Part shown: one piece after another, positions 1 through 64,000 of the stretch | How the letters are laid out: every line of letters starts with the position of its first letter | Position numbering within the stretch: the stretch's first letter is position 1 | DNA from: Methanocaldococcus villosus KIN24-T80 | Lineage (GTDB): Archaea; AGJL01; Methanococci; Methanococcales; Methanocaldococcaceae | Length of the DNA stretch: 64,000 bases | Assembly: GCF_000371805.1 (NCBI RefSeq) | Contig: NZ_AQUK01000001.1 | Span: 186,001 to 250,000 of the forward strand | Direction of reading: 5' to 3' | The notes under the pieces: model-generated | Database searches by the model: none | What the model was told of the DNA's origin: nothing | The model's input: only the letters and a program-made list of their open reading frames with translations | Program-made: the position numbers and the translations under genes

Positions 1-1
1 G

Positions 2-415
2 ACATCTAAAAGATATCCTATAAAAGAAGTAGAATTTTTAGGTTGCACAAGTAGGGGTTTGCCATTAATAACATTAATGGCTTCATTTCCTTATGTGGTT
101 AATAGGGTTAAGTATTGGGAGGATGAAATTAAAAAAACAAGATATGTTGTTGATGAGCTTGAAAAAATAGGATTTAAACAGCTTGGAATTAAACCAAAAG
201 AACATGATTTAATAAAATTTGAGACACCAATATTAGATGAAATTGCTAAAAGAGACAAAAGGAAAGGATACTTTTTTTATGATGAGTTAAAGAAGAGAGG
301 GATTACTGGAATTAAGCCTGGAGTGACTAAAGAGGTTAAAATGAGTGTTTATGGTTTAGAATGGGAGCAAGTTGAATACGTTGTTAATGCCATAAAAGAA
401 ATAGTTAATAGGTGA
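2..415 (+). CDS. Sep-tRNA:Cys-tRNA synthase, C-terminal part
   Basis: The open frame runs in from the left edge, so only the last 137 or so codons are present. Residues such as FLGCTSRG, LMASFPYVVNRVKYW, KRKGYFFYDELKKRG and the end SVYGLEWEQVEYVVNAIKEI resemble the C-terminus of the PLP enzyme SepCysS. That enzyme converts phosphoseryl-tRNA(Cys) to cysteinyl-tRNA(Cys) in methanogens that lack CysRS. The catalytic PLP lysine would lie upstream, outside the window. carA begins 6 nt downstream, so the two are probably co-transcribed. The family call is from recognition of the C-terminus only. Another tRNA-dependent PLP transferase is possible but less likely. Confidence 0.75.
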   Translation, partial: TSKRYPIKEVEFLGCTSRGLPLITLMASFPYVVNRVKYWEDEIKKTRYVVDELEKIGFKQLGIKPKEHDLIKFETPILDEIAKRDKRKGYFFYDELKKRGITGIKPGVTKEVKMSVYGLEWEQVEYVVNAIKEIVNR

Positions 416-421
416 GCTGAT

Positions 422-1465
422 ATGGAAGCTGTATTAGTTTTAGAAGATGGAACTGTTTTAAAAGGTTATGGATTTGGGGCAGAGAAGGAAGTTTATGGAG
501 AGCTGGTGTTTACAACTGTTATGACAGGTTATGTAGAGGTATTAACTGATCCATCTTATAAAGGTCAAATTGTTGTAATGACTTACCCTTTAATTGGAAA
601 CTATGGAGTTTCTGAGAGATGGTTTGAATCTGATGGAATAAAGGTTGAGGGGTATGTTGTTAGAGAAGCTACATCTGATAGTATAAAAGAGTTCTTAAAA
701 TCATATGACATTCCAGGCATTGAGGGAATAGACACAAGATTTTTAACAAAAAAGATCAGAAGTGGAGGGGTAGTTAAGGCCTGTTTAAAAACTGGTGAAA
801 AAATTGGAAAAGATGAAATAGAAGAGATTAAAGAAAAAGTTAAAGATTATAAGGATATATCTGAAATTGATTTAGTACCATTAGTATCCACTAAAAAAGT
901 TATAATTCATAAACCTGATAAAGTAAAATATAGGTGTGTTTTAATTGACTGTGGGGTAAAGAAGAATATAATTAATAATTTATTAAAGAGAAACTGTGAG
1001 GTAATTCAAGTACCTTATAACACAAGCTATGATAAAATTTTAGAATATAAACCAGACTTTGTTCTTATTTCTAATGGTCCTGGAGATCCAAAAAGGTTAA
1101 AAGAGGTTATAAAAACAATAAAATGTTTATTTGGTCACTTACCTTTAACAGGTATTTGTTTGGGAAATCAATTATTAGCCTTAGCTTTAGGAGGAGACAC
1201 TTATAAAATGAAATTTGGTCATAGAGGAGGAAATCATCCTGTTAAAGATTTAAGGGATGGAAAGGTTTATATCACCTCACAAAACCATGGATTTGCTGTT
1301 AAAGATGTTGATGCTGACATTATATTTAAAAATTTAAATGATAACACAGTAGAAGGTATTGCTGATAAAGATATCCTTTCTGTTCAATTCCATCCAGAAG
1401 CTAGACCAGGACCAAGAGATACTGAATTTATATTTGATCAGATGGTAAAGCTTATTAGAAGATGA
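422..1465 (+). CDS. carA: carbamoyl-phosphate synthase small (glutaminase) subunit
   Basis: This 347-residue protein has the two-domain layout of CarA. The N-terminal domain begins [18 protein letters not shown]. The C-terminal class I glutamine amidotransferase carries the nucleophile motif [15 protein letters not shown] and the distal His/Glu motif [12 protein letters not shown]. It releases ammonia from glutamine for CarB, feeding pyrimidine and arginine synthesis. Length is slightly below that of bacterial CarA. The large subunit is not in the window, but argG further on belongs to the arginine branch. It starts 6 nt after the previous gene behind a GTGAGCTGAT-like site. Confidence 0.96.
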
Positions 1466-1488
1466 TTTTTTCTTTTATTGGTGGAAAT

Positions 1489-2217
1489 ATGGTTAAAAAG
1501 AACATAAAATGGATAAAAAAAAGAAAAAGGGATTTATATTATAAATTAGCAAAAAAATTAAATTATAGATCAAGGGCTTCATTTAAATTAATGCAATTAA
1601 ATGAAAAATTTAATATTATAAAACCAGGAAATGTTGTTTTAGATTTAGGTTGTGCTCCTGGAGGGTGGATGCAAGTTGCAAGAGAGATTGTGGGAGAAGA
1701 GGGATTTGTTATAGGGATAGATTTACAAAAGGTTAAACCATTTAAATATAACAATGTTATAGCCATAAAAGGAGATTTTACATTAGAAGAAAATTTAAAG
1801 AAGATAAAAGAGCTTATTCCAAATGAAGATAAGAAAGTTGATGTAGTTATTAGTGATGCTTCTCCAAACATTAGTGGTTATTGGGATTTTGATCATGCAA
1901 GATCAATAGATCTCTGTAAAACAGCCTTACAAATAGCTACAGAAATGCTAAAAGAGAGAGGAAATTTTTTAGCTAAAGTGTTTTATGGTGATATGGTTAA
2001 TGATTATAAAAAGTTAGTAGAAAAATATTTTGAAAGGGTTTATCTATCAAAACCTAGAGCTTCAAGAAAGGAGAGTTCTGAAATTTATATTATAGCTAAA
2101 AGATATACTGGTAGAGTTTGGGAAGAAGAAGATAAAATAAAGAGAGAGAAAAGAGAAAATGATAGTGAATTATTAGTTAAAAAAATAAAAAATCAGAGAA
2201 AATCTTTTAAATTATAG
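1489..2217 (+). CDS. rlmE: 23S rRNA 2'-O-ribose methyltransferase (RlmE/FtsJ family)
   Basis: The 242-residue protein shows the FtsJ/RrmJ fold. The SAM-binding motif is VLDLGCAPGGWMQVA. The K-D-K-E catalytic set can be followed: SRASFKL, SDASPNISGYW, LAKVFYG and SSEIYIIAKR. RlmE methylates the 2'-OH of a uridine in the A-loop of large-subunit rRNA. I place the start at the ATG in 1489 because GGTGGAAAT precedes it and the family N-terminus is a short basic segment. The longer frame from 1462 overlaps carA and adds an unlikely [10 protein letters not shown] basic C-terminal tail of about 35 residues follows the domain. The 3' end overlaps the convergent RNase Z gene by 25 nt. Confidence 0.93.
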   Translation: MVKKNIKWIKKRKRDLYYKLAKKLNYRSRASFKLMQLNEKFNIIKPGNVVLDLGCAPGGWMQVAREIVGEEGFVIGIDLQKVKPFKYNNVIAIKGDFTLEENLKKIKELIPNEDKKVDVVISDASPNISGYWDFDHARSIDLCKTALQIATEMLKERGNFLAKVFYGDMVNDYKKLVEKYFERVYLSKPRASRKESSEIYIIAKRYTGRVWEEEDKIKREKRENDSELLVKKIKNQRKSFKL

Positions 2218-3125
2218 CTCTCTAAATCTTCTGGTATAAAGATCTTAAATTTTTCATTACTATATTTTTCAGCATTACTCTTATAAATATTAAAGTATTC
2301 TTTATCATACCTTGCTGATATATGTGTTAAAAAAAGGACTTTAACTCCTGCTATTTTTGCTATATTTACAGCATCACCAATTGTTGAGTGCATTGTTTCT
2401 ATAGCTTCATCTTTTAAATTATCATCAAAAGTAGCTTCATGTATGAGAAAATCACATCCTAAATTTTTCAAATATCTACCAAAGTCTTCTATTGGTAATG
2501 TATCTCCTGAATAAGCTAAACACATTCCTTTTTTTGGAGGTAATAAAACTTGATAAGGATAAACAGTTAATCCATATATACTCTTTACAGGTATCCCATT
2601 TTTCAGTTTTTTAAAATCTTCTTTTCTAACACCAAACTCTTTAGCTTTTTCTGGATTTAATCTTGGTTTTTTTATTTCTTTAAAGATATATCCATAAGAT
2701 TCTATACTATGTTTAGTAGGATATGCTATTATTTCATATTTCTCAGTTTTTTCAATAATTTTTGGATTGTCTGTTTTTACTGTTATCACTTCTATATCAT
2801 ACTCTCTAACAAAGTATCCAAAATTTAAAGACATTCTAACAATATCTTCTATACCTTCAGGCCCATAGATCTTTAATTTATTCTTTCTTCCCATAAATGC
2901 CAAACTCTGTAATAATCCAGGTAAGCCAAGTATGTGATCTCCATGGAGATGGGTAATAAATATTGATTTAATCCTCATTGGGGATACTTTAGTTGATAAC
3001 ATCTGCCTCTGTATATTCTCCCCACAGTCAAATAAAAAAACATCTCCATCATACTTTAATGCTATCCCTATATGATTCCTCCTTTTTGTAGGAACAGCTG
3101 CTGATGTTCCTAAGAAGGTTAACAT
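2193..3125 (-). CDS. rnz: ribonuclease Z (tRNA 3' endonuclease)
   Basis: This 310-residue metallo-beta-lactamase-fold nuclease removes 3' trailers from pre-tRNAs. The zinc motif FITHLHGDHILGLPGLLQS, the second ligand region KHSIESYGY, the metal-bridging Asp in YSGDT, and the late histidines in HEATF and FLTHISARY are all present. Length matches the standard short archaeal/bacterial form. The two tRNA genes seen in this window encode their own CCA, so processing must stop beyond it. The ATG start has a near N-terminal MLTFLGTSAAVPTKRRN typical of the family. It lies downstream of a small regulator gene transcribed in the same direction, with a 3-nt gap. Confidence 0.95.
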   Translation of the reverse strand: MLTFLGTSAAVPTKRRNHIGIALKYDGDVFLFDCGENIQRQMLSTKVSPMRIKSIFITHLHGDHILGLPGLLQSLAFMGRKNKLKIYGPEGIEDIVRMSLNFGYFVREYDIEVITVKTDNPKIIEKTEKYEIIAYPTKHSIESYGYIFKEIKKPRLNPEKAKEFGVRKEDFKKLKNGIPVKSIYGLTVYPYQVLLPPKKGMCLAYSGDTLPIEDFGRYLKNLGCDFLIHEATFDDNLKDEAIETMHSTIGDAVNIAKIAGVKVLFLTHISARYDKEYFNIYKSNAEKYSNEKFKIFIPEDLESYNLKDFL

Positions 3126-3128
3126 AAT

Positions 3129-3515
3129 TTAATCCCTTAACTCATTTATTACATCATCAGCTTCAATCTCTTCTACCCAAGCTTTCATTTGATTATACCA
3201 TATATCTAATGTCTCTTTTATCTTCTTCTTTACTTCCTCAAATGGTATGGCAGAATATACATAATAGTATCCTCCATCTTTCAAATTTATCTGTCTTCTC
3301 TTAACCAATCCAGCACTCATTAAATTTTGAACAGACCTCTGTATTGTACTTCTATCTCTATTTAATCTATTAGCTATATCAGTTATTTTTGAATTTTTAT
3401 GCTTTAAAATATCAAAATATACTCTAACATCAGAACTTTTTATCCCAAAAACACAAGACATTAAACTATCAAATGTCCATGTAGTACAAGGAGTTTTAAA
3501 TAATATCTTGCTCAT
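3129..3515 (-). CDS. helix-turn-helix (TrmB/MarR-like) transcriptional regulator
   Basis: A 128-residue protein. The central winged helix-turn-helix reads ITDIANRLNRDRSTIQRSVQNLMSAGLVKRR, followed by a wing ending in GGYYYVYSA. The C-terminal part (about residues 85-125) is helical and acidic. This is a DNA-binding regulator; its target is unknown. The start at 3515 is supported by GGGGGATAAT in front and by ATGA overlap with the wecB stop codon. The longer frame upstream reads into wecB. Translational coupling to wecB and the 3-nt gap to rnz put it in one transcription unit. I recall a similar wecB-regulator-RNase Z order in M. jannaschii. Confidence 0.8.
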   Translation of the reverse strand: MSKILFKTPCTTWTFDSLMSCVFGIKSSDVRVYFDILKHKNSKITDIANRLNRDRSTIQRSVQNLMSAGLVKRRQINLKDGGYYYVYSAIPFEEVKKKIKETLDIWYNQMKAWVEEIEADDVINELRD

Positions 3516-4594
3516 ATTATCCCCCTTAATATCCTTACAATCCTCTTTCCAGCCTTTCCATCCCCAAATGGGTTTTTCCAATCTCTTTTTTTGTTCAGCA
3601 TGAGTTCAACAGCTTTAATTAATTTTTCTTTATTATCCCCAACTAAAATATTGCTTCCAACTTCTAATGTCTCAGGTCTTTCTGTATTGTCCCTCAAAGT
3701 TATACATGGAATTTTTAAAATGCAAGCTTCTTCTTGAACCCCTCCACTATCTGTTAAAATTAGCTTAGCATTCTTTTCCAGTATTAAAAACTCTAAATAG
3801 CCAACTGGCTCAATGATTTTTATTTTTTTGTTGCTTTTTAGTTTATCAAATAAATTAAACTCTATCAATCTTTTTTTGGTTCTTGGATGGATAGGAAAGA
3901 TTATGTCATAATCATAAATATCTGAAAGCTCATTTATATTATTAACTATCCTTTCTAACCTCTCTCTGTTATCTACATTTTCAGCTCTATGAAGGGTCAA
4001 TAAAAAATAATCCTTATCAACAACACTATTAAAAAACCCCTTTATATGATCATTTTTTTCTGCAATCTCTAAATTTTGTAAAGTGGCATCTACTATAGTG
4101 TTTCCAACAACAAAAATATTATCTTTTATGCCCTCTTTTAATAAATTATTTTTAGCTATTTCAGTTGGAGCAAAGAGGTAATCGCTTATATGATCAGTTA
4201 AAACCCTATTTATTTCCTCTGGCATATTTTTATCATAACTCCTCAATCCTGCTTCAACATGAGCAACTTTTATTTTTAATTTTGATGCTGCTAAAGCTCC
4301 AGCCAAAACAGTATTTGTATCCCCTTGAACAATAACAATATTTGGTTTTTCTTTTAAAAGGACTTTTTCTATCTCTATTAACATCTTTCCAGTTTGCTCC
4401 CCATGTGTTCCAGAACCAATATTTAAATTATATTTTGGTTTTGGTAGATTTAGTTCTTGAAAAAATATCTTATCCATATTCTCTGAATAATGCTGATTAG
4501 TATGGATTATAAAAAATTCTTCACTTTTTAGCTCTCTTATTATAGGAGAGAGTTTTATAATCTCTGGCCTTGTTCCTAAGATTATTGATATCAT
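3512..4594 (-). CDS. wecB: UDP-N-acetylglucosamine 2-epimerase
   Basis: A 360-residue epimerase of the non-hydrolysing GT-B-like family converting UDP-GlcNAc to UDP-ManNAc in the cytoplasm. The N-terminus [18 protein letters not shown], the motif VQGDTNTVLAGALAA, HVEAGLRSYDKNMPEEINR, the HPRTKK motif and LTDSGGVQEEACILKIPC are all recognisable family hallmarks. The ATG has a strong GGAGGATAGATT site. It lies 74 nt inside the end of the flippase gene, an unusually long same-strand overlap. Its partner WecC, which oxidises UDP-ManNAc to the uronic acid, is encoded far away at 48715. Together they supply ManNAcA-type sugars for surface glycans. Confidence 0.95.
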   Translation of the reverse strand: MISIILGTRPEIIKLSPIIRELKSEEFFIIHTNQHYSENMDKIFFQELNLPKPKYNLNIGSGTHGEQTGKMLIEIEKVLLKEKPNIVIVQGDTNTVLAGALAASKLKIKVAHVEAGLRSYDKNMPEEINRVLTDHISDYLFAPTEIAKNNLLKEGIKDNIFVVGNTIVDATLQNLEIAEKNDHIKGFFNSVVDKDYFLLTLHRAENVDNRERLERIVNNINELSDIYDYDIIFPIHPRTKKRLIEFNLFDKLKSNKKIKIIEPVGYLEFLILEKNAKLILTDSGGVQEEACILKIPCITLRDNTERPETLEVGSNILVGDNKEKLIKAVELMLNKKRDWKNPFGDGKAGKRIVRILRGII

Positions 4595-5789
4595 AATCTA
4601 TCCTCCTTATAGCTATTATTCCAAGTATGAGCATAAAAACTGATGAGATTAATGTAGCTAAGCTACCTCCAATAATTCCAAATGAGTTTATTAAGATGTA
4701 ATTTAGAATGATATTAATTAAAACTCCAAATATTATAATGTAGAGGGAAATTTTAGCAAATCCTAACCCTTGCATAGCTGAGGAAATTATTGAATAATAG
4801 CTCATAAATAATGATGACAAAGCTAAAATTTTTAAACATTCAATACTATGAGGTTCAACTGTGTTAAATAACAGTTTTAAAATCTTATCTGGAAAAATCA
4901 GAAATATAATAACAAAAGAAGAAGCTAAAATAGTATTTAATAATAATCCCTCTTTTAGGACATCTATATTTTTACCACTAGCAATTCTTGGTAGTAATGG
5001 GATGGAGATTGATGATGAGATCATATAAATTCCTCTTGACAATAATGCTGAATAACCATAAACCCCACTCCAATAACTTCCTAGGAGGGATAAGATAATA
5101 ATATTATCTATATCTCCAAAAAGTCTATAAGATGAAGTAGTTAGAGCTATAGGGATTGCATATTTTGATATTTCAAAACTAAATTTTAAATCTTTGAATT
5201 CTATATTTAAAAACTCTTTCTTAATTCTGTAAATAATATAAATTGCTAAAATTCCTGTTAATATATAAGATAATGAAATAGAAATAAAAGCCCCTATTAG
5301 TCCAAATGACAATATAAAGACTATAGATAAAATTATTTTTAATGTGTTTTCAATTATCCATGTTAAAGACAAATATCTAATCTTTAATAAACCCTGTAAT
5401 ATACCTCTACTGAAAGCTATTATAGTTGATGTCATAATACAAAAACCAATCATGTAAAAAAGAGTGTTATCTATAGTTAAAAAATACCCTCCTAAAATAT
5501 ATTTTACATTTATAGCTATAAAAAAACCAAATATTGATAGAGTAAGCATAATAAAAAATACTTGAATATAATTATACTTTTTTCCTTCAGAAATGAATTT
5601 TGCCATTGATGGAGGAATTCCTGAAGAGAAGAATATTGTAAGTGTGTCTAATATTGGCATAAGCCCCCTTAAAATTCCAAAGGCGTCAACACCTAATAAA
5701 AAGGCAGTAATAAAATAAAATAAGTATGCCATAACTTTTGAATATATGTTTGATAATAATACAAATATGCTATCTTTCTTTAGACTCAT
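4521..5789 (-). CDS. polysaccharide/oligosaccharide flippase (MOP superfamily)
   Basis: A 422-residue polytopic membrane protein with about 12-14 hydrophobic segments and the start [27 protein letters not shown]. This is typical of Wzx/MATE-related lipid-linked oligosaccharide exporters. Motifs such as [14 protein letters not shown] and [15 protein letters not shown] fit this superfamily. It probably flips glycan-lipid intermediates across the membrane for S-layer or surface glycosylation, consistent with wecB being the next gene. Its last 24 codons overlap wecB by 74 nt and encode a polar tail. It is divergent from the ADP-ribosylglycohydrolase gene with only about 20 nt between start codons. 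Substrate cannot be read from sequence. Confidence 0.85.
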
Positions 5790-5810
5790 AATAACTCCTT
5801 GATGATTGTT

Positions 5811-6689
5811 ATGAAGGATAAAATATATGGATGTGTATTTGGAGCTATAGTTGGAGATGCTTTAGGAGCAGCAACAGAGGGAATGTCAAGGGATGAGATT
5901 CAGAAAGTTTATGGATATGTTACTGATTATGTTGAGCCAAAAAATTATTTAAAAGGTATTCTAAAGAAAGGAGAATATACTGATGATACTGAACAGGCTA
6001 TTTTTATTATAAAATCTATCAATAAGAATGGTAGTGTAGATTTAAAGAGGTTTGCAAATTATTTAATAAACTTTGGAAATAAAAAATTTTATGGATTAAC
6101 CACATTAAAAGCAATTGAAAAATTGAAGAATAATGACTTTTCAGGAGTAGATAGTCCCACTTGTGGAGCTGCGATGAGGGTATATCCATTAGCTATATTA
6201 TACCATAATAACTTAAATAAATTAAGGGAAGAGATTATAAAGATCTCTAAGATAACTCACAACAATAAAGAAGCTATAAGTGGTGCTTTAGCTGTGGGTT
6301 ATTTTGTAGCAAATGCATTAAATAATAAGAGAGATTTGGATGGATGCTGTTCATTTTTAAATAATGAGTTTTCAAATTTGTTATTAAAAATTAAAGACTT
6401 CAGAAATGTTCAGAAAGCTTATAACTACTTTGGTACAGGTACTCTTGCAAGAGAAGTGGTACCATCAGCTATAGCAACATTCTTACTAACGGAGAGTTTT
6501 GAAGAAGGCATGTTAAAAGCAGTAAATGCAGGAGGAGATACAGATACATTAGCATCTATCTATGGAGCTATAGCAGGAGCTTATTATGGCTATAAAGCAA
6601 TTCCCAAGAAATGGATAAAGGGATTAAAGAAGAGGGAGTATATAGAAAGTTTAGCAGAAATTCTTCTCAAACATTATCATGGCATTTAA
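5811..6689 (+). CDS. ADP-ribosylglycohydrolase family protein
   Basis: About 292 residues with the ADP-ribosylglycohydrolase (DraG/ARH) signature: [20 protein letters not shown] at the N-terminus, the metal-binding [11 protein letters not shown], and the C-terminal [22 protein letters not shown], which supplies the second dinuclear magnesium site. Such enzymes remove ADP-ribose from protein or small-molecule targets; the substrate here is unknown. Possible starts are TTG 5799, ATG 5802 and ATG 5811. I prefer 5811 because KDKIYGC matches the usual N-terminus. The 3' end overlaps convergent gatA by 39 nt, the longest tail-to-tail overlap in the window. Confidence 0.88.
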
Positions 6690-7949
6690 AACTTTTTCAT
6701 CTTCAAATGGCTTTCCCTGTATCTGTAGTCCTACAGGTATGTTGTTTATCTCACCACATGGCACAACTCCTGCAGGAGCTCCTACAAGGTTTGCTATAAC
6801 TGTTAATATATCATAGTTATACATCTCTATTGGGGAAATCTTTTCTCCAAGCTTGTGAGGTAACTTAGGAACAGTAGGAGATAAAATGATATCAATATTC
6901 TTCATCATTTTCATATATTCCCTTTTTAATAAGTTTCTAGCTTTTAAAGCCTTTTTATAGTATTTTCCACTATATTCTTTTTGGCTAATAATAGAACCTA
7001 TTGTAATTCTTCTTAACACTTCTTCTCCACAAACATCCTCTATCTTATAACCGTATCTTCTCCCATCATATCTTCTTGTTGCTGAATAAAATTCAACATA
7101 GTTAATTAGATAGTATGTTGGTAATGCTAAATCTAAATACTTATAACTCAGCTCAACTATTTCACAGTTCATATCTTTAAAAACTTCTATAGCTCTTTCT
7201 ATTTTTTCTCTTATCTTTTTATCTGTAACATCCATAAACTCCTTTACAATACCAACTTTTGGTTTATATTCTCTTACTTCAAAATCTTTTATATTAACAG
7301 TTGTTGTATCTTTCTCATCCTTACCTTTAATAATGTTCATTATCTCTAAAGCATCTTTAGCATTTTTTGTTATTGGTCCAATCTGGTCAAAACTCATAGC
7401 TAAATCACATAATCCATATCTACTAACTACTCCATAAGATGGCTTAAATCCAACAACTCCACAGTGTGATGCAGGATTTCTAATACTACCTCCAGTATCT
7501 GATCCTAATGCAAAATCACAGAGATCAGCTGCTACTGCTGCAGCTGAACCACTTGAAGATCCTCCAGGAATTCTATCTTTTGCCTTTGGATTTTTTGTAG
7601 GACCGTAGTAAGAAGTTTCTCCAGAACTTCCACATGCAAACTCATCCATGTTTGTTATTCCTATTATTAACCCACCATTCTCTTTTATTTTTTCTATAAC
7701 TGTGGCATCATATGGAGATATATAATTTTCCAGTGTTTTTGATGCACATGAGATAGTGTATCCTTCAACATTTATATTTGCCTTAACAGCTATTAATTTT
7801 CCATAAAGTGGCTTTTTTTTAGCTTTTTCATCTTTTTCTAATCTTTTAGCTTCCTCTAAAACTTTTTCTTTTCTAATATCAATAAATGCATTAATATCCT
7901 TATTTTTTTCTATTTTCTCTAAATACTCTTCAACTTTCTCTATTAACAT
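6651..7949 (-). CDS. gatA: Asp-tRNA(Asn)/Glu-tRNA(Gln) amidotransferase subunit A
   Basis: The 432-residue amidase-family protein contains the Ser-cisSer-Lys machinery. The lysine lies in [13 protein letters not shown], and the glycine/serine-rich amidase signature [33 protein letters not shown] is intact. GatA liberates ammonia from glutamine for GatB, which amidates misacylated tRNA. The neighbouring gatB and gatC are not in this window. A GatDE pair occurs at 23617-26731, so this organism uses GatCAB for Asn-tRNA and GatDE for Gln-tRNA. The ATG at 7949 follows GGTGGTCGGGA. It is divergent from argG with about 75 nt between starts. Confidence 0.96.
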
Positions 7950-8023
7950 TCCCGACCACCAAGTGCATTAAGTTTAAAAATATAGAATATTATTTTATAT
8001 CTAAAAATTTTTTGGTGATGGAA

Positions 8024-9193
8024 ATGAAAGCTGTCTTAGCATACAGTGGAGGTTTAGACACAAGTTGCTGTTTAAAATTATTAGAAGATATGGGTTATGA
8101 AGTAATATCTGTCTGTGTGGATGTAGGTTTGCCTTATGAGGAGCTAAAAGAAGTTGAAGAAAAAGCTAAAAGTTTAGGAGTTTTAAAACATTACACTGTA
8201 GATGCAAAAGAGGAGTTTGTAAAAGATTACATCTTTAGAGCAATAAAGGCTAATGCTATGTATGAAGGTTATCCTCTATCAACAGCACTAGCAAGGCCAT
8301 TAATTGCCAAAAAAGTAGTTGAAATTGCTAAAAAAGAAGGTGCTGAAGCTATAGCCCATGGTTGCACAGGAAAGGGTAATGATCAATTTAGATTTGAAAC
8401 TACAATAAGAATATTAGCTCCAGAAATCAAAATAATTGCTCCAATAAGAGATTTAAATTTAACAAGAGAAGAAGAAATAGAATATGCTAAGAAAAAGAAT
8501 ATCCCTATACCTAAGGAAAGTAAAAAATATAGTATAGATGAGAATCTTTGGGGTAGGAGTATAGAAGGAAGTGATTTAGAAGATCCTAAAAATTTCCCTA
8601 GTGAAGAAGTTTATGCCTGGACAAAAAATCCTGTTGAAGATAAAGAAGAAGAGGTTGTAGAAATAGAATTTAAAGAAGGTGTGCCAATAGCTATAAATGG
8701 AGAAAAGCTAAATCCTGTGGAGTTGATAAGAAAGGCTAATGAAATTGCAGGAAAACATGGAGTAGGTAGGATAGATATAATAGAGGATAGAATTATAGGG
8801 TTAAAGTCAAGAGAGGTTTATGAATGCCCAGGAGCTATAATGTTATTAACAGCACATAAAGCTTTAGAACAATTAGTATTAACCAGAGAAGAGATAAAAT
8901 TCAAAGAAATTGTTGATAATTTGTATTCTGAGCTAATTTATAAAGGACTGTGGTTTGATCCTCTAAAAGAAGATTTAGATGCATTTATAGATAAAACCCA
9001 GGAAAGAGTTGAAGGAAAAGTTTGGTTAAAATTATTTGGAGGTTCAGTAAGAGTAGTGGGTAGAGAGAGTAGATATTCATTATACAGCAAAGAATTAGTG
9101 TCTTTTGATGAGAAAACTGATCAGAAGGAAGTAGCAGGTATGGTTAAATATCATGGAATACAGGCAGTGCTTTATAGAAAAGTTACAAAATAA
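8024..9193 (+). CDS. argG: argininosuccinate synthase
   Basis: A 389-residue enzyme joining citrulline and aspartate with ATP in the arginine pathway. The N-terminal PP-loop [16 protein letters not shown] binds ATP. Other hallmarks are [34 protein letters not shown], and the C-terminal [17 protein letters not shown] choose ATG 8024, which gives [10 protein letters not shown] and leaves the GGTGAT site (8014-8019) correctly spaced. The upstream in-frame TTG/GTG/ATG are inside or before that site. It is monocistronic: divergent from gatA and convergent with the ribosomal protein group, with only 2 nt between the two stop codons. Confidence 0.97.
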
Positions 9194-9195
9194 AT

Positions 9196-9399
9196 TTATT
9201 CCTTAGCTTTTAACTCTTTTTTCATATCTTGATAAATTTTTGTCCATTTTAACTTTCTTGGATTTCTACCCATCATATAACTTTTTTCACACTTTGATGA
9301 ACAGAAGTAAAGAACTGTTCCATCTTTCTCTACAACCATTTTTCCAGTACCTGGTTCTATCTCATGGCCACAGAAAGAGCATCTTCTCCACTCAGGCAT
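9196..9399 (-). CDS. rpl24e: ribosomal protein L24e
   Basis: A 67-residue zinc-ribbon protein of the large ribosomal subunit. The four-cysteine site is [13 protein letters not shown] followed by [10 protein letters not shown], and the tail [13 protein letters not shown] is typical. It closes the L7Ae-S28e-L24e group; archaeal genomes often carry ndk or infB next, but here the group ends against convergent argG. The start has the context AGGTGAAAACATG. Confidence 0.95.
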
Positions 9400-9415
9400 G
9401 TTTTCACCTTTAAAT

Positions 9416-9646
9416 TTATCTTCTTTTATCTAATGGTCTAGCCTCTCTTTCGGTCTCTCTTAGCATGATTATATCTCCTACCTTTACAGGTCCTTTAACA
9501 TTTCTAATTAAAACTCTACCAGCATCTTTCCCTCCTAAGATCTTACATCTAACTTGTATAACTTCCCCATAAACCCCTGTTCTTCCAATAACTTCTATAA
9601 CTTCAGCAGCCACTGCCTCTTTATATACAAACTCATCTTCCACCAT
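9416..9646 (-). CDS. rps28e: ribosomal protein S28e
   Basis: A 76-residue OB-fold protein of the small subunit. The core [23 protein letters not shown] and [17 protein letters not shown], ending in [15 protein letters not shown], is diagnostic. The C-terminal REAR...RR tail contacts rRNA near the E site in the archaeal/eukaryotic ribosome. The start at 9646 follows GGTGATAAA; the longer frame from 9661 would put the ribosome-binding site inside the coding region. It is co-directional with L7Ae (about 54 nt upstream gap) and L24e. Confidence 0.95.
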
Positions 9647-9700
9647 TTTATCACCAAACAAAAGAATAAGAAAAAATTATTTAGAATAATTAAAAAATTT

Positions 9701-10054
9701 TTACTGTTTCAATGCATTTATTTTTTCAATTAAAGCTTTTAATTCATCTGGATTGTCTTCTTCAATTATTGCCACTGATGAAGCAGCTACTTCTATTCCT
9801 GCAGCTTTCCCAAGATCTTGTTTTGAAGCTACATATGCATAAGGAATGTTTTTCTCTTCACATAAGTATGGTAGGTGAGCAACAACCTCCTCTGGTTTAA
9901 CATCTTCAGCTATTATAACTAGTTTAGCAATTCCTCTCTCAACAGCCTTTGTTACTTCATTAGCTCCTTTTTTTATTTTTTTAGCCTTAGCTATTGCTTC
10001 TAATATCTCTTTTTGGATTTCCTCTGGAACTTTAAACTTTACATATATTGCCAT
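9701..10054 (-). CDS. rpl7ae: ribosomal protein L7Ae
   Basis: A 117-residue K-turn-binding protein. The conserved [50 protein letters not shown] segment contains the RNA-contact residues. In archaea it is a ribosomal protein and also the core protein of box C/D and H/ACA RNPs and of RNase P. The start at 10054 ([10 protein letters not shown]) is set by GGAGGAGATAAA; the extension to 10087 reads through leader sequence. The leader holds a perfect hairpin at 10084-10101 whose loop is complementary to the GGAG core, so autoregulation is plausible. Confidence 0.95.
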
Positions 10055-10083
10055 TTTATCTCCTCCTTCATTTTTATAAATAT

Positions 10084-10101
10084 GCAATCCGGAGGGATTG
10101 C
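10084..10101 (-). promoter_or_regulatory. hairpin at the 5' end of the L7Ae leader
   Basis: Perfect 7-bp inverted repeat GCAATCC / GGATTGC with a 4-nt loop (CTCC on the mRNA strand). On the minus strand a TATA box (TTTATATA, 10126-10133) predicts a transcript start near 10100-10103, so the hairpin would begin at about the first transcribed base. Its loop CTCC could pair with the GGAG of the L7Ae ribosome-binding site, GGAGGAG (about 10060-10066). The hairpin is seen; the control role is inferred. Confidence 0.5.
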
Positions 10102-10162
10102 TTCTATAAATAAAATTGTAAATAATATATAAAACTTATGCTAATCTTTATAATGTGATAGA

Positions 10163-10762
10163 ATGCTGAGGATAATAGCTCTGATTATAATATTTATATT
10201 ATTTTCAATGTGCTTAGATAACCATAAATCTGGTGAAAGTATGGAAAAAGGTAAGATATTAATGGTTATAGCTCCAAAAGATTTTAGAGATGAAGAGCTT
10301 TTTATTCCTATGGAAGTTTTTAAGGAGCATGGATATGGAGTTGATGTAGTTTCTACACAAAAGGGTACATGTGTGGGAATGTTAGGTGGGAAAATAGAGG
10401 TAGATAAGACTATCTATGAAATAAATCCAAATGATTATATAGCCATTGTTATTCCTGGAGGAATAGGATCAAAAGAATATCTTTGGAATAATGAGAAGTT
10501 ATTAGAGTTAGTAAGGGAATTTTATAGAGAGAATAAAACTGTTGCAGCAATCTGCTTATCTCCTGTTGTTTTAGCAAGGGCAGGTGTGTTAAAAGATAAA
10601 AAAGCTACAGTTTTTCCTACAAAAGAAGCAATTGAAGAATTAAAAAAATATGGGGCTGAATATGTTGATGAGGGAGTAGTTATTGATGGCAAGATTGTCA
10701 CAGGAAAATCACCAGAATATGCAAAAGACTTTGCTTTAGCTATTATAAAAACTTTAGGATAG
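10163..10762 (+). CDS. DJ-1/PfpI family protein with lipoprotein-like signal peptide
   Basis: A 199-residue protein. Residues 1-17 form a hydrophobic signal ending in FSMC, a lipobox-like motif with Cys17. Residues 30-199 form a DJ-1/PfpI class I amidotransferase-like fold: KILMVIAPKDFRDEELFIP, VIPGGIGSKEYL, and the nucleophile elbow AAICLSPVVLARAGVL with Cys131; Glu45 is the usual partner acid. Relatives act as proteases, deglycases or chaperones; the role here is unknown. The signal suggests the domain works outside the membrane, which is unusual for this family. The start follows GTGATAGA. It may share the TATATAAA element near 10126 with divergent L7Ae. Confidence 0.8.
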   Translation: MLRIIALIIIFILFSMCLDNHKSGESMEKGKILMVIAPKDFRDEELFIPMEVFKEHGYGVDVVSTQKGTCVGMLGGKIEVDKTIYEINPNDYIAIVIPGGIGSKEYLWNNEKLLELVREFYRENKTVAAICLSPVVLARAGVLKDKKATVFPTKEAIEELKKYGAEYVDEGVVIDGKIVTGKSPEYAKDFALAIIKTLG

Positions 10763-11965
10763 TTTCTTTAATAGATAAACTTTATCCCCTTCCCTAACCA
10801 AATTATTTAACTTTACCCCTACTCTTTCTCCTTTTTTAGCTATTTTAACCTTTTTATGGTTTATTTCCATACTGTCAACTTTCTCTTCCACACATCCTGT
10901 GGTTTTCCCCATTATTAATATTACATCACCAACCTTTAAATCATGATATAACTCTATCTCAGCAACATTTATTTTTTTGTAAAAATTCACAACTCTTCCA
11001 ATTTCTACTTTTTTATACTCTGAAATATTACCCTCTCTATCATATTGAAAATCAATTTTATTGCTAACATCTCTAAAATAAAATCCTGTATCATACCCTC
11101 TATTATAAACCTTACTAAGTTCTTTTTTGAAATACTCTAATTTATCATAATATGACCCATCAAAATAACTATCTATAGCCTCTCTATAAACTTTTGTAAC
11201 TCTCATAACATAATCAGCATTCTTTGCCCTACCTTCAATTTTAAATGCATCTAACACCCCTATTAATTCAGGAATATGTTCAATCATACAAAGATCTTTA
11301 GGAGATAGTAAGAATTTTCCCTCACATAAGATCTCATATGTTCCATCATGATGTTCATTTATTAATTTCCATTTTCTTCTACATGGTTGTAAGCACTCTC
11401 CACAGTTTGCATGTTTGTTAAATAAATAAGCACTTAAGAAACACCTTCCACTTATAGCAACACATAAAGCTCCATGAACAAACCCTTCTAACTCTAAATT
11501 AACTCCATCTCTTTTTAAATTTTCTTTTATTATCTTTATTTGGTTTAATGTCAATTCTCTTGACAAAACAATTCTTTTACAATATCTACTATAAAATTTT
11601 GCTAAATTAGAGTTTGTTATATTACATTGCACACTTGCATGTACATCAATGCCTAATGAGTTAGCATATTCCATCAAAGATATATCACTTAATATTAAAG
11701 CATCTATATCTATTGAATGAGCAAAGTTAATAATATCTATTGCCTTATCTAATTCATCTTCATAAATTACTGTGTTTAGGCATAGGTATATCTTCTTATC
11801 ATTGTCATGAACATACTTAACTGCCTCTTTTAATTCATCTCTTGTAAAATTTTTGGCAGTTTTTCTCATACTAAATTCTTTTAAACCACAATAAACTGCA
11901 TCAGCTCCATACTTTATAGCTGTCCTTAGACAGGTCATATCTCCTGCAGGAGAAAGAAGTTCCAT
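10754..11965 (-). CDS. peptidase U32 family protein
   Basis: A 403-residue U32-family protein. It has the TIM-barrel N-terminus MELLSPAGDMTCLRTAIKYGADAVYCGLKEFSMRKTAKNF, the U32 signature region EGFVHGALCVAISGRCFLSAYLFNKHANCGECLQPCRR, and a C-terminal small domain (about residues 320-400) with KVGDVILIMGKTTG. Bacterial relatives (YegQ/TrhP, RlhA, UbiU) are tRNA or rRNA hydroxylation or ubiquinone hydroxylation factors, and the cysteines CGECLQPC suggest an Fe-S cluster. Peptidase activity is doubtful, and an RNA-modification role is my inference. The ATG at 11965 follows GTGATAATC. It overlaps the DJ-1-like gene tail by 9 nt. Confidence 0.85.
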   Translation of the reverse strand: MELLSPAGDMTCLRTAIKYGADAVYCGLKEFSMRKTAKNFTRDELKEAVKYVHDNDKKIYLCLNTVIYEDELDKAIDIINFAHSIDIDALILSDISLMEYANSLGIDVHASVQCNITNSNLAKFYSRYCKRIVLSRELTLNQIKIIKENLKRDGVNLELEGFVHGALCVAISGRCFLSAYLFNKHANCGECLQPCRRKWKLINEHHDGTYEILCEGKFLLSPKDLCMIEHIPELIGVLDAFKIEGRAKNADYVMRVTKVYREAIDSYFDGSYYDKLEYFKKELSKVYNRGYDTGFYFRDVSNKIDFQYDREGNISEYKKVEIGRVVNFYKKINVAEIELYHDLKVGDVILIMGKTTGCVEEKVDSMEINHKKVKIAKKGERVGVKLNNLVREGDKVYLLKKLS

Positions 11966-11974
11966 GATTATCAC

Positions 11975-12685
11975 TTAAATTATCAATCTCTTTTTTATTC
12001 CATCATAAAGATCTATAATATTCCCATTTAAAAAAGCACTCATAGTATAAATAACCCCAGGAGGGAGAATATTTATTTTTTCTCCAGATTTAACAAAGTA
12101 TAGGTTATCAAAACTTAATAATGTTCCAAATATTATACATGATAATTTCTTAATATCTTCCAACTCTCTCACAGCTATAACAACAACAGGATCATCTGTT
12201 TCTTTACCAGTATAGCCTACACCATGTATATATTTTGGTCCTTCAGTAACTGAAGAATCAACATTGTAGTTTAGCTTCTCACAAATTTCTTTAACAGTTA
12301 GTGCCATCTCATTTACCATTTTTTCTCCACCGTATGTGTCAAAACTAACTATAATAGCATCTCCATAATCAGATAGAGCTTCTGTTATGGCATATGATAC
12401 ACCTTCTTTAGCTTTTTCTGGTTTTTCAGCTACTCCATTCAAGTCATCAAAACTTTTTGCATATTTTTTTAATGTTTCAAATATTATCTTATTATTGAGT
12501 TCTAACTTATCTTTTGGAGTTAGTGAGGTTATGACAATATCATCTCCAGTCACATTAGATATTCTCCCTTTAATTCCATATCTTGCTAATCTTTCTCTGA
12601 CTTCCTTATCTACTAAATCATTAATATCTTTATTAGCTTCAACATCATTATCAGCTATATCTACTCCAAAGCTAACTATATACAT
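11975..12685 (-). CDS. conserved protein of unknown function
   Basis: A 236-residue soluble protein that I do not recognise by function. Its N-terminus SFGVDIADNDVEANKDINDLVDKEVRERLARYGIKGRI is followed by DDIVITSLTPKDK and a middle part rich in acidic residues (ALSDYGDAIIVSFDTYGGEKMVNEMALTVKEICEKL). Then comes a conserved-looking YIHGVGYTGKETDDPVVVIAVREL, and a C-terminal INILPPGVIYTMSAFLNGNIIDLYDG. No signal peptide or membrane segment is visible. It sits between nob1 and a U32 protein on the same strand, with 6-9 nt gaps. This makes an RNA- or ribosome-related role conceivable but unproven. Confidence 0.75.
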   Translation of the reverse strand: MYIVSFGVDIADNDVEANKDINDLVDKEVRERLARYGIKGRISNVTGDDIVITSLTPKDKLELNNKIIFETLKKYAKSFDDLNGVAEKPEKAKEGVSYAITEALSDYGDAIIVSFDTYGGEKMVNEMALTVKEICEKLNYNVDSSVTEGPKYIHGVGYTGKETDDPVVVIAVRELEDIKKLSCIIFGTLLSFDNLYFVKSGEKINILPPGVIYTMSAFLNGNIIDLYDGIKKRLII

Positions 12686-12691
12686 AAAGGA

Positions 12692-13168
12692 TCACTTTTT
12701 AATTTTTACTGCTTTTCTTTTTAGAGGACTACCACATATTTCACATTCATCTTCATCATAATTAGCAGGATATATTTTTTTACATCCAATACAAACCTTT
12801 CTCCAGACAATTTGTCTATTAGTTTTATATCTTATCCCCTTAACATTAATATTCAACTTTTTAGCTACATTTTGCATAGCATAATCATCAGTGTATAAAA
12901 TTGCTTTTAACTCTAAACTCAAAGCTAATACTGACACATCCTGTTCTGACAGTCTATCACCAGTCTTTAGTGCAGTTTCTTTAACTTTATTTATAAACTC
13001 TTCTTTAGGAGATCTTATTTTTAGCTTTCCAAACCTAATAGCTTGATCAACAATAACTCTATTGGATTTTATCTCTTCTAAAGCTTCTGGAGTTATGTAA
13101 TGGTTAGCATCTTCAGTTAATGGATTATATCCATGTAATATAGCTGATGCATCTAAAACTATTTTCAA
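12692..13168 (-). CDS. nob1: rRNA maturation endonuclease Nob1
   Basis: A 158-residue PIN-domain nuclease with a C-terminal zinc ribbon. The PIN domain begins KIVLDASAILHGYNP (first acidic residue), has SEQDVSVLALSLELKAILYTDDYAMQNVAKKL (later acidic residues), and the zinc ribbon is VCIGCKKIYPANYDEDECEICGSP. Nob1 cleaves the 3' end of 16S rRNA precursor at site D. I place the start at the TTG in 13168. GGTGAT (13175-13180) would then be 6 nt upstream, and the protein begins MKIVLDAS as in relatives. The GTG/ATG further upstream lie inside the ribosome-binding site. Confidence 0.92.
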   Translation of the reverse strand: MKIVLDASAILHGYNPLTEDANHYITPEALEEIKSNRVIVDQAIRFGKLKIRSPKEEFINKVKETALKTGDRLSEQDVSVLALSLELKAILYTDDYAMQNVAKKLNINVKGIRYKTNRQIVWRKVCIGCKKIYPANYDEDECEICGSPLKRKAVKIKK

Positions 13169-13227
13169 TATCATCACCTTAAATTATTTATAAAAAACTT
13201 CTACTTATTAAATTTTGGTGATATATT

Positions 13228-14133
13228 ATGATTACTACAGTTGTGGGAAGTTATCCTGTTGTATTCAAGGAGAATGAAGATTTTTTTGATAAAATAAAAA
13301 AAATATTTGGAATTTATGACCCATATAAATATGCTATTGAAGTGGCAGTTAAAGATCAAATTAATGCAGGAATTGATATTATAAGTGATGGACAGGTTAG
13401 GGGAGATATGGTTGAAATCTTTACTAGTAAACTTTTTGGTTTTGAAGATAGGAGAGTTGTTAATAGGGTTGAGTTTGTGGAGCCAATAACTTTAAAAGAT
13501 ATTTTATATGCTAAAAAAATAGCTAAAAAACTAAATAGCAATGTTGAAGTTAAAGGGATAATAACAGGGCCTAATACAATAGCTTACTCTGTTAAAGATG
13601 AATACTATTCTAATAAAGAAGAGCTAATATTTGATATTGCTAAAGCTTTAAGGAATGAAGTATTAGCTATAAAGAATCATGTAAGTTATATACAAATAGA
13701 TGAACCCATTCTATCTGTAGGTATTGCAGATTTTGAAGTGGCTAAGAGGGCTATAGATATTATTGTTAGAGGTATTAATAAAAGCTTTGGCATGCACGTC
13801 TGTGGAAAGGTTTATAATATAATAGATGAGCTTAATGAGTTTAATGTATCAATTTTAGATCATGAGTTTGCATCAAATAGAAAAAACTTAGAAATTCTTG
13901 ATAGAATAAAGAAGAAAGTAGGTTTTGGCTGTGTTAATACAAAAGTTAATAAAGTTGAAAGTGTTGAAGAAATTAAAGGATTAATAAAAGAAGGATTAGA
14001 AATAATAAAAAATAATAATTTTATTAGTGAAAAAGATATACTAATTGATCCAGACTGTGGTTTAAGACTGTTAAATAGAGATGTGGCATATAATAAGTTG
14101 AAAAATATGGTATTAGCATCTAAGAATATTTAA
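13228..14133 (+). CDS. metE: archaeal MetE-type methylcobamide:homocysteine methyltransferase
   Basis: A 301-residue TIM-barrel protein matching the C-terminal catalytic half of cobalamin-independent methionine synthase. In archaea this half stands alone and uses a corrinoid methyl donor. Seen motifs: TTVVGSYPV at the start, ISDGQVRGDMVEIF, ITGPNTIAYS, QIDEPILSVG, GMHVCGKVYN (zinc His and Cys), and IDPDCGLRLLNRD (second zinc Cys and C-terminal signature). The start follows GGTGATATATT. It is convergent with the archaeosortase gene, overlapping by 21 nt, and has no metabolic link to that surface operon. Confidence 0.92.
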   Translation: MITTVVGSYPVVFKENEDFFDKIKKIFGIYDPYKYAIEVAVKDQINAGIDIISDGQVRGDMVEIFTSKLFGFEDRRVVNRVEFVEPITLKDILYAKKIAKKLNSNVEVKGIITGPNTIAYSVKDEYYSNKEELIFDIAKALRNEVLAIKNHVSYIQIDEPILSVGIADFEVAKRAIDIIVRGINKSFGMHVCGKVYNIIDELNEFNVSILDHEFASNRKNLEILDRIKKKVGFGCVNTKVNKVESVEEIKGLIKEGLEIIKNNNFISEKDILIDPDCGLRLLNRDVAYNKLKNMVLASKNI

Positions 14134-14562
14134 TTTTTTTAGTATAACTATCCAAAAGACATTCAAGAATAAAGCTACTGGAAAAAGGATAAAGCTAATA
14201 ACATCATGAGCTAATTGGAAGTTGTCTGTTTTATATGTTATTATCATAATTATCCTTAAAATATTTACAACATTTATAACTAACAATCCAAAGATGGAAT
14301 ATAATATTTTATAGGTTATTTTTACTTTAGGTGTGGCAAAAACAAAGCTTAAGAATATGGTCATCTCTAAAGAGCATGTACAAGCTCTATCAATAATAAA
14401 GATCTTATTATTAAAAAACAATAAATTATTATATGTGTAAATATGCATTAGATGGCCTATAATTGATGATAGAATATTAGATAAAAAATTTTCTAAGATT
14501 GATAAGATAGAATAAGAGATTATAAATACAAAGGCTATATTTTTAACATAATCTTTTCTCAT
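14113..14562 (-). CDS. archaeosortase/exosortase-like transpeptidase
   Basis: A 149-residue integral membrane protein with about four or five hydrophobic segments. It contains the exosortase-family triad in order: Cys (RACTCSLEM, Cys61 or Cys63), Arg103 in VINVVNILRIIMI, and His119 in QLAHDVISFILFP. Such enzymes are thought to cleave C-terminal sorting signals and attach target proteins to the envelope. The short length and the CTCS variant put it near the ArtE-type group I associate with Methanocaldococcus. It is the last gene of a seven-gene operon, joined by TAATG overlap to the small prepilin. The PKD protein two genes upstream ends in a plausible cognate sorting tail. Activity is inferred. 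Confidence 0.75.
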   Translation of the reverse strand: MRKDYVKNIAFVFIISYSILSILENFLSNILSSIIGHLMHIYTYNNLLFFNNKIFIIDRACTCSLEMTIFLSFVFATPKVKITYKILYSIFGLLVINVVNILRIIMIITYKTDNFQLAHDVISFILFPVALFLNVFWIVILKKLNILRC

Positions 14563-14765
14563 TATTCCATTAATTGTTTAACTCTTTCAGCTCTTTTCAT
14601 AGCTTCTGTTTGTGTAACGGCTTCTGATTTTAATGTAGTTTCTTTATAATGAGCCGAACCTTGAGCTATTGATTTTATATAATAAAATCCTACAATAGAA
14701 GCTACTGCCAATACTGTTGCTAATAATAAGGCAAATTCTAATGATATTTGAGCTCTATTTTTCAT
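14562..14765 (-). CDS. small class III signal-peptide prepilin
   Basis: A 67-residue protein with the archaeal type IV pilin-like class III signal: basic KNRA, then QISLEFALLLATVLAVASIVGF, with cleavage expected just before the Gln by an EppA-type prepilin peptidase. The remaining 40 residues are polar and helical (KETTLKSEAVTQTEAMKRAERVKQL). It overlaps the PKD gene by 11 nt and the archaeosortase by TAATG coupling. Its position between sortase and target suggests an assembly or anchoring subunit rather than a main pilin. Confidence 0.82.
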   Translation of the reverse strand: MKNRAQISLEFALLLATVLAVASIVGFYYIKSIAQGSAHYKETTLKSEAVTQTEAMKRAERVKQLME

Positions 14766-17700
14766 AATATCTCCTTATAAAATAGAATGTTAATATTAAA
14801 ATCATTATATGAATATAAATTGGAACTGGTATGGAGAATATATTTTCTTCATATAAATGGATATACCTTGTACAGTTGTCTGATAAATTGCTATTATCTA
14901 TTACTGTAAGAACTACAGTATAAACTCCAGAGTTATTATAAATATGATAAACTATTGGGTTGTATGTTTCTAAACTTGACCCATCTCCAAAGTTCCATAT
15001 ATATCTTATAATCCTACCGTCAGGATCATATGATGGGGATGCATTAAAGGTAACATTTAGTCCATTAATTATATAGTTGAAATTAGCTATTGGAGGGTAA
15101 CTTTCATTTCCTCCAACTATTATTAGTTTTGATGTATAACCATATTTATTGATGTTATTTTTAACATATAGTGTAACTATATAAACTCCTGGCTTATTGT
15201 ATTTATGATTCACTTCTTTTTTATTAACTTCTACACTCCCATCTCCAAAGTCCCATTTTCTATAAACTATTTTTGTATTAGTTGGATATGATCTAGATGT
15301 GTCTATAAATAATATATTTTCATTAGCTTTTGGATATTTAGGATTATATGTAAAATTAGCTAAAATTCCTGAAACCGTAATATATCTTTCATATGAATTA
15401 TTAGCGTTCAGTTCATCCCACACTGTTAATTTTATTCTATAAAATCCTGGTTTATTATAAATATGATAAACTATTGGGTTGTATGTTTCTAAACTTGACC
15501 CATCTCCAAAGTCCCATTTATATTTTATTATTTTCCCTTCAGGATCAAAAGAGTATGAAGCATCTAGTACGATCCTTTGTCCCACATCAGGATTTTCTGG
15601 ATAATATATGAAATAAGCTACAGGTTTTTTATTAATTACAGAAAAGTTTATTTCTGTTTTATTCTTATCTCCAAATCCGTCCCAAACTGTTAAGATTGCA
15701 GTATAATTACCAATTGGAAACTTATGATAAACAGGATCTAAGGAGTTTGAAGTATAATTAAAAACTAAATTTCCTGAGGAATTATAGACTAACAAATTAT
15801 AACCATAAATCATTGCCATTGGAGAAGTTTTTGGAATTGTATAATTATCTATTATCTCGCCATTATGATCATATACAGGAATCTTTCTATTAGCATCAGG
15901 ATCATAACTATTCTTTGGATTAAATTCTATCACATCTTTATATGAGGCTGGATTAGGAAGAATAAGAAGGGAAGCTATGGGTGGATTGTTATTGATAACA
16001 TATACTTTTTTACTATTTTCAAATCTTCTATGATTATAAGAAATATACATATAAACTTCATAAACCCCTTCTTTATAATAAGTGTACTGCCAAGCATATG
16101 GAGACTTTCCAGGAGTTATAATTGTGCTATTACCATCCCCATAGTAAATATAATGCCGTAAATTAGTATATCTTTTAGGCTCAACAATAGTAATGTTAAC
16201 AGGTTTTCCAGTGCTTGTTATCATAGGATTAACATAAATTTGTGGAACACTGTAATAACCTACACCTATTGGTGGGGGAATACCTAAACCAATATTTCCA
16301 TTTTCATCAACTATTAAAACATGAGGATAATAGAGACCCTCTTCAGTATAACTATGTGTTGGAGAACTTTCAAATGAAATATCTCCATCACCAAAACACC
16401 ACATTACAAATATTACTTTTCCTGGATAACTAAAAGAAAATTTTACTGGTTTATTAGTAGTAACTTCTGGTTTATCAACTTCAGCAGGTATATCATAATA
16501 AAATCCCTGTCTTATTGTTAAATTATAAACAGGATTTGATATTATATCTGAATAATAGTAAAGATTTACGGTGTGATGTTTTTTATCATATTCATATTTA
16601 TAAGTTTTAGAATTGGATAAATTTGGATAAAAGTTATATTTTATATTTCCAACATCTCCAACAATTATAAAGTTTAAAGTATCTGATTTCCACCAACTTC
16701 CAGCTCCTCCATAACTCATCCAGAAAAATGGCCACATAAATGGGAATTTATATACATGCTCTGTTGGAGTAAAATATTCTCTATAAGTATAATCAGTTTC
16801 TACCCCATCTCCAAAGTCCCATTTCCAATAAAGTCCCCATGCATCTTTCATATTAAATTTAGTTTTATCACCTACTTTGTATGTTAATTTATGAGGATTG
16901 ACATATTCATTTCCTCTATTATCATTATGATTTAAAGAACTATTATAAACATACGTATAAGCCTCTCCCCCATAATGTGAAGGTCCCATAACCCAATAAA
17001 CATAACCTCCAAAATGTTGTTTGACATATATAACTTTGTAACCTACCCAAACTTTCCCATATTTATCAACTATTAAAACCTGTATAAAATGAAATCCAGG
17101 GGTTGTGTAAATAATAGATGGTTTAAATTTAAAAGATGTTTTATTATCAAAATTCCACATAATAAATTCAATATTATTTTTATTAATATTAGGGATAAAG
17201 GTTATATTATCTTCAATAACAATATTATCTTCATTGACATCTGTTATAATCCCTACTTCTCCACCAACTTTTAGTCCCTTAAATATTAAATCATTTATAT
17301 CTAAATCTGTAGGGTATTTGATTATAACTACATTAGAATTATTAACTGATGTATTAGCTATAGTGTAATTTTTATAATATTCTACCACCCAGGTATTTAA
17401 ACTATTATTAGGGATAAACCAGTAATAGGTGTTATATACATCACCAACAATAAGCCAATTGTAGGTTTCTGTTGGAGGGTAATGAACATTTTTATAATAT
17501 CCTCCCCAAGCTACAGGATATATAAATGGGAAAGTGTAAGAGTGATTAACATTTCTCCCATATTTTATCTTATCATCACCAAAAAACCATATTACTGTTC
17601 CATTTTCTATTATAATCTCTGTAGTATTACCTATACTTAAAGCTACAAAATTTATTGTATCATTTATATTAAATTTATCTCCTCCAGTACTATTAGTTAT

Positions 17701-17787
17701 GTTCATCAAACCATTATGAACAAATATAACATCAGCAAAAATTGATGAAAGAAAAATAAATAAAAAAATTATCAAATATTTTTTCAT
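14755..17787 (-). CDS. giant secreted PKD-repeat surface protein with C-terminal sorting signal
   Basis: A 1010-residue protein. It starts with a Sec signal (KKYLIIFLFIFLSSIFADV) and carries at least six PKD-like beta-sandwich modules marked by FGDG-type turns, for example DFGDGVETDY, CFGDGDISFE, YYGDGNSTI, DFGDGSSLETY and NFGDGSSLETY. Tyr, Asn and Pro content is high and N-glycosylation sequons are frequent. It ends with FSIPVPIY, a hydrophobic helix and RRYYEK, a tripartite tail like those recognised by archaeosortases. An exact 61-bp direct repeat (14933-14993 and 15452-15512) lies in two of the modules. It is probably a cell-surface stalk or adhesin. I use ATG 17787 because GGTGAAGTTG precedes it. 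Confidence 0.88.
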   Translation of the reverse strand: MKKYLIIFLFIFLSSIFADVIFVHNGLMNITNSTGGDKFNINDTINFVALSIGNTTEIIIENGTVIWFFGDDKIKYGRNVNHSYTFPFIYPVAWGGYYKNVHYPPTETYNWLIVGDVYNTYYWFIPNNSLNTWVVEYYKNYTIANTSVNNSNVVIIKYPTDLDINDLIFKGLKVGGEVGIITDVNEDNIVIEDNITFIPNINKNNIEFIMWNFDNKTSFKFKPSIIYTTPGFHFIQVLIVDKYGKVWVGYKVIYVKQHFGGYVYWVMGPSHYGGEAYTYVYNSSLNHNDNRGNEYVNPHKLTYKVGDKTKFNMKDAWGLYWKWDFGDGVETDYTYREYFTPTEHVYKFPFMWPFFWMSYGGAGSWWKSDTLNFIIVGDVGNIKYNFYPNLSNSKTYKYEYDKKHHTVNLYYYSDIISNPVYNLTIRQGFYYDIPAEVDKPEVTTNKPVKFSFSYPGKVIFVMWCFGDGDISFESSPTHSYTEEGLYYPHVLIVDENGNIGLGIPPPIGVGYYSVPQIYVNPMITSTGKPVNITIVEPKRYTNLRHYIYYGDGNSTIITPGKSPYAWQYTYYKEGVYEVYMYISYNHRRFENSKKVYVINNNPPIASLLILPNPASYKDVIEFNPKNSYDPDANRKIPVYDHNGEIIDNYTIPKTSPMAMIYGYNLLVYNSSGNLVFNYTSNSLDPVYHKFPIGNYTAILTVWDGFGDKNKTEINFSVINKKPVAYFIYYPENPDVGQRIVLDASYSFDPEGKIIKYKWDFGDGSSLETYNPIVYHIYNKPGFYRIKLTVWDELNANNSYERYITVSGILANFTYNPKYPKANENILFIDTSRSYPTNTKIVYRKWDFGDGSVEVNKKEVNHKYNKPGVYIVTLYVKNNINKYGYTSKLIIVGGNESYPPIANFNYIINGLNVTFNASPSYDPDGRIIRYIWNFGDGSSLETYNPIVYHIYNNSGVYTVVLTVIDNSNLSDNCTRYIHLYEENIFSIPVPIYIHIMILILTFYFIRRYYEK
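14933..14993. repeat. 61-bp direct repeat, copy 1 (PKD module)
   Basis: Exact match to 15452-15512 at an offset of 519 bp, which is 173 codons in frame. It covers the FGDGSSLETYNPIVYHIYN turn of a PKD module; the flanks diverge. Confidence 0.9.
15452..15512. repeat. 61-bp direct repeat, copy 2 (PKD module)
   Basis: Second copy of the in-frame intragenic repeat described at 14933-14993. Nucleotide identity is complete even at third codon positions, so it is either a recent duplication or gene conversion between modules. Confidence 0.9.
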
Positions 17788-17792
17788 CAACT

Positions 17793-18230
17793 TCACCTGA
17801 ATAATATTGAAGTATTTTTAGCTATATAACCTTCTGAGTATTCTATCAAGATAATGTTTCCTTTTGATAAATTAAATCCATATATAGTATTATTTACAGA
17901 ATAATTTATATTACCCTTTATCATTACTCCATCTTTTGTTGGAGTTAGTATTATTGTTATTGGATGTGTAACATTTATTGTATAATTTGCTACATAAATT
18001 ACATAATTCTCTTCACCAATAGGTTTTAAAACTACTGCTAAACTATTATTATTTGAATAAGCTAATAAAGCATAATTTTCTATCTTATTTGCTACCTCAT
18101 AAACTTTATCAGCTAAAACCCCTGATATTAGACTATCAGAAAAATTTATAATATTATTATATAAAAATATGGAAATAACCATTATCATCATAAATGCTAA
18201 AATTAAATCTATAGATATCTGTCCTCTCAT
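17793..18230 (-). CDS. class III signal-peptide pilin-like protein
   Basis: A 145-residue protein starting MRGQISIDLILAFMMIMVISIFLY, the archaeal class III prepilin signal with cleavage expected after the Gly. The mature part is Asn/Tyr rich with beta propensity (YVIYVANYTINVTHPITIILTPTKDGVMIKG) and has sequons such as NVT. It sits between the large PKD gene and a DUF2341-like gene with 4-5 nt gaps. The start follows GTGAAGTT. Probably a minor pilin-like subunit of the same surface structure. Confidence 0.82.
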   Translation of the reverse strand: MRGQISIDLILAFMMIMVISIFLYNNIINFSDSLISGVLADKVYEVANKIENYALLAYSNNNSLAVVLKPIGEENYVIYVANYTINVTHPITIILTPTKDGVMIKGNINYSVNNTIYGFNLSKGNIILIEYSEGYIAKNTSILFR

Positions 18231-18234
18231 AACT

Positions 18235-19812
18235 TCACTCTATCTCTATTTTTGGTTTATATCCACAGCTTCCCCATTTATATGTAGCATTTGTAAACAT
18301 GCCAATAATTGAATATCTACCATCATTAACCTTTATATACTGTTCAGGATCTCCATAATATATAGTACCTTTATAAGTTTTTGGTTTTTCTTCATGATAA
18401 TCTAATATATTTCTCATTGGTTTTTGTGGAATAGCTATTATATTGCTAACATCTTTTAAAACTAACCAATCTACTAAAACAGTTGCATTTAATACCCCTT
18501 CAGTGCAGATAGATATTGGATAATTTTCATTTATATTTATATTTATTGATTTATTGTATAACAAATTATAATATTCATTATATATTCTAAAGCTAACTCT
18601 ATCTTCTCCCCAGGATACAGAATAGATATAAAAGTTGTTTAGATATTTACTAAAATTAGGAATTTTAGAAAGATTTTGGCCATATCTCACATATAACCCT
18701 TCTTTTCCCCAAGAGGTATTATAGTAAATAAATCCAATACCATTAGAATCATTTTTAAAAAATCCTATAAATTCTGAAATATTTTCACTATCTAACTTCA
18801 TAACACTAGAGAAATTTGCTCTGAAGATTAGCTCATAATTATATGAGAAGCTTCTTTTAGTAGAGAGTTTAGAATAAGGACCTTTTACATATAATAGCCC
18901 ATTATTTATCCAACAACCTCCAGTAATTTCCCATGAGTTATTATCTAAATAGTTAAAATTATCAAACAGTATGAATGTTTTATGAGGATTTTCCCTATTA
19001 ATTTTTGTTGAAGAGTTATATAATATGAATATTTTTCCATTAATTAAGTTATCTTCACTACAATTTACCCAAATAACTGATATATTGTTGTATCTCCACT
19101 TTTCTATCCAATATGGTAATAAAATATACTCATTAGCTATTTTAGAACTACCTATAATTCTTATTTCAGAGGGATCATTTGGATTTTTCATTAGTGTATA
19201 GTTAAAATTAGTGTTATTTAATATTATTTTAAATATGTGATGCCCATTACTAACATTAACATCTACTGGTGAGCAGTAACTCCAATTGTAATAAAACTTA
19301 TTATTATAAACATAAGGATCAGGTATCTCCTTTAATGTTATTTCTTTAATTATGCCAATTTCCTTATTTATAATAATACTCACATTATTTTCTAACTCCT
19401 TTCTATATTTTAATAAAACTTCTCCAGTTAAAAGTATTCTTGTTGGCTCACTTGTAGGATTTATCCTTATATGGGACACAATAATTGTAAAATTATCCCT
19501 GCAAACATTATATAAAGTTTTATTTAATATGTATGTAATATTATTCTCAATACATTCTTCAGCTGAGGATGAATTATTAAAGAATCTATGTTCTTTCATC
19601 AATGTATAGCTAACATTTATAAAAACATCATTAACAATTTTATCTAAATTATGGTTTATGGTATGCTCAATATTTTTTTCAGCTAATGAGATCATTTTAA
19701 CCTCTATCTCATTCTTAATCTCAGATGTTTTTAAATCTATTGTGTTGTAAAAAACAGATGTTATAGTAAAAACCAATAAAACTAATACTAAAGCAATTTG
19801 TGTATAATACAT
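18235..19812 (-). CDS. membrane-anchored surface protein of the pilin-like operon
   Basis: A 525-residue protein starting MYYTQIALVLVLLVFTITSVFYNTIDLK, a prepilin-like or uncleaved N-terminal helix. Residues 25-150 are helical and charged. The central part (about 280-450) looks like a beta-sandwich of the concanavalin/DUF2341-associated kind: TFILFDNFNYLDNNSWEITGGCWINNGLLYVKG and VDWLVLKDVSN. The C-terminus has PEQYIKVNDGRYSIIG. Many N-x-S/T sequons suggest exposure outside the cell. The ATG at 19812 follows GTGATTTTT and clears the upstream gene stop. I recognise the architecture but not a function. Confidence 0.75.
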   Translation of the reverse strand: MYYTQIALVLVLLVFTITSVFYNTIDLKTSEIKNEIEVKMISLAEKNIEHTINHNLDKIVNDVFINVSYTLMKEHRFFNNSSSAEECIENNITYILNKTLYNVCRDNFTIIVSHIRINPTSEPTRILLTGEVLLKYRKELENNVSIIINKEIGIIKEITLKEIPDPYVYNNKFYYNWSYCSPVDVNVSNGHHIFKIILNNTNFNYTLMKNPNDPSEIRIIGSSKIANEYILLPYWIEKWRYNNISVIWVNCSEDNLINGKIFILYNSSTKINRENPHKTFILFDNFNYLDNNSWEITGGCWINNGLLYVKGPYSKLSTKRSFSYNYELIFRANFSSVMKLDSENISEFIGFFKNDSNGIGFIYYNTSWGKEGLYVRYGQNLSKIPNFSKYLNNFYIYSVSWGEDRVSFRIYNEYYNLLYNKSINININENYPISICTEGVLNATVLVDWLVLKDVSNIIAIPQKPMRNILDYHEEKPKTYKGTIYYGDPEQYIKVNDGRYSIIGMFTNATYKWGSCGYKPKIEIE

Positions 19813-19817
19813 AAAAA

Positions 19818-20351
19818 TCACTTTATATATAGCTTTACAATAACTGAAGAGATATTTTTAGAGTAATAAACAGGCATTAAAATGGGATAATTTAATTGTT
19901 TTTCAGCATACTCTTTAGCTATCATGTAATCAGGAAATCTTTTATCTAAAATGTCAATATATGTATCATTTCCATATATAATATACCAACCTTCAGATCT
20001 ATTTAAAATTAGTGTAGCTATTATATAAGTGTTTGAAGAGTTAAAATTTTTTTCTATGATAGTTTCATTATTAATTTCCAGTCTATAACTATCCAAAGGT
20101 ATAGAATTATTTAAAAGCATAATAGCTTTTCTTTTTATCTCTGTATCATTAAAGCTATACAATATTACAAAATCCTGTAAAACTCCACTTTTTATTAGTG
20201 TTTCCATTGTAGATAAACCTTTATCTATTTTATACTCATTTTTTACAGCGTCTAAATAAACATTATTATGCTCTACTAAAGAAACACTCCACATACCCAG
20301 CCCTACAATCAAGATAATAGTAGCTATTATCAAATCATAATCAAAAATCAC
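19818..20351 (-). CDS. pilin-like surface protein, unknown function
   Basis: A 177-residue protein with one N-terminal hydrophobic helix (LIIATIILIVGLGMWSVSLVEH) and a polar, sequon-rich remainder (IPLDSYRLEINNETIIEKNFNSSNTYIIATLILNRSEGWYIIYGN). It lacks the Q-x-S-x-E prepilin motif but resembles the same topology. The likely GTG start at 20351 overlaps the stop of the upstream gene in a GTGA coupling; GGTGGTAG precedes it. Found within the PKD/archaeosortase operon. Confidence 0.7.
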   Translation of the reverse strand: MIFDYDLIIATIILIVGLGMWSVSLVEHNNVYLDAVKNEYKIDKGLSTMETLIKSGVLQDFVILYSFNDTEIKRKAIMLLNNSIPLDSYRLEINNETIIEKNFNSSNTYIIATLILNRSEGWYIIYGNDTYIDILDKRFPDYMIAKEYAEKQLNYPILMPVYYSKNISSVIVKLYIK

Positions 20352-22072
20352 CCTACCACCATTACAGAGATATTAGCTAAACTAAATGTTATAGTCTTAA
20401 AATCAATATTCTCTTCTGATGAAGCAAATGAAAATTCTAATGGATATTTTGAATAGATAATCTTTATTTCATTTAATCCAGGTTTTAATTCTTCAGCAAT
20501 ATCATCATACTCTTTCCAAAGACTGTTGGCATTTTTTCTAAAGATTTTACCATTTATGGATAATATTACATCATAATCTTTATTATACACTATAGGCTCT
20601 GGATTGTTGTAAGGTCTAACAAATACCCAATCTATATCTAACCAACCATCTTTATCAACATAAAATACTATTGGTAAAACTGTATTTGGGATATAGTTTG
20701 ATAAAAAATAGTTTTGACTATCATTAACAATTAATACACTTCTCTTACTATCCCTAATTATCTCATATGTAACCCATGAATCATACAATTCATATGGTAG
20801 ATACAGATATTGATAATGGTCTTCATCAATTATGCTATTTTCAAACCTTATATCTCCTCCCCATTCATAGTTAGTTACTATAGTCCTATTATAACCATCA
20901 TAAAACCCAAAATAGGCATTGTGTTTCCTATGGAAATATACATGAGCTTTCATAGCATATTCCAAAGGAAATTTTTCAAAAGAAATAATATGAGATGTGT
21001 TATTTAGAGCTAAATATGTGAAATTTATATTATCATATTTACTTTTTAAAATACTAACATTCCCACTTACATTAAATAAACTTCTATTTAAATTAGAAAA
21101 GTTATCATAAAGTATAAAAACTCTCTTTCCATCACTTTCAGAATTGGCATTTGAATTACCATATAGCATGAATATTTCTCTAACTTCATTAGGAAGTAGA
21201 TTCATTTTTACCCATGCTATTGTATGTTCTTTATTAATACTCTGTGGTTCTATCCAAAAATCTAATTTATTTCCATTACTATCTAAAAACCTTACATCTC
21301 TACAAAATTTATCCATCTTACCTTCATCAATATATTCCTTTGAATTAAATATTATTTTAACAGGATAATTTTCTAGATATTTATTATCTCTATTTTTTAT
21401 CAATATTGGAGTGGCATACTTCCAATCACTATATAGTGAAAATGGGTTACTATCATTTGTTAAGATTTTCATGGAAAATTTTAATGATTTATTTGAATAA
21501 ATATAAATTATATCTCCACATTTTCCAAATGCTTTATATTTTAATGGGTTATTTAATGTATTACTATCTAAAATTATTATTGGAATATAAGCTGAATCTT
21601 TATAAATAAATATAGCATAACCACCAATTCTGCTAATTTTTAGAGAGTTGTTTAGTGTAGTTGTATTAACTATATTTGAATATAATGATATATTTTTCCC
21701 ATTAATTGTTACAATTATTTTATAATCTTCTAGCATGGAATAATTTACACTTTCTATTTCAGGATAAATAATAACATTGTTTTCAGAATAGTTATGACAA
21801 AGATCAAAAGTTTTTAGATTTATATTTCCAAAATATTTGCTGATGTCAATTGTATAAAATTTCTCTTGCGGAAATGAATATTTCTTTATATAATATCCTT
21901 TAAGTAATAGTGATTTATGAAATAAATCTATATCCTTTTTACTCTCAAAGTTTGTTAAAAAGTTATGCCCATATATTGAATAAACTAAATAAAATATAGA
22001 TAAGAATATAAAAGCTACAACAACAGCCTCTAATGTAAAAATATATCCTCTTTTTGATCTAATTATTTTCAT
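20348..22072 (-). CDS. DUF2341-type surface protein with prepilin-like N-terminus
   Basis: A 574-residue protein, first gene of the operon. The N-terminus IIRSKRGYIFTLEAVVVAFIFLSIFYLVY is a prepilin-like signal with RG before the hydrophobic helix. Around residues 215-330 a DUF2341-type domain is visible: WKYATPILIKNRDN, VKIIFNSKEY, RFLDSNGNKLDFWIEP and TIAWVKMNLLPNEVREIFMLYGN. It is followed by a lectin-like beta region (YDNFSNLNRSLFNVSGN to DGWLDIDWVFVRPY). DUF2341 often occurs in surface binding proteins. The ATG at 22072 is preceded by GGATGTGAAAAAT. It is divergent from the prepilin at 22156, across a 83-nt AT-rich promoter region. Confidence 0.8.
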   Translation of the reverse strand: MKIIRSKRGYIFTLEAVVVAFIFLSIFYLVYSIYGHNFLTNFESKKDIDLFHKSLLLKGYYIKKYSFPQEKFYTIDISKYFGNINLKTFDLCHNYSENNVIIYPEIESVNYSMLEDYKIIVTINGKNISLYSNIVNTTTLNNSLKISRIGGYAIFIYKDSAYIPIIILDSNTLNNPLKYKAFGKCGDIIYIYSNKSLKFSMKILTNDSNPFSLYSDWKYATPILIKNRDNKYLENYPVKIIFNSKEYIDEGKMDKFCRDVRFLDSNGNKLDFWIEPQSINKEHTIAWVKMNLLPNEVREIFMLYGNSNANSESDGKRVFILYDNFSNLNRSLFNVSGNVSILKSKYDNINFTYLALNNTSHIISFEKFPLEYAMKAHVYFHRKHNAYFGFYDGYNRTIVTNYEWGGDIRFENSIIDEDHYQYLYLPYELYDSWVTYEIIRDSKRSVLIVNDSQNYFLSNYIPNTVLPIVFYVDKDGWLDIDWVFVRPYNNPEPIVYNKDYDVILSINGKIFRKNANSLWKEYDDIAEELKPGLNEIKIIYSKYPLEFSFASSEENIDFKTITFSLANISVMVVG

Positions 22073-22155
22073 ATTTTTCACATCCAATTTGTTAAACTAA
22101 ATTATATATAATTTAAACATTATAATATATATATTACAAAAAGTTGGTGATTAAT

Positions 22156-23622
22156 ATGAGAGGACAACTATCATTAGAGTTAATCCTATTAACCTCTATA
22201 ATTATTCTTTCAGGAGCAATATTAACTTATCAGTTCACTAAAATACCAAACTCTCAGTTAGCAAACTCTACTGAGTATGTTAAAGAAGTTAGTTATGCAC
22301 TATTTGTACCTAATAAAACTTTAAAATCTCCTATTGTACCTACAGGTTCTAATATATCTATAACTATTCCAACAAAAAATGTAAGTTCTGAAGAAAATCA
22401 AACAATTAATGAAAGCTCTAAAGAAGAAAACCAAACATTTGGTAAGGCTAGTAGATTAAAAATAATTGTTAATGCTGAAAGTGAATTATTACTAACTAAA
22501 GATGTTTTGGAAAATGGTTCATGGATAAATGGAAAATTGCCTGGAACTATTGATAATAAATCGATTTATAATGCTAATGGTACAATACATTCTGATGGAA
22601 CAAATATAAATTCAGGAGGTAGTTTAAAAATAGGTAACCTAAATGAAATAGAAAGTTTAGATTTAATCGTAAATAGCGATAATTTATTAGCAATAATTAA
22701 GGACATCACCATAATATCAGCAAATTTCAACAGTATAAATTATAAACTAAATATTATAAACTCTCATATATATAAATCTATCATTGACAATATAAATAGT
22801 AAAGGACTGGTTAATATTGAAAGATCATATGTTAATAATTTAAATGTTAATAACGCTATAAACGGAATCTTAAACATTACAAACTCTAATATTGATGAAT
22901 TAAATGTAAATATTATAAATAGTGGAGGATGTTTAATAATCAAAAACTCCCATATTAAAAAATTAAATATAAAGCATAATTATGGTAAAGTAATTATAAT
23001 AAATTCAATAATAGAGAATAGAAATATAAATAATGAGAACCAAGGTACCACAGAGGAGATCTCATCTAATATTAATATTGATTATTTTGAGTTAAGAATT
23101 GTAGGTAATGGTAAAGCTATATTAACTAAAGACATTATTAAAAATGCAAGCTATTCAGATAGCATACCAAGATTGATAAAAGGTAAAGATATTATAAAAT
23201 TAAACCTATTAGGTAATGTTTATACAGCATCATCATCAGTAGTTGGTAATGGAGAACTTTGGTTAGGAAACATAAAAGAGATTGAGAAGTTAGTGTATGA
23301 AGAGAATGGTAATGCATACTTTGAAATAAATGGGATAAAAATAAATTTATTAAATAGTAATAGTAAAGCTGGTGTTGGAAACAGTGAAGTTTTAATTAAG
23401 AATTGTAATATAAATAGATCATACTTTAATAGAATAAATGGTAATTCATCTCTGATCATAGAAAGTTCAAATATTAAATATTTAGAAATTGAAAATATGA
23501 TTAGTAAGTCAAGTTTGGTTATTAAAAACTCATATATTGAACATTTAGAGATAAGTAATAAAGGAAAACATACTAATATAATTATTTCAGATTCATATGT
23601 AAATGGTAAATATTATTCATAA
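22156..23622 (+). CDS. prepilin with beta-solenoid-like repeats
   Basis: A 488-residue protein beginning MRGQLSLELILLTSIIILSGAILTYQF, a textbook archaeal class III prepilin signal. After a linker (residues 50-100) the rest consists of irregular repeats of about 20 residues such as INSHIYKSIIDNINSKG, NSNIDELNVNIINSGG and NSHIKKLNIKHNYGK. This pattern predicts a right-handed beta-helix as in adhesins. The pattern recurs in a second block (residues 390-485). ATG 22156 follows GGTGAT at 22146-22151. Divergent from the PKD operon and likely part of the same surface programme; the 3' end overlaps gatE by 6 nt. Confidence 0.8.
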   Translation: MRGQLSLELILLTSIIILSGAILTYQFTKIPNSQLANSTEYVKEVSYALFVPNKTLKSPIVPTGSNISITIPTKNVSSEENQTINESSKEENQTFGKASRLKIIVNAESELLLTKDVLENGSWINGKLPGTIDNKSIYNANGTIHSDGTNINSGGSLKIGNLNEIESLDLIVNSDNLLAIIKDITIISANFNSINYKLNIINSHIYKSIIDNINSKGLVNIERSYVNNLNVNNAINGILNITNSNIDELNVNIINSGGCLIIKNSHIKKLNIKHNYGKVIIINSIIENRNINNENQGTTEEISSNINIDYFELRIVGNGKAILTKDIIKNASYSDSIPRLIKGKDIIKLNLLGNVYTASSSVVGNGELWLGNIKEIEKLVYEENGNAYFEINGIKINLLNSNSKAGVGNSEVLIKNCNINRSYFNRINGNSSLIIESSNIKYLEIENMISKSSLVIKNSYIEHLEISNKGKHTNIIISDSYVNGKYYS

Positions 23623-25476
23623 AATATTCCTTATTTTTTCTTTTAATATCTCATTCACCATTTTTCCATCAGCTTTTCCTCTTAATTTTGCCATACATCT
23701 TCCCATTAAATACCCAAGAGCTTTATCTTTTTTCTCTTTAATAATATTGATATTTTCATTAATAATCTCTTCTACTATCTTTTCCACCTCTTCTCTACTC
23801 AATCCTTTCAATCCTTTAATCTCTAAGATTTCATCTATATCTTTATCAGGCATTTCACAAAATCCTTTTAAAACTTCAATTATACCCTCTTTAGCTAACT
23901 TACCACTAGAAAGAGCATCAAATAGAGAATATAAATGTTGTTTTTTAATATTTTCAATATTATATCCTTCTCTTTTAATTTCTTTTAAACTCTCTTCTAA
24001 GGTTTTTGCTATCAAAGTAGGTTTAATATTTTTGAATCTTTTACATAGTTCCTCAAATAAATCAACATAATAAGAAAACACCATTTTTTTAGCAAGCTCA
24101 TCACTTAACATATATTCTCTCTTAAATCTCTCTATCTTCTCTTCAGGTAACTCTGGCCGTTCAACTTCAATATCTTTTATAAATATTGGTGGTATATCAG
24201 TTTCAGGATACATTCTAGCCTTTCCAGGTAGTGGTCTTAAATAAGAAGTTGTTCCATCTTCATTAGCTTTTCTGGTCTCTTCTGGAACTCCTATTAAAGC
24301 TTCTTTAGCCCTCTCAATTACAGCTTGTAAGGCTTTATTAGCTTTCTCTTCCTTATCAGCTACCAATACAATAGCATCATCTTCATCAACTTTTAAAAAC
24401 TCCCTTAATCTTTTAACATCTTCTTCAGTTATTCCATATTTTGGTAATTCATCTGTATGTATTATTCCAGAAACTCCTGCTATAACCTTAGCCCTATCTG
24501 CAAATTCTGTTCCAAGTCTTCTACCTGGCTGTATCTCTTTTCCAACTAAACCTCCAAATTTCTTTAAAACAATAGCTTTAACTTTTCCATCTTTTAAAGC
24601 TCTTTTTATAATCTTAGAATTACAGTTTTTAAATATATCAGTTACATCATAAATCTCTTCTATAACTTCAGCATTTCTTTCTTTTAACTCATCCCTTATC
24701 TTTAACAAATTCAACTGTCTTAAAACTTCATATTCTACAACTTTCTCTATTAGATAAAGTTCTGAAACTCCTTTTATCTCTACTCTTGCTCCATCCTTTA
24801 TAGAAATATTAATATCCTGCCTTATTGTTCCAATACCTCTTTTAACCTTACACATTCTTAAAATCTCTCCAATTCTTTTAGCAGTTTCTCTAGCCATCTT
24901 AGGAGAATTTATATCTGGAGCTGTTGATATTTCAACTAAAGGAATTCCTAACCTGTCTAAGTTATAAACTACTTTATCTCCTCTCTCTTCAACCTTTCTT
25001 GCTGCATCTTCTTCCAAACACAAACTTTCTATTCTAACTTTCCCATCTTCAGTTTCTACATATCCATCATAGGCTAAGAATATTGTTCTTTGAAATCCAG
25101 AAGGATTAGACCCATCTATAACAATCTTTCTCATAACATAAGCAACATCAACTGTTTTCATGTTTAATAACATAGCTATTTGTAAGGCTATCTTTAAAGC
25201 TTCTTCAGATGGCATGTGTGGAGGTTCTTCATCTAACTCAACAAGACAAGAAGAGTTGTTATATTGATAAATAAACTTCTTACCCTTTCTCATCTCCAAT
25301 AATGCTGCTCTATCTATCTCTCCAAGTTCACTTAATGTTGCTCTCAATATCCTTTCCACTTCACCTTTAACCTCATTTGTTAATTCTGTAGGACAGTGAC
25401 AGAACAATTTTCTTTCTGTGTTTAACTGCTGATGGATCTCTAACCCTACTTTTAATCCTATCTCATTATAATCCAT
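23617..25476 (-). CDS. gatE: Glu-tRNA(Gln) amidotransferase subunit E
   Basis: A 619-residue archaeal-specific subunit of the GatB family. The core shows [25 protein letters not shown], the kinase-like region [30 protein letters not shown]-like [12 protein letters not shown], and the inserted AspRS-like region. The C-terminal YqeY-like tail is [13 protein letters not shown] to [25 protein letters not shown]. GatE activates Glu on tRNA(Gln) using ATP and ammonia from GatD. The start at 25476 follows GGTGGGAATT and lies 11 nt inside the end of gatD, giving translational coupling. Confidence 0.97.
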
Positions 25477-26731
25477 AATTCCCACCATAAGCTTTAAAGT
25501 CACTTCTATAATTTATTTCTCCAACCATATTTTTATTTATTAGTTTTTTTACATCTTCTAAGCTATAATTTGCTAATAAATACATTAATTTGACATATGC
25601 TACTTCTGGTAACATATCTTCACATCCAATAACACCTAAGTTTAAAAGCTTTCTACCATTGGAATAAACATTCATATTCACTCTACCATTTATTGTTTGA
25701 GTAGTCATGATTACAACAACATCATTATCAATAGCATATTTTATGTCATCAAACACATATTCAGGAGCATGCCCTAATCCTGTACCTTCTAAAACAATTC
25801 CTTTATAACCCTTATCTACATAATATCTTATAATCTCTCCATCCATTCCTGGATAAACCTTTATTAATGCTACTTTTTCTTCTAATTTAGTATTAATTTC
25901 TACTTTTTTACTACCTTCTGATCTTTCAACCTCTTGTAAGTATATAATATTCTTACTAAATGGATCTATCTTAGCAATAGGAAGGCTATTTATTGATAAA
26001 AATGCATCTCTTCTTGAACTGTGACACTTTCTAACCTTAACTCCCCTATGTAATAGGCAGTATTTATCATCAGAAGTTTCATGCATAACAACAAAAACTC
26101 CTTTTATATTTTCTTTTGCTGCAATAACAGAAGATAGTAAGTTTAAATATGCATCAGATGATGGCCTATCACTACTTCTTTGGGCACCAGTTAAGATAAT
26201 AGGAAAATCAGCATTGACCATAAATGATAGAGCTGCTGCAGTATAATTCATTGTATCTGTTCCATGAGTTATAACAATTCCATCAGCCCTTTTTGCCTCT
26301 TTTTTTATTTCTTCAGCAATTTTAATCCAATATTTTGGCTTCATATTTTCGCTTAATATATTTAAAATAGCTCTCCCTTCTATATTTGCTATATCAGCTA
26401 TTTCAGGAACAGCTCTTATTAAATCATCAGCTGTAAAAGAGGGATGAACAGCTCCAGTTGAGTAATCAACCTTTGAAGCAACTGTACCTCCTGTAGATAA
26501 AATAGACACTGTTTTTTTATGTTTCTTCTCTATATTTAATGGTGGAAGCTCATATTTTGGTTTTTCTCCTTTTTTAATTACTCTCACATTCTTTATATTC
26601 TCTTTTAATATTCCTATATTATATCCATTTTTTAACTTAAGAGTTATAACATTCTCATCTATTGAAGGTAATAAAAGTCCTTCAAAAACCCCTTTATCTG
26701 TCTCTATTCTTACAACATCTCCAATCTCCAT
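25466..26731 (-). CDS. gatD: Glu-tRNA(Gln) amidotransferase subunit D
   Basis: A 421-residue protein. A small N-terminal beta domain ([18 protein letters not shown]) is followed by an L-asparaginase-type domain with catalytic motifs [16 protein letters not shown] and [20 protein letters not shown], then [19 protein letters not shown]. It hydrolyses glutamine for GatE. The start at 26731 follows GGTGATTCAT; a longer frame reads through the promoter. Divergent from the Tfx regulator gene with about 60 nt between the starts. Confidence 0.97.
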
Positions 26732-26793
26732 ATGAATCACCTTTATAAAATATTTAGTTATAATATTAAAATTTTTATGATAATGGTGATAAA

Positions 26794-27225
26794 ATGGAAT
26801 CATTTCTAACAGAGACTCAAATTAAAGTTTTAAAACTTAGATATAAAGGATACACTCAAGAGGAGATAGCTAAAATGCTAGGTACTAGTAGGGCTAATGT
26901 GAGTATGATAGAAAAGAGAGCTAAGGAGAATATAAGGAAGGCATATAATACAATAAAGATATATAGAATGATTTTAGCTCCAGTAGAGATAGATATCAAA
27001 GAAGGAACTGATGTTATAAATATCCCCAATATTGTTTTTAGTGAAGCTGATAAAAAGAATATTAAAGTGAAATATAACACCTTACAAATAATAGAATTAA
27101 TAAATAAAAAACTTAAAGATTATATTGAAAATAGAAAAGTAAAAAAAGGTTTTAAAATATATGTATTAAACAATGGGGAATTAGAGGTTTTGGGGGATAA
27201 ATTATGGATGGAGAATATTTTATAA
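26794..27225 (+). CDS. Tfx-family DNA-binding regulator
   Basis: A 143-residue protein. The N-terminal 55 residues hold a sigma-4/LuxR-like helix-turn-helix: [45 protein letters not shown]. This matches the archaeal Tfx family, whose founding member binds the promoter of a molybdenum formylmethanofuran dehydrogenase operon. The C-terminal half ([36 protein letters not shown]) is the usual Tfx effector-like domain. It overlaps the next gene by 22 nt, so it is probably co-translated with the di-iron MBL protein and may regulate in response to it. The target is unknown. Confidence 0.88.
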
Positions 27226-27977
27226 AACCTGGATTAGATCCTAAAAAAGATCATATATTGTATAGAGATAAAGAACATAAGGTTATATATCTTGGAACTT
27301 TAGGCTCTGGAAAAGGAGATGTGGATGTTATAAGTTATTTAATTGTTAATAAAGGTAGAGGATTCTTAGTAGATCCTGGAGGATATAATATCTTCCCAAA
27401 AGTATTGTCAAATATATCAAAATATATAAATCCAAAGAATATTGATTATATTTATATGTGTCATCAAGATCCTGATGTTGCAGGAAGTGTTCCTTTATGG
27501 AGATCAATAACAAATGCAAAGCTTGTTACATCATGGCTTTGGATAAGATTTTTACCACACTTCGGATTTGAAGATGTTGATACTGTAGCATATCCCTTAC
27601 CTGATGAAGGAGAAACTTTAAAATTTGGATCAACAACCTTAGAATTCATTCCTGCCCATTTTCTACACAGTCCAGGTCATTTTTCAATATATGATAGGAG
27701 AAGTAAGTTTCTATTTACTGGAGATATAGGGATAGCTCTACCAGAAAAACCCATCTTAGTTGTTGAAGATATTGAAAAGCATATAGAAGCTATGAGACCC
27801 ATACATGAGAGATTAATGCCTACAAGTTTAGCTATAAAGAATTGGTTAAATAGAGTTAGAGGCTTAGATATTGAGGCTATTTTACCACAACATGGGGGAA
27901 TAATCCAGAAAAAAGATGTTCCAAAGTTTTTTAGATTTTTAGATAGCTTAAAATGTGGTGTTGAAGTTATGAAATAA
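27204..27977 (+). CDS. ODP-like di-iron metallo-beta-lactamase-fold protein
   Basis: A 257-residue stand-alone MBL domain of the flavodiiron/ODP type, without flavodoxin. Metal ligands that can be followed: His87, Asp89 and Asp91 ([10 protein letters not shown]), His155 (FLHSPGH), Asp174 (FTGDIG) and His230 (PQHGG). The flavodiiron motif is H-x-E-x-D-H; here the Glu is Asp and the last His is Val92. Family members bind O2 or NO, and stand-alone versions next to soluble chemoreceptors act as oxygen/iron sensors. Exactly such a receptor is encoded 15 nt downstream. The start follows GGGGGATAAATT. Confidence 0.8.
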
Positions 27978-27992
27978 TATCTTGGTGATTTT

Positions 27993-28739
27993 ATGAATGA
28001 TGAGATAATAAAAAAATCATCAAGTATTCTTTCAGATGCTGTTAGATTAGAAGCAGGTAGTAAAGAGAATTCAAAAATAATAAATGAATTAGCAGAAGAA
28101 ATTAGTGGAAAATTCTTAGAAAACAATGCTGAAATAATGACAAATATAGAGAAATTGTCAGAAATTGTTAAAGATCTTGAAACTTTTAGGGATGATTTTT
28201 TACCTTTTTTTAAAAAGATGGAAAAGTTTGCATCAGAATTTAATCAACTTGTTGAAAATTTGAGATACATTTCTGATATAACTAACTCAATTGAAGAAGT
28301 GGCTAAATTCACTAACTTACTAGCTTTAAATGCTACAATTGAGGCTGAAAGAGCCAAAGAATATGGAAAAGGTTTTGCTGTAGTAGCTGATGAAGTTAGA
28401 AGAATGTCTAATAAGACTATGGAACTTGCTAAAAAGATAAAAAAATTCAATAATCAAGTTTTATCAAATTTAGAAAATCTTAAAGAAGTTCTTGATGTAA
28501 TAGACAAGATAAGATCAGGATCTGAAATGTTAGGAAACGATATTGATAAAATCATTAATATAAGTAATAAATTAGATTCTATAACCCAAGAACAAGAGAA
28601 GATTGTACATGATATTAAAGGATTAAAGGGATTAGCAATATCATTAGAACATTTTAGTAAAATCCAAACAAAGTTTAATAAAGAGTTGGGAGAGTTGTTA
28701 ATTGAAATTGTAAAAGAATATAATAAAAATCAGAGATAA
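27993..28739 (+). CDS. soluble methyl-accepting chemotaxis-type protein without sensor domain
   Basis: A 248-residue cytoplasmic coiled-coil protein with no membrane segment. The highly conserved chemoreceptor hairpin tip is at residues 100-137: [40 protein letters not shown]. Residues 1-95 and 140-248 form the two helical arms. Receptors of this class that lack a sensor domain are known to pair with an ODP di-iron protein, as here. No CheA, CheW or CheY gene is in the window, and M. jannaschii, as I recall, has no che operon. The output may therefore differ from chemotaxis. The start follows GGTGATTTT; the 3' end overlaps the aminotransferase tail by 10 nt. Confidence 0.82.
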
Positions 28740-29821
28740 CCAAGCTCTTTTAATGTCAATTCAATACATGAGAGAGTAGCATAAACATCTTTCTCTTCAC
28801 AAACACCCATGTGTCCAATTCTGAATATCTTCCCTGATAAATGTCTTTGTCCACCAGCTATAACAATATTGTATTTCTTATCTAATATACCCCTAAACTC
28901 CTTATCATCTATACCCTCAGGATATTTAGCAGATGTTACTGTTATTGATCTTGCTCTCTCTTTAGCAAATAGTTCAATATTTAAGTTCTCTAATCCTTTT
29001 CTTACTATCTTAGCTAAATTCTCATGTCTTCTTACTCTATTCTCTAAACCCTCTTCTAACAATAATTCTAATGCTTTATTTAGTGCAAAAACTAAATTAA
29101 CTGCTGGGGTATAAGGTGTTTGCTTTTTTTCATAATAATAGTTTTTATATTCTTTAAGATTTAAGTAAAAGTTTTTTGGTGTATTTTTCTCAATAACTTC
29201 CCATGCTTTTTCACTAACTGTAATTGCAGCTAATCCCGGAGGGGCAGCTAAACATTTTTGAGAACCTGTTACACAAATATCAATATTAAATTTATCTACA
29301 TTAACATAATCCCCTCCTAAGGATGATATTGTATCAACTATATATATAGCATCATAATCTTTCACAACTTTACCAATAGCTTCAATATCATTTCTTGCTC
29401 CAGTAGATGTTTCATTATGAACAACAGTAACAGCTTTTATATCCTCATTCTCATCTAGAATTTCTTTAACTACTTTAGCATCTGCCATATCTCCATATTC
29501 TACTTCTAACTTTACAACTTCTCCTCCATATGTTTCCACTATCTTAGCAAATCTTTCCCCAAAAACACCAGTAATAATTGTTAAAACTTTATCTCCTTTA
29601 TTAATAACATTAGATATAGCCATATCCATTGCTGCTGTTCCAGAACCAGTTACTATAAAGGTGTCATTGTCAGTAATAAACACTTTTTTTAACTTCTCTA
29701 TAGTGTCTTCTAATAACTCACCAAAATCTTTTGTTCTATGACCAATAATTGGTTTTGCCATAGCTAATAAAACTTCTGAAGGTATCTTGGTAGGCCCAGG
29801 AAGCATTATTAATTTTTCCAT
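28730..29821 (-). CDS. class V aminotransferase (alanine-glyoxylate / serine-pyruvate / aspartate type)
   Basis: A 363-residue PLP enzyme of the small class V group. Visible: [29 protein letters not shown], the PLP lysine in [28 protein letters not shown], and the C-terminal [21 protein letters not shown]. Relatives in methanogens have been assigned L-aspartate, alanine-glyoxylate or phosphoserine-related activity, so substrate specificity cannot be fixed from sequence. It follows transaldolase on the same strand with no gap, matching the MJ0960-MJ0959 order I recall in M. jannaschii. Confidence 0.88.
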
Positions 29822-30481
29822 TTAATCACCTTTAATAACTCTCTTATATTCCTCCCAGTCTTTTAAGAATCTTTCTAAACCTATGTCTGTTAGTGGATGA
29901 TTAAATAGCTTTTCCATAACTGATGGAGGTATTGTGGCTATATCTGCTCCAATTTTAGCAGCTTCCAATACATGCCATGGATGTCTTATAGAAGAAACTA
30001 TAACTTCTGTTTCTATTCCATAGTTATTAAATATTAAAACCACATCTTCAACTAAACCCATTCCTACATGTCCAATATCATCTAATCTACCAATAAATGG
30101 AGATACATAAGTAGCTCCTGCTTTTGCTGCTAATAAAGCTTGTAATGGAGAAAAGACTAATGTTACATTAGTATCTATTCCCTCCTCTGACAAAACCTTA
30201 ACAGCCTTTAAACCATCTCTTGTCATTGGGATCTTTACAACAATATTGTCAGCTATCTTGCTCAGCTCTTCTGCTTCTTTTATCATACCTTCAGCATCAG
30301 TTGATATAACCTCAGCACTAACAGGCCCATCTACAATAGAACATATCTCTTTTATTAATTCTTTAAACTCTCTTTTTTCCTTTGCTACAAGTGTAGGATT
30401 TGTAGTAACACCATCTATCAATCCAAGCTCTGCATATTTCTTTATCTCATTTATATTTGCAGTATCTAAAAAAAACTTCAT
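29822..30481 (-). CDS. tal: transaldolase (small TalC/fructose-6-phosphate aldolase-like type)
   Basis: A 219-residue class I aldolase. The N-terminus [34 protein letters not shown], the Schiff-base lysine in NIVVKIPMT, the [15 protein letters not shown] motif, and [40 protein letters not shown] are family marks. It probably works in the non-oxidative pentose phosphate interconversions that supply pentoses in methanogens. Of the two tandem ATGs I choose 30481, better spaced from GGTGAG. Divergent from mtd across about 135 nt. Confidence 0.92.
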
Positions 30482-30616
30482 CATCTCACCCTTAAAAATT
30501 ATTTCTAAAATAATTATTATTAAAACTTTTTAAACTTTATTTTCCATCTTATGTGAAAAAATAATAATAAACATTAAATACACTAAAAGCTAATAATATT
30601 ATTTTGGTGATGTACA

Positions 30617-31444
30617 ATGATAAAAATAGCTATAATAAAATGTGGAAATATAGGGATGTCTCCAATGATTGATTTATCATTAGATGAGAGGGCAGATAGA
30701 GAAGATATAATCATCAGAGTGTTTGGTAGTGGACCTAAGATGGATCCAGAATCTGTTGAAGAAGTAACAAAAAAAGCTATTGAAGAAAATCCAAATTTAA
30801 TTATATATATTGGCCCAAATCCTTCAGCCCCAGGACCTAAAAAGGCTATTGAGTTGTTAAAAGAGTGTAAAATACCATCCATAATTATTGGAGATGCCCC
30901 AGGAATAAAGATTAAAGATAAAATAGCTGAAGCTGGTTTAGGTTATATAATAGTGAAATGTGATTCAATGATTGGAGCAAGGAGAGAATTTTTAGATCCA
31001 ACAGAAGTAGGATTCTTCAACTCTGATATAATAAAAGTTTTGGCAGGGACAGGGGCTTTAAGAGCTGTTCAAATGGCTATTGATAAGGTTATATCTGAAA
31101 TAAAAGAAGGCAAAGAACCAGAATTACCAAAATTAATTATTGATGAAGAGAAGGCTGTTGAAGCTATGGAATTCACAAATCCATATGCTAAAGCTAAAGC
31201 AATGGCAGCTTTTGTTATTGCTGAAAAAGTTGGAGATATAGATGTTAAAGGCTGTTTTATGGTAAAAGAAGCTGAAAAATATATACCAATAGTGGCATCT
31301 GCACATGAGATGTTAAGGTATGCTGCTAAGTTAATAGATGAAGCTAGAGAACTAGAAAAAGCTAATGATGCTGTTAGTAGAAAACCTCATGCAAGAGATG
31401 GTAGGGTTTTAAGTAAGAAGAGATTAATGGAAAAGCCTCAATAA
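30617..31444 (+). CDS. mtd: F420-dependent methylenetetrahydromethanopterin dehydrogenase
   Basis: A 275-residue methanogenesis enzyme that reduces methenyl- to methylene-tetrahydromethanopterin with F420H2. The sequence KIAIIKCGNIGMSPMIDLSLDERADREDI, VRVFGSGPKMDPESVEE-like RVFGSGPKMDPES, IIIGDAPGIKIKDK, and the end MLRYAAKLIDEARELEKANDAVSRKPHARDGR are diagnostic. The start follows GGTGATGTACA. It is monocistronic, with convergent SRP19 overlapping its stop by 7 nt. Confidence 0.98.
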   Translation: MIKIAIIKCGNIGMSPMIDLSLDERADREDIIIRVFGSGPKMDPESVEEVTKKAIEENPNLIIYIGPNPSAPGPKKAIELLKECKIPSIIIGDAPGIKIKDKIAEAGLGYIIVKCDSMIGARREFLDPTEVGFFNSDIIKVLAGTGALRAVQMAIDKVISEIKEGKEPELPKLIIDEEKAVEAMEFTNPYAKAKAMAAFVIAEKVGDIDVKGCFMVKEAEKYIPIVASAHEMLRYAAKLIDEARELEKANDAVSRKPHARDGRVLSKKRLMEKPQ

Positions 31445-31698
31445 TTTTTAATTATTTTACATATTTCTTTTAATAGCTTTAATTTATTTCCTTTATAATC
31501 TAACTCAATACATCCACAAACTTCCCAATGTTGTCTAGGATATCTTTTATCTCTTATTATCTTTCCCTCAAGACCTAATTTTTTTAAAGCTTTTTCAATA
31601 TCTTTTAAGTTAGGATTTTCAATAGCTAAATTTTTTGGAACTCTTCTTCCTTCTTTTCTAGTTTTATTTTTATCTATATATGCAGGCCATATTATCAT
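31438..31698 (-). CDS. srp19: signal recognition particle 19 kDa protein
   Basis: An 86-residue protein that binds the 7S RNA tips and helps SRP54 assemble. IIWPAYIDKNKTRKEGRRVPKNLAIENPNLKDIEKALKKLG and YPRQHWEVCGCIELDYKGNKLKLLKEICKII fit archaeal SRP19 over its full length. It starts directly after the corA stop codon and would be co-transcribed with corA and the DUF373 gene. Confidence 0.95.
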   Translation of the reverse strand: MIIWPAYIDKNKTRKEGRRVPKNLAIENPNLKDIEKALKKLGLEGKIIRDKRYPRQHWEVCGCIELDYKGNKLKLLKEICKIIKNY

Positions 31699-32643
31699 TC
31701 AAATCCACCCTGCTCTTTTAAATATGTATGTAAATAACATTATTAGCATTATCATAAGTGTTAATACCAACCAAAAACCATAGGGATTGTCTGATAAAGG
31801 GAGATATTCAAAGTTCATTCCATATATCCCAGTTATCCACATAGGAATGGCAAATATAGTTGTTACCATTGTTAAAATTTTCATTATTTGATTCATCTTC
31901 ATATTTTCTAATGATAGGGATATGTCCATCATAGAAGTTAAAACCTCTCTATATGTTGATAATGTATCTATCAGCTGCAAAGTGTCATAATAGAGATCCT
32001 CAAAATTCTCCCTATCCTCTTTTGTAGTTATTGGCAGTAATCTTCTTTTCAACTGTATAAGTACATCTCTATTAGCCATTAAAGATTTGTGGAAATAAAC
32101 CAATGTTTTTCTTAAACTTAAGATCTCTTCAATCATTTCCCTATTATACCCTGTTGTTAAATAATCTTCTAATTTTTCCAATTCATCTTCTAACCCTAAT
32201 ATAATTCTTGAATACCCTCTTGTAATTTCATTTAAAATATTGTATAATAAAAAACCTATACCCTTTTCAAATATAATTTTTGGCTTTTTTGTAATAACAA
32301 TATTAAATAATCTCCCAATGGCCTTTATCTTATCTGTGTGCATTGTTAATATAATATTACCTTTAATAAATATCCCTAAAGATGTTGTTATAATATCTTC
32401 CTCATATAGTGGAGCTTTATAAATAATTAAATAATAATCTTCCTCTTCTTCCAATCTTGGAAACTCTTGCTCATCTAACCCTACTTTTAAATCATTAATT
32501 GGAATATTTACTTTTTTAGATAATTTGTATAACTCATCATCTTTAGGATTGTAACAATCTATCCAAACTATTTTATAATCTTTAAAATCATCATCCAATT
32601 TTAATTCTACTACTTTATCTTTATATCCAACTATTGATATCAT
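31699..32643 (-). CDS. corA: CorA-type magnesium/divalent cation channel
   Basis: A 314-residue protein with a cytosolic N-terminal domain (1-250) and two C-terminal membrane helices. The signature YGMNFEYLP lies between them (ITGIYGMNFE, then GFWLVLTLMIMLIMLFTYIF). The end is the short basic KRAGWI. It is homopentameric in characterised relatives and imports Mg2+. It overlaps the DUF373 gene end by 4 nt. Confidence 0.95.
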   Translation of the reverse strand: MISIVGYKDKVVELKLDDDFKDYKIVWIDCYNPKDDELYKLSKKVNIPINDLKVGLDEQEFPRLEEEEDYYLIIYKAPLYEEDIITTSLGIFIKGNIILTMHTDKIKAIGRLFNIVITKKPKIIFEKGIGFLLYNILNEITRGYSRIILGLEDELEKLEDYLTTGYNREMIEEILSLRKTLVYFHKSLMANRDVLIQLKRRLLPITTKEDRENFEDLYYDTLQLIDTLSTYREVLTSMMDISLSLENMKMNQIMKILTMVTTIFAIPMWITGIYGMNFEYLPLSDNPYGFWLVLTLMIMLIMLFTYIFKRAGWI

Positions 32644-33674
32644 TCTTCAACCTTCACAAATAGTATTATTGACAATATCATTATAACTAAAATGTAAATG
32701 ATTATTCTAATAGCAAATCCTGTAAAATCCAATTTTCTCATTAAAAATTCTCCACCAGAAAGTAGAAGTTCTCTAACTATAAATATACATATTAAGTAGA
32801 AGAAGTATTTTTTTAATATCTCAAGTATGTCTTCATTTGTATGAATAATAGTGTCAATAAATTTTCCTACTAATAAGACTATAAGAGAAAAGAGTAATAT
32901 ATTAGAGTAGTTTAATAAGAATTCTCCTACATATCCATTTATTGCTGTTGCATGTAAATTGCTAACTGTATATACACCCCCTATAGTTAATATAAATATA
33001 ACTATAATAATAGAGATGGGAAATACCCTTCCAAATGATAGTTCTTTACCTTCTTTAATTTTTTTAAATATTATATTTTTAACTCCAAGACCTTCTGATA
33101 AAATATACAACCCTATCAAACCAATAACCAATCTCCAACCAATATCAGCAAAAATAGCATATAATAATAGTGAAAATCCTACAAAAGTTAATATTAATGG
33201 TATATACTCTTCCATAGTCTTTTTTATAAATTCTTGAATTAAATAATATGTTGATTCTAAAGTTTCACTCTGCTTTACAACAATTCTCTTTTTCCAAATA
33301 AAAATATCCTTGCCCTCTAAGTATTTAACTATAACCTCATCCTCTTTACCATCAGAAATTAAATAGATAAAATTAGGATTGTACATATAGATCAAAAAAT
33401 CTAACTGCTCCTTCACTTTTAAAGCACATTTTTCTGACTCAACATCTTTATATCCAGATATAGTAGCTATCTCTACATCTTTATTTTCAGCTTTTAATTC
33501 ATCATAAATCTTTATTCCTCCTAAAATAGCATTAACATCACTATCCCCAGGATCAGCAATACCTAATTTTATTAAAGCCTTTATATTATCCTCTCTACCT
33601 AAAATAGGTGTCTTTATTCCTGCCTTTCTACCTAAATCATCATCCATATCAACGATAAGAACAAGATATTTCAT
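32640..33674 (-). CDS. DUF373 family membrane protein
   Basis: A 344-residue protein of a family restricted to archaea. The cytosolic N-terminal half has [54 protein letters not shown], followed by EIATISGYKDVESE. The C-terminal half (about 165-340) has six or seven hydrophobic segments. The first half resembles nucleotide-handling folds, but no function is known. ATG 33674 overlaps the stop of the permease gene as ATGA. It lies between the permease and corA in a five-gene run that I recall conserved in M. jannaschii. Confidence 0.85.
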   Translation of the reverse strand: MKYLVLIVDMDDDLGRKAGIKTPILGREDNIKALIKLGIADPGDSDVNAILGGIKIYDELKAENKDVEIATISGYKDVESEKCALKVKEQLDFLIYMYNPNFIYLISDGKEDEVIVKYLEGKDIFIWKKRIVVKQSETLESTYYLIQEFIKKTMEEYIPLILTFVGFSLLLYAIFADIGWRLVIGLIGLYILSEGLGVKNIIFKKIKEGKELSFGRVFPISIIIVIFILTIGGVYTVSNLHATAINGYVGEFLLNYSNILLFSLIVLLVGKFIDTIIHTNEDILEILKKYFFYLICIFIVRELLLSGGEFLMRKLDFTGFAIRIIIYILVIMILSIILFVKVEE

Positions 33675-34576
33675 AATATCAACTCCCACAAAGCTATTAT
33701 GAATAATGATAAAACTGTAGTTATAAAAATAGCTGAAGATATTATCTTAACATCCAAATCATATAAACTACCTAAAACTAAACTCATCATTGCTGAAGGC
33801 ATAGAACTTTCCACTAATAGAACATCTCTTTCCAACCCTTTTATATTTAATAACTCAGAAATTGACAATGAGAATGCAGGGGCTATAAGAAATCTAAATA
33901 TTGAAGCTAAAATACCAAAAAATATTCCAAATCTCATAGCATTTGGGGAGAGGGATATTCCAAGAGATAACATAATTAGTGGCACAGTTGTTGAGGATAG
34001 ATAATTTATTGTCTTTAATAGGAAATTTGGCAAATAAGTAAGCTTAAAATTGAATAAAACCAATATTATAGAAAATATGGCTGTTATCAATGGGGGAAAG
34101 GTTAAAACTTCTCTTATAACATTCCTCCCACCTTTTCCAAATTTTACCCCTACATAGCTTCCTACAAGCATTGTTATAAAAACAGAACCAAGATCACAAA
34201 AAATAGCTCTTACTAACCCTTCATCTCCAAATAAGTTTAATACAACTGGATATCCTAAAAATCCAGTATTTCCTAGCATAGAAATAAGAATTAGACTACC
34301 AAGCTTTTTATTATCCAAGTTTAAAAATTTTCCTAAAAAATATGAAATAATTCCACACATTAAAAAAGAAAAAAATAAGGCTATAGGTAATTTTAAAAAA
34401 ATAATAACTTCTGACTTAGATAAGTTTTTTAAAATGGATAGAAAAATAGTTGATGGCATAGCAATGTAGATAACAATATTATTTAAAATCCTTCTATCAC
34501 TCTCTTTCAGAATATTAAAAAATTTTAAAATATATCCTATTAAAACTAAAGAGATAATAATTAATACTGTTTCCAT
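33671..34576 (-). CDS. AEC-family (auxin efflux carrier-like) permease
   Basis: A 301-residue membrane protein with about ten hydrophobic segments in the 5+5 arrangement of AEC/BASS-fold carriers. Features include [51 protein letters not shown] and [20 protein letters not shown]. Relatives export or import organic acids; the substrate is unknown. It overlaps coaD by 16 nt upstream and the DUF373 gene by ATGA downstream. Confidence 0.85.
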
Positions 34577-35016
34577 AATCTTCTCCCTTCTGTGTCAATT
34601 TCCCCTTTTCTAATTCTTGTTGTTGATATAGGTTTTCCATTTTCAGCTAAAACATAATCAAACACTATAATTTTCAATGGCTTTAAACCATTTTTTTCTC
34701 TAATTTCATTAATTTTTTTTGCATTATTTAGTGTTTCTTCAGTAACAACTATAATATCATAGTCATTATAAATAGCATCTCCAAAAGGATCATTAATTAT
34801 TTTAATTTCATAATCTGCTTTAATCTCATCTAAGAATTTCTTCAAATTTCTTAATCTAATGTCTAAACTATTTATTTCATGTTTTTTATATTTTTTAGCA
34901 AAATCATCAGAAGTTATCCCAATAATCAATTTTCCCAGTTTAGAAGCAAACTTTAAAAGTTCTTTATGGCCTTTATGTAGAACATCAAATGTTCCTCCTA
35001 CAACTACTTTTTTCAT
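34561..35016 (-). CDS. coaD: archaeal phosphopantetheine adenylyltransferase
   Basis: A 151-residue nucleotidyltransferase for the fourth step of coenzyme A synthesis. It has the cytidylyltransferase-type [21 protein letters not shown] with the HxGH-like site [20 protein letters not shown], and the late [17 protein letters not shown] (ISSTxIR motif). It lacks similarity to bacterial CoaD outside the fold, as expected for the archaeal/eukaryotic type. First gene of the coaD-permease-DUF373-corA-SRP19 run. Confidence 0.93.
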
Positions 35017-35087
35017 AATTTCAATCCTTGTAAACTTTGAAAAATATTTTTATTATTAATTAATTTTATATTTATTTGAGATATTAA

Positions 35088-35107
35088 GATTTCTAAAATC
35101 CTAATAG
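35088..35107. promoter_or_regulatory. degenerate copy of the inverted-repeat box upstream of the activator gene
   Basis: Aligned by eye with the box at 37867-37886 it matches 15 of 20 positions, including the whole right arm TCCTAATAG versus TTCTAATAG except one base. The left arm is poorly kept. It lies about 46 nt before the activator start. AT-rich background makes this weaker than the copies at 36541 and 37868. Confidence 0.3.
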
Positions 35108-35152
35108 AAAAATTTAATAATATCTGTTGTAATAATACTATTTGGTGAAATA

Positions 35153-35887
35153 ATGATTCTAGGTATAGATGTTGGCTCAACAACAACAAAAATGGTTCTA
35201 ATGGATAATAAAAAAATAGTTGATTATAAAATAGAAAATATAGGAGTTGTTGTTGAGGAGGAGGATATTTTAAAGATGGTTAATGAGTTTGAGAAAGAAT
35301 ATAATATCAATAAAGTAGTTGCTACTGGTTATGGAAGACACAAAATAACTTTTGCAGACAAAATTGTTCCAGAAGTTATTGCATTAGGAAGAGGAGCAAA
35401 TTATTTTTTCAGGGAAGCTGATGGAGTTGTTGATATTGGTGGGCAAGATAGCAAGGTTATAAAGATAGATAAAAATGGAAATGTTGTAGATTTTATCCTA
35501 TCTGATAAATGTGCAGCAGGAACTGGGAAGTTTTTGGAGAAATGTATAGAGATTTTGAAGATTGAGGATGACATAAATAAATATAGATCAAATAATGTTG
35601 CTAAAATCTCATCCATGTGTGCTGTCTTTGCAGAGAGTGAAATTATCTCCTTATTAGCTAAAAAAACACCAAAAGAAGATATTTTAATGGGGGTTTATGA
35701 GAGCATATGCAATAGAATTGTCCCAATGGTAAATAAATTAGGGATAAGTAATATTGTTTTCAGTGGAGGAGTTGCAAAGAATAGGGTTTTAGCAGAAATT
35801 TTAAAGAAAAAGTTAAATAAAAGTATCTTAATTCCAAAAGAACCGCAAATTGTTTGCTGTGTTGGTGCTATATTGAAGGGCTTTTAA
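35153..35887 (+). CDS. ATP-dependent activator of a double-cubane/2-hydroxyacyl-CoA dehydratase-type reductase
   Basis: A 244-residue ASKHA-fold ATPase of the HgdC/BadF/YjiL family. ATP-binding motifs: GIDVGSTTTKMVLMD, VVDIGGQDSK, and IVFSGGVAKNRVL. Two cysteines, Cys120 (DKCAAGTGKF) and Cys156 (SSMCAVFAESE), would bind one [4Fe-4S] at the dimer interface. In the family, ATP hydrolysis drives one electron at very low potential into the partner protein, here the reductase at 36573. The start follows TGGTGAAATA. I recall the MJ0004/MJ0007 pair of M. jannaschii flanking the same fdhBA genes. Confidence 0.88.
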   Translation: MILGIDVGSTTTKMVLMDNKKIVDYKIENIGVVVEEEDILKMVNEFEKEYNINKVVATGYGRHKITFADKIVPEVIALGRGANYFFREADGVVDIGGQDSKVIKIDKNGNVVDFILSDKCAAGTGKFLEKCIEILKIEDDINKYRSNNVAKISSMCAVFAESEIISLLAKKTPKEDILMGVYESICNRIVPMVNKLGISNIVFSGGVAKNRVLAEILKKKLNKSILIPKEPQIVCCVGAILKGF

Positions 35888-35919
35888 AATCTTTAATCTT
35901 TTAGAATCTTGGTGGGAAG

Positions 35920-36417
35920 ATGAAAGGAAAGAAAATTGCAATTGTAGCTCACTGCATATTAAATCAAAATAGTGTTGTTAACGGCTTAGAGAGGGCAGAA
36001 GGGGCGTTTAATGATGTTGTTGAATTGCTTTTAAAGAAAAATTATGCTATAATTCAACTCCCATGCCCAGAAATGCTATATTTGGGGATAGATAGGGTAG
36101 GAAAAACAAAGGAGGAATATGATACTGAGGAATATAGGGAGCTTTGTAGGGAAATTTTAAAATCAACAATCAAATATTTGAGAGAATATAGTAAAGAAGG
36201 ATTTAAATTTATTTTAATTGGAATAGAAGGGTCTCCGACATGTGGGATTTTTAAAACTGTAACAAAAGAAGGATTAATAGATGGAAGAGGTATTTTAATG
36301 GAGGAATTTTTAAAAATGTTAGAGAATGAGCATATAGATTTGAAGAAAATTGATTTTCCAGTAAATATGAATGAATACAACAAATTTTTAAAAGAATTAG
36401 AAAGATTGTTGATGTAG
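35920..36417 (+). CDS. DUF523/TudS-like putative desulfidase
   Basis: A 165-residue protein similar to DUF523/TudS enzymes, which carry a [4Fe-4S] cluster held by three cysteines and remove sulfur from thio-compounds. Cysteines are Cys12 (AHCILNQN), Cys49 (QLPCPEMLYLG), Cys76 and Cys108 (GSPTCGIF). The first, second and last fit the three cluster ligands. Its place between activator and reductase genes argues for handling a sulfur or selenium substrate, which is inference. The start follows TGGTGGGAAG. The gene begins 32 nt after the activator stop. Confidence 0.8.
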   Translation: MKGKKIAIVAHCILNQNSVVNGLERAEGAFNDVVELLLKKNYAIIQLPCPEMLYLGIDRVGKTKEEYDTEEYRELCREILKSTIKYLREYSKEGFKFILIGIEGSPTCGIFKTVTKEGLIDGRGILMEEFLKMLENEHIDLKKIDFPVNMNEYNKFLKELERLLM

Positions 36418-36440
36418 AATTTTCTTTTTTGTATTCGATA

Positions 36441-36459
36441 CTATTAAAAACTCTAATCA
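36441..36459. promoter_or_regulatory. inverted-repeat box copy (after the TudS-like gene)
   Basis: CTATTAAAAACTCTAATCA matches 16 of 19 positions of the perfect palindromic copy at 37868 (CTATTA-N7-TAATAG). It lies 24 nt after the TudS-like stop and about 114 nt before the reductase start, upstream of the TATA-like GTTTTTATAC at 36491-36500. It could be a second operator half of the reductase promoter. Confidence 0.45.
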
Positions 36460-36540
36460 CCTAATTATTATTAAAATTTTAAATAAAAATGTTTTTATAC
36501 ACTTACATTTTAAAGAAATTTGATGATTTTTGAAGATATG

Positions 36541-36559
36541 TTATTAAAAAATCTAATAA
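36541..36559. promoter_or_regulatory. inverted-repeat operator candidate before the reductase gene
   Basis: TTATTA-AAAAATC-TAATAA is a perfect 6+6 inverted repeat with a 7-nt spacer. It sits between the TATA-like element (36493-36500) and the GGTGAT site (36564-36569). The same layout and the same core recur at 37868-37886. Arms ATTA...TAAT fit a T-N11-A type binding site, but no regulator is encoded nearby. Confidence 0.55.
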
Positions 36560-36572
36560 CTAAGGTGATATG

Positions 36573-37691
36573 ATGGAGCTAAATGCAATAAAAAAACTCA
36601 TGGAAAAATTTGCAAATAGGAAAGAACAACTCTACAAACAAAAAGAAGAAGGAAAGAAAGTGTTTGGTATGTTCTGTGCATTTGTTCCAATTGAATTAAT
36701 ATTGGCAGCTGATGCTATTCCAGTTGGCTTGTGTGGAGGTAAAAATGACACAGTTCCAATTGCAGAGGAGGATTTACCAAGAAATCTCTGTCCATTGATA
36801 AAATCATCTTATGGATTTAAAAAGGCAAAATCATGCCCATACTTTGAGGCAGCAGATGTGATTATTGGGGAAACAACATGCGACGGTAAGAAAAAGATGT
36901 TTGAGTTATTGGAAAGAATGGTTAAAATGCATGTTATGCTCCTTCCATACATGAAAACAGAAAAAGCAAAGGAATTATGGGTTGAAGAGGTTAAAAAATT
37001 AAAAGAGTTAGTTGAAAAGGAAACAGGTAATAAAATTGATGAAGAAAAATTAAAAGAGAGTGTTGAAAAAGTAAACAAAATGAGAAAACTTTTCTACAAA
37101 TTATATGAGTTAAGAGCAAACAAACCAACACCAATAAAAGGTCTTGATGCTTTAAAATTGTTCCAATTTGCTTATTTGTTGGATATTGATGATACAATAG
37201 AAATTTTGGAGGAGTTAGTTAAAGAGTTAGAAGAGAGAGTCAAAAAAGGAGAAGGTTATGAAGGTAAAAGGATATTAATAAGTGGTTGCCCAATGGTTGC
37301 TGGAAACACAAAAATTGTTGAGTTAATTGAGGAAGTTGGTGGGGTTGTTGTTGGTGAGGAAAGTTGTACTGGAACAAGATTCTTTGAGAATTTAGTTGAA
37401 GAACCAACTATTGAGGGTATAGCAGAGAGATACTTAAAAATCCCATGCGCATGCATGTTCCACAACGATGAGAGGATAGAGAACATCAAAAGATTGGTTA
37501 AAGAGTTGAATGCTGACGGGGTTGTTTACTACACATTGCAGTATTGCCACACTTTCAATGTAGAGGGGACAAGAGTTGAGGAAGAACTTAAAAAAGAAGG
37601 CATTCCAGTTATTAGGATTGAGACAGATTACTCTGAAAGTGATAAAGAGCAATTAAAAACAAGATTAGAGGCATTTATTGAAATGATTTAA
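36573..37691 (+). CDS. double-cubane-cluster reductase (HgdB/YjiM-like)
   Basis: A 372-residue protein of the 2-hydroxyglutaryl-CoA dehydratase D-component family, in the single-subunit branch with double-cubane [8Fe-9S] clusters. Cysteines at 35, 54, 73, 88, 103, 239, 265, 292, 294 and 325 include the pairs in [34 protein letters not shown] and [10 protein letters not shown] expected of that branch. With its ATPase activator it would carry out ATP-driven reduction of a small molecule; the natural substrate of this branch is unknown. No alpha subunit is present, which argues against a true hydroxyacyl-CoA dehydratase. Start 36573 (second ATG) is better spaced from GGTGAT. T-rich sequence follows the stop. 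Confidence 0.85.
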
Positions 37692-37700
37692 ATTTTTAGG

Positions 37701-37720
37701 TTTTTTTCTTTTTTCTTTTT
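37701..37720 (+). terminator. T-rich terminator after the reductase gene
   Basis: Two or three runs of 5-7 T separated by single C (37701-37720), with more T-runs up to 37760, follow the stop codon at 37691. Archaeal RNA polymerase terminates at such U-tracts. The rest of the 205-nt gap to the next gene holds a TATA-like ACTATATATA (37816-37825) and the operator box at 37868. Confidence 0.55.
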
Positions 37721-37867
37721 GTTATGTTATTATTTGTTTTTATTTTTCTTTTTTAATTTTCTAATTGTTATTAATTTTTTTAATAACTTTATATTGATTA
37801 AACTTCTTAAACAACAAACTATATATATCATTTTTTGAAGAAAAATAAAATGATTTAGACAAAAATG

Positions 37868-37886
37868 CTATTAAAAATTCTAATAG
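37868..37886. promoter_or_regulatory. perfect inverted-repeat operator candidate before the YedE half-genes
   Basis: CTATTA-AAAATTC-TAATAG is a perfect 6+6 inverted repeat with a 7-nt spacer, the best copy of the box. It touches the GGTGAGGG ribosome-binding site of the first YedE half-gene and lies about 45 nt after the TATA-like element, so a bound protein would block initiation or early elongation. Confidence 0.6.
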
Positions 37887-37896
37887 GTGAGGGCGT

Positions 37897-38355
37897 ATGA
37901 GAATTTCTCCATTAGTTGCTGGTCTTATAGGAGGTTTCTCCGCTGCGCTGTTGCAGGCGTTTTTTAAGGTATCTCCACCACCAGCGTATGGGATTTGTAT
38001 CGCCTGCCACACAAGAGATTTGGTCAATTGGATTGTAAATGCAATTTTTGGTACAACTTTACCAATGGCTCCAGTTTCAAAGGTTTTTCCAGTTTTAACT
38101 GTTGTTGGTATTTTTATTGGAGCATTTATCGCAGCTAATGTTCATAAGGAGTTTAAGATAAAACAAACACACAATCCAATAGTTGGTTTTGTTTTGGGAG
38201 TTTTGGTTGTGATATTTGCGTTGTTGATGGGTGGATGTCCATTGAGGGAAACAATAAGAACAGCCTATGGAGATGTTATTGCATTGATAAGTTTAATAGC
38301 AATGTTTACTGGTGTAATTGTGGCAAGTGAAGTCTATTTAAAAAGAAATGTTTAA
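37897..38355 (+). CDS. YeeE/YedE family transporter, half-protein 1
   Basis: A 152-residue membrane protein with about four hydrophobic segments. The conserved cysteine motifs are GICIACHTRDLVNWI and MGGCPLRETIRTAYGD; in YeeE-type thiosulfate channels such cysteines pass sulfur species through the membrane. In bacteria the family is usually one chain of about 330-400 residues. Here it is split, and the second half is encoded 11 nt downstream. Members of the YedE branch accompany selenium use. Ala-GCG and Leu-CTG/TTG codons near the start are unlike neighbouring genes, hinting at a different history. Confidence 0.85.
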   Translation: MRISPLVAGLIGGFSAALLQAFFKVSPPPAYGICIACHTRDLVNWIVNAIFGTTLPMAPVSKVFPVLTVVGIFIGAFIAANVHKEFKIKQTHNPIVGFVLGVLVVIFALLMGGCPLRETIRTAYGDVIALISLIAMFTGVIVASEVYLKRNV

Positions 38356-38366
38356 GGTGGTGATAG

Positions 38367-38840
38367 ATGGAATACTTGCATGCAATTGGAACATTCATAT
38401 TTGGAATCCTTTTAGGTTATTTATTTCAAAGAGCAAGAATGTGTTTTATTGGAGGGATGAGAGACTTTTATTTAATAAGAGATACATGGTTAATTAAAGG
38501 TCTCTTTGGGTTTTTTGGTGGAGCATTATTAGGTTATATAATATTTAGTGCTATGAGTAAAATTCCATTCTTCCCATGGATTGCTGTAAAAGGCTTTACC
38601 CCAATCCCAGGAGACCCATTAGGTAAAGCAGGAAGTTTAGTTGGACATTTAATAGTTGCTATTATTGGTGGATTTGGAGTTGGATTTTTCTCAGTTATCC
38701 AAGGGGGTTGTCCATTGAGAAACTATGTTATGGCAGCAGAGGGGAATAAGACGGCGATTGCATACATATTAGGACTTGCTGTTGGAGCAGTATTGTTCCA
38801 CACCGTTGTAGTTCCTATCGTTAAGGCAATACTGTTATAA
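38367..38840 (+). CDS. YeeE/YedE family transporter, half-protein 2
   Basis: A 157-residue membrane protein, the partner of the previous gene. The motifs FQRARMCFIGGMRDFYLIRDTWLIKG and IQGGCPLRNYVMAAEGN match the second repeat of YeeE/YedE transporters. Four or five hydrophobic segments are visible. It follows the first half after 11 nt behind GGTGGTGATAG, so equimolar production is likely. The cargo is expected to be a reduced sulfur or selenium species, by family association only. Confidence 0.85.
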   Translation: MEYLHAIGTFIFGILLGYLFQRARMCFIGGMRDFYLIRDTWLIKGLFGFFGGALLGYIIFSAMSKIPFFPWIAVKGFTPIPGDPLGKAGSLVGHLIVAIIGGFGVGFFSVIQGGCPLRNYVMAAEGNKTAIAYILGLAVGAVLFHTVVVPIVKAILL

Positions 38841-38856
38841 TCTTTTGGGGAAATTT

Positions 38857-39423
38857 ATGATCTTAAAGAAAATAAAAAAATTACTTAGAAAGAAAGGTAA
38901 TGAAGAAAAAGAATTTGAAGGTAGGGGATTGATAATTTTTAAAAGTGTTAAAGATGCAATGAAAGCAGAAAGTATTTTAAAGAATTATAATGTTAGAGTG
39001 GTGGCTCCTCCTTATGAGATAAGAGAAGGTTGTGATTTAGCATTAGAGTATGATTTGGTAGATGAATTGGGAATTAAGAGAGAATTAGAAAAAAATAATA
39101 TTAATCCATTAAAATTCATCCCTTTAAATGATTATTCCTTAAAACCTCTTGAATTAATAAAAATTAAAGAAATTGATGGATTTATTATGGTAAGATGTGG
39201 AAATATGAAGATAACAATTGATAAAGAAGGGAATATTGTAAATATCTCTGGCGGCGGATGTCCAGATGTGCCATATTTGGCATTAAAATTAAAGGGAAAA
39301 AATATTAAGGATATTAAAGAGGATGAGACTCCAAAAAGTTTGGGGTATACATTATGTGCCTATACTTTAAATAAGGCATTTGAAAAGGCAAAAGAATTGA
39401 TAAATTTAAAAAATAAATTTTGA
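38857..39423 (+). CDS. DUF3343 (putative Se/S carrier) protein with extra C-terminal domain
   Basis: A 188-residue protein. Residues 22-90 form a DUF3343-like domain: GRGLIIFKSVKDAMKAESILKNYNVRVVAPPYEIREGCDLALEY, with Cys59 in the conserved position. Residues 95-185 form a second domain with Cys114, Cys135 (ISGGGCPDVPYLALKLKG) and Cys167 (SLGYTLCAYTLNKAF), which I do not recognise. DUF3343 often stands beside YedE/YedF in selenium-using genomes. I use ATG 38857 behind GGGGAAATTT; the TTG at 38845 is an alternative. Co-transcribed with the YedE halves (16-nt gap). Confidence 0.75.
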   Translation: MILKKIKKLLRKKGNEEKEFEGRGLIIFKSVKDAMKAESILKNYNVRVVAPPYEIREGCDLALEYDLVDELGIKRELEKNNINPLKFIPLNDYSLKPLELIKIKEIDGFIMVRCGNMKITIDKEGNIVNISGGGCPDVPYLALKLKGKNIKDIKEDETPKSLGYTLCAYTLNKAFEKAKELINLKNKF

Positions 39424-39460
39424 TTAGATATTAGGTTAGAATTTAAATTAAAATTAAGAT

Positions 39461-40213
39461 TTAAATTTTATATCCTTCAACAAGAAAATATGATTTATTT
39501 TTCCAAGCTATTCTATATAGAAGAGGGACATTTTTATTTAGCTTCTCTCTAATCCATTTAAGATCTCTTACAGAGATATTTGACAAATTTGCTCTTTTAA
39601 ATAGGTTTATAACATCTTCTGGGTTTGAACCTCCATAAAATGGGAGTTTTTTATTGATTCCTTTCTTTTCATAAATATCCATATTTTTCCAAGGATTTCT
39701 TCTCTCATATATTATTATTGCTACCTGCCCAATAGCTTTTCTAATCTTTTCCTCAAGAGTTTCCTCTTTCCATCTACCATCAATAACAACAACTTTTCCT
39801 CCTTTTCTTACAACCCTACTCCATTCATTTATTGCTCTATGTGGATTTGGCAGTGTCCATAATAAATGCCTATTAATTACTGCATCAAACTCTTCATCAT
39901 TAAAAGGTAAATTTTCAGCATCAGCAATCATAAATTCAATATCTAAACCTTTCTTATTAGCTTTGTTTTTTGCTTTCTCCAACATTCTCTCCGATAAATC
40001 AATGCCAACAACCTCATATCCTAACTCAGCTAACAGAATAGCTAAAAATCCAGTTCCAGTTCCTACATCCAAGATTCTTAGCTTTTTATCTCCAAATATA
40101 TCATATAAAACACTTCTCCAAACCTCAGGCAAACCGGAATGTCCTGGTGAATTGTCATAGCTTTCACTTCGTATATCCCAATATTTTTTAATACATTCTT
40201 TTACATCTTCCAT
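39461..40213 (-). CDS. class I SAM-dependent methyltransferase
   Basis: A 250-residue Rossmann methyltransferase of the UbiE/arsM-like superfamily. The SAM motif is LRILDVGTGTGFLAILLAELGYEVVGIDLSERML, then IEFMIADAENLPFNDEEFDAVINRHLLWTLPNP and WSRVVRKGGKVVVIDGRW. The N-terminus (IKKYWDIRSESYDNSPGHSG) is typical of small-molecule methyltransferases. The C-terminal 70 residues are divergent. The substrate is unknown; lying between the DUF3343 gene and the kinase-like gene, thiol or selenol methylation is a possibility only. Convergent to the DUF3343 gene with a 37-nt gap. Confidence 0.85.
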   Translation of the reverse strand: MEDVKECIKKYWDIRSESYDNSPGHSGLPEVWRSVLYDIFGDKKLRILDVGTGTGFLAILLAELGYEVVGIDLSERMLEKAKNKANKKGLDIEFMIADAENLPFNDEEFDAVINRHLLWTLPNPHRAINEWSRVVRKGGKVVVIDGRWKEETLEEKIRKAIGQVAIIIYERRNPWKNMDIYEKKGINKKLPFYGGSNPEDVINLFKRANLSNISVRDLKWIREKLNKNVPLLYRIAWKNKSYFLVEGYKI

Positions 40214-40328
40214 AATACCCCTTTATATTATTAAATATGAATAATTAAAATTTTTGTATTACAAAATTACTTATAAGATATAAAAATATTTAAATTATAT
40301 ATAATAAAACTATATCAAGGTTGATAGT

Positions 40329-41162
40329 ATGATTATAGCAGGGACTATTCCAATAGAAGGACTAGAGTTAATAAAAGGGAAGCCAATACTAAAAGGAAAT
40401 AAAATAATTATAAATAACAAAGAATTTCCAATATCTATGGGAACTTGTGCATTGATAGGAGCAGTTTTAAAAACATTAGAATATTTTGATGAGAATAATA
40501 TTCATGTTATAACTGCTGGAGATATTGGAAAAGGGGATGGGAGTTTAAAGATTTATGATGCATTGAAAGAAGTTGATGATGATTTACTTATAATACATTA
40601 CATAAAACCAAAAATATCTTATATAAAAGAAATTGATTTTTCTCCAAAGATTATTGCTGATGCTGGAGGAATGTATGCAGCAAAAGCAGCAAACATAGGG
40701 GATAAATTTCATTTATTTTTACCTGATGTTGGTGAGTTAGCATTTTTAGCAGATGAAAAGGCATCCCATCCTGCCTATGTGAGAGGTTTTATATCTGAAG
40801 TAGATAATAAAGAAGTACCTGAACTAATCAGAAGAGCTTATGGAAAATCAAAAATGCCAAAATATATGGTTGTTAAGGGAGAAAAAGATTATATAGTTGA
40901 GGATGGAAATATTGCTGAAATAATAGATTCTCCAAAAATAGAGGCAATGGAATGCATTGGAGGTACAGGAGATACTCTAACAGGAATTATTTCCTCTTTA
41001 ATAAATTGTGGATACAAAACAAAAGACGCCTGTGTTTTGGGATGTAAAATAAATAGAATATTGGGGGAAATTTCTAATGTAAAACCAAATACACAAATTA
41101 ATGAATTAATCTATAATATACCAAAAGTTCTAAAATTTATCCTAAATAAAGAGCTTTTTTAA
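40329..41162 (+). CDS. NAD(P)HX dehydratase/ribokinase-like protein
   Basis: A 277-residue protein of the ribokinase-like superfamily. The C-terminal anion-hole and catalytic motif IEAMECIGGTGDTLTGIISSLINCGY matches the GTGD segment of NAD(P)H-hydrate dehydratases and small-molecule kinases. KIIADAGGMYAAKAANIG and FLPDVGELAFLADEKASHPAYV fit the same fold. It lacks the epimerase domain found in the usual archaeal Nnr fusion, so it may have another substrate. It lies between the sulfur/selenium genes and fdhBA, overlapping the fdhB tail by 26 nt. The start follows GGTTGATAGT. Confidence 0.65.
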   Translation: MIIAGTIPIEGLELIKGKPILKGNKIIINNKEFPISMGTCALIGAVLKTLEYFDENNIHVITAGDIGKGDGSLKIYDALKEVDDDLLIIHYIKPKISYIKEIDFSPKIIADAGGMYAAKAANIGDKFHLFLPDVGELAFLADEKASHPAYVRGFISEVDNKEVPELIRRAYGKSKMPKYMVVKGEKDYIVEDGNIAEIIDSPKIEAMECIGGTGDTLTGIISSLINCGYKTKDACVLGCKINRILGEISNVKPNTQINELIYNIPKVLKFILNKELF

Positions 41163-42228
41163 TCTTTAAATATACTCTATGGGTTATATATGCAAGAGGA
41201 ATTTCCATTGGGCATACATCTTCACACTGTCCACAGTTTATACAATTTTTTGATACACACGATAATCTAATTCCATGAAATATTGCAGGGTCTGGAGGAA
41301 TTTTACCATTTTCTGAAATAAACTCTAACTTACAATTATTACAAATACATATTGGGCAAGCATCTCTACATCCATAACATTTAATACATCTATTCCAATA
41401 TTTTTGCCATTCTTCAATACTTATATAGCTTTCTTCAAAATGTCTCTTTTGAAAAATTTTAGCTAATTTAATCATATTCTCCTCTATCTTTTTCCTAATC
41501 TCAATGTTTTTCTTAGATGGTTCTTTAATTTTTATATAACCATCTTTTTCAGCATTTTCAACAAGATTTCTACCTTTCTCTGAACAAATCTCTATAAAAG
41601 TCCAGCCCTTCTCTGCCCCCCAATTTCCACATGCTAAATCAGCATTTCTTGGAATTTTTAACTCACACCTTTGACAATTTTTTCTTCTTCCAAAACCTTT
41701 TTCCTCCAATTTATCTATTTTAATAGCTTTATATTTTCCATTTTTCAATTTAATGATAAACTTCCCTTTATCAATCTCTTCTTTCACAACATCTTTTGGA
41801 TCAACTTTATAAAACAACTTTATCATTTTCATTGCTTTAATTGGATTTATAGTTCCCCCACAGTTTAAGCCTATCATATAAATATTATCTAAATTTATTT
41901 GATTTAACTTTGCTAACTCTCTTATAGCCATGGCATCACAAGGTTTTACTGAAACTGCAATTTTCTTATCTAAAAAATAATTTTTTATTATCTTTCCAAA
42001 ATTTGTTGAAGTGCAGTGTAAAGAACCAGCAGTTTCAATTAACTCTTCTGAGTTTGTTATGAACACTGGAATTCCATCGTAAATGTCTTCCCCTTTTTTT
42101 AATGTTAAAACACCATCAACAAGCTTTTTATCTAAAAGATATTTAAACAGTGCTGTAACTGCTCCACCACATTCTGCCCTTTTCAAAATTTCTTCATTTG
42201 TAGCTTTAGCTAATACATATTTACTCAA
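41137..42228 (-). CDS. fdhB: F420-type formate dehydrogenase beta subunit
   Basis: A 363-residue FrhB/FdhB-family flavoprotein that passes electrons between the catalytic subunit and coenzyme F420. The N-terminus has AECGGAVTALFKYLLDKKLVDGVLTL, and the middle has ELAKLNQINLDNIYMIGLNCGGTINP and the cysteine set CQRCELKIPRNADLACGNWG. The C-terminus carries two ferredoxin-like clusters: CIKCYGCRDACPICICNNC and CINCGQCEDVCPMEIP. It starts 15 nt after fdhA and is plainly in its operon. Confidence 0.95.
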   Translation of the reverse strand: MSKYVLAKATNEEILKRAECGGAVTALFKYLLDKKLVDGVLTLKKGEDIYDGIPVFITNSEELIETAGSLHCTSTNFGKIIKNYFLDKKIAVSVKPCDAMAIRELAKLNQINLDNIYMIGLNCGGTINPIKAMKMIKLFYKVDPKDVVKEEIDKGKFIIKLKNGKYKAIKIDKLEEKGFGRRKNCQRCELKIPRNADLACGNWGAEKGWTFIEICSEKGRNLVENAEKDGYIKIKEPSKKNIEIRKKIEENMIKLAKIFQKRHFEESYISIEEWQKYWNRCIKCYGCRDACPICICNNCKLEFISENGKIPPDPAIFHGIRLSCVSKNCINCGQCEDVCPMEIPLAYITHRVYLKIKKALYLG

Positions 42229-42243
42229 AATTTCACCAAAATT

Positions 42244-44265
42244 TCATAATATTTTTTCAACTCTAACAGCACATAACTTAAGTTCAGGAATCTTACTTTT
42301 TAGATCTAAGATATTGTTTGTCAATATATTAGCTTTAGTTTCTGCAAAGTGAAATGGCATAAATAAAACCCCTTCTTTAATATCCTTAGAAATCCTCACT
42401 TTTACAATAACTTCCCCTCTTCTTGATGATACCTTTACTAACTCATTGTTTTTAATTCCCAATCTTTTAGCATCTTCTAAATTCATCTCTATATATCCTT
42501 CATTAATTTCTCTTATTATATGCTCACTCCTTCTTGTCATTGTTCCTGTGTGATAATGAAATATTATCCTTCCAGTTGTTAAAATAAATGGATATTCTCT
42601 ATCTGGTAACTCCATTGGGTCTTTATATTCTACTGGATGTATCACTCCTAAACCATCTGAAGTTAAAAATTTATCAGTATATAAAATTGGAGTTCCTGGG
42701 TCTTTTTCATCTTTGCATGGCCACTGTATTCCATCAATTCCTAGTCTGTCATATGTTATCCCTGCATATTGGGGAGTTACTTTCCTAATCTCTTCAAATA
42801 TTTCCCTTGGAGAGTTATAATTAAATTTATATCCCATCTTCTCTGCAAGTTTTTTTATTATTCTCCAATCTTCCATTGCCTCTCCTGGTGGATTTACTGC
42901 CTTTCTTATTCTTTGCACTCTCCTTTCAGTGTTTGTAAATGTTCCGTCTTTCTCTGCCCAACATGCTGCTGGAAGAACCACATCAGCAAGTTCTGCAGTT
43001 TCAGTTAAAAATATGTCTTGAACTATTAAGAAATCTAATGATTTCAAAGCATGTTCAACATGTTTGACATTTGGATCTGATACCATAGGATTTTCTCCCA
43101 TTATGTAAAGACATTTTATCTCTTTTCCTGATTTTTCAATCATTTCAGGAATTGTTAGCCCAATTTCATTATTTAATTCAACACCCCAAAATTCTTCAAA
43201 TTTTTTGTAAGCAAGATTTATTTTTTGATAACCAGGAAATACATCAGGTAAAGCACCCATATCACAGGCTCCTTGAACATTATTCTGCCCTCTAAGGGGA
43301 TTAACTCCAGTTCCTCTTTTCCCTACATTTCCAGTTATCATTGCTAAATTACATAATGCCTTTACTCCATCTACACCTGATGTAAATTGGGTAACCCCCA
43401 TACAGTAAATTATTGATGCCCTATCAGCACTTCCATACATTTTTGCTGCCTCTATGATCAACTCAGGAGGAACTCCACAGATTTTTGAAACATATTCAGG
43501 AGGGTATTTTTCCACAACTTTTTTTAACCCTTCAAATCCTTTTGTTCTATTTTTTATAAATTCCTCATCAATTAACCCCTCTTTTATAATCACATGCATC
43601 ATTGCATTTATTAAGGCTACATTAGTTCCAGGATTTATTTGTAAAAACAAATCAGCATTTTTAGCAGTTATTGTTTTTCTTGGATCAACTACAATTATTT
43701 TAGCACCTTTTTCTTTTGCCTTAACTATTCTTCTTGCTATTAAAGGATGTTGTTCAAAAGTGTTAGAGCCAATTATAAATATACAGTTAGCATCTTCAAT
43801 ATCTTCAATTGAGTTTGTCATAGCACCAGACCCAAAGGCCTCCCTTAAAGCCAAAACAGTTGGTGAATGTCAAAGTCTTGCACAGTGGTCTATATTATTA
43901 GTTTTTACAACTACTCTTGCAAATTTTTGAAAAATATAATTATCTTCATTGGTACATCTTGCAGATGAAAAAAACCCTACCTCTTCTGAAGAATACTCCA
44001 TTAGTCTATTTGCAATCAAATTCAATACTTCTTTCCATGAGGCTTCAACAAACTCTCCACTCTTATTAATTAGTGGCTTTTTTAATCTGTCTTTACTATG
44101 GATAAATTCATAACAATAGCTTCCCTTAATACAAGTTTTTCCCTCATTTATTGGATGTCTTTTGAATGGGTAAGTTCCAACAACTTTCCCATCCTTTACA
44201 ATCAAATCTATCCCACAACCCACCCCACAGTATGGACAAATTGTATGAACAAATTTTAATTCCAT
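42244..44265 (-). CDS. fdhA: formate dehydrogenase alpha subunit, selenoprotein (Sec132 at in-frame TGA)
   Basis: A molybdopterin/tungstopterin oxidoreductase of 673 residues, read through a TGA at 43870-43872. The residues around it, DHCARL[23 protein letters not shown], match the formate dehydrogenase active site. The [4Fe-4S] site is CPYCGVGCG (Cys10, 13, 17) plus Cys45. The later domains [34 protein letters not shown] and the C-terminal [20 protein letters not shown], followed by [10 protein letters not shown], continue in the same frame, so this is not a pseudogene. ATG 44265 follows GGTGATATTA. A SECIS hairpin lies in the leader at 44312-44343. Confidence 0.96.
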
Positions 44266-44311
44266 TAATATCACCATTATTCTAATTTGGAGGCCTTTGG
44301 GTCTTTTTTCA

Positions 44312-44343
44312 CCACCTGCTCCCAATAATGGGTTCGCAGATGG
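44312..44343 (-). promoter_or_regulatory. archaeal SECIS element in the 5' leader of fdhA
   Basis: On the mRNA strand an 8-bp stem CCATCTGC / GCAGGTGG (one G-U) is followed by an asymmetric internal loop, GAA on the 5' side and A on the 3' side. A 4-bp stem CCCA / TGGG closes a 4-nt loop. This is the archaeal SECIS consensus. It lies 47-78 nt before the fdhA start. Most archaeal SECIS elements are in 3' leaders, but the M. jannaschii fdhA element is reported at the 5' side, as here. Confidence 0.92.
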
Positions 44344-44356
44344 CGGGTGCTAAGTT

Positions 44357-45217
44357 TTAGTTTTTTATCTTATATTTCAACCCAATATATCCTCCAATGT
44401 CTAATAATATAATGTTTAATATTAATAATATAAATGCGGTATATATTAACTTAAAATCCATAGTAGCTAATGCAATCCCCATTAATAATGCGGGAATTAA
44501 TATTGAGACATCAATTGTAACTCCTATTATCTCATACTCCTTTCCACTAGCAATACCCATTCCTCCAGAAATTCCAGAAATAATAGCAATTATTGAGCTT
44601 AATAAGATTGAACCTCCTGAAAGATATTCTAAAACCAAACTTTTAGAAACAAAAAATAAACCCATAAAAAATGAACATAAGGTAACAATTCCTACACATA
44701 AGAGCTCCTTTTTCATTCCTTCAATAAAAAGTTCTTTATTACCTAAAACTGTTCCTATAGCACTTCCCATAACTGTATCTACTAAAGGAGCAATAATCAT
44801 AGCTCCAATTAATGCTGGGATATTATGCTCAATTAGTCCAATAGTTCCTACAATACTTGCTAATATAACTTTAATTATTGGTGTTTTTGTTATCTTTACC
44901 ATAGATTTTGCTTTATAATAAAGTTCTAATGGAGACAAGCTTGTTGATGCTAAACCTTCCTCCCTACATGAGAAGGTAATGTTTGCTGGCATTATGGTAA
45001 TGCTTCCATATCCTTTTTCTCCTAAACCCATCTTTTTTAATTCTAAAACTATCTTCTCAGCATCTCTTGCTTTTGCATTACATGTTATTATTATCCCATT
45101 TTCAATTGATGATTTTAAAGGTTCAATAATTGAGATTGAATAAGCATTATTCTTTTTTAGTATTTCTTCAACAGTATTTAAAAATTTTTTAGGTACCATA
45201 ATTTTCATATATCTCAT
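44357..45217 (-). CDS. DUF389/TIGR00341 family membrane protein
   Basis: A 286-residue protein. A soluble ACT-like N-terminal part (1-95, [20 protein letters not shown]) is followed by six hydrophobic segments. The family motif is [32 protein letters not shown], and a repeat motif is [43 protein letters not shown]. Function is unknown. Two starts are possible, ATG 45217 and ATG 45208; GGTGTA spacing suits the first. The fdhA SECIS begins only 14 nt after its stop, so fdhBA has either a promoter inside this gene or read-through. Confidence 0.82.
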
Positions 45218-45249
45218 ACACCTACACCATATAAAATAAAAATTATTAA

Positions 45250-45621
<372 letters not shown>

Positions 45622-46878
45622 TTAAGCAACTGATGTTTCCTCCTCTGGGTAAGCTGGCATTTTATGTTCTGCTAAATCTAACCCTATAAATTCATCTTCT
45701 TCACTAACTCTTAATCCACCACATATAACTCCTGCTATTTTAGCAATTATATAACCTAACGCAGTTCCATATACTATACAGAATACTGATGCAATTATTT
45801 GATCTATTAAACTAACTTCTCCCGCTCCACCTAATGCCTTCATTCCCAATATTCCTGCCAATATTGCCCCAACAACTCCTGCTGTTCCATGGACTGGAAC
45901 AACACCACAGACATCATCTAATCCTGCATTTTCAATAAGTTTATAAACTATTGGAACTTGAAGCCCAGCAATTAATCCAATTATTAATCCACCAACTGGG
46001 CTAACTACATCAGTTCCTGAACAAATAGCTACTAAACCAGCAACAATACCATTTGCTGTGAAGAGAACATCTTTTTTTGAAGCTATTAATGCTCCAATTC
46101 CTCCTCCAGCCATTGCTAAAGTTGTTGTTGCACAAACCAATCCACTAATGTCACCTAATGCTAATGAACTTCCTACGTTAAATCCATACCAACCAATTGC
46201 CAATGCTAATGCCCCAAAGACTGCCATTGGTATGTTATGCCCTAAAATTGGAACTGGTTTTCCATCTTTGAATCTTCCAATTCTTGGTCCAATAGCTGCA
46301 ATAGCCCCTAATGCTAAGAATCCACCTAAACCATGGACAATTAAACTTCCTGCATAGTCATGCCAATTTATAATTCCTGCTCCCCAAGGACCTAAATAGA
46401 CAAAGAAAGGATATACCAATGCTGTGATTATCAAAGAGATTAAAACATAAGCACTAAACTTAATTCTCTCTGCAACTCCTCCAGAAACAATTGTTGCTGC
46501 TGTTGCAGCAAATACTAAACCAAAGAACCAGCTTGCTAATTCAATACCATTATCTACTAAGAATGGTGCTGCACTAAATATTTTGCCCCACCAGCTTATG
46601 AAGTCAGCTGGATTTATTGAAGCACAGAGGACTCCACCAATAAATAACCATGAAACACAACCAATGAACCAATCAACCATGTTTTTCATCATAACATTAT
46701 TAACATTTTTCTTTCTAACTTGTCCTCCTTCAAGCATTGCAAAACCCCACTGCATCATAAAGACAAGAACCCCCATTACTACTAAGAAATACACATCACT
46801 TGCATTAGCCATTGCTGTCAAAGCTTGAACAATTGAATTTATATCTGTTACATTTTGAAACAGGTCTGCAGTTGCCAT
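45622..46878 (-). CDS. amtB: ammonium transporter (Amt/Rh family)
   Basis: A 418-residue membrane channel with eleven expected helices. Diagnostic stretches: VMQWGFAMLEGGQVRKKNVNNVMMKN-like MMQWGFAMLEGGQVRKKNV, YPFFVYLGPWGAGIINWHDYAGSLIVHGLGG (first conserved His), IGWYGFNVGSSLALGDISG and VPVHGTAGVVGAILAGI (second conserved His). The C-terminal EDEFIGLDLAEHKMPAYPE contacts GlnK. The start at 46878 follows GGGTGAACTTT. A near-consensus NrpR operator (46906-46919) overlaps the likely transcription start. Confidence 0.97.
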   Translation of the reverse strand: MATADLFQNVTDINSIVQALTAMANASDVYFLVVMGVLVFMMQWGFAMLEGGQVRKKNVNNVMMKNMVDWFIGCVSWLFIGGVLCASINPADFISWWGKIFSAAPFLVDNGIELASWFFGLVFAATAATIVSGGVAERIKFSAYVLISLIITALVYPFFVYLGPWGAGIINWHDYAGSLIVHGLGGFLALGAIAAIGPRIGRFKDGKPVPILGHNIPMAVFGALALAIGWYGFNVGSSLALGDISGLVCATTTLAMAGGGIGALIASKKDVLFTANGIVAGLVAICSGTDVVSPVGGLIIGLIAGLQVPIVYKLIENAGLDDVCGVVPVHGTAGVVGAILAGILGMKALGGAGEVSLIDQIIASVFCIVYGTALGYIIAKIAGVICGGLRVSEEDEFIGLDLAEHKMPAYPEEETSVA

Positions 46879-46905
46879 AAAGTTCACCCAATTATATCGG
46901 ATATC

Positions 46906-46919
46906 GGAAAGCTATTTCT
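46906..46919. promoter_or_regulatory. NrpR-type operator candidate before amtB
   Basis: GGAA-AGCTAT-TTCT differs by one base from the NrpR consensus GGAA-N6-TTCC known in Methanococcales nitrogen promoters. On the minus strand a TATA-like element lies near 46941-46949, placing the predicted start over this site, as in repressed nif/glnA promoters. Confidence 0.5.
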
Positions 46920-47041
46920 GGTTTCCTATATTATTTTATTAGCTTTATAAGTATTTTGGAGATTTTGGATATAATGACACAATTATAAACAAACACTAAA
47001 GATAAATATCAATTAATTTTAATTAATTTTAGGTGAAAATT

Positions 47042-48718
47042 ATGAAAAAACTTATTCTAATCATTCTAATATTATTATTAAGTGGTTGTATATCTAAAGA
47101 AGAAGATATAAGTGATTTTAAAATTTTTGAAGTAAATGATCCCAAAAAATTATTTATTAATAAATATGAATACAACATTTATAAAAATGAATATAAGTTC
47201 TCTGAAACCAATGTTCAAGTTAGAGGAGTTGATGAAGCTGATATTGTTAAGACAAATGGCTGTTTTATTTTTTATTCCCCAACTTCATATTTTAACAAAA
47301 AAACTTATATTATAAACTCTAAAGCATTAAATGTAACAAATGTTATAAAAGATGGTAATCTACTGTATCTAAAAAATAACACATTAATTATAATAAATAG
47401 ATTTAAAAACACTATTACATCATATGACATATCAAATCCAAAAAAGATAAGAGTTATCTGGAAGAAGGTTTTAAATGGTAGTTATGTTGATTCAAGAGTT
47501 TATAAAGACAAAATATATTTAATTATAGCAAAAGGTGATTATCCACAAATTTGGTATGATGTAAAATTAAAATATTACATTCCAAATGTCCCCATATGCA
47601 GAAACTACATTATCTCTGAAATAAATATTAAAAATGGAAAGATTAATAGAGCTATAGCCTTGGCTGGAGGATATAATACCATCATTTATATGTCAAGAAC
47701 TAATATTTATCTAACTTACTATATCTCCCATAGAGATAGGGCTTATCTTGATTTTATAAAAGAGAATGCTGAAAAATATTTTCCAGAAGAGTTATCTAAA
47801 ACTCTCAAAAAGATTATTGATGATAACTTATTTAGTGATGAAGCTAAGCTTTTAGAAGTTAAAAGAAGAATTAATAGTTATATTTACCAACTACCAAAAG
47901 AAGATGCTTTGAACTTAAAAAATATTTTAGATAAAGATTTTACAAATTATTTAAAGAAAAATATATATAAATATGAAAGGACAGGGATTGTTAAAATAGA
48001 TTTAAAAAGCTTTTCAGTGAAAAGCTCATCAGTTCCTGGAAGATTAATTAATAGGTATGCTATGGATGAATATAATGGAAATTTAAGATTAGTAACAACA
48101 TTAGGAGATCCCATAGTTGGATATAGAAATAATGTGTATGTATTAAATAGTAACTTAAAATTAATAGGAAAATTGGAAAATATTGAAGAGGGTAAGAAAA
48201 TTTTTGCTGTTAGATTTTTAAAAGATAAAGTTTTTATAATAACATATTATAGAAAGGATCCTCTTTTAGTAATCTCATTAGATGATCATCCAAAAATTTT
48301 AGGATATCTAAATATTTCAGGATACTCTACATATCTTCATTTTATTAATAATGATAAACTATTGGCTATAGGAAAAGATGATGATGGGAAGATCAAAATA
48401 GATTTATATAATATCTCTAATTATAATAACCCAAAGTTATTAGATAGATTTAAATTAGATAAATTTTGGAGTTTGGCTTTATATAACCCACATGCATTTT
48501 TATGGAATAAAGAAAATAAGATCTTAGCAATTCCTATAGAAAGGAGTGCTTATATTTTTAAAATAGACAATGAAATAAAATTAAAGAAAATTATTGAGCA
48601 TTTGGATTATGTGGAAAGAGTTATTTATATAAATAATCACATCTTCTCTTTATCCCCATCAGAAGTAGTTAAAACAAATATTACATCTTGGAAATCTGAA
48701 AAACTCGTGATAAAATGA
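47042..48718 (+). CDS. secreted beta-propeller lipoprotein
   Basis: A 558-residue protein. Residues 1-18 are a lipoprotein signal ending LLLLSGC. The core begins with [23 protein letters not shown], the signature of the archaeal/bacterial beta-propeller domain family (PF09826). Blade-like repeats continue to the end ([82 protein letters not shown]). An insert at about 245-310 is helical. Probably lipid-anchored outside the cell; function unknown. It shares an ATGA overlap with wecC, suggesting an envelope link. Start ATG 47042 follows GGTGAAAATT. Confidence 0.85.
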
Positions 48719-49941
48719 AGATTTGTGTCATAGGTTTGGGATATATTGGGCTTCCAACAGCTTCTATGCTGGCTATAAAAGGATTTAAGGTTGTCGGAGT
48801 AGATATAAACAAAAGTAGGGTAGAAGAAATAAAAAATTTAACATTTAAAACAGTTGAAAAAGATTTAGATACTTTGGTTAAAGGAGCCATAAACTCAGGA
48901 AATTTGATTGTAAAAACTGAACCTGAAAAAGCGGATGTTTTTATTATTTGTGTGCCTACTCCAATAGATGAAAATAAAAGATGTGATTTAAGCTATTTAA
49001 ATAAAGCTATTGAAGATATAAAACCATTTTTAAATGAAGATAATTTAATTATTATTGAAAGTACTGTACCTCCAGGAACATGTGAAGAGTTGTATAGAAA
49101 ATTAAATAAAAAAGTATTCTTAGCCTATTGTCCAGAGAGGGTTTTACCAGGAAATTTATTAAAAGAACTTGTTGAGAATGATAGGATTATAGGAGGAATA
49201 AACAAAGAATCTGCTGAAATGGCAAAGAAAATATATGAAAGCTTTGTTAAAGGGGGAATATATTTAACAGATATAAGAACTGCTGAAATGGTTAAATTAA
49301 TGGAAAATATATATAGGGATGTTAATATAGCATTAGCAAATGAGTTTGCTAAGATATGTGATGAACTATCTATAAATGTTTGGGAAGCAATAAACTTAGC
49401 TAACAAACATCCAAGAGTTAATATTCTAAAACCTGGCCCTGGTGTGGGGGGGCATTGTATAAGTATAGATCCTTGGTTTATCGTTGAAAAATCAAAACAT
49501 GCTAAACTAATAAAAACTGCAAGAGAAATTAATGATAACATGCCTCTATATGTTGTTGAAAAGATAAAAAAGCTTAAGCCTAGGAATATAGCTATATTTG
49601 GTGTAGCTTATAAGGGAAATGTTGATGATGTAAGAGAGAGCCCAGCTATTAAAATAGTTGATTTACTCTTAAAAAATTATAATGTTAAGTGCTATGATAG
49701 TTATGTTAAATCATTCACCTACCCACTATATAGCTTAGAAGAAGCTGTTAAAGATGCTGATTTAATTGTTATTTTAGCCGATCATGATGAGTATAAAAAC
49801 TTTTCTGAAGAGGATATAAAAATAATAAAAAAGTTAGTAAGAAGGCATATTATATTTGATACAAAAAATGTTATTAATAAAGATTTATGGGAAAAAGAAG
49901 GTTTTAAAGTTTATTTATTGGGTGATGGACATATTAAATAA
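48715..49941 (+). CDS. wecC: UDP-N-acetyl-D-mannosamine dehydrogenase
   Basis: A 408-residue NAD-dependent sugar-nucleotide dehydrogenase. Features: the Rossmann start [39 protein letters not shown]-type [36 protein letters not shown], and the catalytic-Cys segment [20 protein letters not shown]. The C-terminal domain is [28 protein letters not shown]. It oxidises UDP-ManNAc to UDP-ManNAcA; the epimerase making UDP-ManNAc is at 3512. Its neighbour upstream overlaps by ATGA. The tail overlaps the UbiD-family gene by 8 nt. Confidence 0.95.
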
Positions 49942-51151
49942 TTCTTTCAAATTTTTCTTTACAATTCAATGGTTTTGTTGCATCAATACCAATTTTTGTT
50001 GTTAACCCATCAGAAGAAGGATCTAAAGAAGAACCTTTAGCACCTTTTATTATCACAATATCTCTATCTCCTTGCACTCTTGTGGCTATGGCATACTCAA
50101 TATCATTAATATCAAATATATTGATATCATCATCTACAACAACAACATGTTTTAAACTAGGATGTGAGGCTAAAGCTGAAAGTATAGCATTTTTTCCATC
50201 ACCTTCAGTTTTTTTCTCTATTTGCACTATAGCATGAAGCCAACAGCACCCACCCTCAGTAAGTCTGACATTTTTAACAGATGGGATGGTATTTCTTATG
50301 TATTTAAACATTCTTGGCTCTTGAGGTAATCCCATTAATGTTTTATGCTCAATCCCCCCAGGAAGTAAGGCATGAAATATAAAATTATCTTTAACATATA
50401 TTTTCTCTATTTCAACTATAGGCTGTTTTCTAACTTTATCATAAGTTCCAGTTATATCTACAAAAGGACCTTCATCATCTAACTCATTTAGTATCTTAGC
50501 TTTTATAATAATTTCAGCTTTTGGAACAAGAAAATCTAATGAAAATACATCAACATCAGATAATGATGATGCAAATTTTAATTCATCAAATGTTATATCT
50601 CCTGAAGTAGATGCTGCTAACAAAACTGCAGGATGGTTACCAATTGTTATGTAAACATCCAAATAACCTTTTTCTTTTATAGCTTTATGATAATAATGGT
50701 AGAGATGTCTCTGTTCAACCATCCTTATAACTAAGTGATCTTCTTTAACTAACATCCTATGTATTGACATATTATATCCATAATCTTCATCATATGCTAC
50801 AACTACCCCTGATGTTATATAAGGTCCTGGGTCTTTCTCATAATATATTGGAATTGGCAGGGAATGGATAAAATCTGGGCTCTCTTTTTTATATCCAGAA
50901 AATTTTACAATTTTTGGTTCTTTAAGATCATCTAATTTTTTTAACATAAAGAAAAGAAACTTTTCCTTTTCAACATTAAAAAATTTTGATAAACTATCCC
51001 TACTCCAAAGATTTCCAAGGATCTCATAACCATCAACATCTTTTATATACACTGGTTTTCCATCATATTTTTTTAATACTTTAGCTACTTCATATCTCTT
51101 ATCGGCTTTATTTATGGTTATGGGATTTAATAAATTTATAAATTCTCTCAT
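49934..51151 (-). CDS. UbiD-family prenyl-FMN-dependent decarboxylase
   Basis: A 405-residue member of the UbiD family. Stretches such as [126 protein letters not shown] fit the fold, with the R-E-D acid/base residues expected in the middle. In methanogens without ubiquinone it may act on a mevalonate-pathway or aromatic acid intermediate. I cannot choose between them. Followed by pop5 upstream on the same strand (4-nt gap). Confidence 0.9.
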
Positions 51152-51155
51152 TTTA

Positions 51156-51533
51156 TCACTTCTTATATTTTTTAACTAGGAACCATCTTTTTGGATTTTT
51201 TATCCCTAAGAATTTTATCTTTGCTTTTCTTATAGTCCCTGATACTCCTAAACAAATAATATTTATATTTTTACCTTTATATTCTCTTACTAATATTAGA
51301 GATGATCTAACAAAATCCACATTTTCTCTTTGACATCTAACTATAACATATGGGTAGGAGTAATAAACTACCCAAGGGTTTGCCTTAGATGTTCCCCAGT
51401 ATCCATAATAATTAATAACAGCCTCTCTAAGTAATCTTATAAATTCACCTTCATCTATAAATCCATCATATAATACTTTAACAGCTAAATATCTTTTCTT
51501 TTCCCTTAATGTTGGTGGCAGAGTTTTTAGCAT
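51156..51533 (-). CDS. rnp2: ribonuclease P protein component 2 (Pop5)
   Basis: A 125-residue protein of the archaeal RNase P holoenzyme: LPPTLREKKRYLAVKVLYDGFIDEGEFIRLLREAVINYYGYWGTSKANPWVVYY, then YVIVRCQRENVDFVRSSLILVREYKGKNINIICLGVSGTIRKAKIKFL, the Pop5 pattern. It works with Rpp30, Rpp21, Rpp29 and L7Ae on the RNA. The start at 51533 (MLKTLPPTLREK) follows GGGGTGTTATTA. Co-transcribed with the UbiD-family gene downstream and divergent from nadC. Confidence 0.92.
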   Translation of the reverse strand: MLKTLPPTLREKKRYLAVKVLYDGFIDEGEFIRLLREAVINYYGYWGTSKANPWVVYYSYPYVIVRCQRENVDFVRSSLILVREYKGKNINIICLGVSGTIRKAKIKFLGIKNPKRWFLVKKYKK

Positions 51534-51557
51534 TAATAACACCCCAATAGTGATAAG

Positions 51558-52400
51558 ATGTTAAAAGACTATGCTTTAAAACTGTTAAAAAAATCTTTGG
51601 AAATAGATGTGGGTTTTGGAGACATAACAAGTTCTATCTTACCAAAAGTAAATGTAGAAGCTGTTATAGTTGCTAAAGAAGAATGTTTATTATGTGGAAT
51701 TAATTTTATAGAGGAATTCTTTAATAGTTATGGTATAAAAACAAAAAAATTAGCTAATGATGGGGATCTTGTTAATGGTGAAATATTAATATTAAATGGA
51801 GATGCAGAAACTATACTAACATTGGAAAGAACAGCTTTAAATTTTTTATCTCATCTTTCAGGTGTGGCAACATATACATATAGAATAATAAAAATTGCTA
51901 AGGAGGTTAATAAAAAAGTTAAGATAGCTTGCACAAGAAAAACTCTACCTCTACTCTCACCACTACAAAAATATGCTGTATATATTGCTGGAGGAGACAC
52001 ACATAGATTCAGACTTGATGACTGTATTTTAATAAAAGATAATCATATTGATATTATGGGGATAAAGGAAGCTATAAGAAAGGCTAAAAAAAATGCTAGT
52101 TTTACAAAAAAGATAGAAGTTGAAGTAAGAAACTTAGAAGAGTTAAAATTAGCTTTAGAAGAGAAGCCTGACATAATTATGCTTGATAACTTCTCCACTG
52201 ATATGGTGGGAAAAGCTTTAAAAATAATTAATGAATTTAAAGAAAAAAATAAATTTAAGCCAATAATAGAAGTGAGTGGGGGGATAAATGAGAAAAATAT
52301 TAAAGAGTATGCTAAATATGATGTAGATGTTATTTCCATAGGAGCACTAACACACTCAGCAAAAAGCATAGACATGAGTTTAAAAATAAAAAGAAAGTGA
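51558..52400 (+). CDS. nadC: nicotinate-nucleotide pyrophosphorylase (QPRTase)
   Basis: A 280-residue enzyme turning quinolinate and PRPP into nicotinate mononucleotide for NAD synthesis. Motifs: DVGFGDITSSILP, ERTALNFLSHLSGVATYTYRI, KIACTRKTLPLLSPLQKYAVYIAGGDTHRFRLDDCILIKDNH, and IEVEVRNLEELKLALEEKPDIIMLDN with ISIGALTHSAKSIDMSLKI at the end. Length is normal. The start follows GTGATAAG. Two small envelope genes and a MinD gene follow on the same strand. Confidence 0.96.
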   Translation: MLKDYALKLLKKSLEIDVGFGDITSSILPKVNVEAVIVAKEECLLCGINFIEEFFNSYGIKTKKLANDGDLVNGEILILNGDAETILTLERTALNFLSHLSGVATYTYRIIKIAKEVNKKVKIACTRKTLPLLSPLQKYAVYIAGGDTHRFRLDDCILIKDNHIDIMGIKEAIRKAKKNASFTKKIEVEVRNLEELKLALEEKPDIIMLDNFSTDMVGKALKIINEFKEKNKFKPIIEVSGGINEKNIKEYAKYDVDVISIGALTHSAKSIDMSLKIKRK

Positions 52401-52406
52401 TGGAGA

Positions 52407-52673
52407 ATGAATTTGATAGATTTATCTATAATATTAATTTTAATTGTAATAGTAGTGATGGTTATTGTAGTATTAAAACTAAAAAGAATTAAAAAGAATT
52501 TAAAAATTAAAGCTAGAAGAATGAAATGGGAAAAAGAATCTACTGAGATAAAATTATTAAAAGAAATTAAAAAATCAATGAAATGTGATGAAATTAGTAA
52601 TGAATCATTTAACAACTTTATAAAAAAATTAGAAGATAATACCTATGATGATAAGTTATTAAAGAGGAAATAA
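52407..52673 (+). CDS. small single-span membrane protein
   Basis: An 88-residue protein of unknown function. Residues 3-27 are one membrane helix (LIDLSIILILIVIVVMVIVVLKL), followed by a strongly basic helix (KRIKKNLKIKARRMKWEKE) and an acidic/polar tail. It starts 7 nt after nadC with TGGAGA in front and ends 2 nt before a lipoprotein gene, so the three are probably one transcript. The length and context support a real gene, although I know no family. Confidence 0.6.
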   Translation: MNLIDLSIILILIVIVVMVIVVLKLKRIKKNLKIKARRMKWEKESTEIKLLKEIKKSMKCDEISNESFNNFIKKLEDNTYDDKLLKRK

Positions 52674-52675
52674 TT

Positions 52676-53242
52676 ATGAAAAAGCTGCTAATAATATTGT
52701 TAATTGTTATTATCACTGGGTGTATAAATAGTGAGAAATCAAATTATTCAAAAGTTGATAAAAATTACAAGAATAACATCAGTGATAATATTAATAAATT
52801 TAATAAATCTTTTTTTAATAAATCTCCAATTAATACATCTAAAGTTCTTTCTAAAGAAAATAGTAAAATAAATTATAATTTTGAAAAAAATATTGATATC
52901 CATAAAATGTTTTTACCATTGAATTATGATAAAGAGTTAGATTTTGAATATGAAATAATAAAGAAGTATGGTAATATAACCTTTGTTATTAGTAAAGAAC
53001 CTTTAGATATCAGTAGAGCTCATATTTATAATGATGTTAATATACATCCTCAGAAAGATAAATTTGGAAATTATATTATTTATGAATTTATACCAAAATA
53101 TGGTAATTTAACAAAAAGTTATTGCTATTATAGAAAGATTGGAGATTATTATATAATATTACAATCAAGTAACTTGAGTAATTTAACAGAAAAATTATGG
53201 AAAAATTGGAGTTATTATCTCTTCTCTCTTTTTAAAGAGTGA
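52676..53242 (+). CDS. putative lipoprotein, unknown function
   Basis: A 188-residue protein. Residues 1-17 (KKLLIILLIVIITGC) end in a lipobox-like TGC, then a long Asn/Lys/Ser-rich linker (17-70). A globular part of about 110 residues follows (FEYEIIKKYGNITFVISKEPLDISRAHIYNDVNIHPQKDKFGNYIIYEFIPKYGNLTKSYCYYRKIGDYYIILQS). Likely lipid-anchored outside the cell; no family recognised. It overlaps the upstream frame of the MinD gene, whose real start is 6 nt after the stop. Confidence 0.65.
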   Translation: MKKLLIILLIVIITGCINSEKSNYSKVDKNYKNNISDNINKFNKSFFNKSPINTSKVLSKENSKINYNFEKNIDIHKMFLPLNYDKELDFEYEIIKKYGNITFVISKEPLDISRAHIYNDVNIHPQKDKFGNYIIYEFIPKYGNLTKSYCYYRKIGDYYIILQSSNLSNLTEKLWKNWSYYLFSLFKE

Positions 53243-53247
53243 TAAAT

Positions 53248-54015
53248 ATGATAATAACAGTTGCTTCTGGTAAAGGAGGTGTTGGAAAAACCACTTGCTC
53301 TGCATCTTTAGCAGTTGCTCTTGCTAAATTAAATAAAAAAGTTCTTGTAGTTGATGGAGATATCTCTATGGCTAATTTAGGAATTTTATTTGATATGGAA
53401 AAGAAAAAACCTTCTTTACATGAAGTATTATCAGGAGAAGCAGATGTTAGAGAAGCTATATATAAGCATAAAACAGGAGTTTTTGTCTTACCTACTAGCT
53501 TATCATTAGATGGATATAGAAAGGCTGATATTGATTTATTTTCAGATGCTATATTGGATGTTGCTGATGAATATGATTATGTTATAATAGATGCCCCTGC
53601 TGGATTAAATAGAGAGATGGCTATTCATTTAGCCATTGCTGACAAACTTTTATTAGTTATAACACCAGAGATGTTCTCCATTGTTGATGCAGCTAGGCTG
53701 AAAGAAAGCTCAGAAATGGCTGGAACTCCACTAATGGGAATAGTGTTAAATAGAGTAGGTAGAGATTTTGGAGAATTGGGTAAAGATGAGATAGAAAGCT
53801 TAATAAAAGGTAAAGTTTTAGTAGAGATTCCTGAAGATGAAAATATTAGAAATGCTGCTCTTAATAAAAAAACTGTTATTGAATATAAACCTAAATCTCC
53901 TGCATCATTAGCATTTATGAAATTGGCATCAATAATAGCAGGAGAGCCTATAAGGATAGAAATTAAAGAGAATTTAGGAATAATAGAGAGAATAAAGAGA
54001 TTGTTCATTCGATAA
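53248..54015 (+). CDS. MinD/ParA-type P-loop ATPase
   Basis: A 255-residue deviant Walker-A ATPase: TVASGKGGVGKTTCSASLAVALAKLNKKVLVVDGDISMANLGILF, then YDYVIIDAPAGLNREMAIHLAIADKLLLVITPEM (switch/Walker B), LMGIVLNRVGRDFGEL, and a C-terminal amphipathic helix (NLGIIERIKRLFIR) that could bind membrane. MinD proteins in archaea position or scaffold membrane structures rather than a MinCE system. Two small envelope proteins are encoded just upstream, with a 5-nt gap. The start at 53248 follows GTGATAAAT. Its tail overlaps the MTIP gene by 11 nt. Confidence 0.9.
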   Translation: MIITVASGKGGVGKTTCSASLAVALAKLNKKVLVVDGDISMANLGILFDMEKKKPSLHEVLSGEADVREAIYKHKTGVFVLPTSLSLDGYRKADIDLFSDAILDVADEYDYVIIDAPAGLNREMAIHLAIADKLLLVITPEMFSIVDAARLKESSEMAGTPLMGIVLNRVGRDFGELGKDEIESLIKGKVLVEIPEDENIRNAALNKKTVIEYKPKSPASLAFMKLASIIAGEPIRIEIKENLGIIERIKRLFIR

Positions 54016-54760
54016 CTGCATATTTTAGTGCATCCTTACATATACAATTTCTTTCTTTAAAATTATATTTTATAAATTCTTCAACCACTTTTAATATCCT
54101 CTCTTCCATTTCTTTTAGAATGTCAAGAACTTCTTTAACAGTTAAACACTTTTGTAACCCACAGGCATAGTTTGTAACATTACACAGGGAGACATAACAC
54201 ATTTCCAATTCTCTTGCCAATACAACTTCAGGATAACCTGTCATTCCTACAACATCACCAAATTTTCTATATATCTCTATTTCTCTCTTTGTTTCAAATC
54301 TTGGACCTTCTGTACATACATAAACTCCTTTTTCATATTCAAAATTATTTTTATTTAAAATATTCTCTAAAACTTCCCTCAATTCTGGACAGTAAGGTTC
54401 AGACAGATCAATATGAACAACTTTTCCATAATCATAAAAAGTTTCTTCTCTTTTTTTTGTAAATTCTACAAAATCAATTGGAATAAAAAACATTCCAGGT
54501 TTTATGTGCTCTTTCATTGAACCAACAGAATTTATAGCTAATATTCTCTCAACACCAAGTTTTTTTAATGCATATATATTAGCCCTATAGTTTATCTTAT
54601 GTGGTGGAATGTTATGCTCAACCCCATGTCTAAATAGGAGGATAACATCTAAGTCTTTATCTCTCATTATCTTAGCTTTTCCATATTTTGTTTCTATTAT
54701 CTCCTCTTTGTCTCCTCTTAAAATATTAGCTATTCCAGTACCACCAATAATAGCTATCAA
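54005..54760 (-). CDS. S-methyl-5'-thioinosine / methylthioadenosine phosphorylase family protein
   Basis: A 251-residue PNP/MTAP-type nucleoside phosphorylase: MIAIIGGTGIANIL, FRHGVEHNIPPHKINYRANIYALKKLGVERILAINSVGSMK (phosphate and ribose sites), YVCTEGPRFETKREIEIYRKFGDVVGMTGYPEVVLARELEMCYVSLCNVTNYACGL. In methanogens the M. jannaschii relative is reported to act on methylthioinosine made by a deaminase. The product, methylthioribose-1-phosphate or 5-deoxyribose-1-phosphate, is a substrate for MtnA, encoded here at 61353. The exact nucleoside cannot be decided by eye. Confidence 0.88.
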   Translation of the reverse strand: MIAIIGGTGIANILRGDKEEIIETKYGKAKIMRDKDLDVILLFRHGVEHNIPPHKINYRANIYALKKLGVERILAINSVGSMKEHIKPGMFFIPIDFVEFTKKREETFYDYGKVVHIDLSEPYCPELREVLENILNKNNFEYEKGVYVCTEGPRFETKREIEIYRKFGDVVGMTGYPEVVLARELEMCYVSLCNVTNYACGLQKCLTVKEVLDILKEMEERILKVVEEFIKYNFKERNCICKDALKYAVIE

Positions 54761-55362
54761 AATTTCACCTTAATCTCTTCTATTTTTTTCCTAAGTTTTA
54801 AATTCTCTAAAAAATATACAATATCACCATGAGTCCTCTCCAAAATTCCTCTTGCTATATCTTGTTTTCTCCTTAAATTATCAACAACATAATAATAATC
54901 AAAAGACATTAAAAAGTCATAAATATCTTCCATAAATTTAAAATACTTTTCAACTTCTTCAACATTATCCTCTTTCATAGCTTCTAACAACTCTCTTCTA
55001 AGCTCGCCAATAACATCAGCCAATCCTAATATATAATTTTCCTCTTTAATGAAATCAAATTCAGAAAATTTTGGAATTGTATTATGATACTTTATTTTAT
55101 ATAATGAATAAGCCTCTATAAATTCTTGCTGTGGTGTTGATAAATAGCTAACAAATTCTGGATATTTGCAAAGGAGATTTAATTTTTTTATGCTTTCAGC
55201 TATATTTTTTAGCTTCTCTTCAATATTTCTTGGCTCATTAGTTTTATGAATCTCTCTTATAAGCATTGCACAATCTCTTGTAATCTCTCTTGCTAACTTT
55301 ATCATCTCCTCTCTTGTACTGTCTTTTTCTTTAAGATAATCTATAAGATATTCCTTACACAT
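54757..55362 (-). CDS. translin-family protein
   Basis: A 201-residue all-helical protein: a charged N-terminal part (STREEMIKLAREITRDCAMLIREIHK) and the translin core LGLADVIGELRRELLEAMKEDNVEEVEKYFKFMEDIYDFLMSFDYYYVVDNLRRKQDIARGILERTHGDI. Archaeal translins bind RNA or single-stranded DNA as octamers; TRAX-like members cleave RNA. Start ATG 55362 follows GGTGATTCTA; the MVIL extension is inside the site. It overlaps the phosphorylase gene by 4 nt, so the two share a transcript. Confidence 0.85.
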   Translation of the reverse strand: MCKEYLIDYLKEKDSTREEMIKLAREITRDCAMLIREIHKTNEPRNIEEKLKNIAESIKKLNLLCKYPEFVSYLSTPQQEFIEAYSLYKIKYHNTIPKFSEFDFIKEENYILGLADVIGELRRELLEAMKEDNVEEVEKYFKFMEDIYDFLMSFDYYYVVDNLRRKQDIARGILERTHGDIVYFLENLKLRKKIEEIKVKF

Positions 55363-55525
55363 TAGAATCACCAAAAGTTTTATATAGCATATATCTTTAG
55401 TTATAGTAAAGATTATATAAGTTTGTGGCTATTTTTATTATTCACATCAAAATCTCTCTTTATTATTATTAATAAATAAACAGCAAGAGTTCCTAATTTA
55501 AATTAAAAAGTATGGAGGTAAGATT

Positions 55526-56524
55526 ATGCCAAAAACTAAAAGACCAAGAAGAGGTTCTTTAGCATTTAGCCCAAGAAAAAGAGCTAAAAGACCAGTTCCA
55601 AGAATAAGAAGTTGGCCAGATGAAGAGAGAGTTAGATTACAAGCATATCCTGTCTATAAAGCAGGAATGACTCATGTATTTATAAAAGAAGATAATCAAA
55701 AAAGCCCAAGAGCTGGGCAAGAAGTATTTACAGCAGCAACAATATTAGAAGCTCCTCCAATCAATGTATTTGGAATAAGAGTTTATGGAAGAAATGAGAG
55801 GAATTATTTAACAACTTTAACTGAAATATGGGCAGATGAGTTTGATAAAGAATTAGAGAGAAAAATAAAACTGCCTAAAAAAGAAGATAGAAAAACTGTT
55901 GATTATTTAGATGAGATAAAAGATAGGATAGAAGATGTTAGGGTATTAGTTCATACAAATCCAAAATTAACATGCTTACCAAAGAAAAAACCAGAAATAT
56001 TGGAAATTAGAATAGGTGGAAAAAGTTTAGAAGAAAGATTAAACTATGCTAAGCAGATATTAGGTAAGCAATTAAACATAACTGATGTTTTCCAAGAAGG
56101 TGAATTAGTTGACACTATAGGAGTAACAAAAGGTAAAGGATTCCAAGGAGTTGTAAAGAGATGGGGAGTTAAAATACAGTTTGGAAAACATGCTAGACAG
56201 GGAGTAGGAAGACATGTAGGGTCTATAGGACCATGGACTCCAAAAATGATTATGTGGACAGTTCCTAGACCAGGGCAAATGGGGTATCATCAGAGGACTG
56301 AATATAATAAAAGAATATTAAAAATAGGAAACAATGGAGAAGAGATCACTCCAAAAGGAGGATTCCCACACTATGGAGTTATAAGAAATAATTACGTCCT
56401 ATTAAAAGGTTCTGTTCAAGGGCCAGCTAAAAGATTAATTGTATTAAGATCAGCTATTAGGCCATCTGAACCATTAATAAAAGTTCCTGAAATAACATAT
56501 ATAAGTACAACACCAAAAAAATAA
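55526..56524 (+). CDS. rpl3: ribosomal protein L3
   Basis: A 332-residue archaeal/eukaryotic-type L3. It begins with [27 protein letters not shown] and contains [83 protein letters not shown], and [25 protein letters not shown]. First gene of a five-gene ribosomal operon with 8-12 nt spacing. Its promoter should lie in the 163-nt AT-rich gap after the translin gene. GGAGGTAAGATT precedes the ATG. Confidence 0.98.
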
Positions 56525-56535
56525 GGTGAAATGTT

Positions 56536-57291
56536 ATGGAGGCAAATGTATATAATTTAAATGGAGAAGTAATTAAAAAAATTGAACTGCCAGAGATATT
56601 TGAAACAGAATATAGACCTGATTTAATAAAAAGAGCTTTCTTGTCTGCTTTTACAGCTAAGTTACAGCCAAAAGGTACTGATCCATTAGCAGGAAAAAGG
56701 AGATCTGCTGAAAGTTGGGGTAAAGGTTATGGATTAGCAAGAGTTCCAAGATTGCCTGGAGGAAGAGCTGCATTAGCTCCAATGGCTGTTGGGGGTAGAA
56801 GAGCTCATCCTCCAAAAGTAGAAAAGATATTATGGGAAAGAATTAACAAGAAAGAAAGAATCAAAGCAATAAAATCAGCTATTGCTGCAACAGCAAATAT
56901 TGATCTTGTAAGAGAGAGAGGTCATAGATTTAGCATTGAAGAGCTTCCAATAGTTGTAGAGAATGAATTTGAAAATATTAAGAAAACAAAAGAAGTGTTT
57001 GAAATATTTAAAAAATTAAAAATAGATGAAGATGTAATAAGAGCTAAAGAAGGGAAGAAAATAAGAGCTGGAAAAGGAAAAATGAGAGGTAGAAGATACA
57101 AGAAACCAAAGAGTGTTTTAGTTGTTGTTGGGGATAGGTGCGATGCTATTTTGGCCTGCAGAAACTTAGCTGGTGTTGATGTTATAACAGCTAAAGATTT
57201 AAGTATTCTCCACCTTGCTCCAGGAGGAAAAGCTGGAAGATTAACTCTATGGACAGAAAATGCTATTGAAAAGTTAAAAGAGAGATTCTAA
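56536..57291 (+). CDS. rpl4: ribosomal protein L4
   Basis: A 251-residue L4/L1e: [103 protein letters not shown] is unmistakable, including the loop that lines the exit tunnel. A C-terminal segment [40 protein letters not shown] completes the globular domain. Starts 11 nt after L3. Confidence 0.98.
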
Positions 57292-57300
57292 GGTGGAAAC

Positions 57301-57561
57301 ATGGATCCATTTGATGTTATAAAGTATCCAATAGTTTCTGAAAAAACATTAAGATTAATAGAAAATGAAAACAAGTTAGTGTTTATTGTTGATAGAAGAG
57401 CCACAAAGCAAGATATAAAAAGAGCTATGAAAGAGCTTTTTGATGTGGAAGTAGAAAAGGTAAATACATTAATCACTCCAAAAGGAGAAAAAAAGGCTTA
57501 TGTAAAATTGAAGAAAGACTATGATGCTAGTAAAATTGCTGCAAGTTTAGGAATATACTAA
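57301..57561 (+). CDS. rpl23: ribosomal protein L23
   Basis: An 86-residue L23 at the tunnel exit: [69 protein letters not shown]. Standard archaeal length; third gene in the operon, with GGTGGAAAC before the ATG. Confidence 0.98.
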
Positions 57562-57573
57562 AGGTGAGTTGTT

Positions 57574-58305
57574 ATGGGTAAAAGATTAGTACAACAGAGG
57601 AGAGGTAAAGGAGGGTCTGTATATAGGTGCCCTTCTCATAAAAGAAGAGGAGCTGCAAAATATAGAAAGTATGATGATCTTGAAAAAAATGGTAAAGTAG
57701 TTGGAAAAATAATAGATATTCTTCATGATCCAGGAAGATCTGCTCCTGTAGCAGAAGTTGAATTTGAAACTGGAGAAAAAAAGATCATGCTAGTTCCAGA
57801 AGGTATGAAAGTTGGAGATATTATAGAGTGTGGAGTTTCAGCAGACATAAAGCCAGGTAATGTATTGCCATTATATAAAATTCCTGAAGGGACTCCTATA
57901 TTTAACATAGAAACAATACCTGGAGATGGAGGAAAGCTTGTTAGAGCTGGAGGTTGTTATGCTCATGTATTAACTCATGATCATGAAAATGAAAAAACTT
58001 ATGTTAAACTTCCATCTGGTAAAATAAGGGTTTTTGATTCAAAGTGTAGAGCCACTATAGGAGTTGTAGCTGGAGGAGGAAGATTAGAGAAACCTCTTGT
58101 TAAAGCTGGTAAAGCTTATTGGAAATACAAAGCTACTGGTGTTAAATGGCCAAGAGTTAGAGGAGTAGCAATGAACGCTGTTGACCACCCATTCGGTGGA
58201 GGTAGACACCAACACACTGGTAAGCCTACAACAGTTTCAAGAAGAATGCCACCAGGAAGAAAAGTTGGTCATATTGCTGCAAGAAGAACTGGAGTTAGAA
58301 AATAA
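57574..58305 (+). CDS. rpl2: ribosomal protein L2
   Basis: A 243-residue L2 of archaeal type: [31 protein letters not shown] at the start, [125 protein letters not shown] at the end. The conserved His near the peptidyl transferase centre (AVDHPFGGG) is present. Fourth in the operon. Confidence 0.98.
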
Positions 58306-58316
58306 AGGTGATATAA

Positions 58317-58772
58317 ATGGCTAATCCCAGAGCTAGAAGAAAAAGAAAGAAACAGGTTGTTGCTAAACAGGTTGAATTTAGATATAGAGGATATACTTTA
58401 GAGGAATTACAAAAAATGCCTTTAAAAGAGTTTATTAAACTTCTACCTGCAAGACAGAGAAGAAGTTTATTAAGAGGGTTAACACCACAGCAGAAAAAAT
58501 TAGCTTATAAAATTAAAAGAGCTAGGAGATTATTAAATAAAGGAAAAGAGCCAAGAATAATAAGAACACACTGCAGAGATTTTATAATCACCCCTGACAT
58601 GGTAGGTTTAACATTTGGAGTTTATAATGGAAAAGAGTTTGTTGAAGTTAAAGTTACTCCTGAAATGATTGGTCATTACTTAGGAGAATTTGCTCTGACA
58701 AGAAAACCAGTCAAGCATGGAGCTCCTGGAGTTGGAGCTACAAGAAGTTCTATGTTTGTCCCAATCAAATAA
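58317..58772 (+). CDS. rps19: ribosomal protein S19
   Basis: A 151-residue S19 of archaeal type. Its long basic N-terminus ([60 protein letters not shown]) precedes the core [74 protein letters not shown]. The operon ends here; L22 and S3, which follow S19 in many archaea, are absent. An AT-rich gap of 109 nt and mfnB follow. Confidence 0.98.
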
Positions 58773-58881
58773 TTTATATTTTTTATCAACATCAATATTT
58801 ATATAGTCAAATTTACTGAATAATAACTTATATATTAACTTTTATGATAAAAATTAAGTTTAAAACTTCAATGGTGGTTAC

Positions 58882-59589
58882 ATGTTATTATTAGTTAGCC
58901 CTATCAATAAAGAAGAGGCTATAGAGGCTATAGAAGGTGGAGCTGATATAATAGATGTTAAAAACCCAAAAGAAGGATCATTAGGAGCAAACTTTCCTTG
59001 GATAATTAGAGAGATTAGGGAAGTTACACCTAGACATTTATTGGTTAGTGCTACTGTAGGAGATGTACCATATAAACCAGGTACTGTTTCATTAGCTGCA
59101 TTGGGTGCAGCTATGAGTGGAGCTGATTATATAAAAGTAGGCCTTTATGGAGTTAAAAATTACAATCAAGCTGTAGATCTTATGAAACATGTAGTTAAAG
59201 CTGTTAAAGATTATGATGCAGATAAAATTGTTGTTGCAGCAGGTTATGCAGATGCTTATAGAGTTAATGCTGTTGATCCATTAATAATTCCAAAAATAGC
59301 AAGAGATAGTGGAGCAGATGTAGCAATGATTGATACAGCTATAAAAGATGGAAAAACATTATTTGACTTCTTAAATAAAGAGATATTAGAAGAATTTGTT
59401 GATGAATCCCATAGTTATGGGTTAAAGTGTGCTTTAGCTGGATCTATTAAAAAAGAACATATACCTATATTGAAAAGTATAAAAACTGATATTGTAGGTG
59501 TTAGAGGAGCAGCATGCAAAGGTGGTGATAGAAACAGTGGAAGAATAGATAGAGAATTAGTTAGAGAATTAAAATCTCTTTGCTTATAA
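58882..59589 (+). CDS. mfnB: (5-formylfuran-3-yl)methyl phosphate synthase
   Basis: A 235-residue TIM-barrel enzyme of the DUF556/MfnB family that makes the furan precursor of methanofuran from two glyceraldehyde-3-phosphates. Seen: [47 protein letters not shown] (Schiff-base Lys in DVKNP), [72 protein letters not shown], and [41 protein letters not shown] precedes the ATG. tRNA-Arg follows closely. Confidence 0.95.
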
Positions 59590-59600
59590 AAACTTTTTAT

Positions 59601-59675
59601 GCCCTGGTGAGGTAGAGGATATCCTTGGGGACTGCGGATCCCCAAACCCGGGTTCAAATCCCGGCCAGGGCGCCA
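59601..59675 (+). tRNA. tRNA-Arg (anticodon GCG)
   Basis: Cloverleaf read by eye: acceptor GCCCTGG / CCAGGGC, D-arm AGG...CCT with GG in the loop, anticodon stem GGGGA / TCCCC around loop CTGCGGA (anticodon GCG, reads CGC), four-base variable loop, T-arm CCGGG-TTCAAAT-CCCGG. Discriminator G at 59672 and CCA encoded at 59673-59675. TATA-like CTTATAAAA lies about 10-18 nt upstream. Confidence 0.93.
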
Positions 59676-59700
59676 TTTAATATTTTGTGTGGGGGTGATT

Positions 59701-60543
59701 ATGAAAGGGGAAGTAGTTTTAAAGAACAACTCTGCTGTTTTAGATACCAGCATTATTATTACAGGAGTTATAAATAAATTATTAATGAATAAAAAAATTA
59801 AAAATTTAAAATCAATAATAATTCCACTTTGTGTAATATCAGAAATTAGAAATCTTGCTAATGACAAAGGAAAAAGAAAAGCTGATGGAATTAAAGGATT
59901 TAAAGAAATTGAAAATTTATTAAATATATGTAAAGATTTTGGAATTGATATAAAGTATGATGGCAGAAGGCCTAATCCTGATGAGATAAAATTAGCTAGA
60001 GATGGAGAGTTAGATGATTTAATAATAGATGTTGCTGAGAATACATCCTCAACACTATTAACCTGTGATAGAGTCCAATATCTAACAGCTGTTGCAAGAA
60101 AAATTGATTCTTGTCTATATTCTCCAAAAGGGGATTTAATTAAAAAGAAATTTTTTTATGATTATGAAGATAGGATAAGAAATATTGCAAAAGAACTTTA
60201 TGGAGCTTTTGTAGGTTATGAAAATAACTTACCAATAATATTAATGTCTGAACAAACATATAAGATGGGTTATAGTGAAGGAATATATAATAAAGATGGA
60301 ATTAGATTTAAATTAACTGCTGATGAACATATTGTTGAAAAAATTCCTACAGTTCTTCAATATCTTCCAAAACCAGAAGCTATTAAAATAGCAAAAGAAA
60401 ATAACTTAAAGTTTCTGGGATATAAGAAAGGAGTGCCTATTTTTTATAATCCAAATGTTGAAGAGAAAATATGTATATTAGGTGGTAGGGGAATATTTAT
60501 AAAATTAACTAATAAAAAATCTTTAGAAAATGTAAAAATATAA
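59701..60543 (+). CDS. PIN-domain protein
   Basis: A 280-residue protein. Residues 1-135 form a PIN-like nuclease domain with acidic residues in SAVLDTSIIITGV, CVISEIRNLANDKGKRKADG, ARDGELDDLIIDVAENTSSTLLTCDRVQYLTAVARKI. Residues 150-280 are a second region including a repeat-like YLPKPEAIKIAKENNLKFLGYKKGVPIFYNP that I do not recognise. Archaeal proteins combining PIN with an ATPase and KH domain are longer; only the PIN part is matched here. Start ATG 59701 follows GGGGGTGATT. Cellular RNA target unknown. Confidence 0.75.
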   Translation: MKGEVVLKNNSAVLDTSIIITGVINKLLMNKKIKNLKSIIIPLCVISEIRNLANDKGKRKADGIKGFKEIENLLNICKDFGIDIKYDGRRPNPDEIKLARDGELDDLIIDVAENTSSTLLTCDRVQYLTAVARKIDSCLYSPKGDLIKKKFFYDYEDRIRNIAKELYGAFVGYENNLPIILMSEQTYKMGYSEGIYNKDGIRFKLTADEHIVEKIPTVLQYLPKPEAIKIAKENNLKFLGYKKGVPIFYNPNVEEKICILGGRGIFIKLTNKKSLENVKI

Positions 60544-60592
60544 AAAGAGCTATTTTAATAATTTAATACTTAGAAACTTTTAGAGGGATATT

Positions 60593-61348
60593 ATGCAGAT
60601 AGTTCCACCTACAGCTTATGACAGAGCAATTACTGTTTTTAGTCCAGAGGGGAGATTGTATCAAGTTGAGTATGCAAGAGAAGCAGTAAGAAGAGGTACT
60701 ACAGCTATAGGTATAACTTTTAAAGGAGGGGTAATTTTAGCAGTTGATAGAAAAATAACTAGTAAACTGGTAAAAATAAAATCAATTGAAAAGATATTTA
60801 GAATAGATGATCATGTTATTGCTGCTACATCTGGATTGGTTGCTGATGCAAGAGTTTTAATAGATAGAGCTAGATTAGAGGCTCAGATATATAGATTAAC
60901 ATATGGAGAAGAAATACCAATAGAACTTTTGGCTAAAAAGATATGTGACATTAAGCAGGCATATACACAACATGGTGGTGTTAGACCTTTTGGAGTGTCT
61001 CTTTTGATTGCTGGAATTGATAAAGATAATGAGCCTAGATTATTTGAAACAGATCCTAGTGGAGCTTTAATAGAGTATAAAGCTACAGCTATTGGTAGTG
61101 GTAGGCAAATAGTTATGGAGTTACTTGAGAAAGAATATAGAGATGATATTGAATTAGATGAAGCTTTAAACCTAGCTATAAAAGGCTTAACAAAAGCTAA
61201 TGAAGAGATAAAAGCTGAGAATGTTGATGTTTGTATTTTAACAAGTACTTCAGGATTTGAAAGAATAGAAGTAGATAAGATAAGGGAAATTATAGAATCT
61301 GTTAAAAAAGAATTAGAAAATGAAAATAAAGAAGAAAATAAAGAGTGA
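60593..61348 (+). CDS. psmA: proteasome alpha subunit
   Basis: A 251-residue 20S core alpha subunit: PPTAYDRAITVFSPEGRLYQVEYAREAVRRGTTAIGI is the alpha-type N-terminal signature, followed by GGVILAVDRKITSKLV, IAATSGLVADARVLIDRARLEAQIYRLTYGEEIPIELLAKKICDIKQAYTQHGGVRPFGVSLLIAGID. A Glu/Lys-rich tail ends the chain. No proteolytic Thr is expected in alpha subunits. GAGGGATATT precedes the ATG. Confidence 0.97.
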   Translation: MQIVPPTAYDRAITVFSPEGRLYQVEYAREAVRRGTTAIGITFKGGVILAVDRKITSKLVKIKSIEKIFRIDDHVIAATSGLVADARVLIDRARLEAQIYRLTYGEEIPIELLAKKICDIKQAYTQHGGVRPFGVSLLIAGIDKDNEPRLFETDPSGALIEYKATAIGSGRQIVMELLEKEYRDDIELDEALNLAIKGLTKANEEIKAENVDVCILTSTSGFERIEVDKIREIIESVKKELENENKEENKE

Positions 61349-61352
61349 GATC

Positions 61353-62318
61353 TTGCTGAAACCAATTATTTGGGAAGATAATAAATTAATTTTAATAGAC
61401 CAGAGGAAATTACCACATAAGTTGGAGTATTATGTTTGCCATAATTATAAAGATGTGGCTTTTGCAATAAAAGAAATGGTTGTTAGAGGAGCTCCTGCTA
61501 TTGGAGTAGCAGCTGCTTATGGCTTAGCATTGGCTGAAATAAATGAAGATGATATAGAAGAGGCTTATAAAACATTAAAAAACACACGTCCCACTGCAAT
61601 TAATCTTTTTTATGCATTAGATAGATGTATGAAAGCATATAAAGAGGGAAAATCTATATTAGAAGAAGCTAAAAGGATTCATGAAGAAGATATTCATGTT
61701 TGCAAAAAAATTGGGGAAGTTGGAGAAAAGTTAATAGATGATGGAGATGTTATATTAACACACTGTAATGCTGGAGCTTTGGCTACATCTATGTATGGTA
61801 CAGCTCTATCAGTTATAAGACATGCCTTTTGGAATGGTAAGAAAATAATTGTTATAGTAGATGAAACTCGACCAAGATTGCAAGGAGCACTAACAGCTTT
61901 TGAATTAAAATATGAAGGAATACCATACAAAGTTATAACTGATAATACAGCAGGATTTCTAATGCAGAAAGGAGAAGTGGATAAGATAATAGTGGGAGCT
62001 GATAGGATACTAAAAAATGGAACAGTTTATAATAAAATAGGAACCTACAGCTTAGCAGTTTTGGCAAAGTATCATGACATTCCATTTTATGTAGCAGCTC
62101 CATTATCAACATTTGATTTAAAAAGTAAAGAGGAAGATGTAATAATAGAAGAGAGGGATAAAAAAGAGGTTTTATACTTAAAAGATATCCTTCTTTTCCC
62201 TGAAGGTAGTGATTGTTATAATTTTGCTTTTGATAAAACACCAGCTGAATTAATAACAGGAATTATTACAGAAAAAGGTGTTGTAAAACCTAATGAGATA
62301 ATGAAATTATTTAAATAA
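61353..62318 (+). CDS. mtnA: methylthioribose-1-phosphate isomerase family protein
   Basis: An eIF2B-alpha-fold sugar-phosphate isomerase: LKPIIWEDNKLILIDQRKLPHKLEYYVC, MVVRGAPAIGVAAAYGLALAE, TRPTAINLFYALDRCMKAY, LTHCNAGALATSMYGTALSVIRHAF, VDETRPRLQGALTAFELKYEGIPYKVITDNTAGFLMQ (catalytic Cys and Asp), and VGADRILKNGTVYNKIGTYSLAVLAKYHDIPFYVAAPLSTFD. It would convert 5-methylthio- or 5-deoxyribose-1-phosphate to the ribulose form. I suggest the TTG at 61353 just after the psmA stop, behind GTGAGAT. ATG 61320, inside psmA, is the other option. The 3' end overlaps trpF by 8 nt. Confidence 0.9.
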   Translation: MLKPIIWEDNKLILIDQRKLPHKLEYYVCHNYKDVAFAIKEMVVRGAPAIGVAAAYGLALAEINEDDIEEAYKTLKNTRPTAINLFYALDRCMKAYKEGKSILEEAKRIHEEDIHVCKKIGEVGEKLIDDGDVILTHCNAGALATSMYGTALSVIRHAFWNGKKIIVIVDETRPRLQGALTAFELKYEGIPYKVITDNTAGFLMQKGEVDKIIVGADRILKNGTVYNKIGTYSLAVLAKYHDIPFYVAAPLSTFDLKSKEEDVIIEERDKKEVLYLKDILLFPEGSDCYNFAFDKTPAELITGIITEKGVVKPNEIMKLFK

Positions 62319-62973
62319 ACTTTTTAACTACTTCTAAAAATTCATCCACTTTTTTAAAATCCTTTTTCCCTGGTTCTGATTCTAAAGATGATGAAACATC
62401 AATTGCATATGGTTTTACCTTTTTAATAGCCTCAATTACATTATCCTTATTTATTCCACCAGCTAAAATCAGTGGTTTTTTTATACTTTCCCTTAATCTC
62501 TTTGAAACTTCCCAATTATGTGTTTTTCCAATAATTTTTATTTTTTCTATTTTTGTATCAACTAAAATAGCATCTACATATTTTTCAAATTCTTTAGTTT
62601 TCTTTAATATTGAATTAAAATCATCTTCTTCAGAGATGTGAATAACCTTTATAACACTACTATCAATAATTCCTTCTTTTTTTAATTTATAAATTTCTTT
62701 AACAAAATCTAAATTTTCAAACCCATGTAGCTGAATAGCATGTGGTTTTAAATTTTTATAAATATTTAATACCTCTTCTAAACTTTCTGGCATAATTACA
62801 GCCACTAATGAGGTAAATATAGGAAGATATTGCTTTAATTCAATAGCCTTATCTAATGTTATTTTTCTTGGAGTTTTTACAGGAACATCTATTATAAAAC
62901 CTACAGCATGAACTTTATTAGCTATATATACCAAATCCTCTTTATTTGTAATCCCACATATTTTAATTTTCAA
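62311..62973 (-). CDS. trpF: phosphoribosylanthranilate isomerase
   Basis: A 220-residue TIM barrel for the third step of tryptophan synthesis: KIKICGITNKEDLVYIANKVHAVGFI (catalytic Cys), HAIQLHGFENLDFV, AILVDTKIEKIKIIGKTHNWEV (catalytic Asp), and KPLILAGGINKDNVIEAIKKVKPYAIDVSSSLESEPGKKDFKKVDEFL (phosphate site). No other trp gene is nearby. It lies downstream of a CBS-domain gene on the same strand with about 34 nt between. Confidence 0.95.
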   Translation of the reverse strand: MKIKICGITNKEDLVYIANKVHAVGFIIDVPVKTPRKITLDKAIELKQYLPIFTSLVAVIMPESLEEVLNIYKNLKPHAIQLHGFENLDFVKEIYKLKKEGIIDSSVIKVIHISEEDDFNSILKKTKEFEKYVDAILVDTKIEKIKIIGKTHNWEVSKRLRESIKKPLILAGGINKDNVIEAIKKVKPYAIDVSSSLESEPGKKDFKKVDEFLEVVKKFI

Positions 62974-63007
62974 ATACTCACCTTCCCTATCTCTAATTTA
63001 CCTATCT

Positions 63008-63496
63008 CTAATTTATTGGTATCCTTACTATTTTCTTCTCTTTTTTCTCTTCTTCTAAAACTTCATCAACTATCTCCAACAGATGATTTATTAATGATTC
63101 CAAAGTGTTTATTATATCAGGAGCTACATTAACAACATCTTCCTCTGTTATCATACCTATTATTTTTCCATCGTCATCAACAACAAACAATTCTTTAACT
63201 TTGTTTTTACTCATGATTTCCATAGCCTCTTCTACAGGAGTGTTTTTATGCACTTTTATAATTTTTGGAGATGATATATCTTCAGTCTTTACTTTTTCTG
63301 GAGAGAGTTTTTTTATAATTACTTTTTTAATAATATCCTCTTCATCAACTTTCTCAATAGAATTATCTTTTTTTATAACTAAGACACAAGGAATGTTCTC
63401 ATCTATCATAATTTTTGCAATTTTATCAATGGATACATCCCCACTAACAATTACAGGTTTTTTCATAATAACTAATACAGGGATCGTGGCAACCAT
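63008..63496 (-). CDS. CBS-domain protein
   Basis: A 162-residue protein with a pair of CBS motifs. They are MKKPVIVSGDVSIDKIAKIMIDENIPCVLVIKKDNSIEKVDEEDIIK and ISSPKIIKVHKNTPVEEAMEIMSKNKVKELFVVDDDGKIIGMITEEDVVNVAPDI. Such pairs bind adenosine nucleotides or SAM and regulate partners. A C-terminal coiled tail of about 30 residues ends in EEEKKEKKIVRIPIN. ATG 63496 is preceded by AGGGAAATAAT; the internal ATG at residue 11 is possible. Partner unknown. Confidence 0.88.
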   Translation of the reverse strand: MVATIPVLVIMKKPVIVSGDVSIDKIAKIMIDENIPCVLVIKKDNSIEKVDEEDIIKKVIIKKLSPEKVKTEDISSPKIIKVHKNTPVEEAMEIMSKNKVKELFVVDDDGKIIGMITEEDVVNVAPDIINTLESLINHLLEIVDEVLEEEKKEKKIVRIPIN

Positions 63497-63627
63497 ATTA
63501 TTTCCCTAAAATTTTCTTTTTCTTTTGTTTTGTTAGTGTATTTATATATTATTTACTGTTCGTACATTAAGAACATAACCACAAATTTTATATATGACTT
63601 TATATTCTTATATTATTGCTATTTTGA

Positions 63628-63704
63628 GGGTCCGTGGTCTAGCTGGCTATGATGCCGCCCTGACGAGGCGGTGGTCGGGAGTTCGAATCTCCCCGGACCC
63701 ACCA
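63628..63704 (+). tRNA. tRNA-Val (anticodon GAC)
   Basis: Acceptor GGGTCCG / CGGACCC, anticodon stem CCGCC / GGCGG around loop CTGACGA (anticodon GAC, reads GUC), T-arm with GTTCGAATC, discriminator A at 63701 and encoded CCA at 63702-63704. An AT-rich stretch with TATATATG-like sequence (about 63588-63600) upstream fits an archaeal promoter. Confidence 0.93.
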
Positions 63705-63708
63705 TATT

Positions 63709-64000
63709 TTATTTTTCCACTAAATCAACATGAACATAAGCTTTTTCAACTTCTTCCAAACTTTCTAATCTCTTTTTAACCTCCACTTCTATGTCATGTA
63801 ACTCTTTTGCTGATATGTTTGAAGGTACTTCAACATGTAATTCAACATATAACCATTTACCCACATATTGAGCTTTTAAATCATGAACTCCTAAAACCTT
63901 CTCAACTTTTAATGCTTCATTTTTAATTTTTTCTAAAATTTCATTATTTGGGGATTTTCCTGTAAGATAATCTATATTTTCAAGACAGAGATTTGTAGCC
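63709..64000 (-). CDS. cation diffusion facilitator transporter, C-terminal part
   Basis: The last 97 or so codons of a gene entering from the right edge. The residues NIDYLTGKSPNNEILEKIKNEALKVEKVLGVHDLKAQYVGKWLYVELHVEVPSNISAKELHDIEVEVKKRLESLEEVEKAYVHVDLVEK match the cytosolic dimerisation domain of CDF metal exporters (GVHDL, Y-V-ELHVEV, VHVD with its His). The membrane part would lie outside the window. The stop codon is 4 nt from the tRNA-Val CCA end on the opposite strand. Confidence 0.8.
   Translation of the reverse strand, partial: ATNLCLENIDYLTGKSPNNEILEKIKNEALKVEKVLGVHDLKAQYVGKWLYVELHVEVPSNISAKELHDIEVEVKKRLESLEEVEKAYVHVDLVEK

Follow-up and report, generated by a model that had tools for sequence, protein, structure and literature searches.

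Genes at the locus and their epd counterparts

Within the window, the stretch of 64,000 nucleotides from Methanocaldococcus villosus KIN24-T80 that was analysed, seven open reading frames lie on the minus strand from 22087 to 14113; neighbours overlap by 1, 4 or 11 nt or are separated by 4 nt. Gene G (20348..22087) encodes a protein of 579 aa with a prepilin-like N-terminus (RGYIFTLEA), DUF2341 and a beta-rich C-terminal part, F (19818..20351) a protein of 177 aa with a single N-terminal hydrophobic helix and a small alpha/beta domain, and E (18235..19821) a protein of 528 aa with a hydrophobic stretch at the N-terminus and DUF2341. These are followed by D (17793..18230; 145 aa), a class III-type minor pilin, C (14755..17796; 1013 aa), a secreted protein with five PKD stretches and a C-terminal tripartite sorting tail, B (14562..14765; 67 aa), a class III prepilin, and A (14113..14562), a predicted archaeosortase. 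Divergent from the cluster, H (22144..23622, plus strand; 492 aa) encodes a class III-type protein with repeats; class III relatives adjoin the cluster in several genomes, and H is a possible accessory of it.

Most relatives carry homologues of all seven genes together, in the order D-C-B-A-G-F-E as against G-F-E-D-C-B-A in the window, so the cluster does not reflect chance. The family matches, the domains and this conserved neighbourhood rule out a chance grouping or misannotation, and the seven tightly packed genes that an earlier note on this DNA had described are real and conserved.

On the basis of profiles and gene order, D, E, F and G are identified as the orthologues of epdC, epdI, epdH and the DUF2341 gene of Methanococcus maripaludis. 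The gene pairs are G with MMJJ_08210 (MMP0239 by gene order), F with EpdH, MMJJ_08200 (MMP0240 by gene order), and E with EpdI, MMJJ_08190 (MMP0241 by gene order). The epd operon of M. maripaludis encodes a type IV-like pilus needed for DNA uptake; its pili depend on EpdC, which is processed by EppA, and MMP0239, MMP0240 and MMP0241 have each been reported to be essential for piliation. All 33 published transposon sites that were checked, spread over nine genes of the epd operon, mapped to the expected ORFs of L082.

Cleavage by EppA needs Gln at +1. This residue is present in D (RGQISID), which has Asp at +5, as does M. maripaludis EpdC at the same position, and gave no match to PF04021. The motif of G lacks the +1 Gln, and neither F nor E, each with a hydrophobic N-terminal stretch, has a recognisable prepilin cleavage site. 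The earlier note had counted two class III prepilins, which holds fully for B and for D only as a class III-type protein with Asp instead of Glu at +5, H being one more of this type; of its three pilin-like or DUF2341 proteins, E and G do carry DUF2341. For the fold of F (AlphaFold pLDDT 80), Foldseek returned no match at E 0.001 or better, and the best VIA-align scores were Z 6.2, covering the long helix only, and 4-5 for the small domain.

This genome carries the epd locus in two parts: one half is in the cluster, and most of the rest lies elsewhere. Outside the cluster we found homologues of EppA (47% identity over 333 aa), epdA, the DUF515 gene epdF, MMJJ_08260, epdB and the assembly ATPase EpdL (63% identity), as well as one TadC-like membrane protein of the EpdJ/K type (46% identity). 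The genome thereby encodes EppA, EpdL, a TadC-like protein, minor pilins and two DUF2341 proteins, the set that marks the clade 1 type IV pili to which the M. maripaludis locus (mmp0231-mmp0241) belongs (Makarova et al. 2016, PMC4858521), and its epd genes are predicted to make a filament. In a relative, G024, the genes run epdB-D-C-B-A-G-F-E; immediately upstream of them lie a class III gene, a DUF515-sized gene and an eppA-like gene.

The earlier note had taken the seven genes for a stand-alone surface structure. This was not borne out, as F is present in 32 and D in 33 of the 36 Methanococcales genomes, many of them without the archaeosortase, which occurs in 15.

Archaeosortase D, its pilin partner and the PKD protein

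The product of A matched TIGR04175 at 157.4 bits (cut-off 125), and its Cys61, Arg103 and His119 were invariant in an alignment of 13 sequences. It is thus assigned to archaeosortase D (ArtD), with cleavage and anchoring of a tailed substrate as its predicted role. B matched TIGR04205 (80.4 bits, cut-off 65) and PF04021 (36.9 bits) and has the Gln at +1 and Glu at +5 (RAQISLE) of class III prepilins. The tail of C, SIPVPIYIHIMILILTFYFIRRYYEK (14758..14835, minus strand), is of the PIP-CTERM type in the alignment of C: a hydrophobic stretch separates a Pro motif from a basic end, and both prolines of the tail were invariant in 13 sequences. TIGR04173, the PIP-CTERM model, gave no match to C of the window at E 1 or better and scored 49.8 and 24.0 bits on two relatives (cut-off 30); the tail in the window is too divergent for the model.

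ArtD, C with its tail and B occurred in the same 15 of the 36 Methanococcales genomes, and the remaining 21 had none of the three (ArtD against C, Fisher p = 1.8e-10, a value that ignores shared ancestry). The co-inheritance of archaeosortase and PKD protein that the earlier note had proposed is thus upheld, and an archaeosortase without the PKD protein, which it had named as the observation that would speak against it, was encountered for ArtD in none of the 36 genomes. Each genome with ArtD has one tailed C, which is predicted to be the sole ArtD substrate. The ArtA/PGF-CTERM system of Haloferax likewise pairs a tripartite C-terminal tail with a processing enzyme that has a catalytic Cys. 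ArtA acts on the S-layer glycoprotein as well as on several other targets, in contrast to the apparently single target of ArtD per genome. A search of the phylum's 36 genomes and of 25 further archaea gave no ArtD match above the cut-off outside Methanococcales.

The association of ArtD, TIGR04205 and a PKD protein with a PIP-type tail is itself not new, since NCBIfam already links the three. The earlier note had not seen prepilin processing and C-terminal sorting described together functionally; the pairing of ArtD with a class III protein is on record, TIGR04205 being named for it. A text search of the literature yielded no paper pairing an archaeosortase with PIP-CTERM (Haft et al. 2012 lay outside its scope). 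The window has all three components of this system; where it goes further is in the surrounding epd pilus genes, on which the model names are silent.

B adjoins ArtD in all 15 genomes. This holds also for G002, in which the pilus genes, C and the A-B pair are dispersed and both C and the pair lie away from the pilus genes. This constant pairing, along with the sortase-like Cys, Arg and His residues of archaeosortases, would suit an ArtD that acts as a transpeptidase, cutting C and joining its new C-terminus covalently to a class III pilin, probably B. The resulting type IV-like pilus, made by two proteases working on opposite protein ends, would bear its adhesin in covalent linkage, comparable to the sortase pili of Gram-positive bacteria. 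We hold such conjugation to be quite improbable: ArtA, the sole archaeosortase studied in depth, has been proposed to attach its targets to a membrane lipid, no acceptor residue is evident from the sequence of B, and archaeosortase E (ArtE) is encoded without an adjoining pilin gene.

A shared slot in the pilus locus and archaeosortase E

The genes for ArtD, B and C have been inserted as a cassette between epdC and the DUF2341 gene; in G010, D lies elsewhere. ArtD of G024 nests inside Methanocaldococcus in the tree (97/95) and is 77% identical to that of G012, whereas its F groups with its own family (100/100) and its F, G and E are only about 23-36% identical to those of Methanocaldococcus. 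It looks as if ArtD was borrowed from Methanocaldococcus into the same slot of G024, with the pilus gene tested, F, being native. Nothing fills the slot in G015, G016 and others, and in four Methanococcus genomes it is occupied by the jelly-roll protein MMJJ_08230 (MMP0238 by gene order), hereafter S, another secreted protein whose tail is of the sorting type. The M. maripaludis locus thus has S where the window has ArtD-B-C, and it is undivided where that of the window is split.

In all 17 sequences of S the tail has an invariant Pro, then Ile or Val, before the hydrophobic end. In profile comparison S resembled the C-terminal portion of G weakly (E 0.01, 21 columns), and its sole similarity to C was a weak one, tail to tail (E 0.019). 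It was absent from 25 genomes outside Methanococcales in a search run without a positive control. MMP0238 is dispensable for piliation and has been suggested as a possible tip adhesin; transposon insertions in MMJJ_08230 may be polar on G, F and E.

ArtE (TIGR04124) is tied to the same pilus system, as deletion of artE in M. maripaludis abolishes transformation and the defect is complemented (PMC10133366); the main text of that study names no substrate. Unlike artD, artE stands alone, with neither a substrate nor a pilin gene beside it, and its reading frame is broken in the genome of the window. Among the 27 genomes at least 90% complete, 22 had both ArtE and S, five had neither and none was discordant; four less complete genomes were discordant. 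The five without both, perhaps the outcome of two or three independent losses, still keep pilus genes, and if G021, G025 and G026 are Methanococcus voltae, which is reported to be competent, competence without ArtE exists there. We propose, from these distributions and the tail, that S is the substrate of ArtE.

ArtD and C could instead be an independent surface-adhesin system, co-transcribed with the pilus genes, in which C, anchored to lipid across the cell surface, has no contact with the pilus. About half of the genomes have pilus genes without ArtD, C and the A-B pair of G002 stand apart from them, and S lies outside the epd operon in most genomes, all of which would fit such a system. 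Nonetheless, we regard it as unlikely, given that the cassette was inserted precisely at a single slot, in G024 apparently through transfer, that a dedicated class III pilin accompanies ArtD in every genome, that the Methanococcus slot is filled by another tailed protein, and that pilus-dependent DNA uptake needs ArtE.

Proposed surface protein anchoring for the epd pilus

The reading we prefer, to which we assign a probability of about two in three, is that the seven genes comprise the distal half of the epd (clade 1) type IV-like pilus locus of Methanococcales and an accessory cassette, ArtD-B-C, which anchors C for the pilus. EppA would take the leaders off B and D, EpdL and the EpdJ/K-type proteins would assemble the pilus, and D, E, F and G would help to start or cap it. 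A Sec-type signal peptide would direct the export of C, and its C-terminal helix would keep C in the membrane until ArtD, as we infer, cuts it at the PIP motif and moves it to a new anchor. The likeliest anchor is a membrane lipid, in line with the proposal for ArtA of Haloferax. At the surface, C may then serve as an adhesive or receptor partner in contact with the pilus; in Methanococcus, S in the same slot would be cleaved and anchored by ArtE. We propose that each archaeosortase anchors one pilus-associated surface protein, its processing and pilus contact being the presumed steps. Gene identities, conserved catalytic residues and tails, co-occurrence and the shared slot are the sequence-based part of this model, and the need of pili for G, F, E and EpdC and of DNA uptake for ArtE comes from the literature.

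That ArtD merely cleaves and releases C, with the pilus genes as chance neighbours, would agree with an archaeosortase for which no acceptor is known; we give it very little credence, as the gene neighbourhood persists in different genera and one slot is used more than once. The earlier note had also placed N-terminal prepilin processing and C-terminal sorting in a single structure. This is now plausible, since the four genes D to G are part of the epd pilus locus and ArtE is needed for pilus-dependent uptake; the cluster is not a self-contained structure. Makarova et al. 2016 (PMC4858521) do not use the term archaeosortase.

DNA uptake in archaea is barely understood, and an archaeosortase essential for it had no known substrate. 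Comparison of the slot and of co-occurrence points to one specific candidate, S (MMP0238/MMJJ_08230), from an organism amenable to genetics, and the orphan ArtD/PIP-CTERM system gains a likely biological setting. Taken from the genomes, these patterns suggest that the anchoring of one surface protein by an archaeosortase is a recurrent accessory step of the epd pilus, served by ArtE and S in Methanococcus and by ArtD and the PKD protein in Methanocaldococcus.

Organisation of the cluster and its pilus genes

Seven genes lie on the minus strand of the window from 22087 to 14113, overlapping by 1, 4 or 11 nt or separated by a 4-nt gap, and are read in the order G, F, E, D, C, B, A. G encodes a DUF2341 protein with a prepilin-like N-terminus, F is second in reading order between G and E, E is also a DUF2341 protein, D is class III-like with the motif RGQISID, C is a PKD protein with five PKD stretches and a conserved tail, B is a class III prepilin of 67 aa that belongs to NCBIfam TIGR04205, and A is an archaeosortase, assigned by NCBIfam to archaeosortase D (ArtD). 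Divergent from this operon, gene H (22144-23622, plus strand) encodes a protein of class III type in which short motifs recur, and one or two class III relatives adjoin the cluster in several related genomes.

Genome G023 was found to be collinear with Methanococcus maripaludis JJ, as 33 of 33 published transposon sites checked in nine genes of the epd pilus operon (PMC10133366) fell in the expected ORFs, and the published artE site fell in its gene for archaeosortase E (ArtE). From this collinearity E corresponds to EpdI, F to EpdH, D to EpdC and G to the DUF2341 gene, which by gene order are mmp0241, mmp0240, mmp0237 and mmp0239 of strain S2, all four reported to be essential for piliation. 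The epd-type locus has been classified among clade 1 type IV pili, with DUF2341 proteins suggested to sit at the pilus tip like PilY (Makarova et al. 2016, PMC4858521). The remaining epd half of the window's genome, eppA-epdA-epdF-MMJJ_08260-epdB, lies at about 482-486 kb, and an EpdL homologue (63% identity) and an EpdJ/K-type protein are also encoded. Besides, G is about 270-300 aa long in several genomes (at L040, L048, L049 and L085), where its N- and C-terminal parts are kept and the DUF2341 middle is seemingly absent, so the domain looks optional. The G gene of the JJ-collinear genome reads as two ORFs with a frame break (L082:6049-7919, minus strand).

Distribution and proposed insertion of ArtD, B and C

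ArtD scored above cut-off in 15 of the 61 related genomes searched, comprising 13 of 14 Methanocaldococcus genomes and two from another family of the order; the profiles of F (32/36 genomes) and D (33/36) match much more widely. A single tailed PKD protein was found in every one of the 15 ArtD genomes and none was found in the other 21 Methanococcales genomes; the 15 are also the genomes in which TIGR04205 scores above its cut-off. The name of TIGR04205 refers to association with the ArtD/PIP-CTERM system, so the association of this archaeosortase with a class III protein and a tailed protein, which the earlier note had not seen described, is already present in a public family library. The PIP-CTERM model gave no match to C of the window and matched a relative at 49.8 bits. 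In most of the 15 genomes ArtD, B and C occur together with homologues of D, E, F and G, and most relatives show the order D-C-B-A-G-F-E; the window has the blocks D-C-B-A and G-F-E exchanged. In G002, B adjoins A alone, with C, D and the G-F pair on contigs other than theirs.

The order epdB-D-C-B-A-G-F-E was found in G024, adjoining class III, DUF515-sized and eppA-like genes. Its ArtD falls inside Methanocaldococcus as sister of G012 (97/95; 77% identity), while its F is placed with that of its own family (100/100) and F, G and E share only about 23-36% identity with Methanocaldococcus. D is ambiguous (65% identity to G020 versus 62% to G016), and the C tree lacks resolution because of the long branch of G024. 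On the simplest reading of these sequences, a native epd operon acquired ArtD and B, and probably C, in the slot that separates epdC from the DUF2341 gene. This slot is empty in G015 (D-G-F-E), whose G, F and E are closely related to those of the window.

The S protein and archaeosortase E

The same slot in four Methanococcus genomes holds a secreted protein, S (MMJJ_08230; mmp0238 by gene order), whose C-terminus runs from a Pro motif through a hydrophobic stretch to Lys/Arg. The profile search recovered S as a single copy in most genomes, and an alignment of 17 sequences from several genera has six invariant columns, among them the Pro that precedes the last helix. S is predicted to form a jelly-roll (pLDDT 83), and its nearest structural match is the BcsB domain of carbohydrate-binding type (Z 11.4, rmsd 2.7 over 109 residues; best Foldseek E 3e-8). 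Genes for apparent glycosyltransferases, a flippase or a UDP-sugar dehydrogenase adjoin S in Methanocaldococcus and some relatives (L139-L144, L160-L163), which fits a role in binding glycans. In G009 the S frame runs on into a downstream flippase-like gene (L140:1504-3261, plus strand), which would bury the sorting tail and is either a fusion or a sequence error.

Among genomes of at least 90% completeness, the occurrence of ArtE (TIGR04124) and that of S agreed in all 27 (22 had both, 5 had neither); completeness was 81-89% in the four genomes where they disagreed. When ArtE was tested in the same way against pilus gene F, the result was p = 0.19, so the link of ArtE is not merely to the pilus; these Fisher values treat genomes as if they lacked common ancestry, and the ArtE/S absences represent perhaps two or three events. 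Deletion of artE abolished transformation, which complementation restored, and insertions in MMJJ_08230 came up as hits as well, with possible polar effects (PMC10133366). Pili still assembled without mmp0238, whose product was put forward as a possible tip adhesin; in the text consulted, neither the transformation study (PMC10133366) nor the piliation source links it to ArtE. In the window's own genome S, the proposed ArtE substrate, is intact (L156:7743-8240, minus strand; tail TKTPIPLGAVILTLIAIPLIILRKKVK) and overlaps a downstream putative lipoprotein gene, while the artE coding sequence shifts from one frame to another at a T-rich stretch (L157, about 5868-6298; G000:C1:603867-604297), which may reflect a genuine loss, a switch or an error in sequencing.

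A proposed role for C and S

In our reading, C and S would be alternative surface partners of a single pilus, each processed by a sortase, ArtD for C and ArtE for S. Judging from their families, both would be exported, cleaved at the Pro motif and re-anchored, with a lipid as the default acceptor by analogy with ArtA. Transfer to a pilin instead is conceivable because the pilin B always stands beside ArtD, and appears very improbable to us. As alternative partners of one pilus, C and S would be dispensable for building it and required for some activity of it.

Follow-up and report, generated by a model that had tools for sequence, protein, structure and literature searches.

What double-cubane reductases do in nature, and which protein is the missing selenium transporter of prokaryotes, are two questions that meet at one locus of Methanocaldococcus villosus KIN24-T80. 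The known reactions of the double-cubane reductase (DCCP), with acetylene, hydrazine and azide as substrates in vitro, are of unclear physiological relevance (PMC11971306), and no dedicated selenium transporter has been established in prokaryotes (PMC13188914, PMC11097638). In the window, the stretch of 64,000 nucleotides analysed here, segment 35153-39423 holds six ORFs on the plus strand, whose positions we verified. A first-pass annotation of the DNA had proposed that these six genes form a module for the uptake and reduction of sulfur or selenium. The ORF positions, profile searches and PDB matches bore out all six genes and their family names, and the membership has to be extended by a seventh gene, CARBK, which the annotation had left out.

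35153..35887, + strand: ACT, HgdC-type ATPase, predicted electron activator of the double-cubane reductase (TIGR00241)
35920..36417, + strand: TudS-related protein (CD3072 family), putative desulfidase (NF045597)
36542..36558, + strand: palindrome TATTAAAAAATCTAATA upstream of DCCP, putative operator
36570..37691, + strand: DCCP, single-chain double-cubane [8Fe-9S] reductase (NF040772, 6eno)
37869..37885, + strand: palindrome TATTAAAAATTCTAATA upstream of YedE1, putative operator
37897..38355, + strand: YedE1, N-terminal half of a YedE/YeeE-type transporter, GGCP motif (TIGR04112, PF04143)
38367..38840, + strand: YedE2, C-terminal half of a YedE/YeeE-type transporter, GGCP motif (TIGR04112, PF04143)
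38845..39423, + strand: DUF3343/Se_S_carrier protein in a long form whose extra C-terminal domain is conserved (SGGGCPDVPYL, LCAY) (PF11823)
40329..41162, + strand: CARBK, protein of ribokinase fold that accompanies YedE and DUF3343 as a conserved partner

Because gaps of 152 and 205 bp split the cluster and a palindrome precedes both the second and the third part, the genes appear to fall into three transcription blocks, namely ACT-TudS, DCCP and YedE1-YedE2-DUF3343. A UbiE-like methyltransferase gene lies at 39461-40213 on the opposite strand.

ACT matched TIGR00241 with 317 bits (cut-off 125) in a profile search. Its PDB matches included 4eht (1.6e-48) and 7yyl_E (4.3e-44), the latter being the activase chain of an entry that also contains DCCP. 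The stretches SDKCAAGTG, SSMCAVFAESE and DIGGQDSK aligned to 4eht, with the cluster cysteines and ATP motifs in place. DCCP matched NF040772 over profile positions 6-372 of 372 (501 bits, cut-off 350) and had 6eno as its best PDB match (1.6e-107). Eight cysteines (C36, C55, C74, C89, C104, C266, C293 and C326), candidate cluster ligands, were invariant between this protein, 6eno and nine archaeal homologues. Like its Carboxydothermus counterpart (6eno, 7yyl), to which it is homologous over the full length, the window DCCP is a single chain with all eight invariant cysteines and an activator gene nearby. However, its N-terminal extension is about 40 residues shorter than that of 6eno, and archaeal DCCP forms its own clade in the tree and is tied to YedE, DUF3343 and TudS by neighbourhood, putative operator and transfer.

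The TudS-related protein reached 178.7 bits against the CD3072 family (NF045597, cut-off 130). Residues C12, C49, E51, S105 and C108 were invariant in 11 homologues and are spaced like the cluster cysteines and the catalytic Glu and Ser of TudS (PMC10611767). Since the protein missed the 2-thiouracil desulfurase model PF04463 (27.8 bits, gathering score 34.7) though it passed NF045597, it is, by its profile matches, TudS-related and not TudS proper. A PDB search with it returned no relative.

YedE1 covers positions 3-131 and YedE2 positions 188-308 of TIGR04112, the selenium YedE model, which expects one chain; the halves scored 73.2 and 69.0 bits, each far under the whole-protein cut-off of 200. 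This model was the best NCBIfam family for both halves, ahead of TsuA, and both passed the PF04143 threshold. The better-known relative YeeE/TsuA belongs to the same superfamily, PF04143, and moves thiosulfate in the YeeE/TsuA-YeeD system (PMC11073785). The bacterial clusters discussed below likewise hold a TusA-like gene beside YedE. In contrast to that system, the window transporter consists of two genes that score best with the selenium model, and the archaeal YedE has no adjoining TusA-like gene. The DUF3343 protein matched PF11823, now named 'Se_S_carrier', with 60.1 bits (cut-off 25), and its domain cysteine (C58, alignment A2) was invariant across 19 rows. The long DUF3343 protein gave a structural model with a pLDDT of 85.7, for which a PDB fold search yielded no match at E<=0.001.

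CARBK was modelled as a ribokinase fold (pLDDT 90.6). Its score against TIGR00196, NAD(P)H-hydrate dehydratase, was 37.2 bits and thus below the cut-off of 129.85; the two share only the fold and a GGTGD motif. It was present in 22 of the 23 YedE-bearing Methanococcales genomes and within 5 kb of YedE at 39 of 40 Desulfobacterota loci. This kinase-like protein is a proposed addition to the selenium parts list.

The first-pass annotation had also treated the genes as one unit, and this view was strengthened by their transfer, by a common putative operator and by the clustering of the same families with SelD in bacteria. The DNA from 35144 to 38840 is 94% identical to that of a genome of another family (G035) while nearby ribosomal genes are 73% identical, showing at the level of sequence that the block moved between lineages as one piece. 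A single 17-bp palindrome stands upstream of both DCCP and the YedE genes. When 800 kb of the M. villosus genome (65% of the main contig, 839 genes) was scanned with a matrix built from the DCCP sites of other genomes, YedE ranked second of the 839 genes, and the upstream region of YedE1 scored higher than those of other genes (p=2e-11). The matrix scan found no consistent match upstream of ACT, TudS, DUF3343 or CARBK, so that ACT and TudS may be under some other control.

In bacteria, several Desulfobacterota loci carry SelD-DCCP-activator-YedE-TusA-DUF3343-CARBK on one strand. SelD and DCCP are joined with ACT, YedE or CARBK in clusters L197, L203, L222, L250, L286, L291, L295, L301 and L308, and clusters of these families also include SelB. 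Along the DCCP tree, the label for linkage to SelD, YedE, CARBK or SelB switches 11 times; the linkage is hence not one inherited arrangement. Co-occurrence of these families with selD, which the first-pass annotation had proposed to survey, was strongly positive for DCCP. Among 399 Clostridia-type genomes, selD was found in 115 of 117 with DCCP versus 145 of 282 without it (p=1e-23, odds 54; raw counts that ignore kinship and carry no phylogenetic correction). The control gene nifH showed no association with selD (68/94, p=0.11), and within nifH-bearing genomes alone the DCCP counts were 49/49 versus 19/45, again ignoring kinship. Genomes of related DCCP loci had selD in 49 of 50 cases, compared with 38.3% of bacteria (PMC5322559). 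DCCP thus appears, from gene content, nearly restricted to selD-bearing genomes in Clostridia-type bacteria. Within Methanococcales, selD has no discriminating power because a match was found in all 36 genomes; since DCCP is missing from 9 of these and YedE from 13, selenium use does not require the module.

We give a probability of roughly 55% to the reading that the block is a selenium-supply module, in which ATP-driven reduction feeds selenide to SelD. YedE1 and YedE2 would form a YeeE-type membrane channel importing a selenium, or mixed sulfur and selenium, compound, and DUF3343 would carry the chalcogen on its conserved cysteine. The TudS-like [4Fe-4S] protein may remove sulfur or selenium from a carrier molecule. 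ACT would use ATP hydrolysis to charge the double-cubane cluster of DCCP with electrons of very low potential, and DCCP would then supply SelD with selenide by reducing the selenium species. The shared palindromic operator would switch DCCP and YedE together, probably under selenium shortage. We infer the direction of transport, the substrate, the order of steps, the roles of CARBK and the TudS-like protein, and the identity of the regulator. What the sequences themselves show are the protein families with their catalytic residues, the putative operator in common, the transfer of the block, the clusters with SelD and, in Clostridia-type bacteria, the near-restriction of DCCP to genomes with selD. 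The module is also supported by the Sec-type fdhA and by the selD of the same genome, which has an in-frame TGA and lies distant from the cluster (C1:886004-886828). Against it stand the bacterial DCCP loci, 80 in all, which mostly have neither SelD nor YedE within 10 kb, and the yedE deletion of M. maripaludis, which, tested on ten selenium species, showed no clear defect but only a mild one with selenocystine (PMC11097638). The latter counts against YedE as a plain selenium importer.

Parts of this picture are not new. Lin et al. 2015 proposed YedE and DUF3343 for selenium, treated the same YedE/YedF and DUF3343 families with a split archaeal YedE, and listed without discussion an activase and an HgdB-like protein among STRING partners in Slackia (PMC5322559). 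Type 1 mlp gene clusters list DCCP and its activator as putative selenium genes, and DCCP was termed provisionally selenium-linked in that preprint (PMC10418091); unlike those clusters, the window block shows no corrinoid methyltransferases. The earlier claim that the unit was undescribed therefore holds only in part. PMC5322559 describes neither CARBK nor TudS, and neither a putative operator nor a joint transfer. A more tentative extension is that mobilising selenium (elemental, polyselenide or sulfur-bound) to selenide at very low potential, driven by ATP, is the natural role of the DCCP family, with CARBK as a further undescribed enzyme of the pathway. No DCCP has so far been shown to act on selenium, its known in vitro substrates being others (PMC11971306). 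The near-confinement to selD-bearing genomes in one phylum, and the putative operator and transferred block shared with YedE in an archaeon, suggest a concrete, testable role for this orphan reductase.

Alternatively, two separate modules could lie side by side by chance: YedE-DUF3343-CARBK would serve selenium use, and ACT-TudS-DCCP would carry out some unrelated reduction at low potential. Throughout the Methanococcales the fixed unit is YedE1-YedE2-DUF3343-CARBK, and most genomes outside Methanocaldococcus have ACT-DCCP at another place; the presence patterns of the two parts also differ, with DCCP but not YedE in six genomes and the reverse in two. However, the palindrome precedes both genes in some genomes even where they are unlinked, the block was transferred jointly, independent bacterial clusters hold both parts, and in the tested phylum almost every genome with DCCP also has selD. 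We therefore consider such a split unlikely. It is likewise doubtful that DCCP uses up or requires selenium instead of supplying it, as it might in methyl-selenium demethylation or repair, or beside a selenoprotein. Type 1 mlp clusters, for which a function in methyl-selenide metabolism has been proposed, do contain DCCP (PMC10418091), and most DCCP loci lie away from SelD, but DCCP has transporter and carrier genes as neighbours both in the window and in clusters L291, L295, L301 and L308, and the UbiE-like methyltransferase gene (39461-40213) is on the other strand.

Sulfur supply, with thiosulfate or a thio-compound entering through YedE, sulfide released by TudS and DCCP, and the tie to selenium secondary, seems distinctly improbable. 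It would agree with thiosulfate transport by YeeE/TsuA (PMC11073785), with the thiolated uracils that are substrates of TudS (PMC10611767), and with the occurrence of DUF3343 in selD-less genomes (PMC5322559). However, the YedE halves match the selenium model and not TsuA best, the bacterial clusters contain SelD and SelB, the DCCP counts follow selD, and the yedE transcript of M. maripaludis rises by 5.28 log2 upon selenium depletion (PMC11097638). Between the two elements left open by the first-pass annotation, selenium is thus much better supported than sulfur.

The annotation had further taken the linkage to a Sec-containing formate dehydrogenase (fdhBA), 3 kb away on the opposite strand, as a clue to the substrate. 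This argument is weak because the linkage differs between relatives, often involving a short FdhA-like paralogue. Rfam did match SECIS_3 to the region of this UGA in fdhA, but at 25.4 bits, against a gathering score of 63, the match was set aside. The UGA of the Sec-type fdhA is indeed on the minus strand, at 43870-43872, and the distances from the cluster end are 1.7 kb to the fdhB start and 2.8 kb to the fdhA start.

We call this block of Methanocaldococcus villosus a selenium gene cluster, the archaeal form of which includes the orphan reductase DCCP. The coordinates, common strand and families that the first-pass annotation gave for six genes were confirmed; CARBK is a seventh.

35153-35887, HgdC-type activase (ACT)
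35920-36417, same strand, TudS-like protein
36570-37691, same strand, double-cubane reductase (DCCP)
37897-38355, same strand, transporter half YedE1
38367-38840, same strand, transporter half YedE2
38845-39423, same strand, DUF3343 (Se_S_carrier) protein
40329-41162, CARBK, ribokinase-fold protein of 277 residues, among the usual YedE1-YedE2-DUF3343 neighbours in Methanococcales

DCCP scored 501 bits (cut-off 350) and retains all eight cysteines invariant between the archaeal homologues and PDB 6eno. In the TudS-like protein, residues corresponding to the three cysteines of the TudS cluster and to the catalytic Glu and Ser of that enzyme are retained; the protein scores below the Pfam TudS threshold and is therefore named TudS-related. 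The transporter is split in two, with a GGCP motif in either half, and the DUF3343 protein has an additional conserved C-terminal domain, for which a PDB search gave no match at E<=0.001. A UbiE-like methyltransferase gene (39461-40213, opposite strand) lies between DUF3343 and CARBK, and genome G001 has a homologue (82%) close to its DUF3343 gene (locus L107). The selD gene of this genome, with an in-frame TGA, is distant from the block. The UGA of fdhA is read through; a sub-threshold Rfam SECIS_3 match (25.4 bits, gathering 63) lies over it (43817-43875, minus strand).

Among 399 genomes evenly drawn from the phylum of Peptoclostridium (requested completeness 90), 117 encoded DCCP and 260 selD. 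The co-occurrence that the first-pass annotation had proposed to look for was evident, selD being present in 115/117 genomes with DCCP versus 145/282 without (odds 54, p = 1e-23, uncorrected for phylogeny). As a control, nifH showed no association with selD in these genomes (68/94, p = 0.11), and nifH-bearing genomes had selD in 49/49 cases with DCCP versus 19/45 without, both likewise uncorrected. The sole two DCCP-bearing genomes without selD (G250 and G452) may be genuine exceptions or may reflect incomplete assembly. selD was also found in 49 of the 50 genomes from loci closest to the window's DCCP (uncorrected for phylogeny); for comparison, Lin et al. give 38.3% of bacteria (PMC5322559). 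Of 14 control genomes, E. coli and M. jannaschii were the two with DCCP and also the two with above-cut-off selD. In M. maripaludis without selenium, the yedE transcript rises by 5.28 log2, and the yedE deletion strain had no clear defect when ten selenium species were supplied (PMC11097638). From these counts and the M. maripaludis data, therefore, the block's link to selenium is strong and a plain importer role of YedE is putative.

The genomes show directly which parts are present with which catalytic residues, that these moved jointly, that they share a putative control site and what company they keep, and we propose the following route for them. YedE would move a compound of selenium or of mixed chalcogens, which DUF3343 would carry; ATP hydrolysis by ACT would drive electrons into DCCP, which would produce selenide for SelD. 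A chemical argument for this route is that elemental selenium is reduced to selenide at about -0.7 V, lower than ferredoxin, and therefore an ATP-driven reductase of DCCP type would be needed. In BzdNO, with related double-cubane and [4Fe-4S] clusters, the second and third electrons need < -0.6 V (PMC11971306). The TudS-like protein could remove S or Se from a carrier, for example a modified uridine.

The proposal that this pathway was undescribed as a unit stands in part. Lin et al. (2015) listed YedE and DUF3343 as selenium candidates, noted the split archaeal YedE, and included an activase and an HgdB-like protein among STRING partners (PMC5322559); DCCP has been provisionally tied to selenium (PMC10418091). 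No description of CARBK, the shared putative operator, the joint transfer or the near-restriction of DCCP to genomes with selD was found in the searchable literature, whose coverage is incomplete, with relevant work outside it.

CARBK occurs in 22 of the 23 YedE-bearing Methanococcales genomes and, among the 13 lacking YedE, merely as a fragment in one (G026). Its model has a ribokinase fold (pLDDT 90.6), and its score is below the curated cut-off for the closest family that has a name. Its profile matched in 100/394 genomes of Desulfobacterota (the phylum of genome G080). Within 5 kb of CARBK in 40 fetched loci of this phylum were YedE (39), a TusA-like gene (33), a long DUF3343 (31) and SelD (12; 16 over the whole fetched stretch). 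At bacterial locus L197 (8486-9601), CARBK carries a fused C-terminal extension of ~80 residues, which contains a cysteine motif and looks DUF1858-like by eye.

Three bacterial loci (L291, L295 and L301) have the order SelD-DCCP-ACT-YedE-TusA-DUF3343-CARBK, L286 has a same-family cluster plus SelB, and L197 reads YedE-TusA-DUF3343-CARBK-DCCP-FmdE-like-DCCP-ACT-SelB-SelD. When loci are labelled by linkage to SelD, SelB, YedE or CARBK, the label switches 11 times over the DCCP tree; the arrangement is therefore not one inherited accident. Five Clostridia loci (L184, L194, L212, L219 and L225) have a compact DCCP-DUF3343-ACT triple, with YedE and SelD not close by.

Across Methanococcales, the genes form two sets, YedE-DUF3343-CARBK and ACT-(TudS)-DCCP; several Methanocaldococcus-type genomes, as well as G034 and G035, have the two united. 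We argue that the two sets belong together from three independent lines, namely the transfer block, the palindrome and the bacterial clusters. Window positions 35144-38840, spanning ACT, TudS, DCCP, YedE1, YedE2 and the spacers, matched G035, which belongs to a different family, over a single 3710-bp stretch at 94% DNA identity; the ribosomal genes of the two genomes are 73-74% identical. The two also group with high support in the DCCP tree. Module parts are decaying in some genomes with DCCP still intact: TudS genes are broken in G002 (L048/L052) and G016 (L049-L053), and YedE is degraded in G004 (L099). In several Methanocaldococcus-type genomes, a short FdhA-like protein (375 aa at L111 9006-10133, no Sec site seen) replaces the full Sec-FdhA and sits with FdhB on the opposite strand in the gap separating ACT from DCCP (L111, similarly L107, L110 and L144).

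A 17-bp palindrome, TATTA-N7-TAATA, lies directly upstream of both DCCP and YedE1. With a matrix trained solely on DCCP sites from other genomes, these sites ranked first (DCCP, 23.4) and second (YedE1, 17.9) among 839 genes in 800 kb of the own genome; the third (15.7) was distant from the start codon. YedE1 upstream regions (16 loci) outscored the upstream regions of 695 genes other than YedE1 (p = 2e-11). DCCP and YedE1 are unlinked in G002, G016, G019 and G022, yet each has a good YedE1 site (17.5-21.2); DCCP sites scored high in G002 and G022, moderately in one G016 copy (13.3) and not high in the fetched G019 copy. HrsM is the first candidate for the regulator of this putative operator. 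A third near-copy of the palindrome, TATTAAAAACTCTAATC, lies at 36442-36458, right after the TudS gene and ~110 bp before DCCP.

Follow-up and report, generated by a model that had tools for sequence, protein, structure and literature searches.

HrsM (also LysR_Se) of Methanococcus is one of the closest described counterparts of the system analysed here. It is a LysR-type regulator reported to repress the Cys-isogenes at adequate selenium by binding the frc-vhc intergenic region (PMC11097638). Selenium depletion of M. maripaludis raises frc/vhc by 8 to 14 log2 units, an Sdm-type methyltransfer operon by 5.6 to 7.8, a molybdate-type binding protein by 5.8, yedE by 5.3 and tusAD by 4.5 to 4.6, leaves sps, spcS and pstK unchanged and lowers mtd; according to this 2024 study, it is unknown how selenium is sensed and how HrsM passes the signal on (PMC11097638). 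Work cited in PMC5322559 is said there to show that disruption of hrsM lowered both Sec and Cys isogenes. A selenium-related gene neighbourhood consisting of YedE, DUF3343, LysR_Se and 2-hydroxyglutaryl-CoA dehydratase with its activase was described by Lin et al. (2015). Classical LysR operators combine a T-N11-A recognition site with a tandem activation site. Neither a binding sequence for HrsM nor a broader set of its target genes was found in the literature that we searched; older work on M. voltae frc-vhc may describe part of the site.

We analysed 64 kb of Methanocaldococcus villosus DNA (the window), which contains a neighbourhood of the kind described by Lin et al., made up of an activase, a desulfidase-like protein, a reductase, a split YedE and a Se/S carrier. 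In that earlier work the genes were linked by neighbourhood and co-occurrence, whereas here they are linked by a shared putative operator, and hrsM lies elsewhere in the genome. The system resembles that of Methanococcus in having a regulator of the NF040786 family, the motif in a frc-vhc intergenic region and genes of types whose expression rises when selenium is short. The published targets, however, are Cys-isogenes, whereas the box, its layout and its targets yedE, double-cubane reductase, tusA-dsrE, ModA-like protein, corrinoid protein and hrsM are deduced here from sequence, mostly in another genus. In common with classical LysR operators, the sites have a T-N11-A core, occur in tandem about 27 bp apart and include one at the regulator's own promoter; unlike them, they include a further full palindrome 100 bp away in the leader, and the TATA box is therefore enclosed. 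The operator definition, its extension to yedE, the double-cubane reductase and the activase, and the TATA-enclosing layout appear to be new within the literature searched.

Palindromes at the reductase and yedE promoters

The original prediction, made from the window alone, described perfect inverted repeats with equal spacers at 36541 and 37868, each downstream of a TATA-like element. Both are present, with perfect 6-bp arms and a 7-nt spacer, and both lie between the TATA element and the start codon (Table 1). Exact matches to YTATTA-N7-TAATAR number three in the window, at 36541, 37768 and 37868, and all fall inside 1,346 bp, where 0.02 (0.019) would be expected (P ~1e-6, given 18 per genome). 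The perfect copy at 37768, exactly 100 bp 5′ of that at 37868, had been overlooked. A third copy with an imperfect arm had been proposed at 36441-36459 and was found there, 100 bp 5′ of 36541 and followed after 27 bp by a weaker palindrome with eight of nine pairs. The two weakest copies proposed did not hold up: that at 35881-35899 has five of nine pairs, scores 0.3 on the matrix described below and overlaps a gene end, and that at 35088-35107 has three of ten pairs and scores -26; neither is a site. Both perfect inverted repeats are genuine and cannot be put down to chance.

The palindrome as such is common. With up to two mismatches it occurs in the window at background level (113 found, 98.6 expected), and exact matches over the whole 1.25-Mb genome number 18 compared with 13 for a reversed-pattern control, a slight excess. 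This whole-genome search had been suggested as a check. By that yardstick the bare palindrome is no rarity in a genome so rich in A and T, and genome-wide palindrome counts are uninformative as evidence for sites; the case is carried by position, conservation and spacing. A spacer-specific form of the motif is enriched in the window (16 compared with 6.1), and none of 100 shuffles reached 16.

The layout is an array and not a set of single boxes. At both the reductase and the yedE promoter a first site (O1) is followed by a weaker site (O2) at +27, the TATA element near +51 and a third site (O3) at exactly +100. Mean matrix scores over 31 promoters aligned on O1 peak at 0, +27 and +100, the TATA element starts at a median of +51, and pairs of sites recur at spacings of 27 bp and 98-100 bp. 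The O1/O2/TATA/O3 layout is also found at the modA and corrinoid-protein promoters, and Methanococcus tusA-dsrE has an array with a spacing of 98-99 bp. The spacing is about 70 bp at Methanococcus yedE, and the hrsM promoter in general has a single palindrome. No clear integer-turn rule of helical phasing emerged across the promoters, where spacings of about 70, 77-80, 98-100 and 105-118 bp were seen.

Table 1 Genes and promoter elements of the reductase–yedE block (window positions)
Feature	Position	Strand	Description
Candidate operator before the activase gene	35081-35099	+	ATATTAAGATTTCTAAAAT; fourth in the window, score 16.2
Activase of the reductase (acyl-CoA dehydratase activase family)	35153-35887	+	TIGR00241, 317 bits (cutoff 125.4)
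TudS-related putative desulfidase	35920-36417	+	NF045597, 179 bits (cutoff 130)
O1, reductase promoter	36441-36459	+	Imperfect palindrome CTATTAAAAACTCTAATCA; exactly 100 bp 5′ of O3; orthologous O1 scores 19.5 in two relatives (G010 and G011)
O2, reductase promoter	36468-36486	+	TTATTAAAATTTTAAATAA; 27 bp after O1; window score 9.4
TATA element, reductase promoter	36492-36501	+	TTTTTATACA; midpoint between O1 and O3
O3, reductase promoter	36541-36559	+	TTATTAAAAAATCTAATAA; perfect arms; in predicted 5′ leader; best matrix score in the window but in the training set; kept in relatives
Double-cubane-cluster anaerobic reductase	36570-37691	+	NF040772, 501 bits (cutoff 350); PF06050
O1, yedE promoter	37768-37786	+	TTATTAATTTTTTTAATAA; perfect arms; score 20.9, second in the window; kept at -126 to -132 in relatives
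O2, yedE promoter, degenerate	37795-37813	+	27 bp after O1; own score -8.2; aligned position reads ATTAnAnTT in relatives
TATA element, yedE promoter	37819-37829	+	CTATATATATC; midpoint between O1 and O3
O3, yedE promoter	37868-37886	+	CTATTAAAAATTCTAATAG; perfect arms; score 17.1, third in the window; outside the training set
YedE, first half	37897-38355	+	PF04143; TIGR04112 match under cutoff
YedE, second half	38367-38840	+	TIGR04112 positions 188-308
Se/S carrier-like protein	38845-39423	+	PF11823

The TIGR04112 match of the first YedE half falls under the cutoff because the gene is split, and a split yedE has been reported for archaea (PMC5322559). For the activase gene, 35081-35099 is a better candidate operator than the proposed 35088 copy; it is tentative because its arms are imperfect. 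In one relative (G034), a site with a score of 21.5 lies immediately before the activase gene (locus L243). Elsewhere in the window, fdhA (42244-44325, minus strand) contains one in-frame TGA, at codon 152 of the frame, which we read as selenocysteine, and on this basis the organism is probably Sec-decoding.

Conservation of the motif across Methanococci

Reductase relatives were located in 27 of the 36 genomes of the class. The DNA upstream of their genes holds the palindrome in most cases, with the consensus TATTA-R-N5-Y-TAATA (best example, TTATTAGAAAATCTAATAA); only weaker matches precede some second reductase copies in Methanococcus and the genes of three genomes (G018-G020). In a tight pattern search over the 36 genomes, the motif turned up in the space separating a LysR gene from a divergently oriented PLP-fold gene, before tusA-dsrE and the genes for a ModA-like binding protein, a corrinoid methyltransferase protein and a phosphonate-type binding protein and also, in one Methanococcus genome, in the frc-vhc intergenic region (L219). 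In several Methanocaldococcus-type genomes (G007, G008 and G013) vhcD and the reductase gene diverge from each other, and the sites are common to both.

To avoid circularity, a matrix was trained on reductase sites only and then applied to orthologous promoters of other genes, with a threshold score of 9 and reversed sequences as control. The threshold was reached by 20 of 22 yedE promoters (control, 0), 8 of 9 modA promoters (control, 0), all three corrinoid-protein promoters (control, 0), 26 of 30 hrsM promoters (control, 2) and 26 of 30 tusA-dsrE promoters (control, 3), the last scanned over 620 rather than 330 nt. Among hydrogenase genes, 14 of 16 promoters of vhcD, the selenium-free form, scored at least 9 (control, 1), compared with none of 14 for the selenocysteine form vhuD (control, 0), which is a weak negative control because the DNA before vhuD may be operon-internal. 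Results for selD were mixed (13 of 30; control, 3). Among unrelated promoters at these loci (n = 52), 6% reached 9 and 2% reached 12. Related genomes are not independent observations in any of these promoter counts. A de novo dyad count over 110 non-reductase promoters gave TATTA-N7-TAATA as the commonest dyad (81; the next, 34). Reversed sequences served as a control for matrix scores only; they are invalid for dyad counting because a dyad reverses into a dyad.

HrsM as the candidate regulator

The LysR gene next to the motif codes for a member of the selenium-metabolism LysR family (match to NF040786 above cutoff). In the genome of the window the HrsM orthologue lies on contig 1 at 47838-48719 (NF040786, 273 bits; cutoff 250), and its promoter carries an imperfect, overlapping palindrome with a borderline score of 9.0. 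Strong orthologues occur in 34 of the 36 genomes; of the other two, one (G031) has a weak partial match and one (G014) none. The PLP-fold gene divergent from hrsM had been considered as SelA-like, a candidate that we rejected, as family and PDB searches gave weak aminotransferase matches only.

Several observations connect the sites with this regulator. The motif-bearing genes are of the kinds induced by selenium starvation in M. maripaludis, namely yedE, tusA-dsrE, ModA-like protein, corrinoid protein and vhc, where the corrinoid and ModA-like proteins are equated with the published genes by family and not by locus tag. Together with the conservation of the palindrome at these promoters across the class, this gene set speaks for the single shared repressor that the original prediction had proposed. 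Its guess that the repressor is HrsM is also favoured, by sites before hrsM itself, at genes of the selenium-starvation type and in the frc-vhc region, a reported HrsM target. The inner core of the consensus, TTAGAAAATCTAA, is a T-N11-A LysR box, as the original prediction had suggested. We consider it highly probable that the palindromes are HrsM operators; repression probably involves a bridge enclosing the TATA box.

In this mechanism, the operator core is TATTA-R-N5-Y-TAATA, with TTAGAAAATCTAA as its inner part. When selenium is sufficient, HrsM would occupy O1/O2 and O3, and a tetramer or larger assembly would bridge them across the TATA box and block TBP/TFB or polymerase. Upon exhaustion of selenium, the yedE, reductase and probably activase genes would be released for selenium acquisition; in relatives the same operator would serve hrsM itself, the selenium-free hydrogenase genes, tusA-dsrE and the genes for the ModA-like protein and the corrinoid methyltransferase protein. 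The sites, their conservation and spacing, the gene set and the presence of HrsM are established by sequence. We infer the occupancy of O1/O2 and O3 by HrsM as well as the bridging, the loop from spacing alone. The broader proposition, that an archaeal LysR protein represses by bridging operators placed symmetrically around TATA and 100 bp apart, as a fixed promoter-enclosing selenium-starvation switch at several unrelated selenium gene families, may equally well prove right or wrong.

HrsM could also bind these sites to a different end. The leader site O3, at +100, belongs to the best conserved parts of the array and is placed as a roadblock, and the literature presents HrsM as repressing frc/vhc (PMC11097638). 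It is nevertheless possible, if rather unlikely, that HrsM acts here mainly as an activator or in a dual role, with the O1/O2 pair recruiting the transcription machinery on loss of selenium and O3 tuning the response. Binding to a tandem pair of sites 5′ of the promoter is common among LysR regulators, and the 27-bp spacing of O1 and O2 is conserved. The fall in both Sec and Cys isogenes that has been ascribed to disruption of hrsM would also fit an activator.

Four findings run counter to HrsM as the regulator. G014, the only complete genome without a detectable HrsM gene, has good sites at tusA-dsrE and yedE and weaker ones at the reductase gene and modA; there are perfect sites upstream of two genes that lack an obvious selenium link, psmA (in three Methanococcus genomes) and mer (in the genome of the window); the window genome's own hrsM promoter has only an imperfect site; and some Methanocaldococcus-type selD genes carry a site, yet sps is unresponsive in M. 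maripaludis. The first two would be accommodated by a different regulator with these selenium and sulfur genes under its control and hrsM among its targets. We regard such a regulator as improbable: hrsM has the site before it in 26 of 30 genomes, and this site matches the T-N11-A pattern of LysR boxes and occurs in the frc-vhc region, to which HrsM reportedly binds.

Readings that dispense with a DNA-binding protein fare worse. The repeats at both promoters fall within 11-codon frames (36538-36573 and 37865-37900, MLLKILIGEGV*), each with a stop overlapping the main start, and could in principle encode a short leader peptide, MLLKxLI, translationally coupled to the reductase and yedE. This is very improbable: O1 lies upstream of the predicted transcription start, and we rejected the peptide because the start codon is absent from most relatives and the frame is not conserved while the palindrome stays. 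An RNA hairpin was set aside because O1 and O2, upstream of the predicted start, would not be transcribed. Chance similarity of AT-rich promoter DNA, with which the near-background numbers of loose and even exact palindromes over the whole genome would agree, has a negligible probability in view of the clustering (P ~1e-6), the conservation at orthologous promoters, the fixed spacings and the enrichment in six other gene families.

With HrsM as the probable ligand, a defined operator would allow the HrsM regulon to be predicted in any Methanococci genome and would connect selenium starvation with the orphan double-cubane reductase and its activase. It bears on how archaea sense selenium and which genes respond, and it supplies short DNA boxes with which binding, looping and the effector (selenophosphate?) could be assayed.

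Other genes preceded by the motif

The matrix scan found no site at selD of the M. maripaludis-like Methanococcus genomes G014-G017. In several Methanocaldococcus-type genomes, TTATTAGAAATTCTAATTG lies 112-149 bp upstream of the selD match (L389, L392, L395, L397, L399 and L400), and for genomes carrying this site we predict control of selD.

The perfect site at psmA (proteasome alpha) is ATATTAGATTTTCTAATAT, about 130 bp 5′ of the gene in three Methanococcus genomes including G014 (position 2000 of L216, L217 and L218). That at mer (methylene-tetrahydromethanopterin reductase) has a perfect core and lies about 110 bp 5′ of the gene (L214, position 2000; contig 1 of the window's genome, 1071230). 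Intergenic regions of ZIP-type transporter genes also contain perfect sites (L212, L215 and L222), and in the genomes of L212 and L215 the transporter gene is divergent from an mtd-like gene. A gene for a CbiR-like or xylose-isomerase-like TIM-barrel protein, which often adjoins the reductase gene, carries a site as well (L017, 4510-5266; L211, 2000-2739; L244, 1248-1942) and is a candidate new member of the selenium regulon. A perfect site lies 10 bp from the start of the gene for a PhnD/phosphonate-type ABC binding protein (L225), which matches the putative selenate-binding model TIGR04553 under its cutoff.
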